NCBI RefSeq assembly: GCF_003855495.1
Contig: NZ_CP034086.1
Coordinates: 2,765,501-2,829,500, forward strand
Source: Methylocystis rosea
GTDB lineage: Bacteria > Pseudomonadota > Alphaproteobacteria > Rhizobiales > Beijerinckiaceae
Direction of reading: 5' to 3'
Length of the DNA stretch: 64,000 bases
The position numbers and the translations under genes were made by a program. Below are positions 1-64,000 of the stretch, in pieces. The first letter of the stretch is position 1, and every line of letters begins with the position of its first letter. The notes beneath the pieces are model-generated. The model was given only the letters and a program-made list of their open reading frames with translations, was not told the origin of the DNA and did not search any database.

Positions 1-890
1 ACTTCCGCGGGCTGCAGCGCATTGACGATGAAGGTCGCGGCGTCCGCGGACCAGGGAATGATGTCGATGCGCTCGCCCTGCAGCTCGCCGACGACCGCCT
101 GAACGCGGGAGCCGCGCATGCCGACGCAGGCGCCGACCGGATCGATCGAGGAATCGCGCGACACCACAGCGATCTTGGCGCGCGAACCCGGATCACGCGC
201 CACCGACTTCACCTCGATCACGCCGTCATAGATCTCCGGCACTTCCTGCTTGAACAGCTTCGCCATGAATTGCGGATGGGTGCGCGAGAGGAAGATCTGC
301 GGGCCCCGCTGCTCGCGGCGCACATCGTAGACGTAGGCGCGGGCTCGATCGCCCGGGCGAAACATTTCGCGCGGGATCATCTCGTCGCGGCGGATAATGG
401 CTTCGCCGCGGCCAAGGTCGATGACGACATTGCCGTATTCGACGCGCTTGACCACCCCGTTGACGATTTCGCCGATGCGATCCTTGTATTCTTCATACTG
501 GCGGTCGCGCTCGGCCTCGCGCACTTTCTGCACGATGATCTGCTTTGCGGACTGCGCGGCGATGCGGCCGAAGTCGAAAGGCGGCAGCGTCTCCGAGATC
601 CAGTCGCCGGACTGCGCCGCCGGATTGCGCTTGCGCGCTTCGGCGAGCGAAATCTGCGTCGAGTCGTTTTCGACCTCGTCGACGACGAGCAGCAGCCGTG
701 AGAAGCGAACTTCGCCTGTCTTGGCGTTGATCTCGGCGCGCACCTCGGTTTCCTGGCCGTAGCGCGAGCGCGCCGCCTTCTGCAGCGCGTCCTCCATCGA
801 CGCGATGACGATCGAACGGTCGATCGACTTTTCGCGCGCGACGGCTTCGGCGATCTGCAAAATCTCAAGTCGGTTGGCGCTGACGGCCAT
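1..890 (-). CDS. nusA: Transcription termination/antitermination factor NusA (5' part)
   Basis: Translation from the ATG at 890 begins MAVSANRLEILQIAEAVARE and runs open to the window edge, so only the N-terminal ~296 residues are seen. The N-terminal RNA-polymerase-binding domain (about residues 1-130) is followed by an S1 domain (about 135-200) and the start of the KH region, with GACVGMRGSRVQAVVGEL as the KH1 motif. NusA binds RNA polymerase and modulates pausing, termination and antitermination. The gene starts 2 bp after the rimP stop, the conserved rimP-nusA(-infB) order, so it is very probably co-transcribed with rimP from the promoter and leader near 1.7 kb. The C-terminus and infB would lie outside the window. 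Confidence 0.97.
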   Translation of the reverse strand, partial: MAVSANRLEILQIAEAVAREKSIDRSIVIASMEDALQKAARSRYGQETEVRAEINAKTGEVRFSRLLLVVDEVENDSTQISLAEARKRNPAAQSGDWISETLPPFDFGRIAAQSAKQIIVQKVREAERDRQYEEYKDRIGEIVNGVVKRVEYGNVVIDLGRGEAIIRRDEMIPREMFRPGDRARAYVYDVRREQRGPQIFLSRTHPQFMAKLFKQEVPEIYDGVIEVKSVARDPGSRAKIAVVSRDSSIDPVGACVGMRGSRVQAVVGELQGERIDIIPWSADAATFIVNALQPAE

Positions 891-892
891 TG

Positions 893-1648
893 TTAGTCTC
901 CCCTCGAACGGCCGGAGGGCTTTGGTTTGCCGCCGGCCTTCTTGAACTGGGTTTGCACGCCGGCCGGAGCCAGCGGTTTTTGCTTCTGCTGCGCGGGACC
1001 GCGAAAGCGTCCCGGTCCACGGCGCGGACGCTCCTCCGCGTCCGCCTCCTCCTGCGTCTCTTCAGTCTGTTGGAGCTTTCCGGCCCGCAGCGACTCGCGA
1101 ATGAGCGACTCGGTCAGCACCAGCCGGCCTTCGTCGAGATCGGCGAGCGGCAGCGACACGGCTTTTTCTTCATCCGAGCGCGCGTCGGTGCGCTCCAGCG
1201 CGAGCGTCGCGCCTTGCCCCTCGCCTTCGACGCCGCGAATGATTCCGCGAAAACGCTTGCGTCCGCTCGCCACGGGATGGGTTAGTTCGATCTTCACCTC
1301 ATGACCGATGGCGCGATGAAAATCCGACAGACGCACCAGCGGACGATCGACGCCGGGAGAAGAAATCTCCAGGCGATATTCGCTGGCGATGAGATCGGCG
1401 ACGTCGAGTTCGGGCGACAGCGCCTGGCTCGCCGCCTCGCAATCATTAACGGTCATCGTTCCGTCCGGACGCTCCGCCATGATCTGCAGAATGGGTCCGT
1501 TCTGCTGCAAGAGCCGCACGCGCACGAGTCGGTAGCCCAACTGCCCCAGCACCGGCTCTACAAGATGCGCGACGCGCGCGGCGACGCCGGTCTCGCTGAT
1601 GAGACGCGGCTCGTCAAAGGTCGTGCTGGCGGCGGCGTTTTGCGTCAA
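893..1648 (-). CDS. rimP: Ribosome maturation factor RimP
   Basis: The product (251 aa from the chosen start) carries the RimP signature: [13 protein letters not shown], then [10 protein letters not shown], then [14 protein letters not shown], followed by the C-terminal SH3-like domain. RimP helps assemble the 30S subunit. The last ~70 residues are a basic, Gln/Pro/Gly-rich, low-complexity tail ([10 protein letters not shown] and similar), longer than in short RimP proteins such as that of E. coli but common in Rhizobiales. I prefer the TTG at 1648 because AAGGA lies about 7 bp upstream and homologues usually begin just before the PRLI segment. A TTG at 1678 is also open and would add 10 residues. 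nusA follows 2 bp downstream. Confidence 0.93.
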
Positions 1649-1681
1649 GCGCTGTCCTTGAAGCTCTCGAACGATCAAAGC

Positions 1682-1712
1682 AAAAAGAGCGGGTCCCCGG
1701 AGGGCCCCACTC
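1682..1712 (-). terminator. Intrinsic terminator-like hairpin in the rimP-nusA leader
   Basis: On the minus strand the segment 1712-1687 folds into a stem of about 11 pairs (GAGTGGGG against CCCGCTC outside, CCC against GGG inside, with one mismatch). It is followed directly by a run of five T at 1686-1682. It ends 34 bp before the likely rimP start. No minus-strand gene lies upstream within the window that it could terminate, so it looks like an attenuator of the rimP-nusA transcript. A second perfect hairpin, 7 bp with a six-base loop, lies just upstream at 1721-1740. Confidence 0.6.
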
Positions 1713-1761
1713 TCAATCGGCGATCATCCGAGAATGATCGTTATGAGATGAAGATCGTCCC

Positions 1762-1790
1762 TATATGGCAGGGGAAGGGCAAAAAATCAA
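1762..1790 (-). promoter_or_regulatory. Candidate housekeeping promoter for rimP-nusA
   Basis: Reading the minus strand, TTGATT (1790-1785) and CATATA (1767-1762) are separated by 17 bp. This is a reasonable -35/-10 pair for an alphaproteobacterial vegetative promoter. Transcription would start near 1755 and pass through the two leader hairpins before rimP. The call rests on motif and position only. Confidence 0.4.
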
Positions 1791-2237
1791 GAAATCTTGA
1801 AACCAGCCGCTCAGCCGATCATCGCCCCGAGGGAGGTTAGAGTCCGAGCCGATGTCAATATTCCCGTTCCGGCCGATGAATTCGTTCTTTACTGCTATTT
1901 TGACTGGGAGCCCGCATATAAATGCAGTAAACGCGAGAGCCTGCCCTGCCGCATCCAGTGGTTGGCGTCGCGCCGCGTTCCGTCTCGGCTCGACCAATCG
2001 CCGCACGAGATGCGTAATAAGGACCCGCGCATTGCGGCCGCTGAATTCACATCAAATTTTGCGAGAATCGCACGAAAGCGCGCGTGTTGACCTCGCGGCG
2101 ATGCGCCCATAGTTTCCCGCCGGGTCTGACGTAATTCTTTTGTTCCGGTCGTTCGGGCGCGGCCGCCAAATGCGACATTGTGGAGATTATTATCGAAGCG
2201 CGTTCGTTTTCCGACGCTGGAATCGTCGCCGACTCTC
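1791..2237. other. Intergenic region without a convincing gene
   Basis: This is the divergent gap between the rimP promoter and the GT2 glycosyltransferase. Reading frames on both strands here lack ribosome sites, family motifs and the third-position G/C bias of neighbouring genes. It is somewhat AT-richer than its surroundings and presumably holds the promoter of the glycosyltransferase gene, but I cannot place one with confidence. No tRNA (such as the initiator tRNA found upstream of rimP in enterobacteria) is visible. Confidence 0.5.
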
Positions 2238-4205
2238 ATGCTTTGCGCGCTTGCGCCACAGGGGGGCGCTGAATTGCCGCCGTCAGACGCCGCGAGCGAC
2301 CCCATTTCCATGGAGCCCGCGCGCGACGTTCGGCGCGAGCAAGACGGCTTCCTTGCGCTGTCGCAGGAGCCATGGCTGCGCTTTTGCGGCTTGAAGGGAT
2401 TTCCGCCTGGCCGATTCGTCGAACTTCGCTATGCGGCGAGCGTCTATGACGCGCCGGTGCGGCCGATCCTGCGATTTTGGATTGGCGAGGAATTCAAAGA
2501 GCACATTCTGCCATCGCCTTGCGAAGGCGTGGCGCTTTGGATCGGGCGCGTTCCGTGCGAGACGACCGCGGTCTGGATCAGCCCGACCAATCGTTCCGGG
2601 GCCTTCAGCTTCCGCATATTGGGCGCGCGGCCGCTGGGCCGCATCGAGGCGCTGCGCAAAGCATCCGCGGCGCCCAAGCGTCTGTTCTTCGCGCTGTCGG
2701 CCGATATGGTCGGACTCACCGAGGAAGCGGAGCTCAACTGGCGCTGGGCGCTCGGCGCCGCGCCGATGTCCACTTACCCGTCCTGGCGCGCCGCGCGAAC
2801 GCGCGAGAGCGACCCCGACTTCGACCGGCCTCGGAGCGAATGGGCAAAGGCGCCGAAAGTCGTCGCGCTGGTCGACGCCCGCGGCGCGTCGCCGCGCGAC
2901 ATTGAAACGACGCGCGAGAGCGTCGCGGCACAAACCTATCCGCACTGCGCCGTCTTTACGAAGACAGACGGGGCGCAGCTCGACGCGCGCGATCTCGTGC
3001 TGCCGCTTATCGCCGGAGATCGTCTGGCGCCCGACGCCTGCGCCTGCTTTGTCGAACATTTCGCCCGCCATCCGCAGCACGCCATCGCCTATGCGGATGA
3101 AACCGTCGGCGAAGGCGACGCCTTGCGCCCGATCTACAAACCCGGCTGGAGCCCGACGCTTCATCGTTTTGAAAATTATGTCGGCCGCGCCGCCTGCGTT
3201 CGCGCAAGCCTCCTGGCGGGCGAATCCGGCTGGATCGAAGCCGGCGCCGACGCACTGATCGACCGGCTGCTGTCACGCGCGGGAAACGACGTCGTCGGCG
3301 CGGTGCGCCGGCCATTGTTTCGCCTTGCGCGGGCGGCGAGCGGGCGGCGAACGACGATCGACGCTGTATTCCGCAGTCCGCCGCCTGCGGTGACTGTCGT
3401 CATTCCGACGCGCGACCGCATCGATCTGCTCGCGCCCTGCCTCGACAGCCTGCTGCGCAAGAGTCTCTATCCTCAATTCGACGTCATTGTGGTCGACAAT
3501 GACAGCGTCGAGCCGCGCACGCAGGCGCTGCTGCATGGGCTGCAAGCGCAGGACCCCCGGCTCAAGGTCCTGCGCAAGTCAGGCGCCTTCAATTTCTCCG
3601 CCCTGTGCAACGCCGGCGCGGTCGCCGGGCGCGGCGACTACCTGATTTTTCTCAACAACGACACAGAAGTGGTGACGCCGGACTGGATCGAACGGCTGCT
3701 CTTTTTTGCGTCGGCGCCGGATGTCGGCGCCGTGGGCGCGAAGTTGCTTTATCCCGGCGGCCGCGTTCAGCACGTCGGCGTCGTGCTCGGCATGGGCGGC
3801 GTCGCAGGCCATTTCGGCGCCGGCGTGAACGAAGACGATCGCGGGTGGATGAGCCGAAATGTCTTGCCGCACGACGTCTCGGCGGTGACCGGCGCCTGCA
3901 TGATGATCGAACGAGACAAATTCGACGCCGTCGGAGGCTTCGATGAAATCAATCTTCCCGTCGAGTTGAACGACGTCGACTTATGCCTGCGATTGGCGGC
4001 GCGCGGCTGGCGCACGATCTGCCACACGCAGACGCTTCTAATCCATCGTCAGTCGGCGAGCCGCGGCGGCGGCGCGCTTCGTCTGCAGCGCGTCTACGAG
4101 ACCGAGCGCCGCGCGTTTTACGAACGCTGGCGCGCCGTCATTCGCGACGATCCGCATTTCCATCCCGGGCTGTCTCTTTACGCCAATAGCGAAGCTTTAC
4201 CGTGA
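2238..4205 (+). CDS. Family 2 glycosyltransferase with N-terminal extension
   Basis: The C-terminal half is a GT-A fold family 2 glycosyltransferase. PAVTVVIPTRDRIDLLAPCL starts near residue 383, VIVVDNDS follows, and the DXD-like FLNNDTEV lies near residue 470. GACMMIERDKFDAVGGFDE and LNDVDLCLRLAARGWR are the acceptor-side motifs of rhamnosyltransferase-like GT2 enzymes. The first ~370 residues are not recognised; they may include a second, degenerate GT-like domain (VALVDARGASPRDIETTRES). The enzyme is expected to act at the cytoplasmic face on a surface polysaccharide, matching the export and rhamnose genes downstream. The start is uncertain: ATG at 2238 is used, ATG at 2310 and TTG at 2178 are in frame, and none has a good ribosome site. 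Confidence 0.85.
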   Translation: MLCALAPQGGAELPPSDAASDPISMEPARDVRREQDGFLALSQEPWLRFCGLKGFPPGRFVELRYAASVYDAPVRPILRFWIGEEFKEHILPSPCEGVALWIGRVPCETTAVWISPTNRSGAFSFRILGARPLGRIEALRKASAAPKRLFFALSADMVGLTEEAELNWRWALGAAPMSTYPSWRAARTRESDPDFDRPRSEWAKAPKVVALVDARGASPRDIETTRESVAAQTYPHCAVFTKTDGAQLDARDLVLPLIAGDRLAPDACACFVEHFARHPQHAIAYADETVGEGDALRPIYKPGWSPTLHRFENYVGRAACVRASLLAGESGWIEAGADALIDRLLSRAGNDVVGAVRRPLFRLARAASGRRTTIDAVFRSPPPAVTVVIPTRDRIDLLAPCLDSLLRKSLYPQFDVIVVDNDSVEPRTQALLHGLQAQDPRLKVLRKSGAFNFSALCNAGAVAGRGDYLIFLNNDTEVVTPDWIERLLFFASAPDVGAVGAKLLYPGGRVQHVGVVLGMGGVAGHFGAGVNEDDRGWMSRNVLPHDVSAVTGACMMIERDKFDAVGGFDEINLPVELNDVDLCLRLAARGWRTICHTQTLLIHRQSASRGGGALRLQRVYETERRAFYERWRAVIRDDPHFHPGLSLYANSEALP

Positions 4206-4337
4206 CGTTAGTCGCTTGCGCCGGGGGCCCGACCCGCTTAATTTGCGGCGCGGGAAGACTGTCTGCTCCGCCCGAACGATAGGGCCGCCAGGGACCGACG
4301 CCGCGTCAACGCGCTTAGGCGATTCAGCCTCAGTTAA

Positions 4338-4352
4338 CATGCGTAGCGCATG
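4338..4352. repeat. Short perfect inverted repeat upstream of the kpsE-like gene
   Basis: CATGCG-TAG-CGCATG is a perfect 6 bp dyad with a 3 bp spacer, 25 bp before the ATG of the export gene at 4377. It could be an operator or a small leader hairpin; nothing else distinguishes these. Confidence 0.3.
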
Positions 4353-4376
4353 AACAGGTCAGCGACTTGAGGGTAG

Positions 4377-5681
4377 ATGAGCACGCATAGGGCTCCGAGA
4401 CCGCCTAAACTGTCAGAAGTGATCGCCACCGCGCAGAACGTGGCGCGTTTCTCGTCGACCAAGGCGGTGGAAATTCTCGCGCCGCTGACGACGAAGGACG
4501 CCGCGAGCCGCCTGCCGACGCTGATTCGCGAAAGCTTCGAGGGCATGGCGGAAAAACTGGCGACCGCCAGGGCGGACGCGGGCGGCGGGCTGCTCGGACG
4601 CAGCTTTATCTTCGCCGTTGTTCTGCCTACTTTTCTGTTCTGGCTTTACGCCTGCTTCTGGCAGTCGGAGCGCTACGTCGCTGAGACCCGGCTGACCGTG
4701 CGCGCTCAACATGAAAAAAAGTCGGGGACCGACGCGGCGTCAATGATCACCAAGCTGACGGGCGGGGGCGCCAATACGTCCTCGCAGGACGCCTTCATGG
4801 TGCTCAATTACGTAAAAAGCCGCGCCATCGTCGCTGACCTCGGCGGCCGCGACTACATGGAGAAAAAGTTTGCGGGCTCCGGCGTCGACTATTTTTCACG
4901 GCTCGGCAGAAACGCCAACGCCGAAGAAGTCTGGAAATATTGGCTGAGTCATATTTCGGCCAGCGTCGACACCCTTTCCGGCATTTTGACCGTGCGCACC
5001 GACGCATTCCAACCCAAGGACGCGCTCGACGTCGCGCGCGATATCGTCAGGCTCAGCGAGGAACTCGTCAACAAGATCACCGTGCGCAATCGCACCGACG
5101 CATTGAGCCGCGCCGAGCTCGAAGTGACGCTGTCCCGTCAGATGCTCGCCGACGCGCGCGAGAAGACGCTTCAGTTCCGCAACAAGAACGTCATCATCGA
5201 CCCGGGTTCGCGCGCCACCAGTATTGGCGAACTGTTGGGCAAGCTCACGATGGAGCGCATGGATATCGTCAACGCGCTTTCGACATTTTCTTCGTCGCTC
5301 TCCAGCGATGCGCCCAGCCAACGGCTGCAACGCACGCGTCTTGCCGCGATCGACCAGCAGATCGCGGAGCTCAAGAAGAAGCTTACGGACCCGCAGGGCG
5401 CCGACGCCGTTTCCTCGCAGATCGCGTCCTATGAGCGCCTGAAGCTCGACGAGCAATTCGCTGAAAGGCTCTACTCGATCGCGCAGACCTCCTACCATCA
5501 CGCGCGGCAGGAACTTGCAAAACAGCAGCTCTATCTCCTTACGATCGTCGAGCCGACGTTGCCGGAATCTGCGAGTTACCCGAAAGCCGCGGCGAACACC
5601 ATCCTGCTGTTTTGCGCGCTGGTCGTCGCCTGGGCGGCGATTTCGCTGATCATCGCGAGCATCGACGATCACATGGTTTGA
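4377..5681 (+). CDS. Capsule polysaccharide export inner-membrane protein, KpsE/CtrB-like (copy 1)
   Basis: This 434-aa protein has the polysaccharide co-polymerase architecture: a cytoplasmic N-terminus, a membrane segment near residues 75-95 (FIFAVVLPTFLFWLYACFW), a long periplasmic part with coiled-coil stretches (about 230-390), and a C-terminal membrane segment (LLFCALVVAWAAISLIIASI). The motifs SGVDYFSRLG and SGILTVRTDAFQPKDA are typical of the KpsE/CtrB/BexC family, which bridges the ABC transporter and the outer-membrane exporter in group 2 capsule export. The ATG at 4377 follows GAGGGTAG. A paralogue of the same layout lies on the other strand at 6810-8111. The last 13 bp overlap the convergent gene 5669-6748. 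Confidence 0.85.
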   Translation: MSTHRAPRPPKLSEVIATAQNVARFSSTKAVEILAPLTTKDAASRLPTLIRESFEGMAEKLATARADAGGGLLGRSFIFAVVLPTFLFWLYACFWQSERYVAETRLTVRAQHEKKSGTDAASMITKLTGGGANTSSQDAFMVLNYVKSRAIVADLGGRDYMEKKFAGSGVDYFSRLGRNANAEEVWKYWLSHISASVDTLSGILTVRTDAFQPKDALDVARDIVRLSEELVNKITVRNRTDALSRAELEVTLSRQMLADAREKTLQFRNKNVIIDPGSRATSIGELLGKLTMERMDIVNALSTFSSSLSSDAPSQRLQRTRLAAIDQQIAELKKKLTDPQGADAVSSQIASYERLKLDEQFAERLYSIAQTSYHHARQELAKQQLYLLTIVEPTLPESASYPKAAANTILLFCALVVAWAAISLIIASIDDHMV

Positions 5682-6748
5682 GTGTCCCGCGCGACGACGT
5701 CGGCGTCATCGGAGAGCGCGGAAAGGACCGATTCCTCGGCGAAGGAATAGAGCGCCAAATCGGCTTCAAGAAGGTCCGCGACGAGGCTGATGCGCGACAG
5801 CCGATCGGCCAGCGCGCTGATCGAAGGATGCACCACCGGTTCATAATCGCCGGTGAGATCGTGACCGAGGATGCCGGCAAGCAGCGCGCTGAAATCACGA
5901 AAGCGGCTGCGCACGCCCACGAGCTCCATCGACGCCAGGTTCTCGAGCGCGGCCGGGACGTGACGGCGCTCCGGCGTCTCGCCAGGGATGCAGCCGAACA
6001 TTCGCGTCATCGGGCTAATGAGCGCCTCACGCTCCTCATCGGTAACATTCCGGAATTTCGCAAGGATGCCTTTCGGATCTTCGAGCGGCAGGTCGCGAAC
6101 AAAATCGGTCAACGCCGTCAGCCCGGTGAAGAGCAGCGGCAGCATATGCGTCGAATCCGACTTCTGGATCAGGCTGAGGATCACCAGTCGCTGCGCCAGC
6201 TCCTCGAAGGGGTCGCTCAACAGCGCCGCTGTAGTGAATTTCGCATTGGAAAGGAAATGCGCGTAACGCGGGAAGCTCGAGCGCCCCGACATGAAGATTG
6301 ATTTGTTGAAACTGTTGTTAATGAGCACGAGCATGGTCTCGAATGCGTAGCGCTCGGTCGACGGGTAGGTGAGCGTGAACAGATTTCTCGACCGTCCGCC
6401 CAATTTCTCGATGGGGCGAATCGAACCGTCGAACAGAAAAAATTTGCGCTCGATGTGCCGTCCCTTCTTGAATCGCCGGTAGATCAGAATTCCGGTGTCG
6501 GCTTCGAGCAGTTCGATATCCTCAACGCCCGGCAACCCCTGGATCATCTTGTCGTCGATCAGAAAGCCAACGAGACCGGTGGCGTGAACGCCGAGGTCGC
6601 GCACGTCCGGACGCTGAATGGTCGCCGAGATTTCAATGTCTTCTTCTCCCGGTCGGCGGACCAGGATCTTCGGAACGGCGGAAGGATTATCCGGCGCGAG
6701 CCAGCCATGAATGGCGGCGCCGTCGTCGGCGTCAATATTGAAAAACAC
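5669..6748 (-). CDS. Unknown protein of the polysaccharide cluster
   Basis: This 359-aa protein has no signal peptide or membrane segment. The first ~100 residues look all-beta (DDGAAIHGWLAPDNPSAVPK, IEISATIQRPDVRDLGVHAT, GVEDIELLEADTGILIYRR). The rest is helical, with conserved-looking aromatic and charged residues (YPSTERYAFETMLVLINNSF, SGRSSFPRYAHFLS). I do not recognise the family; its position between two KpsE-like genes suggests a role in polysaccharide synthesis, modification or regulation, which is inference only. It starts with ATG at 6748 and is followed on the same strand by nothing; its end overlaps copy 1 of the export gene tail to tail by 13 bp. Upstream on the same strand are copy 2 and the ATPase, so the order of transcription is ATPase, export protein, this gene. 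Confidence 0.75.
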   Translation of the reverse strand: MFFNIDADDGAAIHGWLAPDNPSAVPKILVRRPGEEDIEISATIQRPDVRDLGVHATGLVGFLIDDKMIQGLPGVEDIELLEADTGILIYRRFKKGRHIERKFFLFDGSIRPIEKLGGRSRNLFTLTYPSTERYAFETMLVLINNSFNKSIFMSGRSSFPRYAHFLSNAKFTTAALLSDPFEELAQRLVILSLIQKSDSTHMLPLLFTGLTALTDFVRDLPLEDPKGILAKFRNVTDEEREALISPMTRMFGCIPGETPERRHVPAALENLASMELVGVRSRFRDFSALLAGILGHDLTGDYEPVVHPSISALADRLSRISLVADLLEADLALYSFAEESVLSALSDDADVVARDTQTM

Positions 6749-6809
6749 GATCGCTCCATCTCAACGGATAAGCGCCGCCGATCCGCCTTTCGGCCCCGCC
6801 GCCGCGCCG

Positions 6810-8111
6810 CTATTTGGCCATGTGATCGCGGACAAGGAAGGCCACGGCGACGAGCGCGAGCCAGCCGATCGTCGCCGGCGCGACAATAATGCCCCATTCG
6901 ATCCAGCGCCGGGGATAGAGAGATTTTTCCGCAAGCGTCGGGCGAAGGAAGGAGACGAGATAGGCGCGCTGCGTTTCGAGATCGACTCGGGCGTTTTCAA
7001 ACATCGATGCGGCGAGCGCGTATCTTTGCCGGGCGAGATCAAGCTCGATCTGATGCATGGAAAGCACGCCGGCACGCTGCGCCAGAGAGCCCTCCCCCCT
7101 CTCGCCGCCGCCAGCGATTTGCGTCGAATATTCGTCAATCTGGCTCTTGAGGCTCTGAACCCGCGCAGTGAGCAGGCGCGCTTGAGGCGAGTCCGACGTC
7201 GCCGAGTCGCTGTGCAGCGCCAGATCTTCCTGCGTCGCTGAGAGTTCAAGCCGAAGCGTGGTGATGAGCTTGTTGATCGCCTCCGCCGCAGCGGGCGCAT
7301 CGAGCACGCCCTCGGTATTGCGCGCGTCGCGCATGGAGCCCGTCGCATTCTTCAACTGTTCTTCGGCGCGCGTCAGTTCCGTGCGCGCCTGCGCCAGCGC
7401 ATCGCGCCTGGAGCGCGTTGACAGTTCGTTAACCAGCCGTTCCGAAAGTTCAGTGACGTTCTGCGCGATGGCGAGCGAATCGCGGGGCGTGAAGGCGCGC
7501 ACATTGATGGAAATGATGCCAGACATCATGTCGAGGCTCGCGTCGATCCGCCGCTTCCAGTATTTTTCCAACTCCTCAACCGAATCTTCCGGATCGAAAC
7601 TCGAAAAATAGTCGACTCCGGAACGCGAGAACATGGCGCGCAAGCCGACCTTCCGGTCGAGCGCTTCGATCATCGAGCGGCTGCGGATGAAATTGACGAG
7701 AACCTGCGCGTCCTGCATCTGCTGAGAGGCCTGCGAACCCATGGCGCCTCCGCTCAAGAGATCGAGACTCGACGCTTCGCCGGCGCGCAGCGCGAATTTG
7801 GTTTCGGTCACATATTGCTTGCTGGCGATCAGCCCCCAATAGATCGAGGCGACGAGGAACGGGGCAATGACGAAGGCGCCGAAGCTGGCGAGGACGCCGA
7901 GGCGGAACGCGCGGTCGCCGCGTCGCGCCTGGAAGCCGCCGCCCCCGGCGATGACGCTCGTCGGCGCGCGGGATTTGTTCGCGGCCCTGCGCAGCGCGCG
8001 CGAGATCGACTTCGCCTTAAAGCTAGCGTCTTGCGGGCTCAGCGGCCCCCGCTCGGGGTCAGCGAGCGCGACCGTGATCTCCGGTTGCTGGGCGTGAACG
8101 GCTTCAGGCAT
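6810..8111 (-). CDS. Capsule polysaccharide export inner-membrane protein, KpsE/CtrB-like (copy 2)
   Basis: This 433-aa protein has the same architecture as the copy at 4377-5681: a basic cytoplasmic N-terminus, a membrane segment near residues 75-98 (LGVLASFGAFVIAPFLVASI), the periplasmic motifs SGVDYFSSFDPEDSVEELEK and SGIISINVRAFTPRDSLAIA, a coiled coil around residues 240-300, and a C-terminal membrane segment. The ATG at 8111 is chosen because it overlaps the stop of the upstream ATPase gene by 8 bp, indicating translational coupling; a start at 8147 would lie deep inside that gene. It probably works with the ATPase at 8104-8757 in exporting a surface polysaccharide. Confidence 0.87.
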   Translation of the reverse strand: MPEAVHAQQPEITVALADPERGPLSPQDASFKAKSISRALRRAANKSRAPTSVIAGGGGFQARRGDRAFRLGVLASFGAFVIAPFLVASIYWGLIASKQYVTETKFALRAGEASSLDLLSGGAMGSQASQQMQDAQVLVNFIRSRSMIEALDRKVGLRAMFSRSGVDYFSSFDPEDSVEELEKYWKRRIDASLDMMSGIISINVRAFTPRDSLAIAQNVTELSERLVNELSTRSRRDALAQARTELTRAEEQLKNATGSMRDARNTEGVLDAPAAAEAINKLITTLRLELSATQEDLALHSDSATSDSPQARLLTARVQSLKSQIDEYSTQIAGGGERGEGSLAQRAGVLSMHQIELDLARQRYALAASMFENARVDLETQRAYLVSFLRPTLAEKSLYPRRWIEWGIIVAPATIGWLALVAVAFLVRDHMAK

Positions 8112-8757
8112 TGAGCTTCTTATAAAGTTCGATCGCGTCGTCGACACTGTTGAAGACGTGCATTCGCCCGCCCGCCAGCACCATGCCGCGATCGCAATAT
8201 TGCTGAATGGTCGTCATGGCGTGCGACACCATGATAACGTCCGCCGTTCGCCGGCGCTTGGAGAACTCCTCTTGGCACCGCGCAGCGAAGCGCGCGTCGC
8301 CAACGGCGGTGACCTCGTCGATGAGATAGCAGTCGAATTCGATCGAGAGCGACAGGCCAAAGGCGAGACGCGCCATCATGCCGGACGAATAGGTGCGAAT
8401 CGGGGCGTCGATATAGGCGCCAATCTCGGCAAAGTCCTCGACAAAGTCGATAACCTTGCGCGCGTCCTGTCCGTACACGCGCGCGACGAACTTCACGTTT
8501 TCGCGTCCGCTGAGCATCGGGTGCAACCCGCCGGAAAACCCCAGCGGCCAGGAGACGCGCGAGGAGCGCACGACCCGGCCGCCGTTGGGCAGCTCGGTGC
8601 CTGCCAGGAGGCGCATCAGAGTCGACTTTCCGGCCCCATTGACGCCGAGAATGCCGTAGCTGCGGCCAGCGGCGAAGTCGAGGCTGACATGATCGAGCAC
8701 GACCTTCCTGTGGCCGTGCGAGCGATAATATTTAAAGACATTGTCAAGCTTGATCAT
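8104..8757 (-). CDS. Polysaccharide ABC transporter ATP-binding protein, KpsT/CtrD-like
   Basis: This is a 217-aa ABC ATPase with Walker A GVNGAGKST (about residues 38-46), signature YSSGMMARL, Walker B CYLIDE and switch histidine in VSHAM. Its short length, the PLGFSGGLHPMLSGRENV segment and the YGQD segment place it with KpsT/CtrD/BexA, which energise export of group 2 capsules. The partner permease (KpsM/CtrC) and the outer-membrane exporter (KpsD/CtrA) are not in the window. It is transcribed with the KpsE-like copy 2 (8 bp overlap) and is divergent from the RgpF-type glycosyltransferase across a 195 bp gap. Confidence 0.92.
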   Translation of the reverse strand: MIKLDNVFKYYRSHGHRKVVLDHVSLDFAAGRSYGILGVNGAGKSTLMRLLAGTELPNGGRVVRSSRVSWPLGFSGGLHPMLSGRENVKFVARVYGQDARKVIDFVEDFAEIGAYIDAPIRTYSSGMMARLAFGLSLSIEFDCYLIDEVTAVGDARFAARCQEEFSKRRRTADVIMVSHAMTTIQQYCDRGMVLAGGRMHVFNSVDDAIELYKKLNA

Positions 8758-8952
8758 GATTCCCGAGCGGCGGACGGTGGTGTTCCGTCACGTTCCCCCG
8801 GCGCAGCCCCAAGCGCGCCGCGGGCCTTGGTTACGCCGAATTTTTGGCTAAGTCATGGCGAGACAAACGTTTTTCGTTTAAGCCGGAGACGGTTGAATTT
8901 TCGTAAATTTCCACCGCCCCGAATTGCCCAAGCTCGACTGGAAGGCGCCCGC

Positions 8953-11460
8953 ATGACGGAAAAGAAATCCGAAACCAGGCTGCAATGGGCGCGCCGCCAT
9001 CTGCGCAACGGCTACATTATCATGAGCACACGCGGCGCCGTGGCGCTTTACGGCGCGGCGATGCGCGAACTGGCGAAGCTGATCGATTCGCCGGTCGGCG
9101 TGTTTCTGGCGCCGCGCGATCTTTTGCGGGACGGTCCACGCTTCCTGCGCGAACAGGGGTTGCGCGCCGCCTGCGGCGCCGTATTGCGCCAGATCGCCGC
9201 GCAATATGATCCGCCGCTCGGCCGGCGACGCAATCCGATCAACGACCCGCTGCGTCAGGCGGCGATCAGCTATTACTACACTTATGAATTGACCAAGCCG
9301 GATGGGGTCGTTCCCTCCCGCCGTCCGGTCAATGAAATGGACTTCGCGCTCGAGACGCCTTTCGCCTTTGACGAGGGCCCGAAGCGCGCGCATTCGATCG
9401 TCGCCATCGTCCACGCCTTCTATCCGGACGTGCTGCCGCTTGTCCTCGAAAAGCTGCATAACGTTCCCGGCGCGCTGGATCTTTGCGTCTCGACAGACAC
9501 TGCGGAAAAGAAACGAGCGGTCGACGAGGTCTGCGCCGACTGGCGCAAGGGCAAGGTTTTGACGCGCGTATGCCCCAATCGCGGGCGCGACATCGCGGCC
9601 AAATTCTTCGGATTTCGCGACGTCTACGCGGACTACGAGCTGTTCATTCACCTTCACACCAAGCGCTCGCCCCACGGTGGCGAGGCGCTGGCGCGCTGGC
9701 GCGACTATCTCATCGACAATCTTCTCGGGTCAGAGCGTATCGTGCGCTCGATTCTCTCGCTTTTCGACGATCCTCGGCTCGGCGTCGTATTTCCGCAGCA
9801 TCTTTTCGAACTGCGCGGCATTTTGAATTGGGGCTACGACTACGATCTCGCGCGCAATCTGTTGAAGCGGATGAATATCGAGATCGACAAGAACCTCACG
9901 CTCGAATTTCCCTCCGGCTCCATGTTCTGGGGCAGGACCGCTGCGATCCGCCCGCTGCTCGACATCGACATCGACTTCGCTGACTTCCCGCCAGAGAGCG
10001 GACAGGTTGACGGCACCCTTGCGCACGCCATCGAACGTTCTCTGCTGATGATTGCTGAATCGCGCGGTTTCGAATGGCTCAAGGTCGCGCAGCGCGATCT
10101 CTATCCGATGGGCCATACGCTGCTGCCCGTGCACAGCGTCGACGACCTCGCGGAGCATCGGCTCAAGGTCTTCCAACCCGCGCTCGCATGCGTCGACTCC
10201 AATTTTCATCCCTATGCAACCCCGATCGCCGAAACGCGGCCTCTGCTCTCCTATCCCTCGCGCAATGATCGGCCGCGCCTGACGCTTCTGACCCCAACGG
10301 TCAATCCGAAGCAGACCTTCGGCGGTATCGCCACCGCGATGAAACTCTTCTCGGCGCTGCTCGCCGAGCTCGGCGACGATTTCGACGCGCGCATCGTGGT
10401 GACCGACGCGGATATCGAACCCGAAGCCTATGCGACGCTGTCCGGCTATACGCCGGTTCCCTATGCGGCCAGTCTCGACGCCGAAAGGGCTGCGCTCGTC
10501 GACGCCAACGAGCGGGAAGGCGGCAGGCTGAACCTGCGCGCCAATGACTTTTTTTTCGCGACCGCTTGGTGGACCGCGGAATTCGCACTGGCCATGGAGC
10601 GCGAGCGGGCCCGCTATTTCGGCGGCGAGCGTCCGTTCATTTACCTCATTCAGGACGACGAGCCGAACTTCTATGGCCGCGGCGCAAAGTCCAGTCTTGC
10701 CGAAGCGACCTATCATCACGGCGATCAGACGATCGCGATCGTCAACTCCGAAGAGCTATTCTCGGTCATGACGCAGAAATTTCGGTTCCGTGACGCCTAT
10801 TATGTTCCCTACGAGCTCAACGAACGCATTGGCGAGCGGCTGACGAATGTCGCGCGAGAGCCGGCGATGCTGGTGTATGGGCGGCCAGCTGTCGCGCGCA
10901 ACGCCTTTGAGTTGATTTGCGCCGCGCTCGTCATTTGGCAGCAGCGCGATCCGATCCGGGCGAGCCGCTGGAACATCATTTTTCTCGGCGAGGATTTTCC
11001 TGACTCGCTTCTCTATCCGGTGCAGAACGCCACCGTCGGCGGGAAGGCCCGGCTCGATGACTACGCCGACCATCTCAGCCGCGCGCTTGTCGGCGTTTCG
11101 CTGATGATCTCTCCGCACCCGAGCTACCCGCCGCTCGAAATGGCGGAAGCCGGGCTCGCGACAATCACCAACGCTTTCGCGGGGAAGGATTTGCGCCGCC
11201 GGTTCGACAACATCGTTTCGCCCGCGCGGCTCGATCCCGCATCGCTTGCGGATCTGATCGAGGACACTGTCGCGAGAATGGAGCCTTTCGTCGGCGCCAT
11301 CGTTCCTCGTCAGCGTCCCTCCGCGCCGCCGGCCGATGCGACGCGTCGATTCGATCCCAAAACCCTTGCCGCTGAGCTGCGCCGCGCCGCGGCTTCGCCG
11401 CTCTACGCGACCGGCGAGACCTCCCGCTCCATCTCCGCGAGCACCTGCGAGATATATTGA
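8953..11460 (+). CDS. Two-domain rhamnan synthesis F-type protein fused to a WsaF-like glycosyltransferase
   Basis: The product (835 aa) has two parts. Residues ~130-400 match the RgpF (rhamnan synthesis protein F) domain: [19 protein letters not shown], then [32 protein letters not shown] and [19 protein letters not shown]. Residues ~440-790 match WsaF-type rhamnosyltransferases (GT-B fold): [48 protein letters not shown] and [20 protein letters not shown]. It probably builds a rhamnose-containing glycan from the dTDP-L-rhamnose made by the rml genes next door. The start is the ATG at 8953; the frame is open further upstream, but that part covers the divergent ATPase gene. The 3' end overlaps rmlA tail to tail by 58 bp. 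Confidence 0.88.
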
Positions 11461-12290
11461 CCATAACCGCTTTTGGAGAGTTTTGAGGAGGCGGCGCGCG
11501 CCTGCGCGGCGTCGATCCACCCGGAGCGGAAGGCGATCTCTTCGAGGCAGGCGACGCGCTGTCCCTGCCGCTGCTCGATGGCGCGCACATATTCGCTGGC
11601 TTCGATCAGCGCCTCGGGCGTGCCGGTGTCGAGCCAGGCGAATCCGCGGCCAAGTCGGGCGACCTGCAGTTCGCCGAGCTCCAGATAGATGCGGTTGAGA
11701 TCGGTGATCTCCAATTCGCCGCGCGGCGAAGGCTTCAGTTGCGCCGCGAATTCCGGCGCGCGTTCATCGTAGAAATAAAGGCCGGTCACCGCCCAATTCG
11801 ATCGTGGGCGCGTCGGCTTTTCCTCGATCGAGATCGCGCGGCCGGCGGAATCGAATTCGACGACGCCGTAACGCTCCGGATCGCGCACATGATAGGCGAA
11901 CACCGCCGCCGAGCTGCGCGACGATTCGCTCAACACTTCCGGTAGGCCATGGCCGTAGAAGATATTGTCGCCAAGGATGAGGACCGAGGGTTCGCCATCG
12001 ACGAATTCGCCGCCGATGAGATAGGCCTGCGCCAGCCCCTCCGGCCGCGGCTGCACGGCATAAGACAGCGAGAGGCCCCATTGCGCGCCGCTCCCGAGCA
12101 GCCGCTTGAAGGAAAGCAGATCCTCCGGCGTGGTGATGATCAGGATCTCACGCACGCCGGCGAGCATCAGCGTGCTGAGCGGGTAATAGATCATCGGCTT
12201 GTCGTAGACGGGGAGCAATTGCTTCGACGTGACGAGCGTCATCGGATGCAGCCTTGTGCCGCTTCCTCCGGCGAGAATGATGCCGCGCAT
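11403..12290 (-). CDS. rmlA: Glucose-1-phosphate thymidylyltransferase
   Basis: First enzyme of dTDP-L-rhamnose synthesis: dTTP + glucose-1-phosphate to dTDP-glucose + PPi. The 295-aa product begins [20 protein letters not shown] with the nucleotide-binding loop, followed by [28 protein letters not shown], the EEKP motif ([20 protein letters not shown]) and [14 protein letters not shown], all diagnostic. The ATG at 12290 gives the canonical N-terminus. It is the last gene of a rmlB-rmlC-rmlD-rmlA unit on the minus strand, 11 bp after rmlD, and its 3' end overlaps the convergent glycosyltransferase by 58 bp. Confidence 0.97.
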
Positions 12291-12301
12291 GAGAATCCTA
12301 T

Positions 12302-13183
12302 TCAGTTTGGAATTAATCGGGCGACGCAGGCGTTGACGGAGTCGCGCCATTTCGGCAGCGCGACGCCGTAGCTGGCTTCAAGCTTGGCGTTGTCGAGCCT
12401 TGAATTCGCCGGGCGACGGGCTGGCGTCGGATAGTCTGCGGTGGCGATGCGCTTGACGCGCACGGGCTTACGGCCTTTCGTCTCCGCTGCGGAAAAGATC
12501 GCGTCCGCCATGTCCGCCCAGCTGGCTTCGCCCCGCCCGGTCATGTGGAAAACGCCGCGCAGGCGCGGATCGGAATCCTCGACCAGCCTTTCGGCGATGG
12601 CGAGCAGCGCGTCGGCGATATCGAGCGCACTTGTCGGATTGCCGATCTGGTCGGCGACGACGCCGATTTCGTCGCGCGTCTCGCCAAGACGCAGCATCGT
12701 CTTGACGAAATTCGCTCCAAAAGGGCTGTAAACCCAGGCGGTGCGCAAGATGACGCAGTTCTCGCAGCGCGCCGCGATCTGCCTTTCGCCTTCGAGCTTC
12801 GAGCGCCCGTAGGCGCCGGTCGGGCTGGGTTCGTCGTCTTCGCGATAGGGACGATCGAGCGCGCCGTCGAAGACATAGTCGGTCGAAAGATGCAGCAGCG
12901 GCACCTTCAGTTCAGCGGCGGTTTCGGCGACGAAGCCCGCGCCCGCGCCATTGACGCGCATCGCCACGTCAGGCTCGCTCTCGGCCTTGTCGACCTGAGT
13001 ATAGGCGGCGGCGTTGATGATGGCGTCGCAGCGCACGCTGCGCAAAGACGCAAGAACCATGTCGCGGGAGGAGAGATCGAAGCGCGGGCGGCCGAGCGCC
13101 AGCATTTCGACGCCTCTCGGCGCACGCTCGATGAGCGAGCTGACGACCTGGCCGGTGAGCCCCGTGACGGCGATGCGCTTCAT
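12302..13183 (-). CDS. rmlD: dTDP-4-dehydrorhamnose reductase
   Basis: Last step of dTDP-L-rhamnose synthesis, an NADPH-dependent reduction of dTDP-4-keto-L-rhamnose. The 293-aa short-chain dehydrogenase has [17 protein letters not shown] (Rossmann loop), [22 protein letters not shown] and YGRSKLEGE (catalytic Tyr and Lys), and [17 protein letters not shown]. The ATG at 13183 is used; a GTG three codons earlier at 13192 is also possible. It lies 10 bp after the rmlC stop. Confidence 0.97.
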
Positions 13184-13193
13184 CTTGCCCACT

Positions 13194-13745
13194 CTACGCG
13201 AAAACTTCCGTCAGATTCCGCAGCCGCGGCCATTTGCGATCCTTGTCCGACAGCACGGCGCTTTCGGCGGCGGCCGGCCACGGGATCCCAATGTCAGGGT
13301 CGTCCCAGGCGACGCCGCAATCATGCTGCGGCGAATAGAAATTCGTCACCTTGTAGATGACTTCCGTATCGGGCTCGAGCGTGACGAAACCATGCGCGAA
13401 ACCGATGGGAATGAACAGCTGACGCCAGTTCTCTTTTGAAAGCTCGACCACGACGTGACGCCCGAACGTCGGCGAAGACTGTCGAAGATCGACCGCAACG
13501 TCGAGTATGCGGCCGCTGATCACGCGGACGAGCTTGTCCTGCGCGAAAGGCGCGGTCTGGAAATGCAGACCACGCACCGTCCCGACGTCGCGGGACAATG
13601 AGTGATTGTCCTGGACGAAGTCGAAATTCAATCCGGCGTTCGCCCAGGTCTTTTCATTATGCGTTTCGCAAAAGAAGCCGCGCTCGTCGCCAAATTTTCT
13701 AGGCGTGACGAGCTTCAGCCCCGAAAGCTCGAGATCTTCAAACAA
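13194..13745 (-). CDS. rmlC: dTDP-4-dehydrorhamnose 3,5-epimerase
   Basis: This is a cupin-fold epimerase of the dTDP-L-rhamnose pathway (183 aa). KFGDERGFFCET, FVQDNHSLS, VRGLHFQ (catalytic His), ISGRILDVAVDLRQSSPTFG and IPIGFAHGFVTL are the family motifs. The reading frame has no ATG or GTG at its head. The TTG at 13745 is preceded at a good distance by AGGGGGG, and the gap to the rmlB stop is 20 bp, so a TTG start is well supported. Confidence 0.96.
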   Translation of the reverse strand: MFEDLELSGLKLVTPRKFGDERGFFCETHNEKTWANAGLNFDFVQDNHSLSRDVGTVRGLHFQTAPFAQDKLVRVISGRILDVAVDLRQSSPTFGRHVVVELSKENWRQLFIPIGFAHGFVTLEPDTEVIYKVTNFYSPQHDCGVAWDDPDIGIPWPAAAESAVLSDKDRKWPRLRNLTEVFA

Positions 13746-13765
13746 ACAGCCCCCCCTGTCGCGCG

Positions 13766-14842
13766 TCAGGCGACGGCTTCTTCATCTTGCTCGGTAAGCA
13801 CGCCGAGGCGCTCGCCGCGATATGTGCCCGAACGGATCGCTTGCCACCACTCCGAATTATCAAGATACCAGCGAACAGTTTTGCGAAGACCAGTCTCAAA
13901 CCGCTCGGCCGGCCGCCATCCGAGATCGCGCTCGATCTTCGAGGCGTCGATGGCGTAGCGCAGATCATGTCCCGGCCGGTCGGCGACAAAAGCGATGAGA
14001 TCGCGATGCGATCCGGCGCGCCGCGGACGAAATTCGTCCATCAGTTCGCAGATGGCTTCAACCACGTCGATATTGCGCCATTCATTGCGGCCGCCGACGT
14101 TATAGGACTCGCCGACGTCGCCTTCCCGCGCCACGCGCATCAGCGCCGAGGCGTGATCCTCGACATAAAGCCAGTCGCGCACATTCTCGCCGCGGCCATA
14201 AACCGGCAGCGGCTTCTCCTCGATCGCATTGATGATGGTGAGCGGAATGAGCTTCTCCGGGAAATGATAGGGACCGTAATTATTGGAGCAATTGGTGACG
14301 ATGGTCGGAAGACCATATGTGTGGCGCCAGGCGCGCACAAGATGATCCGACCCCGCCTTCGACGCCGAATAGGGCGACGTCGGCGCATAGGGCGTGTCTT
14401 CGCAGAAGAGGCCTTCCGCGCCGAGGGCCCCGAACACCTCATCGGTGGAGATATGCAGGAAGCGGAAGGCGCCCGCGCGGGCGCGATCGAGCCGTCGCCA
14501 ATAGTCCAGCGCCGCCCGCAGCATCACGAAAGTGCCGACGACATTGGTTTCAACGAAGGCGGCCGGCCCGTCGATCGAGCGATCGACATGGCTTTCGGCG
14601 GCAAGATGCATGACCACGTCGGGCTGAAAATCCTCGAACGCGCGCGCGACGGCCACCGCGTCGCAGATATCGGCTTGGAGGAAGGAGAAACGCGGACTGT
14701 CGGCGATGGGCCGCAGCGAGGCGAGATTTCCCGCATAGGTGAGCTTGTCGAGAACGAGAATCTGATCGACGCTCTTGCCGATGACGGCGCGCGCAACGGC
14801 CGAGCCGATGAACCCCGCGCCCCCGGTGATCAATAATTTCAT
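13766..14842 (-). CDS. rmlB: dTDP-glucose 4,6-dehydratase
   Basis: The 358-aa extended short-chain dehydrogenase starts [20 protein letters not shown] with the NAD-binding loop. It continues with [42 protein letters not shown] (catalytic Thr-Asp-Glu), [15 protein letters not shown] (catalytic Tyr and Lys), [14 protein letters not shown] and [14 protein letters not shown]. It converts dTDP-glucose to dTDP-4-keto-6-deoxyglucose. The ATG at 14842 gives the standard N-terminus; the open frame upstream has no conserved sequence. First gene of the rmlBCDA unit; the 269 bp gap to the divergent gene at 15112 should hold its promoter. Confidence 0.97.
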
Positions 14843-15111
14843 CAAAGCCCCGCTTTTATCTATCGCTCCGCCCTGAAATCGCGCCTTCACGCCCGCGCAG
14901 GTGAGCTTTATTTGCGAAGGCGGCGGTCGGCGCTTAAGGCGTTTACGCGGACTATGTGGCGGAACAACGTCATGGTGTTGCACGAGAATTTGGCGCGGCG
15001 GCGAGCGCGACGGCGCAGAATTGCGCGATTGCGGCGCGCGCGGATATGCTCCTGGCGACTTCAGCTTCGCATGGCGACGGCGCCATGCCTCACGCTCGGG
15101 CGCGGCCGTCA

Positions 15112-17118
15112 ATGTGGAGAGAGCAGTTCGACTATTACTGGGATGGGCGGCGCCGGCTGGCCATCGGCTGGTTCGAAGGCGCCGAACGCGCCGCAGTCCG
15201 GCCGGAACTAACGGTCGTCTCTGCGCGCGACGAGCGCTTTACGAACGCGCCCACGCTCGTCGACGTCATCGGCGCCGCGCGCTGGCGCGCCCGCATCATT
15301 ATCGTTGATGTGCCGCCTGAGCATCGATTCGTCCGACTGACCGCCGCCGACGGCGCCGAACTCATCCTGGCGCTATCCACGGAGCGCGAACTGCCGCAGG
15401 GCGGCGACTGGCGTCTGCTCCTGACCTTGCTGCCGGACGCCGGCGGCGCCGACCCCGTCGCCTTTCGGCTGGCGGCGTTTCCGGCGCGCGGCGACGTCGA
15501 ACGGCTGTCGCGCGAGCAGACCGCGGCGGCCGGCGCGCGATTGGTATGGGCGATCGGCCAGCGCCGGGTCGTCGAACGCGCCGACAACGCCGTCGTCATC
15601 CGCCTCGCCCCGGCGCGCCGCATCTTCCCGGCCTATCAGAGCCGACTCGTCCTGGAGGCGGCGCCGTTCGAATCGTCGGCGGCCGCCGACGCGCGCGAGG
15701 CGCCCTTCGCCATCATGGAGCATTGGCTGCGCGAACCCGGCGCCCCGCGCATTATTCTTCGCCTGCGAATTCCCGATTCGATCGAAGAGAGTGCCACGCT
15801 GCTCGGCCGATGCAGCGTCGCGCTGGCGATGAACCAGCGCCGGCGACTGAAAGGCTGGACGCTCGAGCAGCGATCGGCGGGAGAACCCGCCGTGGATCCG
15901 CTCACCTTCGACGACCTGCGGCAGGCGACGGGCGATCCGCATGAACATCCCGACGCGGCGGAAACGGCGGAGCCGGTCGTCGTCGGCAATCTTTTGGCGC
16001 TGCTTGTCGATCCTGAAGAGGCGGAGGTCGACGGAATCGCCTTGCGTCGCAGTCGCGAGAAGGCCGCCCCCGGGATGGGCGAAACCGCGGACATTGAATT
16101 TTATGGCGCGGCCCTTGGCGATGACGTTGGCCTCGTTTGCCCGGCGGCAGGGCCCGGCGATCTCGGCATCGCGCCGGTCGATCCCGGCGGCCCCGCCTTC
16201 GCGCGGCTTTTTCGAGTCGAAGGCGATGGACTGGCGCCGCGCCGCGCGACGGACGACGAGGGACTTCTTGACGATCTCATGCGCCGCGCCGCCGACGCCG
16301 CGCGCGCCGGGACCGGCGCGGCGGCCCGCGCCGTGGCCGAACGCGCCGCCGGTCTGAAAGGCCGGCGCGACAAGTTTGTCGCTTCGCTGAACGGCGCTCT
16401 GGCGCGCGCGGAAGTCGCTGCGCGTTTTGAGCCGCCGGGCCTGTGGGATGCGCTCGAGCCCTTGGCGCAAGCGAGCTTCGCAGCGCTCGTCGTCGGCGAG
16501 ACGGGGCCGGCCCGCGCGCGCTTGCAGCAACTCGGCGGCTATGGCGCCTTTTGCGCCGATCCCGCGCTTTCGGCGGGGATTGCGGAGGGCGGCGAATTTG
16601 CGCAGTCCGCCCGCCTTTCCGCCGAAGCCGCCCCAGCGCGCAGCGCGCCTTCTCTGCTTGCCCGCTATCTCGACGCCTGCGGCGCCCAAGGCATGGCGCC
16701 GGCTGGGGTTGACGCCACGCAAGAAGCGCGGCTGATGCGCGCGCTCTTGAAGGAGCCGGATGTGGCCGCGTTACGCGAGGCGCGGGTCGCTTTGGCGATC
16801 GACGACGGCGTCCGGCGTGAAGCGGCGAAGGCGGCGCGACTCATCGTCGACGCCGCCGCGGTCGAGCGGGCGCGCGCGCATTTCACGGAAGCTGGCGCGA
16901 TGGACGCCGCCGACATGCTCGACGCCTATCTTGACTTACGGCGGGCTGGCGGCTGGGCGCCGCCGCACGAAGCGCCGACTCTCGCCGCGCTCGTCGCGCG
17001 CGCCGGCGTCGAACTCGACGCCGCCCGGCTCGAAGCCGAAAGCCTCGCGCAGGCGCCGCCGGCTCAGGAGCGGTCGAAGGGATTGTTTGCCGCGATGCGC
17101 GGCTTGTTTGGACGCTGA
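15112..17118 (+). CDS. Large unknown protein
   Basis: The product is 668 aa from the ATG at 15112 ([20 protein letters not shown]). A GTG at 14956 would add 52 residues that look non-coding. There is no signal peptide or membrane segment and I recognise no domain. The N-terminal half is predicted mixed alpha/beta ([40 protein letters not shown]). The C-terminal half (about 390-650) is strongly Ala/Arg-rich and helical, and the protein ends in a basic [15 protein letters not shown]. Third-position G/C is very high, which supports real coding. It lies next to the rhamnose cluster, divergent from rmlB, so a role in surface glycan formation is possible but not shown. Confidence 0.75.
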
Positions 17119-17133
17119 TGGCCACGCCCGCGC

Positions 17134-17220
17134 GGCCTGCGGCTGTTCGCCTGAACAGGCGCTGGAGACCGCTGTCTACGTTCTCTCGTCAGAGCCGCCG
17201 AATCAATTCGCCTCCCCGCT
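17134..17220 (+). pseudogene. Degenerate fragment related to the gene at 20901-21749
   Basis: Bases 17138-17155 are identical (18 of 18) to 21170-21187. After a one-base deletion, the next 11 bases around GGCGCTGGAG match again, with weaker similarity on both sides over about 85 bp. In the intact gene this stretch encodes AAVRLNKALEDAVSRL; here the same peptide is split between two frames (AAVRLN, then QALETAV). No longer ORF or ribosome site is present. I read it as the relic of a paralogue or of a partial duplication. Confidence 0.45.
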
Positions 17221-17330
17221 CGTTGCAAAGCCGCGAAAGCGACAGGTCACTTCTCAAGAATGTGACACTGAAATGCAATATTCTGTCTCGGAACAAATGG
17301 CGCAAGAAACGCTGAAAACTTCGGTGCCCC

Positions 17331-18218
17331 ATGCCCTTTTCGAAATTGAGCCGCGAACAAAAGCGGACGACCCTGAATGAGCTCCGGCAGGCGCTGTTTC
17401 AGCACGAACTCTGGTACGAGAATTTCAACAGAACGATCATTTGCGATCAGGTTCCCGACGAGCGGGACTTCCGAGAAGATGCGAACCACAGGTGGCCGCT
17501 CGGACAATGGCTGCATGGCGCTGGCGCCGGTCGTCTGGGTTCGCACCCAAGTTTTTCCCAGATTTTGCTCGCGCATGAGCTTATGCACCGGCACGCGGCA
17601 ATCATGCTGCGAACCGCGTCGGAGCACCGGTCGATTCCTCTCGACGACTATGAATTATTCCTGTCGGCCCTGAAGCAGGTTCGCGCCCAATTAGTGACCA
17701 TCAAGCACGAACTCGAGGATGCGCTTCGTAATCGTGATCCGTTGACAGGCGCGGGGAACCATATCGCGATGTTGACGGCGTTGAGCGAGCGGCAGGCTCT
17801 CGCGCCGAGACCCACATGTCTCGCGATGATGGACCTGGATCACTTCAGGGAGGTGAACGACACATACGGCCACACGCTCGGCGATGAATTTCTCGTGCAA
17901 TACGCAGAATTCGTGATGTCCCACTTGCGGCCCCATGATGAGTTTTTTCGCTTTGGAGGCGAAAAGTTCCTCTACTGCGCCGCGGATGCGGACCTGGATC
18001 AGGGTCGCGCGATCGCAGAGCAGTTGCGAAAGGGCTTGTCGGACAGGGAATTCTTCGTCGAAGGCTATTTGCCGCTCACGGTAACGGCTTCCTTCGGGCT
18101 TACGCTCCTCGACCCATCCGTTCCCGTCGAGCAATCGATCGAGCGCGCCGACCAGGCGTTGCACGCCGCCAAAGCCGCAGGTCGCGATCGGATCGCGAAT
18201 TGGCAGGCGCCAAACTAA
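17331..18218 (+). CDS. Diguanylate cyclase with N-terminal CZB-type domain (DgcZ-like)
   Basis: The 295-aa cytoplasmic protein has an N-terminal four-helix domain resembling the zinc-binding CZB domain of E. coli DgcZ: FQHELWY (His25), NHRWPLGQWLHG (about 52-63) and LAHELMHRH (His82, His86). A GGDEF domain follows (about 135-290) with RDPLTGAGN, MMDLDHFREVNDTYGH and RFGGEKF (209-213). RPHD at 200-203 sits exactly five residues before the GGEKF, as an inhibitory I-site should. Two oddities are visible: the CZB zinc cysteine is replaced by Trp55, and the fourth signature residue is Lys, not Glu. It probably makes cyclic di-GMP or senses it; activity is not certain. The start is the ATG at 17331, 212 bp after the previous gene. 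Confidence 0.85.
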   Translation: MPFSKLSREQKRTTLNELRQALFQHELWYENFNRTIICDQVPDERDFREDANHRWPLGQWLHGAGAGRLGSHPSFSQILLAHELMHRHAAIMLRTASEHRSIPLDDYELFLSALKQVRAQLVTIKHELEDALRNRDPLTGAGNHIAMLTALSERQALAPRPTCLAMMDLDHFREVNDTYGHTLGDEFLVQYAEFVMSHLRPHDEFFRFGGEKFLYCAADADLDQGRAIAEQLRKGLSDREFFVEGYLPLTVTASFGLTLLDPSVPVEQSIERADQALHAAKAAGRDRIANWQAPN

Positions 18219-18386
18219 GGCCAATTCAAAAAGGGACGACCTCGCGCGCGCCGCTGGCGGCGCCCGACTCGCACGGCGGCAATTGATCCCGCGGCGCGCC
18301 AGTTGGCGAACGGTGGAACTCGCCTGTCACGAGAGCGTAACCGACAGGCCATAGGGATGCGGCTTTCAAAACCCGGACATTTTCGT

Positions 18387-18416
18387 CCCCGCCGGCGCCG
18401 AGTCGGCGGGGTTATT
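18387..18416 (+). terminator. Intrinsic terminator-like hairpin after the GGDEF gene
   Basis: CCCCGCCG (18387-18394) pairs perfectly with CGGCGGGG (18404-18411) around a 9-base loop and is followed by TTATTT. It lies in the 355 bp gap between 18219 and 18573, 168 bp after the diguanylate cyclase stop. I see no gene in the rest of that gap. Confidence 0.5.
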
Positions 18417-18573
18417 TGCTGCGCTGAGAGAGCGTTACGAATAGGCGCGTTGCTACCAACCAAAGCTGAAAAATCCTCTTGGTCGTGGAGGGCGTCTCCT
18501 GCTCAAACGGCTCAAAACCTGGGCGTCAGGCGACGCTTGCCGGAACGCTCGCGTATTTATAGGTGGAGCCTAC

Positions 18574-18672
18574 ATGCTATCCAGGAACTCCGTTCAACCC
18601 GACGTTGTCACCAATGTTTCGGTGACAAGGGAAGGGTATTTCGACAAACTTGGTCCTGCGACGAATGTTTAG
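18574..18672 (+). CDS. Possible 32-aa peptide upstream of a small gene
   Basis: A short frame starts at the ATG at 18574, six bases after a good ribosome site (AGGTGGAG). It reads MLSRNSVQPDVVTNVSVTRE and onward to a TAG at 18670. Its stop overlaps the ATG of the next ORF by 8 bp, a pattern typical of translational coupling or of a leader peptide. No homologue is recognised and the sequence is not clearly biased, so it may be a leader or noise. Confidence 0.3.
   Translation: MLSRNSVQPDVVTNVSVTREGYFDKLGPATNV
18605..18628. repeat. Perfect 8-bp inverted repeat, operator or hairpin candidate
   Basis: TTGTCACC and GGTGACAA form a perfect dyad around an 8 bp spacer, inside the short frame 18574-18672 and 37 bp before the next ATG. 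The size and spacing suit either a repressor site or an RNA stem-loop that would control the small genes downstream. Confidence 0.4.
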
Positions 18673-18901
18673 CGCTGAACGCCGTTCAATTGCGGCGCGG
18701 TTTGTTCGCCGCGCCACCGAAGGGTTTCGCGGCGAGAAGCTGGTCGCTCAACTATGTGAAGATTGTCCCGAGGCGACAATACGAGATTTGACGGCAGGCG
18801 CTTTTATTGCGGTCACCCGACAACAAGAGGACCAAGCTGCGGTTCTCGCCATTTATGACGTTGCCATTCTGCTTCGTAAGGCGAATAAGTTGGGTGTGTG
18901 A
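18665..18901 (+). CDS. Small unknown protein (78 aa)
   Basis: The frame starts at the ATG at 18665 (MFSAERRSIAARFVRRATEG), overlaps the preceding short frame by 8 bp and ends at 18901. Its C-terminal half is predicted helical (VLAIYDVAILLRKANKLGV). There is no signal peptide, metal motif or recognised domain, though two Cys lie in LCEDC. The local base composition is less GC-rich than the flanking clusters, suggesting acquired DNA. Confidence 0.45.
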   Translation: MFSAERRSIAARFVRRATEGFRGEKLVAQLCEDCPEATIRDLTAGAFIAVTRQQEDQAAVLAIYDVAILLRKANKLGV

Positions 18902-18927
18902 TCAATCGTCCGGTTCAAGAGGATGGC

Positions 18928-19110
18928 ATGACAGATCCCGAGAAAACCGAAGCGGAAATTTTGCAGCAGTGGATTGAGGCTGTCGGCGGCGGCATCTCTC
19001 TTGGAGAGAGCCAGTTGAAATCTGTAGAGGTGTCAAAAAGGGGCGATAAGCTGACGATCGTGCTGAAGAAAAAGAAGCAGAGAAAAGGGTCCGACCAAAC
19101 ACAGCCATAG
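18928..19110 (+). CDS. Small charged unknown protein (60 aa)
   Basis: The ATG at 18928 follows AAGAGG at a good distance; a GTG at 18898 is in frame but has no ribosome site. The product is MTDPEKTEAEILQQWIEAVG and onward, an acidic amphipathic N-terminus followed by a very basic tail (KLTIVLKKKKQRKG). It lies 26 bp after the 78-aa ORF and 73 bp before the CYTH-CHAD gene, so it may share their transcript. Function unknown. Confidence 0.5.
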   Translation: MTDPEKTEAEILQQWIEAVGGGISLGESQLKSVEVSKRGDKLTIVLKKKKQRKGSDQTQP

Positions 19111-19183
19111 TCGCTCCGGACCGACCCCGCCGAGGCAGCGCCGACCGAGCGCTACGCGCGCTACAAAATGATATATTCGTCAC

Positions 19184-20734
19184 ATGAGCGAGATCGAGCT
19201 AAAACTCTTGCTGGACAAGGAGATGTCGAGTGAGATTTGGGCGCGCCTGAAGGCGTCGAAGCTGGCTCACGGCGCCCCTGTAACGAGAACGCTCAGAAGC
19301 ATTTATCTCGATACGCCCGAGCATGCACTGAACAAGGCGGGAATTGCGCTGAGGCTCAGGCGCGATGGGCGGCGGTGGATTCAGGGCGTAAAAACCAGGG
19401 CGACGTTGCATGGCGGCCTATCGCAGGTCGGCGAGCTAGAAAACCCGGCGCCTGGCGGACGGCTGTGTCTCGATGCAATTTCGGATTCATCGATTCGTGA
19501 GGAGATCCTTGACCGCGTCAACGGCGCTCCGCTTCAGCCCGTTTGCGAGACCGTGATCACGCGCAGGACGAGCGAGTTGATGCTTGCCGACGGCACGCGC
19601 GCGGAGCTCGCGCTCGACATTGGCGAAGTTCGGGCCGGCGAACGCTCTGCTGAACTCTCCGAGTTGGAAATCGAACTCCTCGCCGGCAACGCGAGCGGAC
19701 TGTTCGACATTGCGCTCATCCTGGTTCCCGATGGCGGGTTGCAGTTCTCCCGTCTTTCCAAGGCCGCGCGCGGTTTTTTGTTAGCCCAGGAGGGACGGAT
19801 CGATTCGCCGCTTGCGCCCCGCAATGCGCAGAACCTTGCGCTTGACCCGGCGCAAACCGCCGAGCAAGCGGCCCGTGACGTCTTGCGCGAATGCCTCGAT
19901 CAGATCGCCACGAATGTGCTCGTCGTTCGCCAGCTGGACGACGACGAGGGGCCTCACCAGCTGCGGGTTGGTCTGCGGCGGTTGCGCAGCGCATTTTCGG
20001 TCTATGCCCCCGTGCTGCGAAGCCCCGAGATGAAGCGGCTTGACGCCGAGGCGCGCTGGCTCGGACAGGAAGTCGGGAGCCTGAGGGATCTCGATGTGGT
20101 GGCGAACGACATGGCGCGGCGCGAAGCCGCAACTCATCCCGACGAGCCCGGACTTTCGGCGCTCGCCGATGTGGTCTCGCGGCAGGCGAAAGAACGGCGT
20201 GAGCAGCTGCGCAAGCTTCTTGTCGGCGCGCGCGTGCAGGCGTTCCTCATCGATCATGCGCGATTCGTGGAGACGCGTGGTTGGCTTGTGCCTCAGGATT
20301 TTGTCCAGACCGAGCGGCTGGCGGCGCCGATTACAACGCTCGCGCGCGCGTCTCTCAACAAACGCTGGAAGAAGACCGCTAAGCATGCCCAGGGACTTGA
20401 GACGCTGACAGTGGAGCAGCGCCACGAGTTGCGCAAGGAGCTCAAAAAGCTGCGCTATGCCGTCGAGTTCTTTTGCTCCTTATTTCCGGCGAAACGAATC
20501 GATCCTTTCTTGAAGCGTCTTAAGAAGCTGCAGACCGTGTTTGGCGATCTCAACGACGCCGCGACGATGAAAGCCATGTTCACGGGAACGGATGTTCCCG
20601 GCGCCGACGCTCCCTCGATACAGCGCGCCATCGGCTGGATGATCGGGGCGAGTCAGGCGCGCGCCGAATTGGGCTGGACCGGCGCCAAGGCGCTCTGGAG
20701 AGATCTCGAGCAGACCCGCCCGTTCTGGAAATGA
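19184..20734 (+). CDS. CYTH and CHAD domain protein, probable inorganic triphosphatase
   Basis: This is a 516-aa cytoplasmic protein. The N-terminal CYTH domain (about residues 1-200) begins MSEIELKLLLD with the metal-binding ExExK motif at positions 3-7 and continues with YLDTPEHALNKAGIALRLRR and SELEIELLAG. The C-terminal CHAD domain (about 230-500) has histidine helices HQLRVGLRRLRSAF and HELRKELKKLRYAVEFF. The family includes E. coli YgiF, a tripolyphosphatase; CHAD domains bind polyphosphate. A PPK2 polyphosphate kinase is encoded at 61745-62599. The ATG at 19184 gives the ExExK at the expected place, although its ribosome site is poor. Confidence 0.92.
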   Translation: MSEIELKLLLDKEMSSEIWARLKASKLAHGAPVTRTLRSIYLDTPEHALNKAGIALRLRRDGRRWIQGVKTRATLHGGLSQVGELENPAPGGRLCLDAISDSSIREEILDRVNGAPLQPVCETVITRRTSELMLADGTRAELALDIGEVRAGERSAELSELEIELLAGNASGLFDIALILVPDGGLQFSRLSKAARGFLLAQEGRIDSPLAPRNAQNLALDPAQTAEQAARDVLRECLDQIATNVLVVRQLDDDEGPHQLRVGLRRLRSAFSVYAPVLRSPEMKRLDAEARWLGQEVGSLRDLDVVANDMARREAATHPDEPGLSALADVVSRQAKERREQLRKLLVGARVQAFLIDHARFVETRGWLVPQDFVQTERLAAPITTLARASLNKRWKKTAKHAQGLETLTVEQRHELRKELKKLRYAVEFFCSLFPAKRIDPFLKRLKKLQTVFGDLNDAATMKAMFTGTDVPGADAPSIQRAIGWMIGASQARAELGWTGAKALWRDLEQTRPFWK

Positions 20735-20794
20735 CGACGTCGCAATCGCCGCGCCATTGGGCGTTTCCTCGATAATTTTTGGACTGCCGTTGGC

Positions 20795-20809
20795 GCCATG
20801 TTACATGGC
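20795..20809. repeat. Short inverted repeat upstream of the helical unknown gene
   Basis: GCCATG-TTA-CATGGC is a perfect 6 bp dyad about 90 bp before the start at 20901. It has a 3 bp centre like the dyad at 4338-4352. A regulatory role is only a possibility. Confidence 0.25.
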
Positions 20810-20900
20810 CCCGCGAAGTGGTTGGACGCTGAGATTGCGGCGCGCGATGCGATGAGCGCTGTCTTGTTGATCGATGTCGGATATTGGGAGACTGAAATCT

Positions 20901-21749
20901 ATGCAGAGCGATCCTTTCAGCGAAATTAACGCCACCTTCCGAATGCTCTATGGCGCAAATCGCGACGAGGTGTTCGCATCAACGCCGGTCTCCGCGATTA
21001 CATTGATCGGGACCGGCGAAATCTGGCGCATCGAGCATGGAGCGGTCGTAAAATCCTATCCGCCAACGCCGTGGCTTTCGCAGACCAAGTCGCTGATGCA
21101 TGCTGTCATCGGCGTCCAGGGAACCTGGGCGCGCCTGGTGCGCGGGAAGGACCTCGAATCCGCACGGCTTGCGGCTGTTCGCCTGAATAAGGCGCTGGAG
21201 GACGCCGTGTCGCGTCTGTCGCGTGAACTGCCCGCCGAACTCGTGTCCCCCGCGCAAATCGTTCTCGGTCAGCTGCTTCAGCTCTCAGTCAACTGGGCCG
21301 CGGGTCAGATGGCGACGCCGGCGGAGCTCCCGGAAGCTCTCGAAAAGGTTCAGGTCGAACTTGAAAAGATCATCACCGCGGTGGGAGAAGCGGTCTACGC
21401 CTCAATCGTCAGAGGCTTGCACGGCTTCATCGACGAGACCGACCCTGCCGTTTGGGAGACCTGTCTCGTCTGCGTTTGCGGCGTGGCATTTGGACGCCGC
21501 GACAATATTGAAATCGCAGCCGCCATGTCGTTGATGGGCGAAGAGTCGGTCGGAACGCGGCTGCTCTATCTGGAGAATGCGCATGATTTGCCTCAAGCCA
21601 TGGCATGTTTGGCGGCGGCTCTCGCCGATAGGGATCTCGGAGAAGGCGTTTTCAACGATCCCTACCGCATGTGGCGCGATATTCTAGGCGACGTCGCCGC
21701 CCGCCATGTCGGCAAAGGTTTCTTCCCCACGCTCGGCCGCGATCGATGA
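20901..21749 (+). CDS. Helical unknown protein
   Basis: The product is 282 aa from the ATG at 20901, which follows GGGAG at a suitable distance; an ATG at 20874 is in frame and would add 9 residues. The product is soluble and mostly helical. Visible features are an N-terminal FSEINATFRMLYGANRDEVF segment, a probable coiled stretch (about 90-160) and a cysteine cluster CLVCVCG near residue 190. I do not recognise the family. A damaged 85-bp copy of its middle lies at 17134-17220, so the gene or its relative once stood there too. Confidence 0.7.
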   Translation: MQSDPFSEINATFRMLYGANRDEVFASTPVSAITLIGTGEIWRIEHGAVVKSYPPTPWLSQTKSLMHAVIGVQGTWARLVRGKDLESARLAAVRLNKALEDAVSRLSRELPAELVSPAQIVLGQLLQLSVNWAAGQMATPAELPEALEKVQVELEKIITAVGEAVYASIVRGLHGFIDETDPAVWETCLVCVCGVAFGRRDNIEIAAAMSLMGEESVGTRLLYLENAHDLPQAMACLAAALADRDLGEGVFNDPYRMWRDILGDVAARHVGKGFFPTLGRDR

Positions 21750-21804
21750 CCACTGCGTTCCGAGCGTCAGCTTAGAGACGCCGCCGCGGTGCGTCTGCAA
21801 AGCG

Positions 21805-21933
21805 TTAGAAGAGGCCCGCGTTATAGGCGGCGACGTGGCTGAATTCGCCAAGCGCCATGGCGATGTTGAGCGCTTCGGCGGCCAGTGCGATGGCGACGAT
21901 TCCGAAAATTCCTGTCGTGATCATCGGTCCCAT
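21805..21933 (-). CDS. 42-aa hydrophobic membrane peptide
   Basis: A complete frame runs from the ATG at 21933, preceded by AAGGAGAA at an ideal distance, to a TAA at 21805. The product is MGPMITTGIFGIVAIALAAE followed by ALNIAMALGEFSHVAAYNAG and LF. It is one hydrophobic helix with small residues and no charge before position 20, so a single-span membrane peptide is likely. It follows the nitrate operon on the same strand, with a hairpin between them, and may be transcribed separately. No family is recognised. Confidence 0.6.
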   Translation of the reverse strand: MGPMITTGIFGIVAIALAAEALNIAMALGEFSHVAAYNAGLF

Positions 21934-21982
21934 GACGTTCTCCTTTCTGCGTTGATCAGAAGTTAAGGAGAGACGCGCGATG

Positions 21983-22007
21983 GGGCTGTGCGCAAACGCA
22001 CAAGCCC
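21983..22007 (-). terminator. Hairpin at the end of the nitrate operon
   Basis: On the minus strand GGGCT-T-GTGCG... reads into a 10 bp stem (GGGCT/AGCCC and TGTGCG/CGCACA region) with one bulged base and a TTTG loop, 47 bp after the stop of the kinase-phosphatase gene. There is no T-run, so it may be a processing or Rho-associated 3' end, not a classic terminator. Confidence 0.4.
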
Positions 22008-22053
22008 TGAACGCCGGAAATCGCTTGGCTCAAGGAAATTCCCTACGCCGCTG

Positions 22054-23760
22054 CTAGCGATGGAAAAGCGCGACCGCCAGGAAGAGCGCCAGCAGCAAAC
22101 AGAGCGTTTGCCAGAAGATGAGGGGATTGCGTTCGTAGAGAGGCTTTTTGCGCAACGTCAACGGTTGCCCCCGCGCCGCGCCGTTTTCAAGCTCGAAGGC
22201 GAACTCCAGCACATCGCCGAAACGATCTTCGCGCGCGACGGCGATCGCTTTGACGATGGCGGCGTCAAGCCAGGCCGGGAGGTCGGCTCGCTTGAGGGAA
22301 AGCGGAAGCGGCTTTGTGAATCGCGGTCTGCTGAACGGCTCGATCTCGCCGTAGGGGTAACAACGGCCGAACATACGGTAGACGGTGACCCCGAAAGCAT
22401 AAAGATCCGACGCTTCGTCGCCGGCGGCGCCGTCGAAAAGCTCGGGCGCCATATAGCTCGGCGTGCCGGGCGCATGCGCTTCCGGCAAATTCTCGAGGTT
22501 CGGCGCGCGGCAAACGCCGAGATCGACGAGCCGCAGCCCGCCATCCTTGAGCAAAATGACGTTGTCCGGTTTGATGTCGCGGTGGATGACGCCGCAGCGG
22601 TGGAGGGTCGCGATCGCGCGCGACAAACGCGTCGCGATCGAAACGCCTTCGGCAAGATCGATGCGCGGTTCGCGCCGCAGGCGCCCCTCCAGCGTCTCGC
22701 CATCGTAATATGGCATCACCGAATACAGTCGGCTTTGTCTGCCCAGGAGCAGTTCGACGACTTCGCCGATGAACGGACTTCTCACCCGCGCCGCAACCCA
22801 GGCTTCATTGACGAAGGCGAGACGGTAGGCGGCGTCATCGGCGACGCGCGGATGCGGAAATTTCAAAACGACCGCTTTTCCGTTCTGCGTATCCGTCGCC
22901 CGCATCAGCCGACTGTAGCGCCCTTCAGAAAGAAGGTTGTCAATTCGAAACTGGTCGACAAAATCTCCGATCGCCGGCAACTCGCGAATCGGCAAAGCTG
23001 CAAAGGCGCGCGACAAGGCGCGTTCGTCGGCCGGCGGCACATCGACGACGTCAACGACAAGCGCAGTGACATTGTCGTGGCTGCCCGCCTCGAGCGCCGT
23101 CTGAACGATCCTCTCCGACGTTTCCTGCGGCCCGCCCCTTTCGGCGAGCAGCGCACGCAGCTTTTCGTCTGGCAACACGCCATGTACGCCGTCCGAACAC
23201 AGCAGAAATCGATCATGGACATTGAGACTATGCATTCCTTGGTCAAACAAGAGCGCATCGTCGAAGCCGACAGCGCGAAGGAGCGCATGGGCGAAATCGC
23301 CGCGACCGATAGTGTGATCTTTCGTCAGTCGTTCGAGGCTGGCGCCGGCGAGTCGGTAGACGCGCGTATCGCCGACGTGAAGGATAAAGGCGTTTCGGCG
23401 CGACAGGATCAGCGCGCTGAACGTCGTCGCCATGCCTTCCAACGAAGGATCGACTCTCGACTGAGCCGCGATCCAACTGTTGGCCGCTTCAAGTGAACGG
23501 GCGGCGGCGCGACTGACGCCCAAAGTCTCCGGCTGCGCATAGTAGCCGTCGATGAAGGCGCGCACAGCGGTCTCAGCCGCCGCGCGTCCGCCCTTGTGGC
23601 CGCCGACGCCATCGGCGACGGCGGCGACGACGCCCTGCAAGGCGCCGGCGCCGCCTGAACCCAGGCAAAATGCGACATAGTCCTGATTGTCGGGCCGTCG
23701 GCCTTTTTGCGTCGCAAAGCCCGCTTCGATTCGAAGATCATGAACGACGCGGACCGACAC
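22054..23760 (-). CDS. Bifunctional PP2C-type phosphatase / Ser-Thr protein kinase with C-terminal membrane anchor
   Basis: This 568-aa protein has three parts. Residues 1-240 are a PP2C phosphatase: KGRRPDNQDYVAF, VADGVGGHKGG, HVGDTRVYRL, LLCSDGVHGVL and GSHDNVTALVVDV carry the metal-binding Asp residues. Residues about 270-520 are a Hanks-type kinase: VVLKFPHP (Lys), HRDIKPDNVILL (catalytic loop), DLGV in place of DFG, and APGTPSYMAPELF. The last ~25 residues (WQTLCLLLALFLAVALF) form a membrane anchor. Kinases of this type are found beside assimilatory nitrate genes in other Proteobacteria such as Pseudomonas aeruginosa. It lies 14 bp after narK and is the last gene of the operon; a role in adjusting nitrate uptake or reduction is inferred. 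Confidence 0.92.
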   Translation of the reverse strand: MSVRVVHDLRIEAGFATQKGRRPDNQDYVAFCLGSGGAGALQGVVAAVADGVGGHKGGRAAAETAVRAFIDGYYAQPETLGVSRAAARSLEAANSWIAAQSRVDPSLEGMATTFSALILSRRNAFILHVGDTRVYRLAGASLERLTKDHTIGRGDFAHALLRAVGFDDALLFDQGMHSLNVHDRFLLCSDGVHGVLPDEKLRALLAERGGPQETSERIVQTALEAGSHDNVTALVVDVVDVPPADERALSRAFAALPIRELPAIGDFVDQFRIDNLLSEGRYSRLMRATDTQNGKAVVLKFPHPRVADDAAYRLAFVNEAWVAARVRSPFIGEVVELLLGRQSRLYSVMPYYDGETLEGRLRREPRIDLAEGVSIATRLSRAIATLHRCGVIHRDIKPDNVILLKDGGLRLVDLGVCRAPNLENLPEAHAPGTPSYMAPELFDGAAGDEASDLYAFGVTVYRMFGRCYPYGEIEPFSRPRFTKPLPLSLKRADLPAWLDAAIVKAIAVAREDRFGDVLEFAFELENGAARGQPLTLRKKPLYERNPLIFWQTLCLLLALFLAVALFHR

Positions 23761-23774
23761 GGCTGTTCCTCAGC

Positions 23775-25037
23775 TCAGATTCGCGCGCCCGAAACGGCGC
23801 CCCAGGTGGTCCGCCAGCGCGTCTTCACGAAGATCAGACCGACGAGGCCGAGCAGCGCAAGGAAACCGAAGAAGACGAACCCGGCGGTGAAGCCGCCCGT
23901 CGCGCCTTTGGAGTAGGCGAGCGTCTTGGCGAGAAAAAAACCGCCAAACCCGCCCGCGGCGCCGACGAGGCCCGTCATCGCGCCGATCTCCCGGCGGAAC
24001 CGCTGCGGCAGCAACTGAAACACCGCGCCATTGCCCATGCCGAGCGATAGCACGCCGACAGAGAACAGCGCCACCGCTGCAAAGGCGACGGGCGGCAGCT
24101 GCATCAGACCCCATCCCGCGACGCCTTTCGCCGGGGCCGGTCCCGCCGGCAGAAAGGCGACGGCGAAATAGCAGGCGGAGACGAGAACGAAGAGGAAGCA
24201 CAACGTCTTCACCCCGCCGATGCGGTCCGCGATATAGCCGCCGACGGGCCTGAAACCCGAACCGAAAGCGACGATCAGCGCGACCATGAGGCCCGCGGCG
24301 ACTCCCGTGGCGTGATACTGCGTCGTGAAATAGAGCGGAAGCGCCGAAGCAAGACCAACGAAGCCGCCGAACGTAATGAAGTAGAAAAACATGAACCAGC
24401 GGCTGTCGGAGTCTGCGAGCATGCTGCCGTAGTCGGCAAGAGCAATCGTCGTTTTTCCGCCGGGCGCGTCCTTGGCGGCCAGCGAATAAATGAGCAGCAC
24501 CAGGACCATCAGCGCGAGCAATACGCCATAGACGGTCTGCCAACCGTAAGCCTCGGCGATCGAAGGCGCAAAGAGCGTGTCGAGCACGACCCCCATATTG
24601 CCGGCGCCGGCGATGCCCATCACCAGGCCCTGATATTGCGGCGGATACCAGCGGCCCGCCTGCGGCAAGGCGACGGCGAAAGAGGCTCCGGCGAGCCCGA
24701 GAGACAGACCGAAAAGCGCGATGGCGATCGAACTGCTCAGGCCAAAGACGCACACCAGAGATACCGCGAACATCACGATCGCCTGCGCGAGGATGCCCGT
24801 CATCTTCGGGCCGATCGCGTCGGCGAGGAGGCCGAGCGGAACGCGAAAGAAGGCGCCGCCGAGAACTGGAATCGCGACGAGCGAGAGTTTGTCCTCGACC
24901 GAAATCGGCATGCCTTTGGTGATGTAAATCATCAGCGGGCCGAGTGAGACCCAAGCCATGAAGCTGATATCAAAGTAGAGGAAGGCTGCAAGCAACGTCG
25001 GCCAATGACCGGCCTTTTTAAAATCCGACAGTTTCAT
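23775..25037 (-). CDS. Nitrate/nitrite transporter, MFS NarK/NasA type
   Basis: This is a 420-aa protein with 12 predicted membrane segments. The nitrate signature is present in both halves: GLAGASFAVALPQAGRWYPP (with the substrate arginine before WYPP-like motif), and GMGNGAVFQLLPQRFRREIG in the second half. FRVPLGLLADAIGPK is the MFS loop motif. It is expected to import nitrate across the inner membrane for the reductase encoded just upstream. The ATG at 25037 follows GAAGGAGC and overlaps the 3' end of nasA by 20 bp. Confidence 0.95.
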   Translation of the reverse strand: MKLSDFKKAGHWPTLLAAFLYFDISFMAWVSLGPLMIYITKGMPISVEDKLSLVAIPVLGGAFFRVPLGLLADAIGPKMTGILAQAIVMFAVSLVCVFGLSSSIAIALFGLSLGLAGASFAVALPQAGRWYPPQYQGLVMGIAGAGNMGVVLDTLFAPSIAEAYGWQTVYGVLLALMVLVLLIYSLAAKDAPGGKTTIALADYGSMLADSDSRWFMFFYFITFGGFVGLASALPLYFTTQYHATGVAAGLMVALIVAFGSGFRPVGGYIADRIGGVKTLCFLFVLVSACYFAVAFLPAGPAPAKGVAGWGLMQLPPVAFAAVALFSVGVLSLGMGNGAVFQLLPQRFRREIGAMTGLVGAAGGFGGFFLAKTLAYSKGATGGFTAGFVFFGFLALLGLVGLIFVKTRWRTTWGAVSGARI

Positions 25038-27810
25038 CAGATGCTCCTTCTTTCATGTTTGTTTTGTCCTCTCGCGCCAAACCCATCGCAGACTCGGCGG
25101 CGAGAGAAATCTTGATGAGACGTTGAATTTCCGGTTGGCAGGAGCCGCAATTGGAGCCTGCGCGAGTGGCCTTCCCGACGTCGAGCGCCGAGCGGCAGCC
25201 TTGCTGGATTGCGGCTTCGATTTGCTTTTGGCCGACGCTAAAGCATGAACAGACGAGCGGACCGTCATCCGTCCGTTGTCGGCCCGAGCGGCCGGACAAC
25301 AGCGACAGCCGCTCTGACTGATCGAGACGATCGCGGGCGAAGAGTTCGAGCGCCAGGTCCCAGGATTGTGCAACGGGAGACAAAGCCCAGATGAGCGCTG
25401 CGCGGTCCTCGACGAAGGTTGCGCCGGAAAACTGGTCCTTCGTCTCATCGATCAAATGGATAACGTCTTCGCTCGCCGCAGCGGCGTGGATGATCTCCGT
25501 CCACTCGTCATCTGTGAGATTGCCAGCGACGCGATAGCCGTAGCCATTGACGACGGCGACGCGCGCCCACCATACGCCCTCGGGCAACGTGATCGAGCTG
25601 CGGGAGAGAAGAAAGCCCTTCCGCGCGAAGCGCAAAGGGGTGACGATGGCGGGCGTCGCCTTCGATTCCGGCTGTCCCGAGAAGGGGTCGACACAAGGCG
25701 CGACAAGCGCGCCAATGCGCGCATCCGCGGCGGTTTCATCGGTCCAGTGAATCGGCGCGAAAGCATGCCCGGCGGGCTGTCGTTCCGTCACCACCGCGCG
25801 CAAGACGCAGCTTCCATAGGGCGTCGCGACGCGGGCGAAGCCGCCGTCTTCTAATCCAAAGCGTTCAGCGTCCGACGGATTGATTTCAACGAAGGGTTCG
25901 GGAAGATGTCGCGCAAGGCGTGGGCTCTCCCCAGTGCGCGTCATGGTATGCCATTGATCGCGAATGCGGCCAGTATTGAGCCGAAGCGGAAAGTCCCGCG
26001 TCAATGTGGTCGCCAAGGTCGGCTTCGCCGGCGCAACGAATTGTGCTCGTCCACCCTGCGAGATGAAGCCGCCGTCGGCGAAGAAGCGCGCGCAGCCCTT
26101 GCCGTCACCATCGCAGACTGGCCACTGCGTCGGCTCGAGCGCGTCATATTGGGCGTCGCTAAAGCGCGCGAGACCGCCAATGTCGAAAGCGCGCGTTCCG
26201 TTATTCTCGAATGCCGAAAGCGCGGCGTGTTCGCGAAAGACTTCCGCGACCGCTCCGTAGTCGAAGCCTGCAAAACCCAGGCGCCGCGCGACATCGGCGA
26301 AAATCGCCCAATCGGCGCGCGTTTCGCCCGGCGAGGGTAGAAAAGCGCGCTGACGCGAGAGGCGGCGCTCCGAATTTGTCACCGTGCCGCTTTTTTCGCC
26401 CCACGCCTGCGCCGGCAGAAGCAAATGCGCGCCGCTGTTGATCGTGTCGTTCGACGCCACATTGTCGGAGACGATGAAGAGTTTGAGCTTGCTGAGAGCA
26501 GCGCGCGCGGCATTGGCGTTTGGAAGCGACGCCGCCGGATTGGTGCCGACAACCCACAGCGCCTTGATGTCGCCGCGCGCGATGGCGTCGAACATCTGCA
26601 CCGCCTTCAGCCCCTGGCGCGTCGCCATGCGCGGCGCATTCCAGAATCGACGAACGCGGTCGATGCTGTCCGCGTCAAAGCCCATATGGGCGGCGAGGCT
26701 GTTCGCGAGTCCGCCGACTTCGCGTCCGCCCATGGCGTTGGGCTGGCCGGTCAGGGAGAAGGGCGACGCGCCAGGTTTGCCGACTCGGCCCGTCGCGAGG
26801 TGACAATTAATGATGGCGTTGACCTTGTCGGTTCCCTGCGCCGACTGATTGACGCCCTGCGAGAATGCGGTGACCGTGCGCGGCGTTTGCGCGAATAATT
26901 CGAAGAAGGACGCAATGTCGACCTCGCGCAGTCCGGTGGACGCTGCAGTCGCTTCAATCGACGACGCGATGTTCCGCGCCGCCTTTAGGGCGCACTCCAG
27001 CCCCGTCGTATGACGGCGGACGTAATCATCGTCGAAGGCGCCGAGCTTCGCGAGATAGACAAGCAGGCCGCAAAACAGCGCCTGATCCGCGCCCGGCGCA
27101 ATCTGCAGAAAAAGGTCGGCGCTCTCCGCTGTCGGGGTGCGGCGCGTGTCGATGACGACGAGCTTGGCGCCGCGCTCTTCCTTGTTGCGCATGATGCGCT
27201 GGAAAAGAACAGGGTGACACCAGGCGGCGTTCGAGCCGGCAAGCACAATGAGGTCGGCTTCGTCCAGATCTTCATAACAGCCCGGAACGACATCGGCGCC
27301 GAAGGCGCGCTTGTGGCCCGCGACCGTGGAGGCCATGCATAGGCGCGAATTAGTGTCGACGTTGGCCGAGCCGATGAAGCCCTTCATCAGCTTGTTGGCG
27401 ACATAATAGTCCTCGGTCAGCAGCTGACCGGAGAGATAGACCGCGACGGCGTCGGGACCGTGCTCATCGATGATGCGACGAAATCCGTCCGCGGCTTGGT
27501 CCAGCGCGGCACCCCAGCTCACGCGCGCGAAGGCGCCGTCGGCCTGTCGGCGCATCGGATGGAGAAGGCGCCCCTCGAGCCCCAGCGTTTCGCCGAGCGC
27601 TGAGCCCTTTGAGCAGAGCCTACCAAAATTTGCGGGATGAGCCGGATCGCCAATCACGTCGGCGCTATTTGCCGACGCGAGCACGCCGCAACCGACGCCG
27701 CAATAGGGGCAGGTCGAGCGCGTCGTCGTCGCTTGATCAGGCACTAGGCTGTTGTGCGGATTTTCAAGCCGCGCGGGCGCCAGGACTTCATCGAGCATGA
27801 GCGGCCTCAA
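25018..27810 (-). CDS. nasA: Assimilatory nitrate reductase, molybdopterin catalytic subunit
   Basis: This 930-aa cytoplasmic enzyme reduces nitrate to nitrite. The N-terminal [4Fe-4S] motif is CPYCGVGCG with Cys34, 37, 41 and 66; the bis-MGD molybdopterin domain follows (SRLCMASTVAGHKRAFGADV contains the likely Mo-binding Cys) with GVNQSAQGTDKVNAIINCHL. The dinucleotide-binding domain is at about 600-740 (LNTGRIRDQWHTMTRTG). A C-terminal BFD-like [2Fe-2S] domain (CSC at 854-856 and CGSC at 888-891) marks it as the NasA/NasC kind that takes electrons from a separate flavoprotein. It overlaps the upstream flavoprotein gene by 4 bp (ATGA) and narK by 20 bp. Start ATG at 27810; a second ATG lies four codons on. 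Confidence 0.97.
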   Translation of the reverse strand: MRPLMLDEVLAPARLENPHNSLVPDQATTTRSTCPYCGVGCGVLASANSADVIGDPAHPANFGRLCSKGSALGETLGLEGRLLHPMRRQADGAFARVSWGAALDQAADGFRRIIDEHGPDAVAVYLSGQLLTEDYYVANKLMKGFIGSANVDTNSRLCMASTVAGHKRAFGADVVPGCYEDLDEADLIVLAGSNAAWCHPVLFQRIMRNKEERGAKLVVIDTRRTPTAESADLFLQIAPGADQALFCGLLVYLAKLGAFDDDYVRRHTTGLECALKAARNIASSIEATAASTGLREVDIASFFELFAQTPRTVTAFSQGVNQSAQGTDKVNAIINCHLATGRVGKPGASPFSLTGQPNAMGGREVGGLANSLAAHMGFDADSIDRVRRFWNAPRMATRQGLKAVQMFDAIARGDIKALWVVGTNPAASLPNANAARAALSKLKLFIVSDNVASNDTINSGAHLLLPAQAWGEKSGTVTNSERRLSRQRAFLPSPGETRADWAIFADVARRLGFAGFDYGAVAEVFREHAALSAFENNGTRAFDIGGLARFSDAQYDALEPTQWPVCDGDGKGCARFFADGGFISQGGRAQFVAPAKPTLATTLTRDFPLRLNTGRIRDQWHTMTRTGESPRLARHLPEPFVEINPSDAERFGLEDGGFARVATPYGSCVLRAVVTERQPAGHAFAPIHWTDETAADARIGALVAPCVDPFSGQPESKATPAIVTPLRFARKGFLLSRSSITLPEGVWWARVAVVNGYGYRVAGNLTDDEWTEIIHAAAASEDVIHLIDETKDQFSGATFVEDRAALIWALSPVAQSWDLALELFARDRLDQSERLSLLSGRSGRQRTDDGPLVCSCFSVGQKQIEAAIQQGCRSALDVGKATRAGSNCGSCQPEIQRLIKISLAAESAMGLAREDKTNMKEGASDETVGF

Positions 27811-29396
27811 TAGACGTCCTGTTGATAGCGCCCGCTCTTCTTGAGTTGGGCGACAAAGGCGACCGCTTCATCCGCGTTGCGGGCGCCGAATTCCGCGACG
27901 ACGTCGACAAGCGCGCGTTCGACATCCTTGGCCATGCGCTGCGCATCGCCGCAGACGTAAAAATGCGCGCCTTCCGCCAGCCACGCCCATAATTCACGGC
28001 CTGACTGGCGCATGCGGTCCTGCACATAGAATTTTTCCGCGCCATCGCGCGACCAGGCGAGCGACAGGCGTGTGAGCAGACCGGTCGCCTTCATCGTTTC
28101 GAATTCGTCGGCGTAGAAGAAATCGCAGGCCGAGCGCTGGTGTCCAAAAAAGAGCCAGTTCCTGCCGGGCGCGCGAGTCGCCGCGCGCTCCTGCAGAAAG
28201 GCGCGAAACGGCGCAACGCCGGTGCCAGGTCCGATCATGATGATCGGCGTCGCGAAATCGTCTGGCAGCGCGAAGCCATGCGCAGGCTGCACATAGACCC
28301 GAAGGCTGTCGCCTGGCGCGATGCGCTCGGCCAGAAAGGTTGAGGCGACGCCAAGACGCTTGCGCTTGCCGACGACGTAGCGAACAGCATCGACCGTCAA
28401 CGACAGGCGTCCCGGCGTCGCCTTGGGCGAGGAGGAGATGGAATAGAGGCGCGGCTGCAGCGGCTCCAACGCTTCGACAAAGGCTTCCGGATGTGGCCGC
28501 GCGCCTGGAAATTTCTGCAGCACGGAGAGCACGTCGAGCGTTGCCGCGTCGCCGTCAGGATCTTTGCCTTGCGCCAGCAAACGCGCCTTCTCGCGCTGCG
28601 CACCGCCGGTAATGAAGGAGATCAACTCGAAAAGCGCATCAGGCGCCGGAGACAGCGAAACGTCACTGAGCAAGGCGTCGCGAAGAGTTTTGTCGCACAC
28701 CGGCGTTACATGCGAGGCGCCGAGCATGGCGATGATCTGATCGACGAGGCCGAGATCATTTTCGGGAAACACGCCGAAACTGTCGCCGACCTTGTAGCTG
28801 AGTTCGCTGGCGCCGAGATCGAACTCGATATACCAGGTGTCTTTCTCAGAGCCTTCCTTGTTCAGCCGACGGCGAGAAGCGAACGTCGCGCGCGCCGGAT
28901 TGTCGCGCGAGCAGCCGGGCGCCGAAGCGATCGTGGGTTCAATCTGGGCGACAGCGGTCGGCGACGGCGACGGCTGATCCAGCTCCGCCGCAAGCGCCTT
29001 CACCATGCGCGCCGTATCCTTGCCGCCGGGCGCGCAGAGATTGAGGCGCGCTTCCTTCTTAGTAGCCAGCGCGTCCGCATAAGTCTCGCAAATGTAGCCG
29101 CACTGGCCGCAGTCTTGCTGCGCCATGGCCGCCATCAGGCGGCGACGCAGCGGACGGCCTTGGGCAAGCTGCATGCGCGATTCGAGCGCCAGCGTCTGAT
29201 CATGCCACGGCGCCGCGCCATCGTCGCTATCGGCGCCGGCCATGACGGCGGCGTTGGCTTCCGGCGAGAGCGGCGTGATCGAGCTGTCATCGGGCGCGGC
29301 GAAGCCGGCAAAGAAACCGCTGAGCCAAGCGCGCTGCTCCGGCGTGAAAGGCGCATTCGGCGGAATGAGAAACGGCGGAGAGGACTGATGAGTCAC
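27807..29396 (-). CDS. Flavoprotein reductase (sulfite reductase alpha-like) with Fe-S motif, electron donor for nitrate/nitrite reduction
   Basis: This 529-aa protein has an N-terminal helical part and a putative Fe-S cluster motif DCGQCGYICETYADALA ending NLCAPGG (Cys at about 96, 99, 103 and 121). Then comes an FAD/NADPH module as in CysJ: ELSYKVGDSFGVFPEND, RLYSISSSP (FAD binding), GVASTFLAERIAPGD, MIGPGTGVAPFRAFLQER (NADPH) and FFGHQRSACDFFYADEFE. The FMN-binding flavodoxin domain of classic CysJ is missing. It probably passes NADPH electrons through FAD and the Fe-S centre to NasA or NirA. It overlaps nirA and nasA by 4 bp each (ATGA), so the three are translationally coupled. Confidence 0.88.
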   Translation of the reverse strand: MTHQSSPPFLIPPNAPFTPEQRAWLSGFFAGFAAPDDSSITPLSPEANAAVMAGADSDDGAAPWHDQTLALESRMQLAQGRPLRRRLMAAMAQQDCGQCGYICETYADALATKKEARLNLCAPGGKDTARMVKALAAELDQPSPSPTAVAQIEPTIASAPGCSRDNPARATFASRRRLNKEGSEKDTWYIEFDLGASELSYKVGDSFGVFPENDLGLVDQIIAMLGASHVTPVCDKTLRDALLSDVSLSPAPDALFELISFITGGAQREKARLLAQGKDPDGDAATLDVLSVLQKFPGARPHPEAFVEALEPLQPRLYSISSSPKATPGRLSLTVDAVRYVVGKRKRLGVASTFLAERIAPGDSLRVYVQPAHGFALPDDFATPIIMIGPGTGVAPFRAFLQERAATRAPGRNWLFFGHQRSACDFFYADEFETMKATGLLTRLSLAWSRDGAEKFYVQDRMRQSGRELWAWLAEGAHFYVCGDAQRMAKDVERALVDVVAEFGARNADEAVAFVAQLKKSGRYQQDVY

Positions 29397-31147
29397 GCCA
29401 TGCTCTCCTCGTTGATGAGACGACGCAGCCCGTCGATGTCGTGACGGCGCGCGAAGCCGACAAAGGTTTCGTCCGCGTTCGCCCGGCTTTTTCGATAGGC
29501 GCTCAGAATTTTCGCCACCATTTGGGGCGCCTCTTCCGCCTTCACATTTTGAAAGAGTTCCGAGGCAATGCGCGCGTCTTCCGCAAAGCCGCCGCCGACG
29601 AGAATGTGATAGCCCTCGGCCGTGTCGCCCTCGTCATTCACCGGCACGCGCGCGCCGATCAGTCCGATGTCGCCGATGTAATGCTGCGCGCATGAGTGAT
29701 GGCAGCCAGTGAGATGTATGTTGATCGGCGTGTCGATCGGCGCCGTCGTCTCGCAATAGGCCGCGATTTCTTCCGCATGCCGCTTGGTGTCCGCGGCGGC
29801 GAAACGGCAGCCGGAATTACCTGTGCAGGCGATGAGCCCCGCGCGAATCGGCGAGGCTTGCGTCGAAAGACCCAGCGCCTCGATCATCGCGACAGCTTCG
29901 GCAATCTGTGCGTCGCTAACGCCCGTGATCAGCACATTCTGCCACACGGTGAGACGCAGTCCGCCATCGCCGAATTGGCGCGCGATCTCGGCGAGACTGC
30001 GCGCCTGCTCGGGGGTAAAACGTCCGACCGGCAGAGCAACGCCGATCCAATTGAAGCCCGCCTGCTTTTGCGGATGCACGCCGATATGCGCGGCGCGATC
30101 CTGACGCGGGCGAATGGCGATCGCCGCAGCGCCTATGCGAAGCAGCTTGCGGCCGAGCTTGTCTTCGACGGCGGCAAGAAATTTGTCGAAGCCCCAGGCG
30201 TCGAGCACATATTTGAGCCGCGCCTTGGCGCGATTGGTGCGGTCGCCATGTTCGATGAAGACTCGCAGTATCTTGTCAGCGACCTCCACCGCCTCGTCCG
30301 GCGAAACGATCACGCCCGTGTCGCGGGCGAAATCCTTGTGCCCGGTGATTCCGCCGAGCGCGAGACGGAAATAAACGCCCGGCGCGACGCCATGCTCGTC
30401 GTGCACGACAACGGCCTGAAAGCCGATGTCGTTGGTGTCTTCCAGCGCGCCGATCAGTCCGGCGCCGTCAAAGGCGATGTTGAACTTGCGCGGCAAGCCA
30501 TATAGCGAGCGATCGTTGAGGATGTGATGATGCATGGCGCGCGCATAGGGGCGCGTGTCGATCAGTTCCTGCGGATCGACGCCGGCGGTCGGCGTGCCGG
30601 TGATGTTGCGGATATTGTCCGCGCCGGAGCCCTTGCTCCAGAGTCCCAGATCCTGAACCGCCTCCAAAATATTCGTGGCGTTTTTCGGCGCGATTTCGCG
30701 GATCTGGATATTGGCGCGCGTCGTCACATGCAGATAGCCGCCGCCAAATTTTTCTGCGAGATCCGCAAGCCCCGCGAATTGCCAATGAGTCAGCGCGCCA
30801 TTGGGGATGCGCAGCCGGCACATATAGGAATCCTGCGCCGGCGCGACGTAGAAGAGCCCGTAATAGCGCCAGCGGAAATTGTCTGCGGGCTTTGGCGGCG
30901 CGTTCTCTTTCGCCTGAGCGGCAAGCCGCGGCCAGGCGTCGAATGGATGCTCTTCGCGCTTCCATTTTTCCTGATCGGTCAGCTTGCCGCCTGCGGCGGT
31001 GACGCGGTCCTGCGCGGAGAAATGCGCGGCGTCCGGCCCCATCGGCTGCGCTTGTGCGGGCGTCGCCTTTTGTCCGCTGCGCGCCGAGAAACCGGCCGCA
31101 AAGCCTTCAAGATAGCGCTTCTGGTCGAGCGTGAAATCGACGGACAT
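29393..31147 (-). CDS. nirA: Assimilatory nitrite reductase, siroheme-[4Fe-4S] (NirA type)
   Basis: This 584-aa enzyme performs the six-electron reduction of nitrite to ammonium. It shows the duplicated sulfite/nitrite reductase fold (LHVTTRANIQIREI, then LRLTVWQNVLITGV) and the siroheme-cluster cysteines Cys441 and Cys447 (CTGNSGC) with Cys482 and Cys486 (GCHHSC). It is the single-subunit type that accepts electrons from ferredoxin or a reductase. The first ~60 residues are an extension (KRYLEGFAAGFSARSGQ) common in rhizobial NirA. The gap to the FAD oxidoreductase upstream is 1 bp. Confidence 0.95.
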   Translation of the reverse strand: MSVDFTLDQKRYLEGFAAGFSARSGQKATPAQAQPMGPDAAHFSAQDRVTAAGGKLTDQEKWKREEHPFDAWPRLAAQAKENAPPKPADNFRWRYYGLFYVAPAQDSYMCRLRIPNGALTHWQFAGLADLAEKFGGGYLHVTTRANIQIREIAPKNATNILEAVQDLGLWSKGSGADNIRNITGTPTAGVDPQELIDTRPYARAMHHHILNDRSLYGLPRKFNIAFDGAGLIGALEDTNDIGFQAVVVHDEHGVAPGVYFRLALGGITGHKDFARDTGVIVSPDEAVEVADKILRVFIEHGDRTNRAKARLKYVLDAWGFDKFLAAVEDKLGRKLLRIGAAAIAIRPRQDRAAHIGVHPQKQAGFNWIGVALPVGRFTPEQARSLAEIARQFGDGGLRLTVWQNVLITGVSDAQIAEAVAMIEALGLSTQASPIRAGLIACTGNSGCRFAAADTKRHAEEIAAYCETTAPIDTPINIHLTGCHHSCAQHYIGDIGLIGARVPVNDEGDTAEGYHILVGGGFAEDARIASELFQNVKAEEAPQMVAKILSAYRKSRANADETFVGFARRHDIDGLRRLINEESMA

Positions 31148-31148
31148 C

Positions 31149-32381
31149 TCAGGCGGCCTCTTGCATCGGCGCGCCGAACATCAATTCGTCGCAGTGAGAT
31201 AAAATGTCCGCGCCGGAGCGGATGAGATCGAGAATGTCGGCGGCGCCGCGCGTGTCTCCCACCAGGATCGCGCCCACCAGCCTGTCGTCGCGCTCGACAA
31301 GCTTGCGATAGAGGCCCATGCGCGGGTCCTTGCAGACGATGCGGCGCACATCGCCTTCGCCGAGATAATCGCCGGCCGAGAAAACGCGCACGCCGGAGAC
31401 TTTCAGATTGGTGGAGACGACGCTGCCGCCATAGGAGGCGTCTTGTCCGGCAAGCCGCATGGCGAGAACGCGTCCCTGCTCATAGGCTGGCTCGACGAGG
31501 CCGTAACAGACGCCGCGATGTTCGGCGCATTCGCCGATGGCGTAAACGCCGGCTTCGCTTGTCCCCAAGCCATCGTCGACTTTCACGCCTCGCCCGACGT
31601 CAAGAGCGGCCTGTCGCGCGAGGTCGGCGTTGGGCTGAATGCCGACGGCGAAAATCACGGCGTCGGCTGGAATCGTTTGTCCGTCGGCGAACTCTACATT
31701 CTCGACTTGGCCCGAACCGTTGATGCGCGTCGCGTTAGCGTTGAGAAGCACACGCACGCCCTTCTCTTCGACGAGGCAGCGCAAGATGTCGGCGCCGACC
31801 GCATCGAGTTGGCGCTCCATCAGCCGATCCATGACATGGGCGAGCGTCACGTCGACGCCGCGTCGCGCAAGGCCATAGGCCGCCTCCAGTCCGAGAAGAC
31901 CGCCGCCGATGACGAGCGCGCGCGCGCCTTTGCCTTCCAGCCGGGACAGCGCCTCGACATCCCTTACGTCGCGAAACACGTGAACGCCCGGAAAATCAGC
32001 GCCTTCAATGGGCAGCCTTGCCGCGCGCGACCCGGTGGCGAGCGCGACTTTCGAATAGTCGACGCTCTCGCCATTATCGAGAAGGAGGCGCCGCGCCGCG
32101 GCGTCGATCTTGATGACCTTGCGGCCGCTCAGGACCTCGACGCCAGCAGCGCGCCACCATTGCCGGGGCTTGAGCTCGATGTCGTCGACCGACAATTCCC
32201 CGGCCAGCACCGAAGACAGCAGCACGCGATTATAGGCAAGCCGCGGTTCGTCTCCGATCACGAGAATGTCGTATCGACCCGGCGCCCGGTTCGTCAGCTC
32301 CTCGACGAAACGCGTGGCCGCCATGCCCGCGCCGACGACGACAAGCTTCTCGCGACTTTTACAATCCTGCAATCCAGTCAT
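31149..32381 (-). CDS. NAD(P)/FAD-dependent oxidoreductase of the nitrite reductase (NirB N-terminal) type
   Basis: This 410-aa pyridine-nucleotide disulfide-oxidoreductase-like protein matches the N-terminal FAD/NAD domain of NirB-like enzymes. VVVGAGMAATRFVEEL (FAD), YNRVLLSSVLAGE, ALATGSRAARLPIEG, LVIGGGLLGLEAAYGLARRG (NAD) and GVYAIGECAEHRGVCYGLVE (FAD) are in order. The C-terminal BFD and siroheme domains of NirB are absent, so it should be a stand-alone electron-transfer subunit for NirA or NasA. It is the first gene after the leader with the ANTAR-type hairpins, 118 bp from them. Confidence 0.9.
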   Translation of the reverse strand: MTGLQDCKSREKLVVVGAGMAATRFVEELTNRAPGRYDILVIGDEPRLAYNRVLLSSVLAGELSVDDIELKPRQWWRAAGVEVLSGRKVIKIDAAARRLLLDNGESVDYSKVALATGSRAARLPIEGADFPGVHVFRDVRDVEALSRLEGKGARALVIGGGLLGLEAAYGLARRGVDVTLAHVMDRLMERQLDAVGADILRCLVEEKGVRVLLNANATRINGSGQVENVEFADGQTIPADAVIFAVGIQPNADLARQAALDVGRGVKVDDGLGTSEAGVYAIGECAEHRGVCYGLVEPAYEQGRVLAMRLAGQDASYGGSVVSTNLKVSGVRVFSAGDYLGEGDVRRIVCKDPRMGLYRKLVERDDRLVGAILVGDTRGAADILDLIRSGADILSHCDELMFGAPMQEAA

Positions 32382-32498
32382 GTGTCGACTCTGCTGAACG
32401 GCCGAACGGTCCGGTCACAGGTCGCTTTGCCTTACAGGTGATGAGAACGGGCAAGACGACCGAAGCGCGCCGCGAATTGCGAAATCGCTTCTGTGACG

Positions 32499-32547
32499 GA
32501 GCCCAGCTTTGGGCTCGTTCCGGCGGACCGGCGGTCGTCGTTGACCG
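32499..32547 (-). ncRNA. ANTAR (NasT) target RNA: tandem hairpins with A1/G4 hexaloops in the nir-nas leader
   Basis: On the minus strand two stem-loops follow each other. The first (32547-32532) is CGGTC-AACGAC-GACCG, a 5 bp stem with a six-base loop. After a 15-base linker comes GAGCCC-AAAGCT-GGGCTC (32516-32499), a 6 bp stem with a six-base loop. Both loops have A at position 1 and G at position 4, the published hallmark of RNAs bound by ANTAR-domain antiterminators. The predicted sigma-54 transcript start coincides with the first base of the first stem. NasT is encoded next door. I see a weaker GAAGCG/CGCTTC stem further on but no T-rich terminator before the gene at 32381. Confidence 0.75.
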
Positions 32548-32557
32548 ATGAGGTGAT

Positions 32558-32574
32558 TGCACATTTCGGGCCAG
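32558..32574 (-). promoter_or_regulatory. Sigma-54 (-24/-12) promoter of the nir-nas operon
   Basis: The minus strand reads CTGGCCCGAAATGTGCA, which fits YTGGCACGRNNNTTGCW at all but two of the 14 defined positions, with the invariant GG and GC at the right spacing. The -12 C is at 32559, putting +1 at about 32547. Sigma-54 with NtrC is the usual nitrogen control of nitrate assimilation, which fits. Possible activator sites lie upstream: the dyad 32659-32677 and an imperfect TTGGTC/GCCAA repeat near 32615-32630. Confidence 0.75.
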
Positions 32575-32658
32575 AGGCGCCGGCGTGGCTTTTCCTGAGG
32601 AATGCGGGCGTTTGGCGCTGACCAACGGCAGCAGGCGGCATTTTGCGGCGCCGAATGC

Positions 32659-32677
32659 TTAGGCGCGAGGCGCCTAA
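32659..32677. repeat. Perfect 8-3-8 dyad between nasS and the nir-nas promoter
   Basis: TTAGGCGC-CTC-GCGCCTAA on the minus strand lies 32 bp past the nasS stop and about 100 bp upstream of the sigma-54 promoter. It could be the 3' hairpin of the nasTS transcript (there is no T-run) or an enhancer-type activator site; its GCGCC half sites and symmetry allow either. Confidence 0.5.
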
Positions 32678-32708
32678 CGGCTGTCCCTTTTGAGCATCAG
32701 TTCAGCGC

Positions 32709-33857
32709 TCACAGACGCTGTCCGATATCGAAGCCGGCGAGATAATCTTCATAGCTGCGGTCGTCGAACGACGGTCCCGCAAAGGCCCCGATTTCGCGCT
32801 GAACATGCGGCCCATCGATCGCGGCGTCGAAAAGATCTGGGCGCAGGACGCTCTTCGCGCGATCGGCCATCTCTGGTGAATGGCGGGTCTGCCCCCAGCG
32901 CAGCATCTGCGCATAGATCCATTCGGCTTGCCGTGGATCCGGCCGCATGGCGCCGTCTCGTCCAATGATGAGGTAATTGGCGTCGCTTCGTTCGTCGCGC
33001 GCCTTAACACGCAAATGGCCCGTGAGCACGCGGCGGATGATCTCGGCGTCGACGCCGACATATTCCGGGCGCGAGAGAATTTGCGAAACCTCGTCGTGGT
33101 TATGCGGGTCGTCGACGAAGGCGGCCCCCCGGTCGAGCGCGCGGATCAGCGCCGCTACAAGATCGGGATTGTCGTTGGCGAAGCTCTCGCGCAGAGCGAG
33201 CACTTTCTCGGGCGCGCATGCGAAAATCTCGCAGCCGAAATGCAGAATGACCCCAACGCCAGCGTCGACCGCGACAGAACTCCAGGGCGCGCCGACGCAA
33301 AAGCCGTCGAGCTGGCCGCGCGCCAGATTTTCGACCATGTAAGGCGGCGGCAGAGCGATCAACCGCAGGTCTTCGTCGGGATCGACGCCGCCTTCCGCCA
33401 TCCAGTAGCGCAGCTGATAATTGTGCATGGAAAAAGGAAAGGTCATGCCGAAGGTCAGAGGCTCACGTCCCTCGGCCCTTCGTCGCGCGACGAGCTTGGC
33501 GAGCGCGCGCGCGGTTTGTGCCGGATGCGCGACCTCGCCTTCCGCGGCGAGTTCGGCATAAAGCGACGTGGACACCGCGATCGCATTGCCGTTCATCGCG
33601 AGATTCATCGGCGCGACAAGCGGGACTCGCACATGGCCCAGTCCGAGCGTGGAGGCGACCGCCATCGGCGCCAGAAGATGCGCCGCATCGAAACGGCCGA
33701 TGGCGAGCTTGTCTCTAATATTCGCCCAAGACGCTTCGCGGATCAGTTCGACGTCGAGACCTTCCGCCTTGGCGAAGCCCTTATGCGCGGCAATCAACAG
33801 CGCGGCGGCGTCGACGAGCGGAATGAACCCGATTTTCACATGCGCTTCGCTGGTCAT
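32709..33857 (-). CDS. nasS: Nitrate sensor NasS (NrtA-like, cytoplasmic)
   Basis: This 382-aa protein has the NrtA/periplasmic-binding-protein-like fold (KIGFIPLVDAAALLIAAHKG, FDAAHLLAPMAVASTLGLG, MTFPFSMHNYQLRYWMAEGG, GQLDGFCVGAPWSSVA). It has no signal peptide or lipobox, which separates NasS from the transporter-type NrtA. In the known NasS/NasT pair, NasS holds NasT inactive until nitrate or nitrite binds, then releases it to prevent transcription termination in nitrate-gene leaders. It overlaps nasT by 4 bp (ATGA), as expected for partners made in fixed ratio. No nrtBC transporter genes accompany it. Confidence 0.92.
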   Translation of the reverse strand: MTSEAHVKIGFIPLVDAAALLIAAHKGFAKAEGLDVELIREASWANIRDKLAIGRFDAAHLLAPMAVASTLGLGHVRVPLVAPMNLAMNGNAIAVSTSLYAELAAEGEVAHPAQTARALAKLVARRRAEGREPLTFGMTFPFSMHNYQLRYWMAEGGVDPDEDLRLIALPPPYMVENLARGQLDGFCVGAPWSSVAVDAGVGVILHFGCEIFACAPEKVLALRESFANDNPDLVAALIRALDRGAAFVDDPHNHDEVSQILSRPEYVGVDAEIIRRVLTGHLRVKARDERSDANYLIIGRDGAMRPDPRQAEWIYAQMLRWGQTRHSPEMADRAKSVLRPDLFDAAIDGPHVQREIGAFAGPSFDDRSYEDYLAGFDIGQRL

Positions 33858-34426
33858 TTAAACATCTCCGCCGCAGTGATGACCGAGCGTGCAATTTCGA
33901 TAATCTTTTTGTTTTCGCGCATGGCGGCGCCGCGCATCAATTTGTAAGCGTCCTCTTCGGAAAGCTTCTTCGCCTTCATCAATATGCCTTTGGCGCGTTC
34001 GATCGTCTTGCGCTCCTCAAGATCGGATTTGGCCTGTTCGAGTTCATCCTGAAGCTTCGAGAAGGCATTGAACCGCGACACGCACAGATCGAGGATCGAT
34101 TTAATGCGTTCCTTTTTCAACCCGTCGACGATATAGGCCGAGACCCCAGCGTCGACTGAGGCCTGAATCGACGCCGTATCGCTCTGATCGACAAACATGG
34201 CGATCGGCCGACGCACGGCGCGACTGACCTGAAACATCTGTTCAAGCGTATCGCGCGAAGGATTCTCGAGATCAATCAGGATCACGTCAGGGTCGCTGGC
34301 GTAGATGTGCTTCAGCAGATTGTGCATTTCGCTGATGCGCTCGACCTCTGTGAAGCCGGCGTCACGCAGTCCCTCCTCGAGGATCAGCGAGCGAATGGGA
34401 CTTTCGTCGACAATGACGATCTTCAA
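33854..34426 (-). CDS. nasT: ANTAR-domain response regulator/antiterminator NasT
   Basis: The 190-aa product has an N-terminal receiver-like domain (LKIVIVDESPIRSLILEEGL, DPDVILIDLENPSRDTLEQM) with Asp in place for phosphorylation-like fold, and a C-terminal ANTAR domain (ERKTIERAKGILMKAKKLSE, EEDAYKLMRGAAMRENKKI). NasT binds two-hairpin leader RNAs and blocks termination. Two leaders with suitable hairpins are present in this window, one before its own operon and one before nir-nas. I use the TTG at 34426 because it gives the usual NasT N-terminus; the frame is open to a GTG at 34522, but that stretch has no family resemblance. Confidence 0.93.
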   Translation of the reverse strand: MKIVIVDESPIRSLILEEGLRDAGFTEVERISEMHNLLKHIYASDPDVILIDLENPSRDTLEQMFQVSRAVRRPIAMFVDQSDTASIQASVDAGVSAYIVDGLKKERIKSILDLCVSRFNAFSKLQDELEQAKSDLEERKTIERAKGILMKAKKLSEEDAYKLMRGAAMRENKKIIEIARSVITAAEMFK

Positions 34427-34523
34427 TTCACGGCGTCCAGTGAGCGCATGTAGGGGTCGCGCCAGCGGCGGCGCATCGCCGTCAGTCTCCGCGATCCGCC
34501 CGCCGGGCCGCGACCAACGCACG

Positions 34524-35756
34524 TTATATCTTGAAGCGCAACGACATGCCCGCCTGCCAGTTCTTCATGATCTGCGGACCGTTGAGATTCTGATAGACGG
34601 GCATGCCGGCCTCTACCGCGACAGTCGCATTGTCATAGCCGATAAATTTGCCGCTGATCGTCGCGCCGCCGAAGACTTCGACTCGCTGGCCGCCATAGAA
34701 GGCCGGATTGGCCGGCACGGCCGGGCCGCGGATTTCCGGATCGAAGCCGCGAATCGGTCCCTGCGTCGAACCGCTCACGCGGAAGGTGGTGGTGAGTCCG
34801 GGCGTCCAAGTGTAGCCACCCCAGGCGTTGAATTCATGCAGATCGCCCCAGCGATAGCCCCCGGAAGGATTGGGACCGAACGGAAAGCGCAGGCGATATT
34901 CGAGCAGGTAGTCCCAGGAATAGCCCAGTGAATTTGGGGCCAGAGGGAAGCGCCCGCGATAGCCGAGGCCCCACGACCACGGTCCCAGATAGCCTGCATA
35001 GACGATGCCCGGTAGAAAATCGAATGTGCCCGTGCCGGGCTGCATGCCATAGAATCCTCGGATGTTGCGGCGGGTTCCGTCGGGCAGGAGAAAGTCCTTG
35101 AACGTGGCGGTGTAGCTGCCGGCGGGCAAGGAGATGCCGAGAGAGAGCTGGATGCGGTGGACGTCGTCCTGATAGATACGATAGACGCCCGACAAAGTGA
35201 CGTCGGCAAGGCTCGTCGTTCCCGGCAAACTCCTGCCGAGCGGCAGAATGCCCGACGCGCCCTTGAAGGTTAGGGCGTTGAGATTTTTCTCGATCATGCC
35301 GGCCGTGAGAACCACGGCGAAATCTTTGGTCACGCCGTAGTTCAGGCCGACAATTTGCGTCGCGACCGCGATATTTTGCGGGATGATGCGCACGGTTTGG
35401 CGGGGATTGAGAAAGAACGGCACCGTCGTGACGATATATTCGTTGGAGACCGTGCGCGTTCCCATTTTGATGCCCGACAGATTAGCGAAGACGGGCGTAA
35501 TGGAGAGAACGAGTTTGCCGGCGGCCGGCATATCGGCGCCGAACACCCCCATGGGCGCCGGCGGAGGCGGCGCGGCCGGCGCCAGGGATGGCGGCGGCGC
35601 TTGAAGTTGTACCGAAGGCGCCTCGGACGGCGCGTTCTTGCGGGGCGCGGCGTTCGCGCCGGTCGCCACGAGCGCGGCCGCTGCGACTATCAATTTTGCG
35701 GCGCCGCGCCATGGCGGCTGTCGGCGCATCGATCGCTGGGACTGTGCTCTCTTCAT
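34524..35756 (-). CDS. Outer-membrane beta-barrel protein, transporter/SphA-like, first gene of the nasTS transcript
   Basis: The product is 410 aa from the ATG at 35756 (GAGG seven bases upstream). A signal peptide (AAKLIVAAAALVATGANAA) is followed by a Pro/Ala-rich linker (about 45-75). A region rich in alternating aromatic strands then runs to the C-terminus (GYLGPWSWGLGYRGRFPL, YLLEYRLRFPFGPNPSGGY, WQAGMSLRFKI). This is the look of the outer-membrane channel family annotated as phenol-degradation MetA-like or SphA-like transporters. The gene lies directly upstream of nasT and behind a leader with sigma-54 promoter, ANTAR-type hairpin and terminator. A role as an outer-membrane route for nitrate or nitrite is my inference from this context; the family itself is not tied to one substrate. 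Confidence 0.8.
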   Translation of the reverse strand: MKRAQSQRSMRRQPPWRGAAKLIVAAAALVATGANAAPRKNAPSEAPSVQLQAPPPSLAPAAPPPPAPMGVFGADMPAAGKLVLSITPVFANLSGIKMGTRTVSNEYIVTTVPFFLNPRQTVRIIPQNIAVATQIVGLNYGVTKDFAVVLTAGMIEKNLNALTFKGASGILPLGRSLPGTTSLADVTLSGVYRIYQDDVHRIQLSLGISLPAGSYTATFKDFLLPDGTRRNIRGFYGMQPGTGTFDFLPGIVYAGYLGPWSWGLGYRGRFPLAPNSLGYSWDYLLEYRLRFPFGPNPSGGYRWGDLHEFNAWGGYTWTPGLTTTFRVSGSTQGPIRGFDPEIRGPAVPANPAFYGGQRVEVFGGATISGKFIGYDNATVAVEAGMPVYQNLNGPQIMKNWQAGMSLRFKI

Positions 35757-35798
35757 CGCGAACCTCATCTGCATCTCGCCTGCGCGCGCCCCAGAAAC

Positions 35799-35849
35799 GA
35801 AAAAAGCCGCTGCCTGAACGCCTGCGAAGCAGACGTTCAGGACAGCGGC
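35799..35849 (-). terminator. Intrinsic terminator in the leader of the barrel-nasTS operon
   Basis: On the minus strand GCCGCTGTCCTGAACG (35849-35834) pairs with CGTTCAGGCAGCGGC (35820-35806) with one bulged base. An inner CTGC/GCAG pair closes the loop, and the hairpin is followed by six T (35805-35800). It is the strongest terminator in the window and stands 43 bp before the ATG of the outer-membrane gene. No other minus-strand gene lies upstream for it to terminate, so it should work as an attenuator that NasT can override. Confidence 0.8.
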
Positions 35850-35859
35850 GATGCTGGGG

Positions 35860-35895
35860 GGCCCTTCTGTGGACCGCGTGACGTCGCAAGCGACG
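35860..35895 (-). ncRNA. ANTAR-type antiterminator hairpins in the barrel-nasTS leader
   Basis: Reading the minus strand from the predicted start at about 35901, a stem CGTCG-CTTG-CGACG (35895-35882) comes first. It is followed by GGTCC-ACAGAA-GGGCC (35875-35860), a 5 bp stem with one G-U pair. The second loop has six bases with A at position 1 and G at position 4, as in NasT targets. It sits just before the terminator 35849-35799. The first hairpin has a smaller loop and does not fit the consensus, so only half of the motif is convincing here. Confidence 0.55.
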
Positions 35896-35911
35896 CCCTC
35901 GCGCTATCGGA

Positions 35912-35928
35912 TGCAATCGCGGCGCCAC
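35912..35928 (-). promoter_or_regulatory. Sigma-54 (-24/-12) promoter of the barrel-nasTS operon
   Basis: The minus strand reads GTGGCGCCGCGATTGCA. TGGCGC-N5-TTGCA matches the core TGGCAC-N5-TTGCW with one mismatch and correct spacing. The -12 C is at 35913, placing +1 near 35901, immediately upstream of the leader hairpins. A palindrome TACAGC-TTC-GCTGTA overlaps the upstream side (35930-35944). Confidence 0.7.
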
Positions 35929-35944
35929 CTACAGCGAAGCTGTA

Positions 35945-36661
35945 TGGCGCGCGTCGCTGAGCCGCTCTGGAAGCCAGGCTTTTGCAGGGGTTCGCGCTTG
36001 CACGCGCGCGCTTGCGAAACATTCACGAGGAATTATTCGCGTGGCGCGCTTGCTTGCGAGGCGGCAACGAACGCTGAAAAAATTCGCATTCTGCCGCCAA
36101 CAGCGACAGCCGCTCCGTCCTTGTAGCAGGCGTTTGCCGTGATGACGCGGCCTTCTACATGTCTTCCGTCCGACGTCCGTGTTTGGACAGGGAGGACGCA
36201 ATGAGAGGATGTGAAACTTGTCTCGCGGCCGCCGCCTCAGAAGGCTCGCGATGAACGAGACCAAGAAGAAAGCGCCGACGACCGATCAGCGCGGGCGCCG
36301 ATCCTGCCGTCGCCCCTTCGGGGACCGACGAAGAGGCCGGCGGATTTCCGCCGACGGAGAAGGAGCCGTGCGCTCGCAGTCGAGAAGTCCGCCGGCAAGC
36401 CGCAGACGCCGTCCTAGAAGTAGCTGCCTCCCATAGCGCCGCCGAACGCTCAACTCCCGCGCCCTTCAATGCCGCGAGCGTGGAGTTGATGGTCGATGCC
36501 GGCAGCGGCGCGCCGGTGGGATATTCACCTGCTATGCGCCATTTAGCTGTTTGCTGATGCAGTTGCGCCCGTTCCGACGACACGGATGTGAGCGCATCCA
36601 ACGACGACCTAAAAATCCTAATAGCGCCTTTACATCATTCGCGCGCAAATTGCGGTTCGTG
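35945..36661. other. Region without a convincing gene; small overlapping frames at 36201-36436
   Basis: No frame here shows a known family. The best signal is on the plus strand: GGGAGG sits six bases before an ATG at 36201 that encodes a 17-residue peptide (MRGCETCLAAAASEGSR). Its TGA overlaps an ATG at 36251 (ATGA), which opens a 61-aa Arg-rich frame ending at 36436. A better-looking peptide (GTDEEAGGFPPTEKEP and onward) is in the +1 frame of the same stretch, so a frameshifted gene is possible. The minus-strand frame over the same bases is probably a shadow. I do not count any of these as a gene. Confidence 0.3.
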
Positions 36662-36693
36662 GTTCTCGTTTGACAAAGCATCAAGGCGAGAAC
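36662..36693 (+). promoter_or_regulatory. Candidate promoter/operator of the kdp operon
   Basis: GTTCTCG (36662-36668) and CGAGAAC (36687-36693) form a 7 bp inverted repeat that frames a perfect -35-like TTGACA at 36670-36675. No clear -10 element with normal spacing follows. The position, 25 bp before the first small kdp-linked ORF, makes it a plausible KdpE-controlled promoter or operator. Confidence 0.35.
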
Positions 36694-36717
36694 GCGACAT
36701 TAAAGTGAGATGCGCTC

Positions 36718-36831
36718 ATGCCTCTATCTCTCATAGGCCTAGGCGTCGCGGCCTTTATCTTTGTGATCGCGAACAATCTGGTTCACGAGATGCGCGCGCG
36801 GCGTGCGCGCATTGATTCACGTCGCCGGTAA
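36718..36831 (+). CDS. 37-aa single-span membrane peptide upstream of kdp
   Basis: The frame from the ATG at 36718 reads MPLSLIGLGVAAFIFVIANN, then LVHEMRARRARIDSRRR: a hydrophobic helix followed by a very basic tail, the layout of a small inner-membrane peptide with its C-terminus in the cytoplasm. The ribosome site is weak (GTGAG). It is the first of three short membrane frames that precede kdpA on the same strand. No family is recognised. Confidence 0.45.
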   Translation: MPLSLIGLGVAAFIFVIANNLVHEMRARRARIDSRRR

Positions 36832-36847
36832 GCGCGGAGAGGAACAC

Positions 36848-36931
36848 ATGCTCGATCTTCTGTACGTTGGCCTCGGTCTTTTCCTGTTTGCGATCGTTGG
36901 CGCCTATGCGCGGGCCTGCGGGCGCCTTTAG
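36848..36931 (+). CDS. 27-aa membrane peptide upstream of kdpF
   Basis: The ATG at 36848 follows GGAGAGGA, a strong ribosome site. The product begins MLDLLYVGLGLFLFAIVGAY and ends ARACGRL, one membrane helix with a short basic end. Similar tiny peptides with an R-A-C motif are often seen just before kdpF in proteobacterial kdp operons, usually unannotated. It ends 9 bp before the kdpF ATG. Confidence 0.6.
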   Translation: MLDLLYVGLGLFLFAIVGAYARACGRL

Positions 36932-36940
36932 GAGAACCGC

Positions 36941-37027
36941 ATGTTTGAACCTGTCATCGGACTGATCGTCGCCGTTCTTCTCGGCGCCTATCTCGCCTAT
37001 ACGCTGCTCCATCCCGAAAAATTCTAA
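36941..37027 (+). CDS. kdpF: Potassium-transporting ATPase small subunit KdpF
   Basis: This is a 28-aa membrane peptide starting [20 protein letters not shown] and ending TLLHPEKF, the standard KdpF pattern of one helix ending LL-P-E-K-F. A ribosome site (AGGAGAA) overlaps the stop of the preceding peptide. KdpF stabilises the KdpABC complex. kdpA follows 31 bp downstream. Confidence 0.9.
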
Positions 37028-37058
37028 AGGGAGGCTCGGCATATGCCGGGCGTTCGCC

Positions 37059-38768
37059 ATGACTTCCATTGGGCTGGCGCAAATCGCCATCGTCCTGCTT
37101 GCCGTTATTGTCGCCGCTATTCCGCTCGGCAATTACATAGCCACCGTCTTAGCGGGCGAGCGCAGCCTGCTCTCTCCCGTGCTCTCGCCCCTTGAGCGCG
37201 TCTTCTACAGACTCTCCGGCGTTGATCCAGCGCGGGAGCAAAACTGGCTTGCCTACGCGATGGCGATGCTGGCCTTCAGCGTCGTTGGATTTGCGTCGCT
37301 CTACGCCCTGCAGCGGCTCCAGGCCTATCTGCCGCTCAATCCTCAGGGCTTTAGCGGGGTTCCCGCCGACCTCGCCTTCAACACGTCGATGAGCTTCGTC
37401 ACCAACACCAATTGGCAAAACTACGGCGGCGAGTCGACGATGAGCCACCTGACGCAGATGCTCGGCCTCACCGTGCATAATTTCGCATCCGCCGCCACCG
37501 GCCTTGCGATGGCGTTCGCGTTGGTGCGCGGTTTCTCGCGCGCCGAATCGCCGACCGTCGGCAATTTCTGGGTCGACCTCACCCGTTCGACGCTTTACGT
37601 GCTCCTGCCGCTTTCGATCGTCGTCGCGCTCGCCCTCGTCGCTCTCGGCGTGCCGCAGACGCTTCAGGGTTCGGTCGAAGCGACGACGCTGGAGGGCGCC
37701 AGGCAGATGCTCGCCATAGGCCCGGTCGCCAGCCAGGAGGCGATCAAGGAGCTCGGCACCAATGGCGGCGGCTTCTTCAACGCCAATTCCGCGCATCCTT
37801 TCGAGAGCCCGAACGCCCTTTCCAACATGCTGGAAATCTGGGCTCTGCTTGTCATCCCCTTCGCCACGGCCTTCGCCTTTGGGCGTGCGGTCTTCGACTA
37901 TCGACAAGGTCGCGCGATCGCCATCACGATGATGATCGTGCTCGTCGCGGGCGTATCAGTCGCTTACTGGGCCGAGGCAGGCGGCAATCCGTTGCTGACG
38001 GAGATCGGCGTCGATCCTTCGTCTGGCAATATGGAAGGCAAGGAGGTGCGCTTCGGCCCTGCGATGAGCGCGCTATTTGCCGCGTCGACCACGGGCACGA
38101 GCTGCGGCGCCGTCAACGCCATGCATGACTCGTTCATGCCGCTCGGCGGTCTCGTTCCCTTGTTCAACATGCTCATGGGCAGCATCGCGCCGGGCGGCGT
38201 CGGCGCGGGGCTCTACGGGTTTCTCGTCTTGGCGATCATCGCGGTTTTCATCGCGGGTCTTATGGTCGGCCGCACGCCGGAATATCTCGGCAAGAAGATT
38301 GAGACACGCGAGATGAAGCTCGCGATGCTGGCGGTGCTGATCTATCCGCTCAGCGTTCTTGCCTTCACGGGCGTTTCGGTCATGCTTCAGACGGGGCTCG
38401 CCAGTCTCAACAATGCCGGCCCGCACGGGCTTTCCGAAATCCTTTACGCATTCGCTTCGGCGACGGATAACAACGGATCGGCCTTCGCAGGGCTGACGGG
38501 CAATACGCCTTGGTACAACACGACGCTCGGCGTCGCAATGCTGCTCGGACGCTTCGCCTTCGTCATTCCCGTGTTGGCGATCGCCGGCGCGTTCGCGGCG
38601 AAAAAGAAGGGCGCCGCCTCGGTGGGAACCTTCCCGACGCATGGGCCTCTCTTCATCGGCCTGCTGCTCGGCGTCATCGTCATCCTCTATCTGCTGCAAT
38701 ATTTCCCAGCGCTCGCGCTCGGCCCAATCGTCGAGCATTTCGCGCTGCTTGCAGGAAAAACCTTCTAA
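37059..38768 (+). CDS. kdpA: Potassium-transporting ATPase subunit KdpA
   Basis: This is the K+ channel-like subunit of the high-affinity KdpFABC pump (569 aa, normal length). Ten or so membrane segments are visible, with selectivity-filter-type segments [49 protein letters not shown] and [13 protein letters not shown]. It opens with [20 protein letters not shown]. It sits second in a full kdpFABCDE operon. Confidence 0.98.
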
Positions 38769-38780
38769 GGAGCATGTCAG

Positions 38781-40829
38781 ATGTCGCATAAAGTGGCCGC
38801 TCCCGGTCTGTTCGACGCCGCGATCACAAAGCGCGCCGCCGTCGACGCCTTCAGGAAGCTCGATCCGAGACGCCTTGCGCGCAATCCAGTGATCTTCGTC
38901 ACAGAAGCCGTGTCGGCGGTGGTCACGGCGTTCTTTGTGCGCGATCTCCTCGCGCAGAATGGCGCCGCCTTTTTCTCTGGCCAGATCGCCGCCTGGCTGT
39001 GGTTCACGGTGCTCTTCGCCAATTTCGCCGAAGCGGTGGCGGAGGGACGCGGCAAGGCGCAAGCGGACGCTTTGCGTAAGACGCGTAGCGATTCACGCGC
39101 CAAGCGGCTGATCGATCCGCAAGACAAGAGCGGGATGAAGGACGTCTATGAAGGCGTTTCGGCGCTCGATCTCAAGCTCGGCGACGTGGTGCTGGTCGAA
39201 GCGGGTGACCTCATCCCCGGCGATGGCGAAGTGATTGAAGGCGTCGCCTCGGTCAACGAGTCCGCGATCACAGGCGAGTCCGCGCCGGTCATCCGCGAGG
39301 CGGGAGGCGACCGGTCAGCCGTGACCGGCGGCACGACGGTTCTCTCCGACTGGATCAAGGTGAAGATCACCGCCGCGCCGGGTTCAACCTTCATCGATCG
39401 GATGATCGCGCTCGTCGAGGGCGCGCAGCGGCAAAAAACGCCGAACGAACTCGCGCTGTCGATTCTTCTGTCCGGGCTGACGATCATTTTCTTGATCGTC
39501 TGCGTGACGCTTTGGCCGCTCGCGATCTACTCCGGCGCGGCGATTTCGGTCACCGTGCTGATCGCGCTGCTCGTCTGTCTGATCCCGACGACGATCGGCG
39601 GACTCTTGTCGGCGATCGGCATCGCCGGCATGGACCGGCTGATCCGCTTCAACGTCATCGCCACCTCCGGACGCGCCGTGGAGGCGGCGGGCGACGTCGA
39701 CACGCTGCTTCTCGACAAGACCGGAACGATCACTTTCGGCAATCGCATGGCGGATGAGTTCATTCCTGTCGAGGGCGTCTCCGAGCGCGCGTTTGGAGAA
39801 GCCGCTCTGCTTGCCTCGCTGGCGGATGAAACGCCGGAGGGGCGCTCGATCGTCGCTTTTGCGAAAAGCACGCTTGGCTTTTCGACGCCCGATCTCGGCC
39901 AGGAAGCTCAGATCGTTCCCTTTTCCGCGCACACGCGCATTTCCGGAGTCGATCTTCCCGGACGGATGCTGCGCAAGGGCGCCGTCGACGCCGTGGCCGC
40001 ACAAGTCAAGTCCGTTCCTGTCGATTTCGAACGCGCCGTCGAACGGATTTCGCGCGCCGGCGGCACGCCTCTGGCCGTTTCGGAAAACGGCAGGCTGCTG
40101 GGGGTCATTCAGCTCAAAGACATCATCAAGCCCGACATCAAGTCACGCTTTGCAGCCTTGCGCGCGATGGGCGTCAAGACGGTGATGGTCACCGGCGACA
40201 ATCCGATCACCGCCGCGGCGATCGCCGGAGAAGCGGGAGTCGACGATTTCATCGCGCAAGCCAAGCCCGAGGATAAACTCGCCTATATCCGTAAGGAGCA
40301 GCAGGGCGGCCGCCTGATCGCCATGTGCGGCGACGGCACCAATGACGCGCCGGCGCTCGCTCAGGCCGACGTTGGCGTCGCCATGCAGACGGGCACCCAG
40401 GCGGCGCGCGAAGCCGGCAATATGGTCGACCTCGACAGCGATCCGACGAAACTCATCGAGATCGTCGCGATCGGCAAACAGCTGCTGATGACGCGCGGGT
40501 CGCTGACGACCTTCTCGATCGCCAATGACGTCGCCAAATATTTCGCGATCATTCCGGCGCTGTTTGTCGTCGCCTATCCCGAACTGGAGGCGATCAACAT
40601 TATGAAGCTCGCCTCGCCGCAGTCGGCCATCCTCTCGGCGGTGATCTTCAACGCGCTCATCATTATCGCGCTCATCCCGCTCGCGCTGAAGGGCGTCCCG
40701 TACCGGCCCGTGGGCGCCGCCGCTTTGTTGCGACGAAATCTGCTGATCTATGGGCTCGGCGGTCTGATCGCGCCCTTCATCGGCATCAAGCTTATCGATC
40801 TCGCCGTCTCGGCCGTTCATCTCGCGTAA
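38781..40829 (+). CDS. kdpB: Potassium-transporting ATPase ATP-binding subunit KdpB
   Basis: This is the P-type ATPase subunit of Kdp (682 aa). Visible are the actuator motif TGESAPV, the phosphorylation site [12 protein letters not shown] with Asp312, the nucleotide-binding KGAVDAV, and the hinge [20 protein letters not shown] with [20 protein letters not shown]. It hydrolyses ATP to drive K+ uptake through KdpA. The gap to kdpA is 12 bp, with AAGGAG before the ATG. Confidence 0.98.
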
Positions 40830-40840
40830 GGAGCCCTCAG

Positions 40841-41440
40841 ATGCTCTCCCAAATTCGTCCGGCGATCGTCATGATCGTTCTTTTCACCGCGCTGACCGGA
40901 ATCGTCTATCCGCTGGCGATCACCGGCGTTGCGCAACTCGCCCTGCCGACGCAGGCGAATGGAAGCGTGATCGAACGCGACGGAACAGTGGTCGGCTCGG
41001 CGCTGATCGGACAAAACTTTGCCTCCGATCGCTATTTTCATGGCCGACCCTCGGCGACGACAGGCCCCGACCCAGCTGATCCTTCGAAGACCGTCGATGC
41101 GCCCTACAACGCATCAAACTCGATGGGCTCCAATCTCGGGCCGACGTCGAAGAAGCTTGTCGACCGCGTCAATGCGACGATCGAGGCGGAATTCGCCGCC
41201 GGCCGCGTCGACGTCGTCGCCGCCGACGCCGCGACGACATCCGCCTCCGGCCTCGATCCGCATATTTCGCCGCAGTTCGCGCTGGCGCAGGCGGGGGCCG
41301 TCGCCAAGGCGCGCAATCTCAGTGAGTCGCAAGTGCGCGCCGTTGTCGAAGCGAATCTCGAAGGGCGCGTTCTTGGCGTGATCGGCGAGCCGCGTGTAAA
41401 TGTGCTCTTGCTGAATTTGGCTCTTGATCGCTTACACTAG
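40841..41440 (+). CDS. kdpC: Potassium-transporting ATPase subunit KdpC
   Basis: This 199-aa protein has one N-terminal membrane helix ([20 protein letters not shown]) and a periplasmic domain with [31 protein letters not shown] and [20 protein letters not shown], the family motifs. KdpC holds KdpA and KdpB together and raises K+ affinity. It lies 11 bp after kdpB. Confidence 0.97.
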
Positions 41441-41467
41441 AGGTGACGCCCAAGAAGGTAGACGTCT

Positions 41468-44167
41468 TTGGCCCGCGACGACGGAGACTTCGACCGCCGA
41501 CCCGACCCCGATGCCCTCCTTGCCCTGAGCGACAAGGAGAGCAAAGGGAAGCTTTGCGTGTTCCTCGGCGCCGCGCCCGGCGTCGGCAAAACCTACGCGA
41601 TGCTGGCGCGCGCGCAAACGGCCAAGGCTGAGGGCGTCGATGTTGTCGTAGGCGTAGCGGAGACGCATGGGCGCTCTGAGACGCAAGCGCTCCTCAACGG
41701 TCTTGAGACGCTGCCTCGTCGCAAATGCGAATACCGCGGTCGGATCATCGAGGAATTCGACATAGACGCGGCGGTGGCGCGAAAGCCTCAGCTCATCCTT
41801 ATCGACGAACTCGCGCACACCAATGCGCCAGATAGCCGGCACCCCAAACGCTGGCAGGATGTCGAAGAGCTGCTCGACGCCGGCATCGACGTCTGGTCGA
41901 CGCTCAATGTCCAGCATCTTGAAAGCCTCGCCGACGTCGTTTCCCGCGTGACCGGCGTCGCGGTGCGAGAGACCGTTCCGGATCGAGTCCTGCAGAAAGC
42001 TGCGGACGTTATTCTCGTCGACGTCACGCCAGACGAACTGCTCCAGAGACTGAAGGACGGCAAGGTCTATGTTCCCGAGACCGCGAAGCGCGCGACGCAG
42101 AATTTTTTCACGCCGCGCAATCTCACGGCCTTGCGCGAACTTGCGCTGCGGCGAACGGCAGAACGCGTCGACGACCAAATGGTCGATTTCCTTCGCCAAG
42201 GAGCGATCGAAGGCCCCTGGGCGACGGCGGAACGCTTACTGGTTTGCGTTGGTCGTGATGCAAAGTCCGAGGAGGTGGTTCGCGCTGGCGCACGACTGGC
42301 GACAGGCCTTAACGCGACATGGATCGCGCTTTATGTTGAGCGCGCCGGACAGGACGAACAATCCGCGGAGGTGGTAAGAAATGTCGATCGGTCGTTGCAG
42401 CTGGCGGAGCGGCTTGGAGCGGAGATCGCGCGCATCTCGGGAGACGACCTCGCCGGCGAAGTGCTGCGATTTGCAAGACGCGAAAATATTACGCAGATTG
42501 TGCTCGGCCGTTCGCCAGCTCGGCCCTTCGCCCGAATCATGCGACGTTCCCTGACCGACGAAATTCTTCGGCAATCGACGGATATCGCGGTTCACGTCGT
42601 CGTCCAGGAGGATGGCGCGCTTCAAGCGAGACGCGCGCCGAAATTGCCGACCCTGTCAGAGACGTGGCTTGGGGTCGGCGGCGCCGCAGTGTCGGTCACG
42701 ATTACGGTGATGGTTGGATATGTGCTCGACCGCTGGCTCGGTCTTGCCAATCCCTCGGTGATCTTCCTCCTTCCGGTCGTGCTTTGCGCCGTCGGCTTGG
42801 GGATGTGGTCCGCGATCATGGCCGCGGTTCTTTCCTTTCTCGCCTGCGACTTTTTCTTTTTCAATCCGCGCTACGAACTCACCATTTCCCAACCGCAGGA
42901 ATTTCTTTCGCTCCTTGTCGCGCTGGTCGTCGCCGTCATAACGGCAATGCTCGCGAGCAAGATGCGCAACTACGCAAAGAACATGCGCCAGCGGTCTCAG
43001 GCGATGCAGTCGCTGTTTGAATTTTCTCGCAAGCTTTCGACGATAACGACGCTCGACGACATTCTCTGGGTGTCGGCTTCTCAAATTCAGAAAGCCGGCG
43101 GCGTATCCTGCGTTGTGCTGCTGATGCCGGAAGAGACCGGTTTGAGACTGGCTGCCGCCTGGCCGCCGGTTGATCAAATGGACGCCGGCGAACTCGCCGC
43201 CGCGCGATGGGCGCTGGAGAAAGCCGAGCCCGCCGGCTGGCGGACGGATACGCTGCCGAATGTGCGTTTCCAATTCCGGCCTCTCACGACGGCGCGCGGC
43301 GTCGTCGCCGTTTGCGGGATCGAGCCTAAGACGCCTCAGGAACCGTTCTCGGCTGCCACGGAAAGCACGATTGCGGCGCTGATTGAACAGACGGCGATTG
43401 CGATCGACCGATCGATGCTCGTCGGCGACTCGGTCAAGGCGGCGGCTCTCGAAGAGAATGAAAAGCTGCGGACGATTCTGCTGTCCGCCCTCTCGCATGA
43501 TCTCCGCACGCCGCTCACTTCGATCACCGGCGCCGTGACGAGCCTGCGCGAGCTTGGCGAGAAGCTCTCGCCCGAAGATCGCAAAGACCTTCTCCTCTCG
43601 ATCGAGGAAGAGGCCGGACGTCTATCGCGCTTCATCGCCAATCTGCTGGACATGTCGCGTATCGAGTCCGGCGGTCTGTCGCCGCGCAGCGATCTCGTCA
43701 ATGTGGCCGACGTCATCCGCAACGTCTTGGAAAGATCTCGAAAAACGTTCTCCGGAAAAGACACGTCCATCAGCATCGCGCCGGACTTGCCGCCTATCCG
43801 AGGCGACGCCAATCTCCTGGGTCAGGTCTTGTTCAACTTGATCGACAATGCGCATAAATATGGCGGTCCGACCGGCGTGATTATTCATGCGCGGCGGGAG
43901 GGCGCTGACGTGGTCATCACCGTGACGGACGAAGGGCCTGGCGTGAAGGCGGCGGACCTCGAACGCATCTTCGAAAAATTCTATCGGAGCGGGCGCGTGG
44001 ATGGCCGCAAGGCTGGAACCGGGCTCGGACTCTCGATCTGTCGCGGACTCGTCAAAGCCATGGGCGGAACCATCGTCGCTCAGAGCCCTGCCGTTCGGCG
44101 ACGCGGGACAAGGATCATCATGCGCTTCCCTGCCGCAAGCCTGTCGAAGCAGGGTGTTGCGGCATGA
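41468..44167 (+). CDS. kdpD: Osmosensitive K+ channel sensor histidine kinase KdpD
   Basis: This 899-aa protein has the full KdpD order: N-terminal KdpD domain with Walker A GAAPGVGKTYAML and LIDELAHTNAPDSRHPKRWQ, a USP-like domain (about 250-375), four membrane segments (DUF4118, about 405-500), a GAF-like domain (about 520-650), HisKA with LLSALSHDLRTPLTSITGAV (His677) and a HATPase domain (LFNLIDNAHKYGG, TDEGPGVKAADLERIFEKFY, GTGLGLSICRGLV). It senses low K+ or osmotic stress and phosphorylates KdpE. The start is a TTG at 41468 preceded by AAGAAGG; no better start is near. It overlaps kdpE by 4 bp. Confidence 0.97.
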   Translation: MARDDGDFDRRPDPDALLALSDKESKGKLCVFLGAAPGVGKTYAMLARAQTAKAEGVDVVVGVAETHGRSETQALLNGLETLPRRKCEYRGRIIEEFDIDAAVARKPQLILIDELAHTNAPDSRHPKRWQDVEELLDAGIDVWSTLNVQHLESLADVVSRVTGVAVRETVPDRVLQKAADVILVDVTPDELLQRLKDGKVYVPETAKRATQNFFTPRNLTALRELALRRTAERVDDQMVDFLRQGAIEGPWATAERLLVCVGRDAKSEEVVRAGARLATGLNATWIALYVERAGQDEQSAEVVRNVDRSLQLAERLGAEIARISGDDLAGEVLRFARRENITQIVLGRSPARPFARIMRRSLTDEILRQSTDIAVHVVVQEDGALQARRAPKLPTLSETWLGVGGAAVSVTITVMVGYVLDRWLGLANPSVIFLLPVVLCAVGLGMWSAIMAAVLSFLACDFFFFNPRYELTISQPQEFLSLLVALVVAVITAMLASKMRNYAKNMRQRSQAMQSLFEFSRKLSTITTLDDILWVSASQIQKAGGVSCVVLLMPEETGLRLAAAWPPVDQMDAGELAAARWALEKAEPAGWRTDTLPNVRFQFRPLTTARGVVAVCGIEPKTPQEPFSAATESTIAALIEQTAIAIDRSMLVGDSVKAAALEENEKLRTILLSALSHDLRTPLTSITGAVTSLRELGEKLSPEDRKDLLLSIEEEAGRLSRFIANLLDMSRIESGGLSPRSDLVNVADVIRNVLERSRKTFSGKDTSISIAPDLPPIRGDANLLGQVLFNLIDNAHKYGGPTGVIIHARREGADVVITVTDEGPGVKAADLERIFEKFYRSGRVDGRKAGTGLGLSICRGLVKAMGGTIVAQSPAVRRRGTRIIMRFPAASLSKQGVAA

Positions 44168-44856
44168 GCGGCGAGAGCGTTCTTGTCGTTGACGATGAAC
44201 CTCAAATACAGCGCGTGTTGCGGCCGTCGCTGACGGCGAGCGGCTACGAGGTCATAGAAGCGGCGACAGGCCGCGAGGCGCTGGCCGCCGTATCGGCCAA
44301 TTCGCCCGATCTCATCATCCTCGATCTTGGTCTTCCCGACATGGACGGCAAAGAAGTGCTGCGAAAGTTGCGAATCATCACGCGAACGCCGGTGATTGTT
44401 CTCTCGGCGCGCGATCGTGAATCGGAGAAGATTGCAGCGCTCGACCTTGGCGCCGACGACTATGTCGAGAAGCCGTTTGCGATGGGAGAGCTGCTGGCGC
44501 GCATGCGCACGGCCTTACGTCACTCGCAGGATACGGCGACCTCCGAATCCGAACGCGTCATCGCCAACGGGCTCGTCGTAAATCTGAATAAGCGAAACGT
44601 CGCAAAAAACGGCGCGCCGGTAAAACTGACGCCGAAGGAATTCGAGCTCCTCGCCTTTCTCGCGCGACACGCCGGCCGGCCTTTGATGCACCGAGAAATC
44701 TTGAAAGCGGTTTGGGGGCCGGCGCATCAGAACGACAGCCAATATCTGCGCGTATTCATCGGCCAGCTACGGGCGAAGATAGAGGAAAACCCCGCAACGC
44801 CCACAATCATCGTGACCGAGCCCGGCGTCGGCTACCGATTTATCGAGATCGAATAG
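44164..44856 (+). CDS. kdpE: Response regulator KdpE (OmpR family)
   Basis: This is a 230-aa two-domain regulator: receiver (VLVVDDEPQIQRVLR, LIILDLGLPDMDG with phospho-acceptor Asp54, Lys in YVEKPF) and winged-helix DNA-binding domain (LTPKEFELLAFLARHAGRPL, YLRVFIGQLRAKIEENPATP, TEPGVGYRF). It activates kdpFABC when phosphorylated by KdpD. The ATG overlaps the kdpD stop (ATGA). It is the last gene of the operon; the 154 bp to the tRNA gene are AT-rich with no clear terminator. Confidence 0.97.
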   Translation: MSGESVLVVDDEPQIQRVLRPSLTASGYEVIEAATGREALAAVSANSPDLIILDLGLPDMDGKEVLRKLRIITRTPVIVLSARDRESEKIAALDLGADDYVEKPFAMGELLARMRTALRHSQDTATSESERVIANGLVVNLNKRNVAKNGAPVKLTPKEFELLAFLARHAGRPLMHREILKAVWGPAHQNDSQYLRVFIGQLRAKIEENPATPTIIVTEPGVGYRFIEIE

Positions 44857-45010
44857 GATGATTTTTGTCTGACCGGCGGGCATCAGCGCAATACCAATGA
44901 ATAAACCAACAATCGGCAGGATACCTGCGAAGGCGTCGGGCCGCTATTTCAATAAAACTCTTTGATTTATCGTTGGTTTCGATAATTTTCGACGACGATA
45001 GCCTTTGATT

Positions 45011-45095
45011 TGGTGCCCAGGAGAGGACTCGAACCTCCACGGCTTTCACCACTGGTACCTGAAACCAGCGCGTCTACCAATTCCGCCACCTGGGC
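45011..45095 (-). tRNA. tRNA-Leu (anticodon CAG)
   Basis: The minus strand gives an 85-nt tRNA with encoded CCA. The acceptor arms GCCCAGG and CCTGGGC pair perfectly, the D arm is GGCGGAATTGGTAGACGC, and the anticodon stem CTGGT/ACCAG carries the loop TTCAGGT with CAG. A long variable arm typical of leucine tRNAs (TGGTGAAAGCCGTG) follows, then the T arm GGTTCGAGTCC. It stands alone between kdpE and an NDUFA9-like gene. I see no integrase or duplicated tRNA end that would suggest use as an attachment site. Confidence 0.97.
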
Positions 45096-45278
45096 TTAGA
45101 GCGCGTCTCATAGGGGCAGCGGACGCCTCGTGTCAATGCGCGCTTTATGCAAAACCACATGGCCGCCCAGGTTGCGGCGGCGCCAGCTCGCGCATTTCCT
45201 TCGTCGTCAAATTTCGCTAGAGCCATAGCGACCATTTTTCCGGCGAGAGCCGGCGCGGCGCAAGCGGAGCAAATCGCA

Positions 45279-46310
45279 ATGATCGGCGACAATAACCAGA
45301 CCATTGGCGAAGGACGGGTGGTGACAGTGTTCGGCGGCTCCGGCTTTGTCGGCCGCTACGTCGTCCGAGCGCTGGCGCGCGACGGCTGGCGCGTGCGCGT
45401 CGCTTGCCGGCGGCCCGACCTTGCCTTCTTTCTTCAGCCGCTCGGCCGCGTCGGCCAGGTGATGGCGGTGCAGGCCAATGTGCGCAGTCCGGAGTCGATT
45501 GCGGCGGCCCTGCGCGGCGCCTCGGCGGCGGTTAATCTTGTCGGCATCCTTGCTGAAACCGGCGCGCAGAAATTCTCGACCGTTCAGGCGGGCGGCGCGC
45601 GCACGATCGCCGAAGCGGCAAAGACGGCCGGCATCCACAATGTCGTGCATATTTCCGCCATCGGCGCCGATCCGCAGTCGCGTGCCGCCTATGGCCGAAG
45701 CAAGGCGGAAGGCGAAGCCGCCATGCTTGCGGAGGTTCCTGCCACGGTCATCCTGCGCCCTTCAGTGATTTTCGGGCCGGAAGATGATTTCTTCAACCGC
45801 TTCGCCACCATGGCGCGCTACTTTCCGTTCGTGCCCATCGTCGGCGCCGAGACAAAATTCCAGCCGGTCTATGTCGGCGATGTCGCCGACGCGGTGGCGA
45901 TCGCGCTCGCCGGCCGCGCCAAGCCGGGCGTCGCTTATGAACTCGGCGGTCCGGAGGTCAAAAGCTTCGCGGAGATCGTCGACTATGTTCTGAAGGTCAC
46001 GCAGCGCCAGCGCCGCGTCCTGAAACTCTCCTTCGGAACCGGCAAGCTTATGGCCAGCGTGACGCAAATGGCGACCAAGCTGTCGCTGGGCCTTTTCCCG
46101 AAGCTTTTGCGCATGACGCGTGATCAGGTCGAATTGCTCAAGCACGACAATGTGGTCAGCGACCCGGCGAAGGCGGAAGCGCGCACGCTGCAAGGTCTCG
46201 GAATCGCCGATCCGCAATCGATCGAGTCGATCGTGCCGACCTATCTCTATCGCTTCCGCAAGGTCGGGCAATATCAGACGCAGCGGCTGGGCGAATCCGC
46301 GTCGCGTTGA
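45279..46310 (+). CDS. NAD(P)-binding, complex I NDUFA9-like (atypical short-chain dehydrogenase) protein
   Basis: The product is 343 aa from the ATG at 45279 (GCGGAG upstream); the frame is open a further 44 codons without conserved features. The Rossmann motif VTVFGGSGFVGRYVVRALAR is followed by NLVGILAETGAQKFSTVQAG, VHISAIGADPQSRAAYGRSK (YxxxK), LRPSVIFGPEDDFFNRFATM and FQPVYVGDVADAVAIALAG. This is the alphaproteobacterial family related to the mitochondrial complex I subunit NDUFA9. Its role in bacteria is uncertain; assembly or stability of membrane complexes or a ubiquinone-linked role is suggested for relatives. Confidence 0.88.
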   Translation: MIGDNNQTIGEGRVVTVFGGSGFVGRYVVRALARDGWRVRVACRRPDLAFFLQPLGRVGQVMAVQANVRSPESIAAALRGASAAVNLVGILAETGAQKFSTVQAGGARTIAEAAKTAGIHNVVHISAIGADPQSRAAYGRSKAEGEAAMLAEVPATVILRPSVIFGPEDDFFNRFATMARYFPFVPIVGAETKFQPVYVGDVADAVAIALAGRAKPGVAYELGGPEVKSFAEIVDYVLKVTQRQRRVLKLSFGTGKLMASVTQMATKLSLGLFPKLLRMTRDQVELLKHDNVVSDPAKAEARTLQGLGIADPQSIESIVPTYLYRFRKVGQYQTQRLGESASR

Positions 46311-46327
46311 CGACGTCGCGTTCTGAA

Positions 46328-47032
46328 CTAGGGCCCGCGGGCGGACGGCGTCGTTTCCCCCCGCGGGTGTGGCGGCAGCATCCGATGGATGCGGGTCATG
46401 AAGGCGACGGCAAAGAGCGGCGTCAGCACGTTCAGCCCCGGCGTCGCGACGAAGACGGCGATGAACAGTCCGGCGACGAAGAGCCATAGCGCATGGCGAC
46501 GGCGCAACGCCTCCGATTCCTGCAGCGAACGAAAACGCGTCGCGGCGAAGAGAAAATATTCGCGCCCGAAAAGATAAGCGTTGGCGAGGAGGAAGGCCGC
46601 GGCGTTTATTCCCGGCACGAAGAGCAGCAGCAGCGCAAAGAAATTGACGATCGCGGAAATTCCAGCGAAGCGCAGGCCCATGAGAATCGCCTGGGTCGCC
46701 GGAATGGCGCGACCGTGCTGTCCCGGCGGATAGAGATCCGCTTCGACGTGATCGGCGAGATCGTCGAGGAATAATCCGGACACCAGCACGGAGACGGGGG
46801 CGATGAGAAACGCCATCAGGAAGAACAGTCCGGCGCCCGTCGCATAGGTCAGCGCCGTCCGCAGCCAAGGATGCTCGACCATCATGAAGGACATGGCGAG
46901 CTTATCGAGACCCACCCAGGCGAGCGCCAGCAACAGGAAGGTCATGCCGAGGCTCTTGAGCAGCACCGCGCGGAACGGCGGCGTCACGATCTGGCGCAGC
47001 GCCGCCAAAGCGGCCTCGAACATTTCGGTCAT
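46328..47032 (-). CDS. CysZ/EI24-family membrane protein
   Basis: The 234-aa integral membrane protein has about five hydrophobic segments (SLGMTFLLLALAWVGLDKL, ALTYATGAGLFFLMAFLIAP, ISAIVNFFALLLLFVPGINA, LFVAGLFIAVFVATPGLNVL). The motifs LFLDDLADHVEADLYPP and FLLANAYLFGREYF are characteristic of the EI24/CysZ domain. CysZ assists sulfate uptake in enterobacteria; the alphaproteobacterial members are not well characterised and no sulfate genes are near. ATG at 47032 is used; ATG at 47023 and TTG at 47041 are in frame. It converges with the NDUFA9-like gene across 17 bp. Confidence 0.85.
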   Translation of the reverse strand: MTEMFEAALAALRQIVTPPFRAVLLKSLGMTFLLLALAWVGLDKLAMSFMMVEHPWLRTALTYATGAGLFFLMAFLIAPVSVLVSGLFLDDLADHVEADLYPPGQHGRAIPATQAILMGLRFAGISAIVNFFALLLLFVPGINAAAFLLANAYLFGREYFLFAATRFRSLQESEALRRRHALWLFVAGLFIAVFVATPGLNVLTPLFAVAFMTRIHRMLPPHPRGETTPSARGP

Positions 47033-47134
47033 GCGAGTCAATCACCTGCATCAATGGCGGCGAATCGCGGCCGCCATCCAGATGGCGTTTCGCAGCGCGC
47101 GACGCAAGTGCCGGGCGCGGTCAAAGGCCTGAAG

Positions 47135-47722
47135 CTATTTGCTGAGATGCGCGCTAAGATTTTGAAGGCCTTTCTCGAACTGATCGCCGATCATCTTGTC
47201 GCGGCTGACGAAGATGTTCATCGCCCTGCTCGCGAGGCTGGCGTCGCCGGACATGCTCCAAACGACATGAGTCTTATGCGCCGCGGAGTCGCCGCCCAAA
47301 CCCAGCGTGCGCGCGAGCCAGCGTCCTTTCGTCAGTTCGCCGTCGGGAGCGAGAAAGAAGGTCACGTCATTGGCCGCAGCAAAGGGCTTGCGCATATCGA
47401 GCCTGAGGTCGACGCGCTCGGTCGGTCGACTGTCGACGATGGTCATGCGCCCTGCGCCGACATTCTTGTCGCCCGACCATTCGAAGGCGGCGCCGGGGCC
47501 CGCCGCGGGTCCCTCATATTGGATTTCGGCGTTTGGATCGAGTTTCGCCCAGGGTGACCAAGACTCCCAATTGCGCAGATTATTGATCGCGGCAAAAACC
47601 CGGCGCGGCGGCGCATTGATGACCGCCTCGCGCCGCACCACGAAACTATTCGGCTGCAGGTAAACGGCCAGTGCGAGCAAAGCGGCGCCGTAGAACAAGA
47701 CGATGAGCAACAAGCCAGTCAT
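47135..47722 (-). CDS. Membrane-anchored SRPBCC-family (polyketide cyclase-like) protein
   Basis: The product is 195 aa from the ATG at 47722, which has an ideal GGAGGGG ribosome site. An N-terminal membrane helix (TGLLLIVLFYGAALLALAVY) is followed by an SRPBCC/START-like domain: VRREAVINAPPRRVFAAINN, LRNWESWSPWAKLDPNAEIQ, YEGPAAGPGAAFEWSGDKNV and a C-terminal amphipathic helix DQFEKGLQNLSAHL. Such proteins bind hydrophobic ligands; the ligand here is unknown. Confidence 0.85.
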   Translation of the reverse strand: MTGLLLIVLFYGAALLALAVYLQPNSFVVRREAVINAPPRRVFAAINNLRNWESWSPWAKLDPNAEIQYEGPAAGPGAAFEWSGDKNVGAGRMTIVDSRPTERVDLRLDMRKPFAAANDVTFFLAPDGELTKGRWLARTLGLGGDSAAHKTHVVWSMSGDASLASRAMNIFVSRDKMIGDQFEKGLQNLSAHLSK

Positions 47723-47775
47723 AAACCCCTCCAATGCGTGCGCCAGGAACCCGCGACACAACTAGCGCGCCGGGC

Positions 47776-48465
47776 TCAGGCTTCAAATGAATCGGCAGCC
47801 TCGATCAGCGCGGCCGCATACGTTTCCATGAGGCGGAATTTGACCTCGCCGCGCGCCGCCGCAGCGATGAAGAAACCTGCGCGGCGCCATTGCTCAACGC
47901 CGTAACTGTCGCCGGAATCGCTGCTAACGGCGAGCGGCGACAGGTTGACGACAAAGCTGTCGAGCCCGCCCGCCAACCCCCGCCCGTCGGCCTTCAGGAC
48001 AGCCTCCTTGAGAGTCCAGATCGCAAAGAAAACGTCGCTCTGCGACTCCGGATCAAGCTCTCTGCGCACGATCGCCGCCTCTTCGGGCGCAAAAAAACGC
48101 TCCGCCACCTTCAGGGCGTCTCGCGGCCTGAGAAACGACTCGACGTCGACGCCAACGTCGCGTCCCGACGCGATCGCCACGGCGGCCATGCCCCGGGTAT
48201 GCGACAGGCTCACGTCAAGGCCGGTGCGCGGCGACGCCAGGAACGGCTTGCCGTGCAGCGTCACGCCGAATCGCCACGCGGCGGGCGCAATCCCTTTCGC
48301 GCGCCCGGAAAGGCTTGCGCGCAACAGCGCATGCGCGGCGACATAGGCGAGGCGATCCGATTCGAACGCAAAACGCGCCGCCCGCGCGGTCTCACCTTCG
48401 TCGAGAAGCGCAGCGAGCTTCGGCCATTCGTCGTCGGCGATCTTCGCGACGTCGATGAAGAACAC
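47776..48465 (-). CDS. 4'-phosphopantetheinyl transferase (Sfp/AcpT family)
   Basis: The 229-aa protein has the Sfp-type signature: DVSLSHTRGMAAVAIA, DVGVDVESFLRP (Mg-binding Asp and Glu) and FFAIWTLKEAVLKADGRGL (W-x-K-E-A). It transfers the phosphopantetheine arm of CoA to a carrier protein. No polyketide or peptide synthetase is in the window, so the target may be fatty-acid acyl carrier protein or one encoded elsewhere. Confidence 0.92.
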   Translation of the reverse strand: MFFIDVAKIADDEWPKLAALLDEGETARAARFAFESDRLAYVAAHALLRASLSGRAKGIAPAAWRFGVTLHGKPFLASPRTGLDVSLSHTRGMAAVAIASGRDVGVDVESFLRPRDALKVAERFFAPEEAAIVRRELDPESQSDVFFAIWTLKEAVLKADGRGLAGGLDSFVVNLSPLAVSSDSGDSYGVEQWRRAGFFIAAAARGEVKFRLMETYAAALIEAADSFEA

Positions 48466-48503
48466 GTCGACGGCGGCCGCGGACGTCTCGGCGTCGGCCG
48501 ACG

Positions 48504-49574
<1,071 letters not shown>

Positions 49575-49741
49575 TCAAACGCGGAAGATCGAAGACGCCG
49601 TTCGCGTCGCGTGTGCGTCGCCGGCGGCGCTGCGGGCGCGTCTTGCGCGGCGGCCGGCTTCAAATTTCGCCCTGCCGGTTCGTCTATCGCATTTGTCGAG
49701 AGATTCAAACCCGCTGGGGCGTAGTCTGGAAAAATTGCGCG

Positions 49742-50131
49742 TCAGCCCTGCTGGGCGGGGGTCGTTAAGACCAGCCCGTCGAGTTCCGGCCTTACGGTGA
49801 TCTGGCAGCACAGCCGCGAATTCGGCTTCACGTCAAAGGCGAAGTCGAGCATATCCTCCTCCATCTGCGACGCTTTGCCGGTTTTTTCGGCCCATTTTTC
49901 ATCGACATAGACGTGGCAGGTGGCGCAAGCGCAGGCGCCGCCGCATTCCGCGGCGATCTCCGGAATATCATTGCGCCTTGCTGTCTCCATCACGGTGGAG
50001 CCAACCTCGCCCTCGACGGATCGGGCTTGACCCTGAGAATCGACGAAGGTGATCTTGACCTTTGTCGGCGCGCCGCCCCCCGGCTCCGCGCCATAGCGGG
50101 TCGCAGCATCCTCAAAGCTCATCTTCGCCAT
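49742..50131 (-). CDS. 2Fe-2S ferredoxin, adrenodoxin/FdVI type
   Basis: The product is 129 aa from the ATG at 50131, after an AGAGACAGG stretch. The first ~24 residues (MAKMSFEDAATRYGAEPGGG and on) extend the usual family start. The fold then follows: KVKITFVDSQGQARSVEGEV, with cluster ligands Cys63, Cys69, Cys72 (AECGGACACATCHVYV) and Cys109 (NSRLCCQI). Extra cysteines at 67 and 108 are unlikely ligands. Vertebrate-type ferredoxins of this kind serve Fe-S assembly or P450-type enzymes. Its neighbour on the same strand is a ferredoxin reductase, a natural redox partner. Confidence 0.93.
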   Translation of the reverse strand: MAKMSFEDAATRYGAEPGGGAPTKVKITFVDSQGQARSVEGEVGSTVMETARRNDIPEIAAECGGACACATCHVYVDEKWAEKTGKASQMEEDMLDFAFDVKPNSRLCCQITVRPELDGLVLTTPAQQG

Positions 50132-50367
50132 GACGCCTGTCTCTTCCTCATGCATGCGCGACTTTCGCGGCGCTCCCGACTGTGCTTGAAGCAGAAAGCC
50201 ACGGGCCGCTATTCTTCCGCGCGTCGTGCGGTTGCGCCGCCAGCGCTGCCCAAATTGTCGCCGTTCAGTTAGCACCCGTCCGTTTACGGCGCTAGCCCCT
50301 CCCGACGCGCGCGACCGTAGGCCACATTCGATGCAATTCAGCGGCGACCGCCGAAAGAGACGCGCAG

Positions 50368-51174
50368 ATGACGGACATCGCTTTAGGCTTCCGGAACGCC
50401 GATGGCGCGCTACGGTCTCAGCTGACCGGATGCCTCGATTTCATGAACGAAACGCCTTTTTTCAAGCGCTACAAGCAGGAGACTTGGGACGCGCTGCAAA
50501 TATCCGGAAACAGTAAGATATTGGATGTGGCCTGCGGCGTCGGCTTCGACGTCATCGGACTCGCGCGGCGCTTCCCGCGCGCCGACGTCTTCGGTCTCGA
50601 TTCGGCGCATGGCTTTCTCGGCCTGGCGCGAGAGCGGGCGCGGGGGCTTTCCAATGCGCTTTTCGTCGGCGGCGACTCCCGCAACCTCCCCTTCGGCGAT
50701 CGCGTGTTCGATGGCGTTCGAATCGATCGCTCCTTGCAGCACATCAGCGCCCCCATCGAGGCGCTGCGCGAAATGGTCCGGGTGACGCGCAAGGGCGGCA
50801 GAATCGTCGTCGCCGAGCCCGATTGGGGAACATATTTCGTCTACAACGGGAAACTCGAAACCGGGGCTAAGATGGCGCGACTATGGGAGAAGTCTTTCGC
50901 CAATCCATACATCGGCCGAGAGATCGGCGTTCTGCTCCAAAAGTGCGGCGTCGAAAACATCGGCTGCAGGGGGCATGCTCTCGTCGTCAGAAGTCTCGAC
51001 GCGGCGGAGATCATCTTCGACCTCACGCGGGTGACGGAGAATTGCGTGTCCGCGGGCGTCTTGACGCGAGACGAGGCGGAAGACTGGTCGAGCGCGTCTA
51101 AAGCGGCGTCCCAAAGCGGCGCGTTTCTCGCGTGCCTGAACCTCATGCTGTGGGACGGTTCGATACCGGACTGA
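50368..51174 (+). CDS. SAM-dependent methyltransferase, class I
   Basis: The 268-aa product has a standard methyltransferase-11-like core: SKILDVACGVGFDVIGLARR (motif I), VFGLDSAHGFLGLARERARG (motif II), GDSRNLPFGDRVFDGVRIDR and LREMVRVTRKGGRIVVAEPD (motifs post II and III). The C-terminal part (YIGREIGVLLQKCGVENIGC) resembles small-molecule methyltransferases. The substrate is not evident. It lies divergently from the ferredoxin and convergent with the Mla operon's lipoprotein. Confidence 0.9.
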   Translation: MTDIALGFRNADGALRSQLTGCLDFMNETPFFKRYKQETWDALQISGNSKILDVACGVGFDVIGLARRFPRADVFGLDSAHGFLGLARERARGLSNALFVGGDSRNLPFGDRVFDGVRIDRSLQHISAPIEALREMVRVTRKGGRIVVAEPDWGTYFVYNGKLETGAKMARLWEKSFANPYIGREIGVLLQKCGVENIGCRGHALVVRSLDAAEIIFDLTRVTENCVSAGVLTRDEAEDWSSASKAASQSGAFLACLNLMLWDGSIPD

Positions 51175-51197
51175 GCGATTGCGCCCCGCCAGCGTTG

Positions 51198-51794
51198 CTA
51201 TAGGCGGGCGCGGGCCCATTGGCCGATGCGCAGCGCGATACGCGCCGCCGCGTCGCTGAGCGCCCGCACGGCTGGCGAGCCGGTGTGTTCCGGGGCCGGC
51301 GTCTCTTCGACAAAGATCCGCGCCGCCTTCGCCCGGCCGCTGCCCGAGTCGACGAGTTGGACGGAAACTTCAATGACCGCGAGATTGCGGGCGAGGTCGA
51401 TCTCGAAGCGCCGCACGTCCGTCTGCAATTTTGTTTGCGCGCCAAAGTTGGAAGAGGCTGAAAGACCGCACTGCTGCAGCGCTTCAATCAAGCGGCGCTG
51501 GAAAAGACGCGGCATCGGATCCGACCACTGCACGCCGGGAAGAATGGCCACGCTGTCATCGCCGGCGCGAACCACAATCCGATCCGAGGAGGTCGGCGCG
51601 AGCGCGGCGGGTTCAGGCACGAAGACCGCGGGGCCGCTGCGCAAAGCGACGCTTCGCAAAGCGCCCGTTTCGGTCGTCAGATCGAACGTCTCGCGCGTCG
51701 CCTGGGCGCAGGCGGAAACGAGAAATGCGACCGACACGATCGCCGTCGCCTGCGCGACCTTGCGTTGCGTCGAAGCGGACGCCTTCAGTTTCAT
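51198..51794 (-). CDS. ABC-type transport auxiliary lipoprotein, PqiC/YmbA-like
   Basis: The product is 198 aa from the ATG at 51794. The signal peptide ends in a lipobox (AIVSVAFLVSAC, Cys at about 29), so it is a lipoprotein. The periplasmic part matches the auxiliary lipoprotein family found with MCE systems (FDLTTETGALRSVALRSGPA, SDRIVVRAGDDSVAILPGVQ, LFQRRLIEALQQCG, RFEIDLARNLAVIEVSVQLV). It is the last gene of the Mla-type operon and probably sits at the outer-membrane end of the lipid path. Confidence 0.88.
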   Translation of the reverse strand: MKLKASASTQRKVAQATAIVSVAFLVSACAQATRETFDLTTETGALRSVALRSGPAVFVPEPAALAPTSSDRIVVRAGDDSVAILPGVQWSDPMPRLFQRRLIEALQQCGLSASSNFGAQTKLQTDVRRFEIDLARNLAVIEVSVQLVDSGSGRAKAARIFVEETPAPEHTGSPAVRALSDAAARIALRIGQWARARL

Positions 51795-51890
51795 GCCGAC
51801 CCGTCGCCCCATTTCGCCCGCGCGCCCCGTCGAGCGCGTCGTTCTTCTATCCGATCCCCGCATTGGCTCAAAGCCACGCTTTGGATTGAT

Positions 51891-52793
51891 TTAACGGCCT
51901 TGATACTCCGGCACGGACTGGGACGGCCCGAAGATGAATTGTGACGGGTTCTTCTCAACCGAACGCAGCGTGCGATCGAATGTGTCGACGGCCTTGCGAC
52001 CGTCCACAGCGAGCTGTCCATATTCGCGCAGCCCCGTCGCGGCGAAACGATTGATGCGTTCCGAGGCCCCGGCGATATTGCCGGCGATCGCCTTGATCTG
52101 CTTGGGGTCAATCGCCTTGATGGTCCTTTCGCCGGCCGCAAGCAGCTGATCGAGCCGCGCCGCCGCCGGTTTAAGCGAGCGTGCGACGTCCGACGCGTCG
52201 TGGATGAAAGTCGTGATCGAAGCGGAGTTATCGGCGAAAGTCTTGCTGACCGTTGCAGCGTTTTTAAGCGTCGCGGTGATGGCCGGACCATTATCGTCTA
52301 TGAGCTTGTCGAGTTTCGTGAGGACTTCGGCGGCTTTTTTCGACAGGCTCTGAACATTGACGAGCAAATTTTGGATTTCGGAGCGCTCGGCCTGAATTTG
52401 GGGATACTTCTGGCCGACTTGCGCCGTCAGAGGCGGGGCGCCGGGCGTGCCGCCGACCAGTAGGACGTCGGAAACGCCCGTAAAGCCCCGCGTCTCGAGA
52501 CGCGCGCGCGTGTCGGTCTTGACCGGCGTTCTGCTGTCGATCCTGACGAGCACATCGACCTTGCTCGGATCCTGTTCGGAAATGCCAAGATGCGTGACCT
52601 CGCCGACCTTCACGCCATTGAACAGCACCGAGGACCCGCGGCTCAGCCCTGAAACCTCGGTGAAGACAATCTGGAATGTATCCTGCCGGCCAAGCTGGCT
52701 CGGACCGGAAAACCAGTAGACGAAAAGAAAGGCGGCGAAGGCGACCGCCAGCGTGAAAGCGCCGATCAGGGCGTAGTTGGCGCGGGTTTCCAT
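51891..52793 (-). CDS. MlaD-type MCE domain protein
   Basis: This 300-aa protein has one N-terminal membrane helix (YALIGAFTLAVAFAAFLFVY). An MCE/MlaD domain (about 38-115; FTEVSGLSRGSSVLFNGVKV, DTRARLETRGFTGVSDVLLV) and a long helical C-terminus (SLSKKAAEVLTKLDKLIDDN and onward) follow, as in phospholipid-handling MCE proteins. It is expected to form a periplasmic ring that contacts the MlaE-F core. It overlaps the ATPase gene upstream by 28 bp. Confidence 0.93.
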   Translation of the reverse strand: METRANYALIGAFTLAVAFAAFLFVYWFSGPSQLGRQDTFQIVFTEVSGLSRGSSVLFNGVKVGEVTHLGISEQDPSKVDVLVRIDSRTPVKTDTRARLETRGFTGVSDVLLVGGTPGAPPLTAQVGQKYPQIQAERSEIQNLLVNVQSLSKKAAEVLTKLDKLIDDNGPAITATLKNAATVSKTFADNSASITTFIHDASDVARSLKPAAARLDQLLAAGERTIKAIDPKQIKAIAGNIAGASERINRFAATGLREYGQLAVDGRKAVDTFDRTLRSVEKNPSQFIFGPSQSVPEYQGR

Positions 52794-53614
52794 TGTTCGT
52801 CCTTCTGCTCAACGCGCGCCGCAGTCAGTCTGCCGCCACGCACGCCGTGGAAATAGGCCTTCAGCCACGGGTGGTCGGATGCGAGCAAGGTTTCCAGCGG
52901 CCCTGCGGCGATGACCCGACCTTCAGCGAGCGCCGCCACCCTGTCGCAAATAGAATACAGGCTGTCGAGATCGTGCGTCACCATAAACACGGTCAGCCCG
53001 AGGGTCTGCTGCAGCGTGCCGATCAGCGCGTCGAATTCGGCGGCGCTGATCGGATCGAGTCCCGATGTCGGTTCGTCCAGGAACACAAGCTCGGGATCAA
53101 GCGCCAAGGCGCGCGCCAGGGCCGCGCGCTTCACCATGCCGCCCGACAATTCTGACGGAAATTTGTCCGCGGCGTCGGGATTGAGGCCAACAAGCTCGAG
53201 CTTCAGCAGGGCCAGCTCGTCCATCAGTCGCTGAGAGAGGTCGCGCATTTCGCGCATCGGCATCTGAATATTCTGCTTCACCGTGAGGCCCGAAAACAGC
53301 GCGCCGTTCTGAAACAGCACGCCCCAACGCTGTTCCAGCGCACGCCGCTCAAGCGGCGCGAGCGCGTCGCGATCTTGCCCAAAAACCCGAATGGAGCCGC
53401 CTCGCGTCGGCGTGAGTCCGAGAATCGCGCGGGTGAGCACCGATTTTCCCTGCCCAGATCCTCCGACGAAGCCGAGCACCTCGCCGCGGTAGACGTCGAG
53501 GCTGAGCCCTTTCATGATGGTTTTGTCGCCAAAGCCGACCACGAGATCGCGCACGCTGATAATGACGTCGCGATTCGGGCGCGGTTGAGCGGCGTGAGCC
53601 GAGGCGTTGGTCAT
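52766..53614 (-). CDS. Lipid-transport ABC ATPase, MlaF-like
   Basis: This is a 282-aa ABC ATPase with Walker A GGSGQGKSVL, Q-loop FQNGALFSGLTVKQNI, signature ELSGGMVKRAALARAL, Walker B LVFLDEPTSGLDP and switch His in VTHDLDSL. It lies between the MlaE-like permease and MlaD. The ATG at 53614 is used; a TTG at 53626 overlaps the mlaE stop and cannot be excluded. It energises retrograde or anterograde phospholipid movement with its partners. Confidence 0.94.
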   Translation of the reverse strand: MTNASAHAAQPRPNRDVIISVRDLVVGFGDKTIMKGLSLDVYRGEVLGFVGGSGQGKSVLTRAILGLTPTRGGSIRVFGQDRDALAPLERRALEQRWGVLFQNGALFSGLTVKQNIQMPMREMRDLSQRLMDELALLKLELVGLNPDAADKFPSELSGGMVKRAALARALALDPELVFLDEPTSGLDPISAAEFDALIGTLQQTLGLTVFMVTHDLDSLYSICDRVAALAEGRVIAAGPLETLLASDHPWLKAYFHGVRGGRLTAARVEQKDEQWKPAPTTP

Positions 53615-53622
53615 CGCCGCGC

Positions 53623-54771
53623 TCAATAGTCGATCGCCGCAAAGAATACGGCGAACACCCCATCCATCACAATGACCATGAAGATTGATTTCACGACCGA
53701 GGACGTGACCTGCCGGCCGAGCGATTCAGCGGAGCCCTGCGTCGCGAGCCCGTCCATCGATGCGATGAGGCCAATCACCAGCGCCATGAAGGGCGCCTTG
53801 ATGATGCCGACGAGAAACGTATGCAGCGCGATCGCCTCTTTGAGCAATGACGCGAACGCCGCGGGGCTGATCCCCCCATACCACCAGGCCACGAGCATGC
53901 CGCCAAAGAGCGCCGCCATGTCGGCGACGAAGGTCAAAATCGGCAGGGAAATCACCAGACCGAGCACGCGCGGCGCGATCAGCACCTCGAAGGGCGAAAG
54001 TCCCATCACCAGCAGCGCGTCGACCTCCTCGCGCATTTTCATCGAGCCGAGTTCGGCGGTGATCGCCGAGCCTGAACGGCCGGCGATCATGATCGAGGTG
54101 AGCAGCACGCCGAGTTCGCGCAAGACAAGAATGCCGATCAGGCTGACCGTGTAGCTGGACGCGCCGAATTTGAGCAATTGAAAGATGCCCTGTTGCGCGA
54201 CGATGCCGCCGACCAGAATGTTGATCAACACGATGATCGGGACGCTGCGAAAGCCGACCAGCTCGATTTGCGCGACGAGCGACGTGAGCCTGAACCGCCG
54301 CGGATTGGCGGCCACATACATCATCGAGGAGACGAATTCGCCGAGAAAGCCGACGCCGCGGTAAAATTCGCGAAGCGCGTCCACGACGGATTCGCCAAAA
54401 TCTGCAAGCAGAACGAAGATGACATTGGATCGCGGCCGCGATGGCGCAGCGAAGTCGCGGTAACGCGTTTCTTCGAGCAGGGTCGAATATTCAGGCCGCA
54501 CATGTTCGAGCGTGACAGCGACGTCGCGGCGCGCGAGATCATGCCGCGCGCGATTGATCAGCCAGGCGCCGGCCGTATCGAGTTGCGAGACTTGCGAAAG
54601 ATCTATCGAGACCATGCGGTCGAGGCGGGCCTCCTCGACGATTCGACGCCCCTCCTCCTCCAGGCGCTGAGAGGCGACGAGCGTCCAGTCGCCCGAAAGC
54701 GCAAGGCGCGCGCCCTCCGCCGCGGATTGGCGCGCGACTTTGGGCGGACGCTGCATCGCCGCGACGGTCAT
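53623..54771 (-). CDS. MlaE-family permease with N-terminal STAS domain
   Basis: This 382-aa protein has residues 10-110 as a STAS-like domain (RLALSGDWTLVASQRLEEEG, SIDLSQVSQLDTAGAWLINR) fused to the MlaE permease (about 125-380): FYRGVGFLGEFVSSMMYVAA, RSVPIIVLINILVGGIVAQQ, ELGVLLTSIMIAGRSGSAIT and AELGSMKMREEVDALLVMGL, the conserved coupling segment. In E. coli the STAS part is the separate MlaB. It is the first gene of the operon, divergent from dgcA. Confidence 0.94.
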   Translation of the reverse strand: MTVAAMQRPPKVARQSAAEGARLALSGDWTLVASQRLEEEGRRIVEEARLDRMVSIDLSQVSQLDTAGAWLINRARHDLARRDVAVTLEHVRPEYSTLLEETRYRDFAAPSRPRSNVIFVLLADFGESVVDALREFYRGVGFLGEFVSSMMYVAANPRRFRLTSLVAQIELVGFRSVPIIVLINILVGGIVAQQGIFQLLKFGASSYTVSLIGILVLRELGVLLTSIMIAGRSGSAITAELGSMKMREEVDALLVMGLSPFEVLIAPRVLGLVISLPILTFVADMAALFGGMLVAWWYGGISPAAFASLLKEAIALHTFLVGIIKAPFMALVIGLIASMDGLATQGSAESLGRQVTSSVVKSIFMVIVMDGVFAVFFAAIDY

Positions 54772-55000
54772 CGGGCTTCGCTCCGCGCTGGAGACAGTAA
54801 TCGGCTCATTGATGGCGTCATCCTATCCGACGATTGTGGCGCGCCGCTGACGCGGGCCGGCGCGCCGCCGCTTGTAGCCGCCTCTTCCAAAGCAGCCTCT
54901 TGCAAAAACGTCATAACTTCGTGAATTGACGTCAGCAAGCGCGTCGGCGCACATCGCAAACGCCAACCACAGACGCGCGACGCGGGCGCCGGAGAGCGAT

Positions 55001-55984
55001 TTGAAGCGAAAACTATCTGTAGCCATACAGAGTTACCCGATCGCCGGCAGCTTCGTGATTTCAAGGGGCGCCAAGACCGAAGCCGTCGTCGTGACCGCAA
55101 CCTTGGTTCAAGGCGGCGGCGTCGGGCGGGGCGAATGCGTGCCCTACGCCCGTTATGGCGAAAGCGCCGAAAGCGTTGTCGCCATAATTGAAGGCGCGCG
55201 CGACGCTCTTGAAGCTGGCGCCGATCGCGCCGCCCTGCAGCGCCTGCTGCCGCCGGGGGCGGCGCGCAACGCGCTCGATTGCGCCCTCTGGGACCTTGAA
55301 GCCAAGCTTTCAGGCGTTCCAGCCCATATCTCGGCAGGTTTCGAGGCGCTCTCGCCGCTTGTGACGGCATTCACGATCTCGGTCGGCGCGCCCGATCAGA
55401 TGCGCGCTGCGGCGGAAAGGGCGGCCGGTCGGCCGCTCTTGAAAATCAAACTCGCCGGCGAAGGCGACGAAGCGCGCCTCGCCGCGGTGCGCGCAGGCGC
55501 CCCCAACTCAGCCCTCATCGTCGACGCCAATGAATCATGGGCGGCGGAAACCCTTCCCCGTCAGCTCGCCGCCTGCGCCGATTACGGCGTCTCGCTTGTT
55601 GAGCAGCCTCTGCCGGCGGGCAGGGACGACATTCTCGCGACCATGCCCCGACCGGTGCCGATCTGCGCCGACGAAAGCGTGCATGACCGCGCCTCGCTCG
55701 CGCCGCTCAAGGGCCGCTACGACGCGGTCAACATCAAGCTCGACAAAACTGGCGGCCTCACCGAAGCGCTGGCGCTGGCGCGCGCGGCGCAGGAGATGGG
55801 CTTTTCCATCATGGCGGGCTGCATGGTGGGAACGTCGCTCGCGATGGCGCCGGCTGTCCTGGTGGGGCAGATCGCCTCCTTCGTCGACCTCGACGGGCCT
55901 CTGCTTCTGGCCCGCGACCGCATTCCTGGGCTGTGCTACGAAGGATCGACTCTCATGCCGCCGGCGCGGGAGCTCTGGGGATAG
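55001..55984 (+). CDS. dgcA: N-acetyl-D-Glu racemase DgcA-like (enolase superfamily)
   Basis: This is a 327-aa muconate-lactonizing-enzyme subgroup protein. The cap starts LKRKLSVAIQSYPIAGSFVI with SRGAKTEAVVV and GRGECVPYARYGES. The barrel has the catalytic Lys pair LKIKL (Lys148 and Lys150), metal ligands Asp175 (DANESW), Glu201 (VEQPLP) and Asp224 (CADES), and Lys246 (NIKLDKTGG). In Hyphomicrobiales this family racemises N-acetyl-D-glutamate-type substrates or dipeptides. The TTG at 55001 has GGAGAG in front and gives the usual N-terminus; the frame is open 25 codons more. Confidence 0.88.
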   Translation: MKRKLSVAIQSYPIAGSFVISRGAKTEAVVVTATLVQGGGVGRGECVPYARYGESAESVVAIIEGARDALEAGADRAALQRLLPPGAARNALDCALWDLEAKLSGVPAHISAGFEALSPLVTAFTISVGAPDQMRAAAERAAGRPLLKIKLAGEGDEARLAAVRAGAPNSALIVDANESWAAETLPRQLAACADYGVSLVEQPLPAGRDDILATMPRPVPICADESVHDRASLAPLKGRYDAVNIKLDKTGGLTEALALARAAQEMGFSIMAGCMVGTSLAMAPAVLVGQIASFVDLDGPLLLARDRIPGLCYEGSTLMPPARELWG

Positions 55985-56239
55985 CCCGCGAGGTCGCCCT
56001 CTGGACTTATTGACCGGTAGCTAAGTCGTAAACTAAGTTTTAACGGATGGGGATGGGGTTCCCCCGATAACCGCCGAAAGGCTGATGACTCCTGCGAACT
56101 CGCCGCCGCGTTCTTAAGATCGTCGGCGCAGGGTAGGAGTGTCCTGTTGCTTAGAGAACCCGCACCCCGTCGTGCGCCTCGCCGCCGTTGCCGCCTGCGC
56201 CCTGGCCGCAGCGCAGCCACGGCCGCCTCGGGCATCGGC

Positions 56240-57802
56240 GTGATTCGGCTCGGGACACGGCGGCGATGGATGTGCTGCGGAGCCCCAATCGCGCTTTTTC
56301 TCGCCGGCTGCGCGCCCACGACGCCCGTAGAGCGCGCCCAATTTCTCGGCGCGCCGGCCATGGAGCGCACGCTGGCCAGATCCGGGCTGAACGCCGCCGC
56401 GGGCGAAACGGCCTGGCCACGCGAGAAATGGTGGCGCGCTTTCCGCAGCGCGGAGCTTGACGGCGTCATCGACAAGGCGCTGCGCGACAATCAAAGCCTC
56501 AAGAAAGCGGAAGACACTCTCCGCGGCGCGGACGCCATCGTACAGGTCGTCGGCGCGAGGCTCCTGCCGGAAGTCCAGGCGACCTTCGGCATGCGGCAAT
56601 CCCGCAATCCGCTGCATGGCGTCGTAGCCTCCTACAATCCGGCGCAGGGCGGATTGCAGAAGACCATGGCCTTCATTAATCCGCTTGCGCTGACCTGGGA
56701 GCTGGACTTCTGGCAGAAAAACCGGGCTCTGCTCGACTCGGCGATCGGCGAGTCGGCGGCGCAGGAGGCCGAATTGGAGCAGGCGCGCCTGCTGCTGACC
56801 GCCTCGGTCGCGCGCGCCTATCTGCGCGGCTACGCGGCGGCGCGCCAGCTCGAGGTCGCGAGAGCTTTGACGCGTCTGCGCCGCGATTTGGTTGCGCTTG
56901 CTGAAACCCGCTATCGCACCGGACTCGACTCCTTGGACGGGGTGCAGATCGCCCGCGCCGAATTCGAAAACGCCGTCCGGCGCGAAGCGGCGGCGCAGGC
57001 GCTGGTGACGCTGCAGAAGGATGCGCTCGCTCGGCTCATGGGCGAAGGACCCGACGCCGCGCGCGACCTTTACGCCGGCCGGAACGCGCCAGCGCCGGCG
57101 TCGCCGCCGCTGCCGCGAAGCCTGCCGCTTGAACTGCTCGCGCACCGCCCCGATCTCGCCGCCGCGCTGCGCCGCGCAGAGGCGGCGGCGGCCCGGGTTC
57201 ACGTCGCCAAAACGATGTTTCTTCCCTCGATCGATCTTGCGATCGCCGGCGGCTTCGAAGGCTCGGTGACCTCGACGAAGATCAGCAAACTCGCGGGCTA
57301 TCTCTTCACGCCCTCGGCGATCGGCTACGCGGTCTCGCCCGGACTACGCCTGCCGCTTTTTCAGGGCGGCCGCCTCAGCGGAAATCTGGAGTTTCAGCGC
57401 GCCGATTATGATCAGGCGGTCGACTCATATAATGAGACGCTGCTGCAAGCGGCGCAGCAGGTCGCCGACGCCATCGCCAATCTCAAGCGCGCGCGCGCCG
57501 AATATGAGGCGCAGAGCCGCTACCTGCGCGCTGCGCGCGCCCAGTATGACCTTGCGCAATCGCGGCTGCGCGACGGCATGAAGGATCGCCGCGAAACCGT
57601 CGCCGAGCGCGTTGATCTTCTTGAGTCCGGCTTCGCGCAGCGCGCGCTTGAAGGCGACAGGCTGATCGCCGCCGTCGACTTGTATCAGGCGCTGGGCGGC
57701 GGCTATGCCGATGGTCCGCCGCTGGCCGCGCCGAAGCCGGCGCCCGAAACCGACCCTTTGACGCCGGCCGTCGAGACGATCCAGTCCCTTGGCGGCGGCT
57801 GA
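56240..57802 (+). CDS. Outer-membrane efflux lipoprotein, NodT/OprM family
   Basis: The product is 520 aa. A basic N-terminus and hydrophobic stretch end in a lipobox (APIALFLAGCAP), so it is a lipoprotein. Two repeated outer-membrane-efflux domains follow: WWRAFRSAELDGVIDKALRD, NQSLKKAEDTLRGADAIVQV, LTWELDFWQKNRALLDSAIG; and later LAHRPDLAAALRRAEAAAAR, VSPGLRLPLFQGGRLSGNLE. The protein forms the trimeric exit duct of a tripartite pump. The start is uncertain: GTG at 56240 gives a proper signal sequence, ATG at 56270 a shortened one. It is followed 39 bp later by an HlyD-type adaptor. Confidence 0.9.
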   Translation: MIRLGTRRRWMCCGAPIALFLAGCAPTTPVERAQFLGAPAMERTLARSGLNAAAGETAWPREKWWRAFRSAELDGVIDKALRDNQSLKKAEDTLRGADAIVQVVGARLLPEVQATFGMRQSRNPLHGVVASYNPAQGGLQKTMAFINPLALTWELDFWQKNRALLDSAIGESAAQEAELEQARLLLTASVARAYLRGYAAARQLEVARALTRLRRDLVALAETRYRTGLDSLDGVQIARAEFENAVRREAAAQALVTLQKDALARLMGEGPDAARDLYAGRNAPAPASPPLPRSLPLELLAHRPDLAAALRRAEAAAARVHVAKTMFLPSIDLAIAGGFEGSVTSTKISKLAGYLFTPSAIGYAVSPGLRLPLFQGGRLSGNLEFQRADYDQAVDSYNETLLQAAQQVADAIANLKRARAEYEAQSRYLRAARAQYDLAQSRLRDGMKDRRETVAERVDLLESGFAQRALEGDRLIAAVDLYQALGGGYADGPPLAAPKPAPETDPLTPAVETIQSLGGG

Positions 57803-57841
57803 ACGCGCCACGCCTTTATCAGAAGAACGCGAACCCCATCG

Positions 57842-59032
57842 ATGGCGCTGTCCCGCAAAAGCATCCGCTTCCGCAGAGAATTTCTGCTCAAGATCGTCAT
57901 TGCGGCGATACTTGTCGGCGCGCTGATCGCTTTCTCGCGATGGTATTTTTACGACCGCGACTGGGTGACCACGGACAACGCCTTCATTACCGGCAACATC
58001 ATCCCGGTTCAGGCGGACGCGACGGGAGTCGTGGCCGCCGTGCTCGCTGAAGAAACCCAGCTCGTCAAGAAAGGCGACGTGCTCGTTCGCCTCGACGGCC
58101 AACGCGCAAGAGCGGCGCTCGCGCAGGCGGAGGCCGAACTCGGCCGCGCGGTTCGCGCCGTCGGCGCGCTTTACGCGCAGCGCCGCCAAGTCTGCCAGAA
58201 GGTCATTTCCCGCGCCGCGCTTCGCGACAGAACGCGCCACGATCTCGCAAGATACCGCGAGGCGACGCTGAGCGGCGCCGCTTCGCGACAGGTGCTGCAG
58301 AATACCGAGGACCAGCTCGCCGCGCTGGAAGCCGATCTGCGAGAAGCACAGGCGGAGTACCAGTCGGTCGAGGCGCGCGTCGTGGGCGTGACGCGGATGA
58401 ACCATCCCGACATCGAGGCCGCCAAGGCGCGATACAATGACGCTTACGTCGAGTTCGTGCGCCAGAACATCCGGGCGCCGGCGACCGGCTATGTCGCCAA
58501 GCGCAGCGTTCAGGTCGGCAAGCGGGTGCGCCCCGGCGACGCCATTCTCAATATCGTGCCGCTCGACCATCTCTGGGTCGAAGCGAATTTGTGGGAAAAC
58601 AGGATGTCTCGGGTTCGTCCCGGGCAGGCGGCGATCATCAAGGTCGATCTCTATGGATCGGAGCAGATCTACCATGGCGAAGTCGCGGGACTTGTTCCGG
58701 GCTCCGGCGCCGTCTTTGCGGCTCTGCCCCCCGATAACGCGACCGGCAACTTCATCCGAATCGTCCAGCGCGTGCCGGTGCGCATCGCTCTACGGGCGGA
58801 CGAACTCGAGAAACAGCCCTTGCGTCCAGGCCTGTCGACGGTCGCCTCGATTAATGTGTCCGGCCCGCTGCAATCGCCCAATCACTCGATCGTCAAGACG
58901 ACGACGAATGAATATCTGACCGACGTCTATGACAAGGATCTCGCAGATGCGAAGGCGCGCGCCGACAAGATCGTCAAAGACAACGCCATAGGCGCGTCGA
59001 ACGACGGCGCCGCCTGCACAGCCGCCGAATAG
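57842..59032 (+). CDS. Membrane fusion (HlyD/EmrA-like) adaptor protein
   Basis: This 396-aa protein has a membrane anchor near residues 16-34 (LKIVIAAILVGALIAFSRWY), then VTTDNAFITGNIIPVQADAT (lipoyl domain, first half), a coiled-coil hairpin (about 90-190), and IRAPATGYVAKRSVQVGKRV with the beta-barrel VRPGQAAIIKVDLYGSEQIY. This matches EmrA/HlyD adaptors of MFS pumps. The matching EmrB-type inner-membrane pump is not beside it; the next gene is a P-type ATPase. A hairpin overlaps its stop codon. Confidence 0.92.
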   Translation: MALSRKSIRFRREFLLKIVIAAILVGALIAFSRWYFYDRDWVTTDNAFITGNIIPVQADATGVVAAVLAEETQLVKKGDVLVRLDGQRARAALAQAEAELGRAVRAVGALYAQRRQVCQKVISRAALRDRTRHDLARYREATLSGAASRQVLQNTEDQLAALEADLREAQAEYQSVEARVVGVTRMNHPDIEAAKARYNDAYVEFVRQNIRAPATGYVAKRSVQVGKRVRPGDAILNIVPLDHLWVEANLWENRMSRVRPGQAAIIKVDLYGSEQIYHGEVAGLVPGSGAVFAALPPDNATGNFIRIVQRVPVRIALRADELEKQPLRPGLSTVASINVSGPLQSPNHSIVKTTTNEYLTDVYDKDLADAKARADKIVKDNAIGASNDGAACTAAE

Positions 59033-59046
59033 GCTGTGCACGGTTA
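59015..59046 (+). terminator. Intrinsic terminator-like hairpin at the end of the efflux gene pair
   Basis: TGCACAGCC (59015-59023) pairs perfectly with GGCTGTGCA (59032-59040), loop GCCGAATA, followed by CGGTTAATTT. The stem overlaps the stop codon of the adaptor gene (59030-59032). It separates the efflux pair from the proton-ATPase unit. Confidence 0.55.
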
Positions 59047-59150
59047 ATTTAGACTCGCGCTTGCCTTTTTGAGCGAATCTATTGGCGCGACTCGGATCAC
59101 GCCGTAAGATTCGGTTCGGATATTTTTTCTATGTGATGGGGAGAGCAAGC

Positions 59151-61712
<2,562 letters not shown>

Positions 61713-61744
61713 ACAAGAACGACAGGTCGAAGGAGGCGGAGCAC

Positions 61745-62599
61745 ATGAAATTCGTCAAAAAGTTCCGCGTCGAGCCCGGTTCGCACGTCGATCTCGGATC
61801 GATTGATCCGGGTTTTCATGGCGACTTTGCCAATGACGCCCAGACGGCGCAGGAGTTGCAGCGCAATCTCACGCGCATCACCGAGCTGCAGCGCAAACTC
61901 TACGCCGACCGCACGCATTCTCTGCTGATCGTCTTGCAGGGCATCGACAGCGCCGGCAAGGACGGCACCTGCTGGCATGTCATCAGCGCCATGGACCCGC
62001 AGGGCGTGCAGGTGACGGGCTTCAAGCAGCCCACGCCCGAGGAACACGAGCACGATTTCCTGTGGCGCATTCACCCGCATGCGCCGCAGCGCGGCTACGT
62101 TTCGATCTTCAATCGCTCGCATTACGAAGACGTGCTCGTCGTGCGCGTACACAAGCTCGCGCCAAAGGAGGTGTGGAAGCCGCGCTATGATTTCATCAAC
62201 GAATGGGAAAAGCTGCTCACGGTAGAAAACAAGACGACGATTTTGAAATTTTTTCTCTACATCTCCAAAGAAGAACAGCTCAAGCGCTTCAAGGCGCGGC
62301 TCGACGATCCGGCGAGTCAATGGAAGATAAGCGCCAGCGACTATTCCGAGCGCGAAAAATGGGACGACTACATCAAGGCCTTCGAGGCGGCGTTGTCGCG
62401 CTGCTCGACCGAACATGCGCCATGGTTCGTCATCCCAGCAAACCACAAATGGTTTCGCAATCTCGCGGTTTCCAGCATCATCGCCGATACGCTCGACGAT
62501 CTTAATCTGAAGCTGCCGAAGCCCTCCGTCGACATCGACGAAATCCGCAAGCTTTATCAACAGGCAAAGAACGAAGAGGAACGGAGCAAGGCTCGGTGA
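61745..62599 (+). CDS. ppk2: Polyphosphate kinase 2 family protein
   Basis: This 284-aa PPK2 domain protein starts from the ATG at 61745 after AAGGAGGCGG. The Walker A loop is LLIVLQGIDSAGKDGT (66-74 for GIDSAGKDG), the lid region follows as HDFLWRIHPHAPQRGYVSIF, and Walker B is FNRSHYEDVLVVRVHK. The C-terminal helices have YSEREKWDDYIKAFEAALSR and WFVIPANHKWFRNLAVSSII. PPK2 enzymes transfer phosphate between polyphosphate and nucleotides; the single-domain type with these motifs often makes ATP or ADP from polyphosphate. Its position behind an ATP-consuming proton pump suggests local ATP supply, an inference. Confidence 0.94.
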   Translation: MKFVKKFRVEPGSHVDLGSIDPGFHGDFANDAQTAQELQRNLTRITELQRKLYADRTHSLLIVLQGIDSAGKDGTCWHVISAMDPQGVQVTGFKQPTPEEHEHDFLWRIHPHAPQRGYVSIFNRSHYEDVLVVRVHKLAPKEVWKPRYDFINEWEKLLTVENKTTILKFFLYISKEEQLKRFKARLDDPASQWKISASDYSEREKWDDYIKAFEAALSRCSTEHAPWFVIPANHKWFRNLAVSSIIADTLDDLNLKLPKPSVDIDEIRKLYQQAKNEEERSKAR

Positions 62600-64000
62600 C
62601 GGCGTCGCCGGCTCACGCCGCCTCAATTTTTTCGGCGCTCGACGAAGCGCCGATGACATGGCGTCATTACGCCTATTGGCTCGCAGCGAGCGGCGGCGCC
62701 TTTCTGGACGGCTTCTCCGTATCCGGATTGGGCGTCGCGCTGCCGCTGCTCAAGCGCGACTTTCCTATCAGCCCGCTTTTCGTCGGCCTGATAGGATCGG
62801 CGCTGGTGCTCGGCGCGGTCGCCGGGTCCGCTCTCGGCGGCATCGGCGCGGACAAATTCGGCCGCAAGCGCGTCTTCATCGCCGACATGGCGATCATCGC
62901 GCTCGCGTGCTTTATCGGCGCGCTCGCGCCGAACGCGCGCTTCATCCTGCTCTCGCAGTTCCTGCTTGGCGTTGGCGTCGGCATCGATTTTCCGACGAGC
63001 GGCGCCTATGTGTCGGAACTCATGCCGCGCGCGACGCGCAACAGAATGACCGTCGCGACGATCGCCCTGCAATCGGTCGGCATGGCGGCGGCGGCTCTCA
63101 CCGGCCTCGCTTTATTGAGGCTGCGACCGTCAACAGAAGACTGGCGGCTGCTGTTCGGCGCCAGCGGCGTGATTGCGCTGCTTTTCTTATCTGCGCGCCT
63201 ATGGGCGCCGGAAAGCGTGCGCTGGCTGGTCACGAAGGGACGCATCGGCGAAGCGACGGCGCTGCTCAAGACATTGTCGATCGAGTTCGGCGAGAAGCCC
63301 GAGAACCTTGGCGCGGAAGCAGTCGCCATGGCGGCGTCGAAGCAGGTTTCCGCGCCCAGTGCGCGCGACGTCGGCTATTCAGCGCTGTTCAGCGAAGCCT
63401 TTCGCGCTCGCACGATGCTCGTCTCCCTCCCATGGATGCTGATGGACGTAGCGACCTACGGCGTCGGCCTGTTCACGCCCGTCATTCTCGGCGCCATGCA
63501 TCTTGGCGCCGCCGACGCGGGCTCGATCGCCGCCGACTTCGCCGACGCGGAAGGCAGCGCCATCGTCGACGCTTTTCTCATCATCGGCTTTGTGGCGAGC
63601 CTCTGGGCGGTTCCGCGCTTTGGCCGGATCACCATGCAGGTCGCGGGATTTAGCGGCATGGGGCTCGGCATGCTGCTGTTGCTCTTCGCCGCGATGTCAG
63701 ACAATGGCGCCAATGCGCATCTCGCCTTCGTCATCGGCGGCTTCATGCTGTTCAATTTCGCGATGAACGCCGGACCCAACGCCACGACGTTCACCCTGGC
63801 GCCGACGCTTTTCCCGACGACCATTCGCGCCTCGGCCAGCGGCTTCGCGGCGGCGAGCGCCAAGGTCGGCGCCACTTTCGGCACATTCGTGGTGCCGCAA
63901 CTGCAGGCGGGGTGGGGACTCACGGGCGTCGTCGCCCTCATGGTCGTCGTCAGCGTCGCGGGGCTGGTGACGACGGCCGGCCTGGCGCATGCGGTCAATG
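62596..64000 (+). CDS. Major facilitator superfamily transporter (3' end beyond the window)
   Basis: The GTG at 62596 overlaps the ppk2 stop by 4 bp (GTGA), so coupling is likely. The frame stays open to the last base (468 codons seen). It contains RHYAYWLAASGGAFLDGFSV and the MFS loop signature GGIGADKFGRKRVFIADMAI, LGVGVGIDFPTSGAYVSELM, WLVTKGRIGEATALLKTLSI, and in the second half LAPTLFPTTIRASASGFAAA. The pattern is of the sugar/metabolite-proton symporter groups within MFS; the substrate is not clear. The stop codon is outside the window. Confidence 0.9.
   Translation, partial: MTASPAHAASIFSALDEAPMTWRHYAYWLAASGGAFLDGFSVSGLGVALPLLKRDFPISPLFVGLIGSALVLGAVAGSALGGIGADKFGRKRVFIADMAIIALACFIGALAPNARFILLSQFLLGVGVGIDFPTSGAYVSELMPRATRNRMTVATIALQSVGMAAAALTGLALLRLRPSTEDWRLLFGASGVIALLFLSARLWAPESVRWLVTKGRIGEATALLKTLSIEFGEKPENLGAEAVAMAASKQVSAPSARDVGYSALFSEAFRARTMLVSLPWMLMDVATYGVGLFTPVILGAMHLGAADAGSIAADFADAEGSAIVDAFLIIGFVASLWAVPRFGRITMQVAGFSGMGLGMLLLLFAAMSDNGANAHLAFVIGGFMLFNFAMNAGPNATTFTLAPTLFPTTIRASASGFAAASAKVGATFGTFVVPQLQAGWGLTGVVALMVVVSVAGLVTTAGLAHAVN

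Follow-up and report, generated by a model that had tools for sequence, protein, structure and literature searches.

A candidate NasT-responsive attenuator upstream of barrel, nasT, and nasS suggests autogenous control of the nitrate regulators in Methylocystis rosea

A leader RNA of the ANTAR dual-hairpin type was found upstream of barrel, nasT, and nasS in Methylocystis rosea. Judging from its sequence and gene context, we read it as a NasT-responsive attenuator that would place the barrel-nasT-nasS operon under autogenous positive control, as a lineage-specific variant, and we put the probability of this reading at roughly two in three. The leader itself is genuine and of canonical build, and it is very likely read by NasT. 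Autogenous control is the best reading because an ANTAR-type leader precedes the operon, because NasT is the single ANTAR match across the proteins of the genome, which rules out other ANTAR proteins as readers of the leader, and because neither a terminator nor a sigma-54-like site was found in the gap between barrel and nasT. An earlier note on this DNA had proposed control of this kind and had joined to it a kindred leader before nir-nas; the proposal survives on the three grounds just given, but the kinship does not. The window, by which we mean the whole 64,000-nucleotide stretch of DNA that was analyzed (G000:C1:2765501-2829500), lies within a 4.2-Mb genome, and its relevant features are collected in Table 1.

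On the minus strand, the leader is followed in order by barrel, nasT, nasS, a second leader, and the genes for a nir FAD protein, a NirA-family nitrite reductase, and a flavoprotein. Downstream of the flavoprotein gene, positions 25018 to 27810 read, from the sequence alone, as a putative nitrate reductase gene, followed at 23775 to 25037 by that of a putative transporter. NasT combines a receiver-like and an ANTAR domain, and the NMT1/NrtA-like NasS gene adjoins nasT. The ATG at 35756 is the likeliest start of barrel, as judged from its conservation; the ATGs at 35774 and 35768 are absent from some relatives. No Pfam or NCBIfam family scored above its cutoff for the barrel protein, and a search of PDB sequences with a barrel profile gave no relative (best E value, 1.7). 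Its AlphaFold model has an N-terminal helix followed by long beta hairpins, with a mean pLDDT of only 59. The closest named relatives by the barrel gene are mostly Methylocystis, the best at 93 to 95% identity. A barrel paralogue with 53% identity is present in the same genome (G000:C1:1231269-1232255), where a leader match is absent. M. rosea SV97, which has the leader-barrel-nasT-nasS layout at locus L047, carries a second barrel copy (L053), matching over residues 1 to 225 only, with a leader at 83.8 bits and without nasT or nasS matches at that locus. In a metagenome genome (L044:3022-5861), about 1.6 kb of other DNA interrupts barrel between leader and nasT. Elsewhere in the window, a fluoride riboswitch was found at 56040 to 56101 on the plus strand (Rfam RF01734; 60.3 bits).

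Table 1. Features of the leader, the regulator operon, and the nir-nas element (window coordinates)
Feature	Positions	Strand	Remarks
Putative NtrC enhancer, dyad 1 (TGTCGCTGTTGGCGGCA)	36092..36108	-	2 mismatches to the P. denitrificans NtrC consensus (PMC5424462)
Putative NtrC enhancer, dyad 2 (TGCGAATTTTTTCAGCG)	36072..36088	-	20 nt from dyad 1; 3 mismatches to the same consensus
Candidate sigma-54 -24/-12 promoter element (TGGCGCCGCGATTGCA)	35912..35927	-	Start expected near 35901
Hairpin 5' of P1, 7 bp, CUUG loop	35880..35897	-	Not an ANTAR hexaloop
P1 hairpin, GGUCC-ACAGAA-GGGCC	35860..35875	-	A1/G4 hexaloop
P2 hairpin, CAGC-AUCGCC-GCUG	35843..35856	-	A1/G4 hexaloop; predicted antiterminator
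Intrinsic terminator stem, 7 + 13 bp	35806..35849	-	5' base common to P2
U6 tract of terminator	35800..35805	-	
barrel, beta-rich, probably secreted protein	34524..35756	-	First gene of the operon; start at a conserved ATG, 35756
nasT, receiver and ANTAR domains	33854..34426	-	TTG start; PF00072, 39.1 bits; PF03861, 68 bits
nasS, NMT1-like nitrate sensor	32709..33857	-	PF13379, 254.1 bits; ATGA overlap with nasT stop
Different leader before nir-nas	32384..32573	-	Sigma-54-like site, two A1/G4 hexaloops, long-range stem, no U tract

The leader region as a whole, from 35927 to 35800 on the minus strand, consists of the sigma-54 element followed by two adjacent hairpins, P1 and P2, both with the A1/G4 hexaloop expected of ANTAR targets, and a terminator that P2 overlaps. 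P1 and P2 are separated by 3 nt here and by 2 to 5 nt among 17 distinct leaders. The end of the P2 loop together with its 3' arm (GCCGCUG) forms the 5' base of the terminator, the 3' arm of which (CAGCGGC) runs into the U tract; the terminator has 20 bp in all, one bulged U, and a UUC loop. No Rfam family matches the leader. Much of this had been anticipated in the earlier note: the A1/G4 hexaloop ACAGAA is the loop of P1, and the sigma-54 element TGGCGC-N5-TTGCA lies at 35927 to 35912, one position from the 35928 given before. The terminator described there as 15 bp with six T was recovered with its six U but proved longer and bulged. Of the hairpin pair named there, with one hexaloop between them, P1 stands, but the other member, at 35897 to 35880, was rejected as an ANTAR hairpin for its loop, and the true partner, P2, had been missed. 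A promoter between the terminator and position 35756 had been named as a counter-check; a simple scan of the minus strand, which also misses the bulged terminator itself, found no promoter-like or terminator-like site there.

An 81-nt piece of the leader folds as P1 plus terminator at -47.1 kcal/mol (z score, -6.4; none of 200 shuffles as good), and a 36-nt piece with P1 and P2 folds as two hairpins at -12.5 kcal/mol. When the growing transcript was folded in 4-nt steps, P1 and P2 were together in the minimum-energy fold at every length from 60 to 88 nt, P2 was lost at 92 nt, and the full terminator was present at 96 nt, as its 3' arm is completed. Forcing P1 and P2 on the 105-nt leader cost 9.4 kcal/mol. 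With P2 held, a 13-bp upper hairpin is left that stands 7 nt away from the U tract, which matches read-through as set out in the available text of a commentary on the ANTAR model (PMC3369936). The minimum-energy fold of a 145-nt piece (-76.8 kcal/mol) was set aside, as it pairs P1 beyond the U tract and does not give a cotranscriptional picture.

The sigma-54 element has the GG-N10-GC spacing and flanking consensus of a -24/-12 promoter, and the genome contains genes for sigma-54 (230.8 bits) and for the activator NtrC (701.4 bits, above the curated cutoff). By itself the element is weak evidence, because the strict pattern TGGCRCN5TTGCW has one match in the window where 0.17 would be expected, and 16 of 100 shuffles give at least one. 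The 28 relatives compared here, hand-picked from the scanned loci for showing the leader, all have a TGGC...TGC site ahead of it. Farther upstream, 12 of the 14 regions compared have a counterpart of dyad 1 near -180, on either strand, and all 14 have one of dyad 2 near -160, each with at most three mismatches; these counts were made without a chance control and with a loose pattern, the consensus of which comes from P. denitrificans (PMC5424462, available text). By analogy, two-key control by NtrC and NasT in M. rosea would fit the account of nalA, which stands before nirBD, in the accessible part of a review that describes a sigma-54/NtrC start combined with NasT antitermination (PMC12830290).

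A regulator gene appears to stand behind its own target leader in one operon, leader-barrel-nasT-nasS. The order leader-barrel-nasT was found in 10 of 199 genomes of the family (G000, G017, G089, G114, G135, G146, G151, G174, G177, and G190), and a leader with barrel apart from nasT was found in five (G042, G078, G128, G161, and G187). This separation from nasTS indicates that the barrel leader is an independent target, and the joining of such a target to nasTS would make a loop. In the window, the gap between barrel and nasT measures 97 nt, and neither a terminator nor a sigma-54-like site was found in it. Of 25 loci, 20 have a gap of 59 to 111 nt that contains no terminator, although three of these 20 (L036, L042, and L055) end short of the leader; in the other five the gap is 301 to 889 nt, with a terminator inside it in L046 and L048. 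The feedback loop is probably broken in L046, L048, and L013 of G114, because a gap terminator or a sigma-54-like site precedes nasT there, and nasT may have escaped the loop in L046, L048, and perhaps G114.

The strongest alternative is that the leader mainly controls barrel, while nasT and nasS are expressed chiefly from a separate promoter within barrel or the 97-nt gap, so that any feedback would be slight. A sigma-54-like site within 200 nt before nasT was found at 15 of 28 loci with the usual layout (one further locus gave no nasT match) and at none of the five loci with barrel unlinked, as well as in L013 and L048 among the linked loci, and the gap terminators of L048 and L046 and the five genomes in which barrel and its leader stand apart from nasTS point the same way. 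However, no such site precedes nasT in 22 of 24 linked loci, no terminator was found in 23 of the 25 gaps, and a scan of 32300 to 37100 on the minus strand, weak for this phylum, gave no sigma-70-like site. We consider a separate promoter unlikely and autogenous control by NasT the better account. A small protein of 54 to 97 amino acids by open reading frame (ORF) lies between barrel and nasT in L048 (L048:6019-6237), L061, L067, L046, and L041, with one hydrophobic stretch by eye and a VKIVDALLDELH-like tail; it was not seen in the 97-nt gap of the window, and the L048 copy has no Pfam family above the cutoff.

Leaders of the same type were sought with two covariance models, each with the leader of the window in its seed, so that the score of that leader is no test. 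The first, R1, found the leader in 36 of the 199 family genomes; as it reaches fewer genomes than nasT (36 versus 97), it misses leaders, and absence is not demonstrable with it. Behind 29 of the 30 family leaders outside the barrel context, a nitrate-assimilation gene (NrtA-like, nir FAD, nirA, flavoprotein, nas, or narK homologue) was found on the strand of the leader and within 9 kb; L107 had none. NrtA-like is our label for proteins about 30% identical to NasS, and the family gene maps consist of greedy ORFs, with the strand wrong in places, onto which nasT, nasS, and barrel were placed by BLAST. The second model, R2, built from 54 matches and run on 397 genomes of the order, gave 103 matches in 97 genomes, placed in part with nasT positions taken from the family-level nasT search. 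The great majority (85 matches in 81 genomes) lie 1.2 to 6.7 kb downstream of nasT on the nasT strand, six lie far from nasT, and 10 were left unplaced, the nasT position missing or no nasT found. The two matches upstream of nasT are those of G000 and G017, both of the genus of the window. From this context, RNAs of this type look like the standard targets of NasT in nitrate assimilation, and a leader placed ahead of nasT is an uncommon, lineage-specific layout in the order sample. In four genomes (G407, G426, G495, and G545), one NasT-type leader follows another of the same orientation at a distance of about 3.5 kb, which suggests two successive attenuators in one nitrate gene cluster.

For the autogenous reading, we infer promoter use, NasT binding, a nitrate response, cotranscription, and feedback as follows. 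Sigma-54 RNA polymerase, presumably activated by NtrC at low ammonium, would start near 35901. Without free NasT, the nascent P2 would be displaced by the 20-bp terminator, and most transcripts would stop at 35800. With nitrate or nitrite, NasS would release NasT, and a NasT dimer would hold the hexaloops of P1 and P2; P2 so held would keep the base of the terminator, the upper hairpin would remain off the U tract, and the polymerase would continue through barrel, nasT, and nasS. NasT would thereby raise its own synthesis in a positive feedback, with NasS made alongside as a brake. A second alternative accepts that the leader depends on NasT and supposes that it does not depend on nitrate in practice, enough NasT being free without nitrate for the operon to follow ammonium and NtrC alone. 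The nas transcript of P. denitrificans, described as already present on glutamate in the available part of the source (PMC5424462), would agree with this, but in the same organism loss of NasS makes nas expression constitutive (PMC3795266, available text), from which it follows that NasS normally restrains NasT there, and NasS is present in M. rosea. We therefore judge nitrate-independent expression quite improbable.

The combined pattern of dual hexaloops and an overlapping terminator, written after the motif had been seen, has a single instance in the window when both strands are counted, and 3 of 60 dinucleotide shuffles contained one (mean, 0.05). Taken without the terminator, dual hexaloops are not enriched over chance (8 in the window versus a shuffle mean of 10.1), and in a simple scan shuffled sequence yields as many terminator-like sites as the region does. 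Thirty loci show the dual motif ahead of a barrel relative, in 17 distinct P1/P2 versions; some of these loci are one contig taken twice, and the script demanded A1/G4. Positions A1 and G4 of the P1 loop are present in every row of alignment A1 (21 of 23 candidate rows), the rows having been taken by the P2 motif from loci hand-picked from a display of A1/G4 loops; the invariance of the loops in this alignment and in alignment A2 is for that reason not independent. Among the 30 R1 matches outside the barrel context, none of which was in the R1 seed, the P2 loop has A1/G4 in all 30 and the P1 loop in 22, the eight exceptions being three with G at position 1 and five without a clean P1 alignment.

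Covariation was assessed in alignment A2 (15 rows). Seven of the 18 base pairs of P1 and the terminator changed on both sides, a number reached by 5 of 500 shuffles, and the covariation score of 0.349 exceeded that of the best slid control (0.154) and was equaled by none of 500 shuffles. Compensatory change was not found in P2, of whose four pairs two are invariant, one changed on one side, and one departs only by unpaired cells; the case for P2 is therefore one of conservation and geometry. That the stretch is simply the terminator of some upstream transcript, its hexaloops having arisen by chance, is an idea to which the shuffle frequencies of terminator-like sites and of dual hexaloops taken alone lend some color, but it is hardly credible, since the next family-confirmed gene upstream, kdpA, is divergent, the ORF at 36155 to 36601 has no NCBIfam match, the leader keeps its place before barrel where the DNA farther upstream differs, and P1 and the terminator covary.

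The RNA before nir-nas is of another build. According to the earlier note, NasT would read through nir-nas from the same kind of leader; this was not borne out, and we rejected the element as a second copy of the barrel leader, because R1 does not match it and it has no U tract, its longest U run being three. A simple scan found no terminator-like site on its strand. The element comprises 190 nt with 88% mean column identity over 12 rows. Its hexaloop hairpins are GGUC-AACGAC-GACC and GAGCCC-ANNGNN-GGGCUC (with G at position 1 in L043 and L044), a CCGG-UCCG-CCGG hairpin lies between the hexaloops, and the long-range stem is conserved around GUCACA/UGUGAC. Because compensatory changes are few (2 of 51 pairs), the consensus fold rests on conservation. 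The nir element is present at every one of the 20 loci where the barrel-nasT gap is tight, and a terminator-type second leader was seen at none of them. Conversely, L041, L046, L048, and L061 show a second leader of the terminator type but lack the nir element, L064 has a copy of the element with three mismatches, and L067 has neither. Since the loci are related by descent, the association of the nir element with the tight gap represents one or a few events, not 20. The core pattern of the element, with at most two mismatches, was found once each in 8 of the 199 family genomes, and at L035:8201-8400 its start is repeated in tandem around an N, probably an assembly artifact.

A tentative scenario, which we think possible but less probable than not, is that in one Methylocystis/Methylosinus lineage the intrinsic-terminator nitrate switch has moved from the nitrate-use genes to the regulator genes, and nir-nas has lost its terminator and carries in its place a highly conserved ANTAR-type RNA that has none. 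The main effect of nitrate would in that case be to make NasT amplify its own synthesis, and the level of NasT would be read by the second, nonterminator ANTAR element, for example at the level of translation or Rho, giving an all-or-none, history-dependent response. The conserved RNA before nir-nas seems to work through ANTAR hexaloops with no intrinsic terminator involved, and the arrangement as a whole suggests that a regulon was rewired by moving one attenuator. If the autogenous reading is true, NasT would be an autogenous switch in methane oxidizers, and near relatives would allow the feedback to be compared among species that have leader-barrel-nasTS, those in which barrel and nasTS are separate, and those in which a terminator precedes nasT.

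Like the leaders of eutP, nasF, and amiE in the available descriptions of the ANTAR dual-hairpin RNA (PMC3369931 and PMC3369936), the leader in the window has two hairpins with A1/G4 hexaloops, the second of which overlaps the 5' base of a terminator with a U tract, and it occupies a leader position at nitrogen genes; unlike them, as far as those descriptions go, it precedes the operon that encodes its likely reader. With the NasS-NasT leaders of P. denitrificans nasA, B. diazoefficiens nosR/nirA, and P. putida nirBD/nalA it shares the same protein pair, whereas those leaders stand before structural genes in the published text available. In the usual alphaproteobacterial layout, nasT-nasS-leader-nrt/nir, the leader type and the regulators in cis are the same, and the leader lies at least 1.2 kb downstream of nasT, which leaves nasT outside its control. 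Nitrate-dependent dissociation of NasS and NasT is known for P. denitrificans (PMC3795266, available text). In that organism, nasT is described in the accessible part of PMC5424462 as NtrC controlled with little effect of nitrate, its promoter giving 11000 units on glutamate and 15000 on glutamate plus nitrate; these near-equal activities indicate that nasT is not always nitrate controlled. In B. diazoefficiens, according to the available text of PMC6759348, NasT acts on the nosR leader, hairpins are predicted in the leaders of coxS, nirA, narK, and bjgb, and narK and bjgb go up, not down, without NasT. A literature search, with most subscription papers outside its reach, gave no report of NasT controlling its own operon.

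The nearest parallel is AmiC-AmiR of the P. aeruginosa amiECBRS operon, in which, in the accounts available, a ligand-binding partner holds the ANTAR protein as NasS holds NasT; it differs from NasS-NasT in responding to amides, not nitrate. Unlike the leader in the window with its sigma-54 element, the ami operon is not known to have a sigma-54 promoter. The gene for AmiR lies within the operon whose amiE leader AmiR targets, as described in the available text of PMC3369936. Autogeny of an ANTAR protein is as such not new, AmiR being the precedent.
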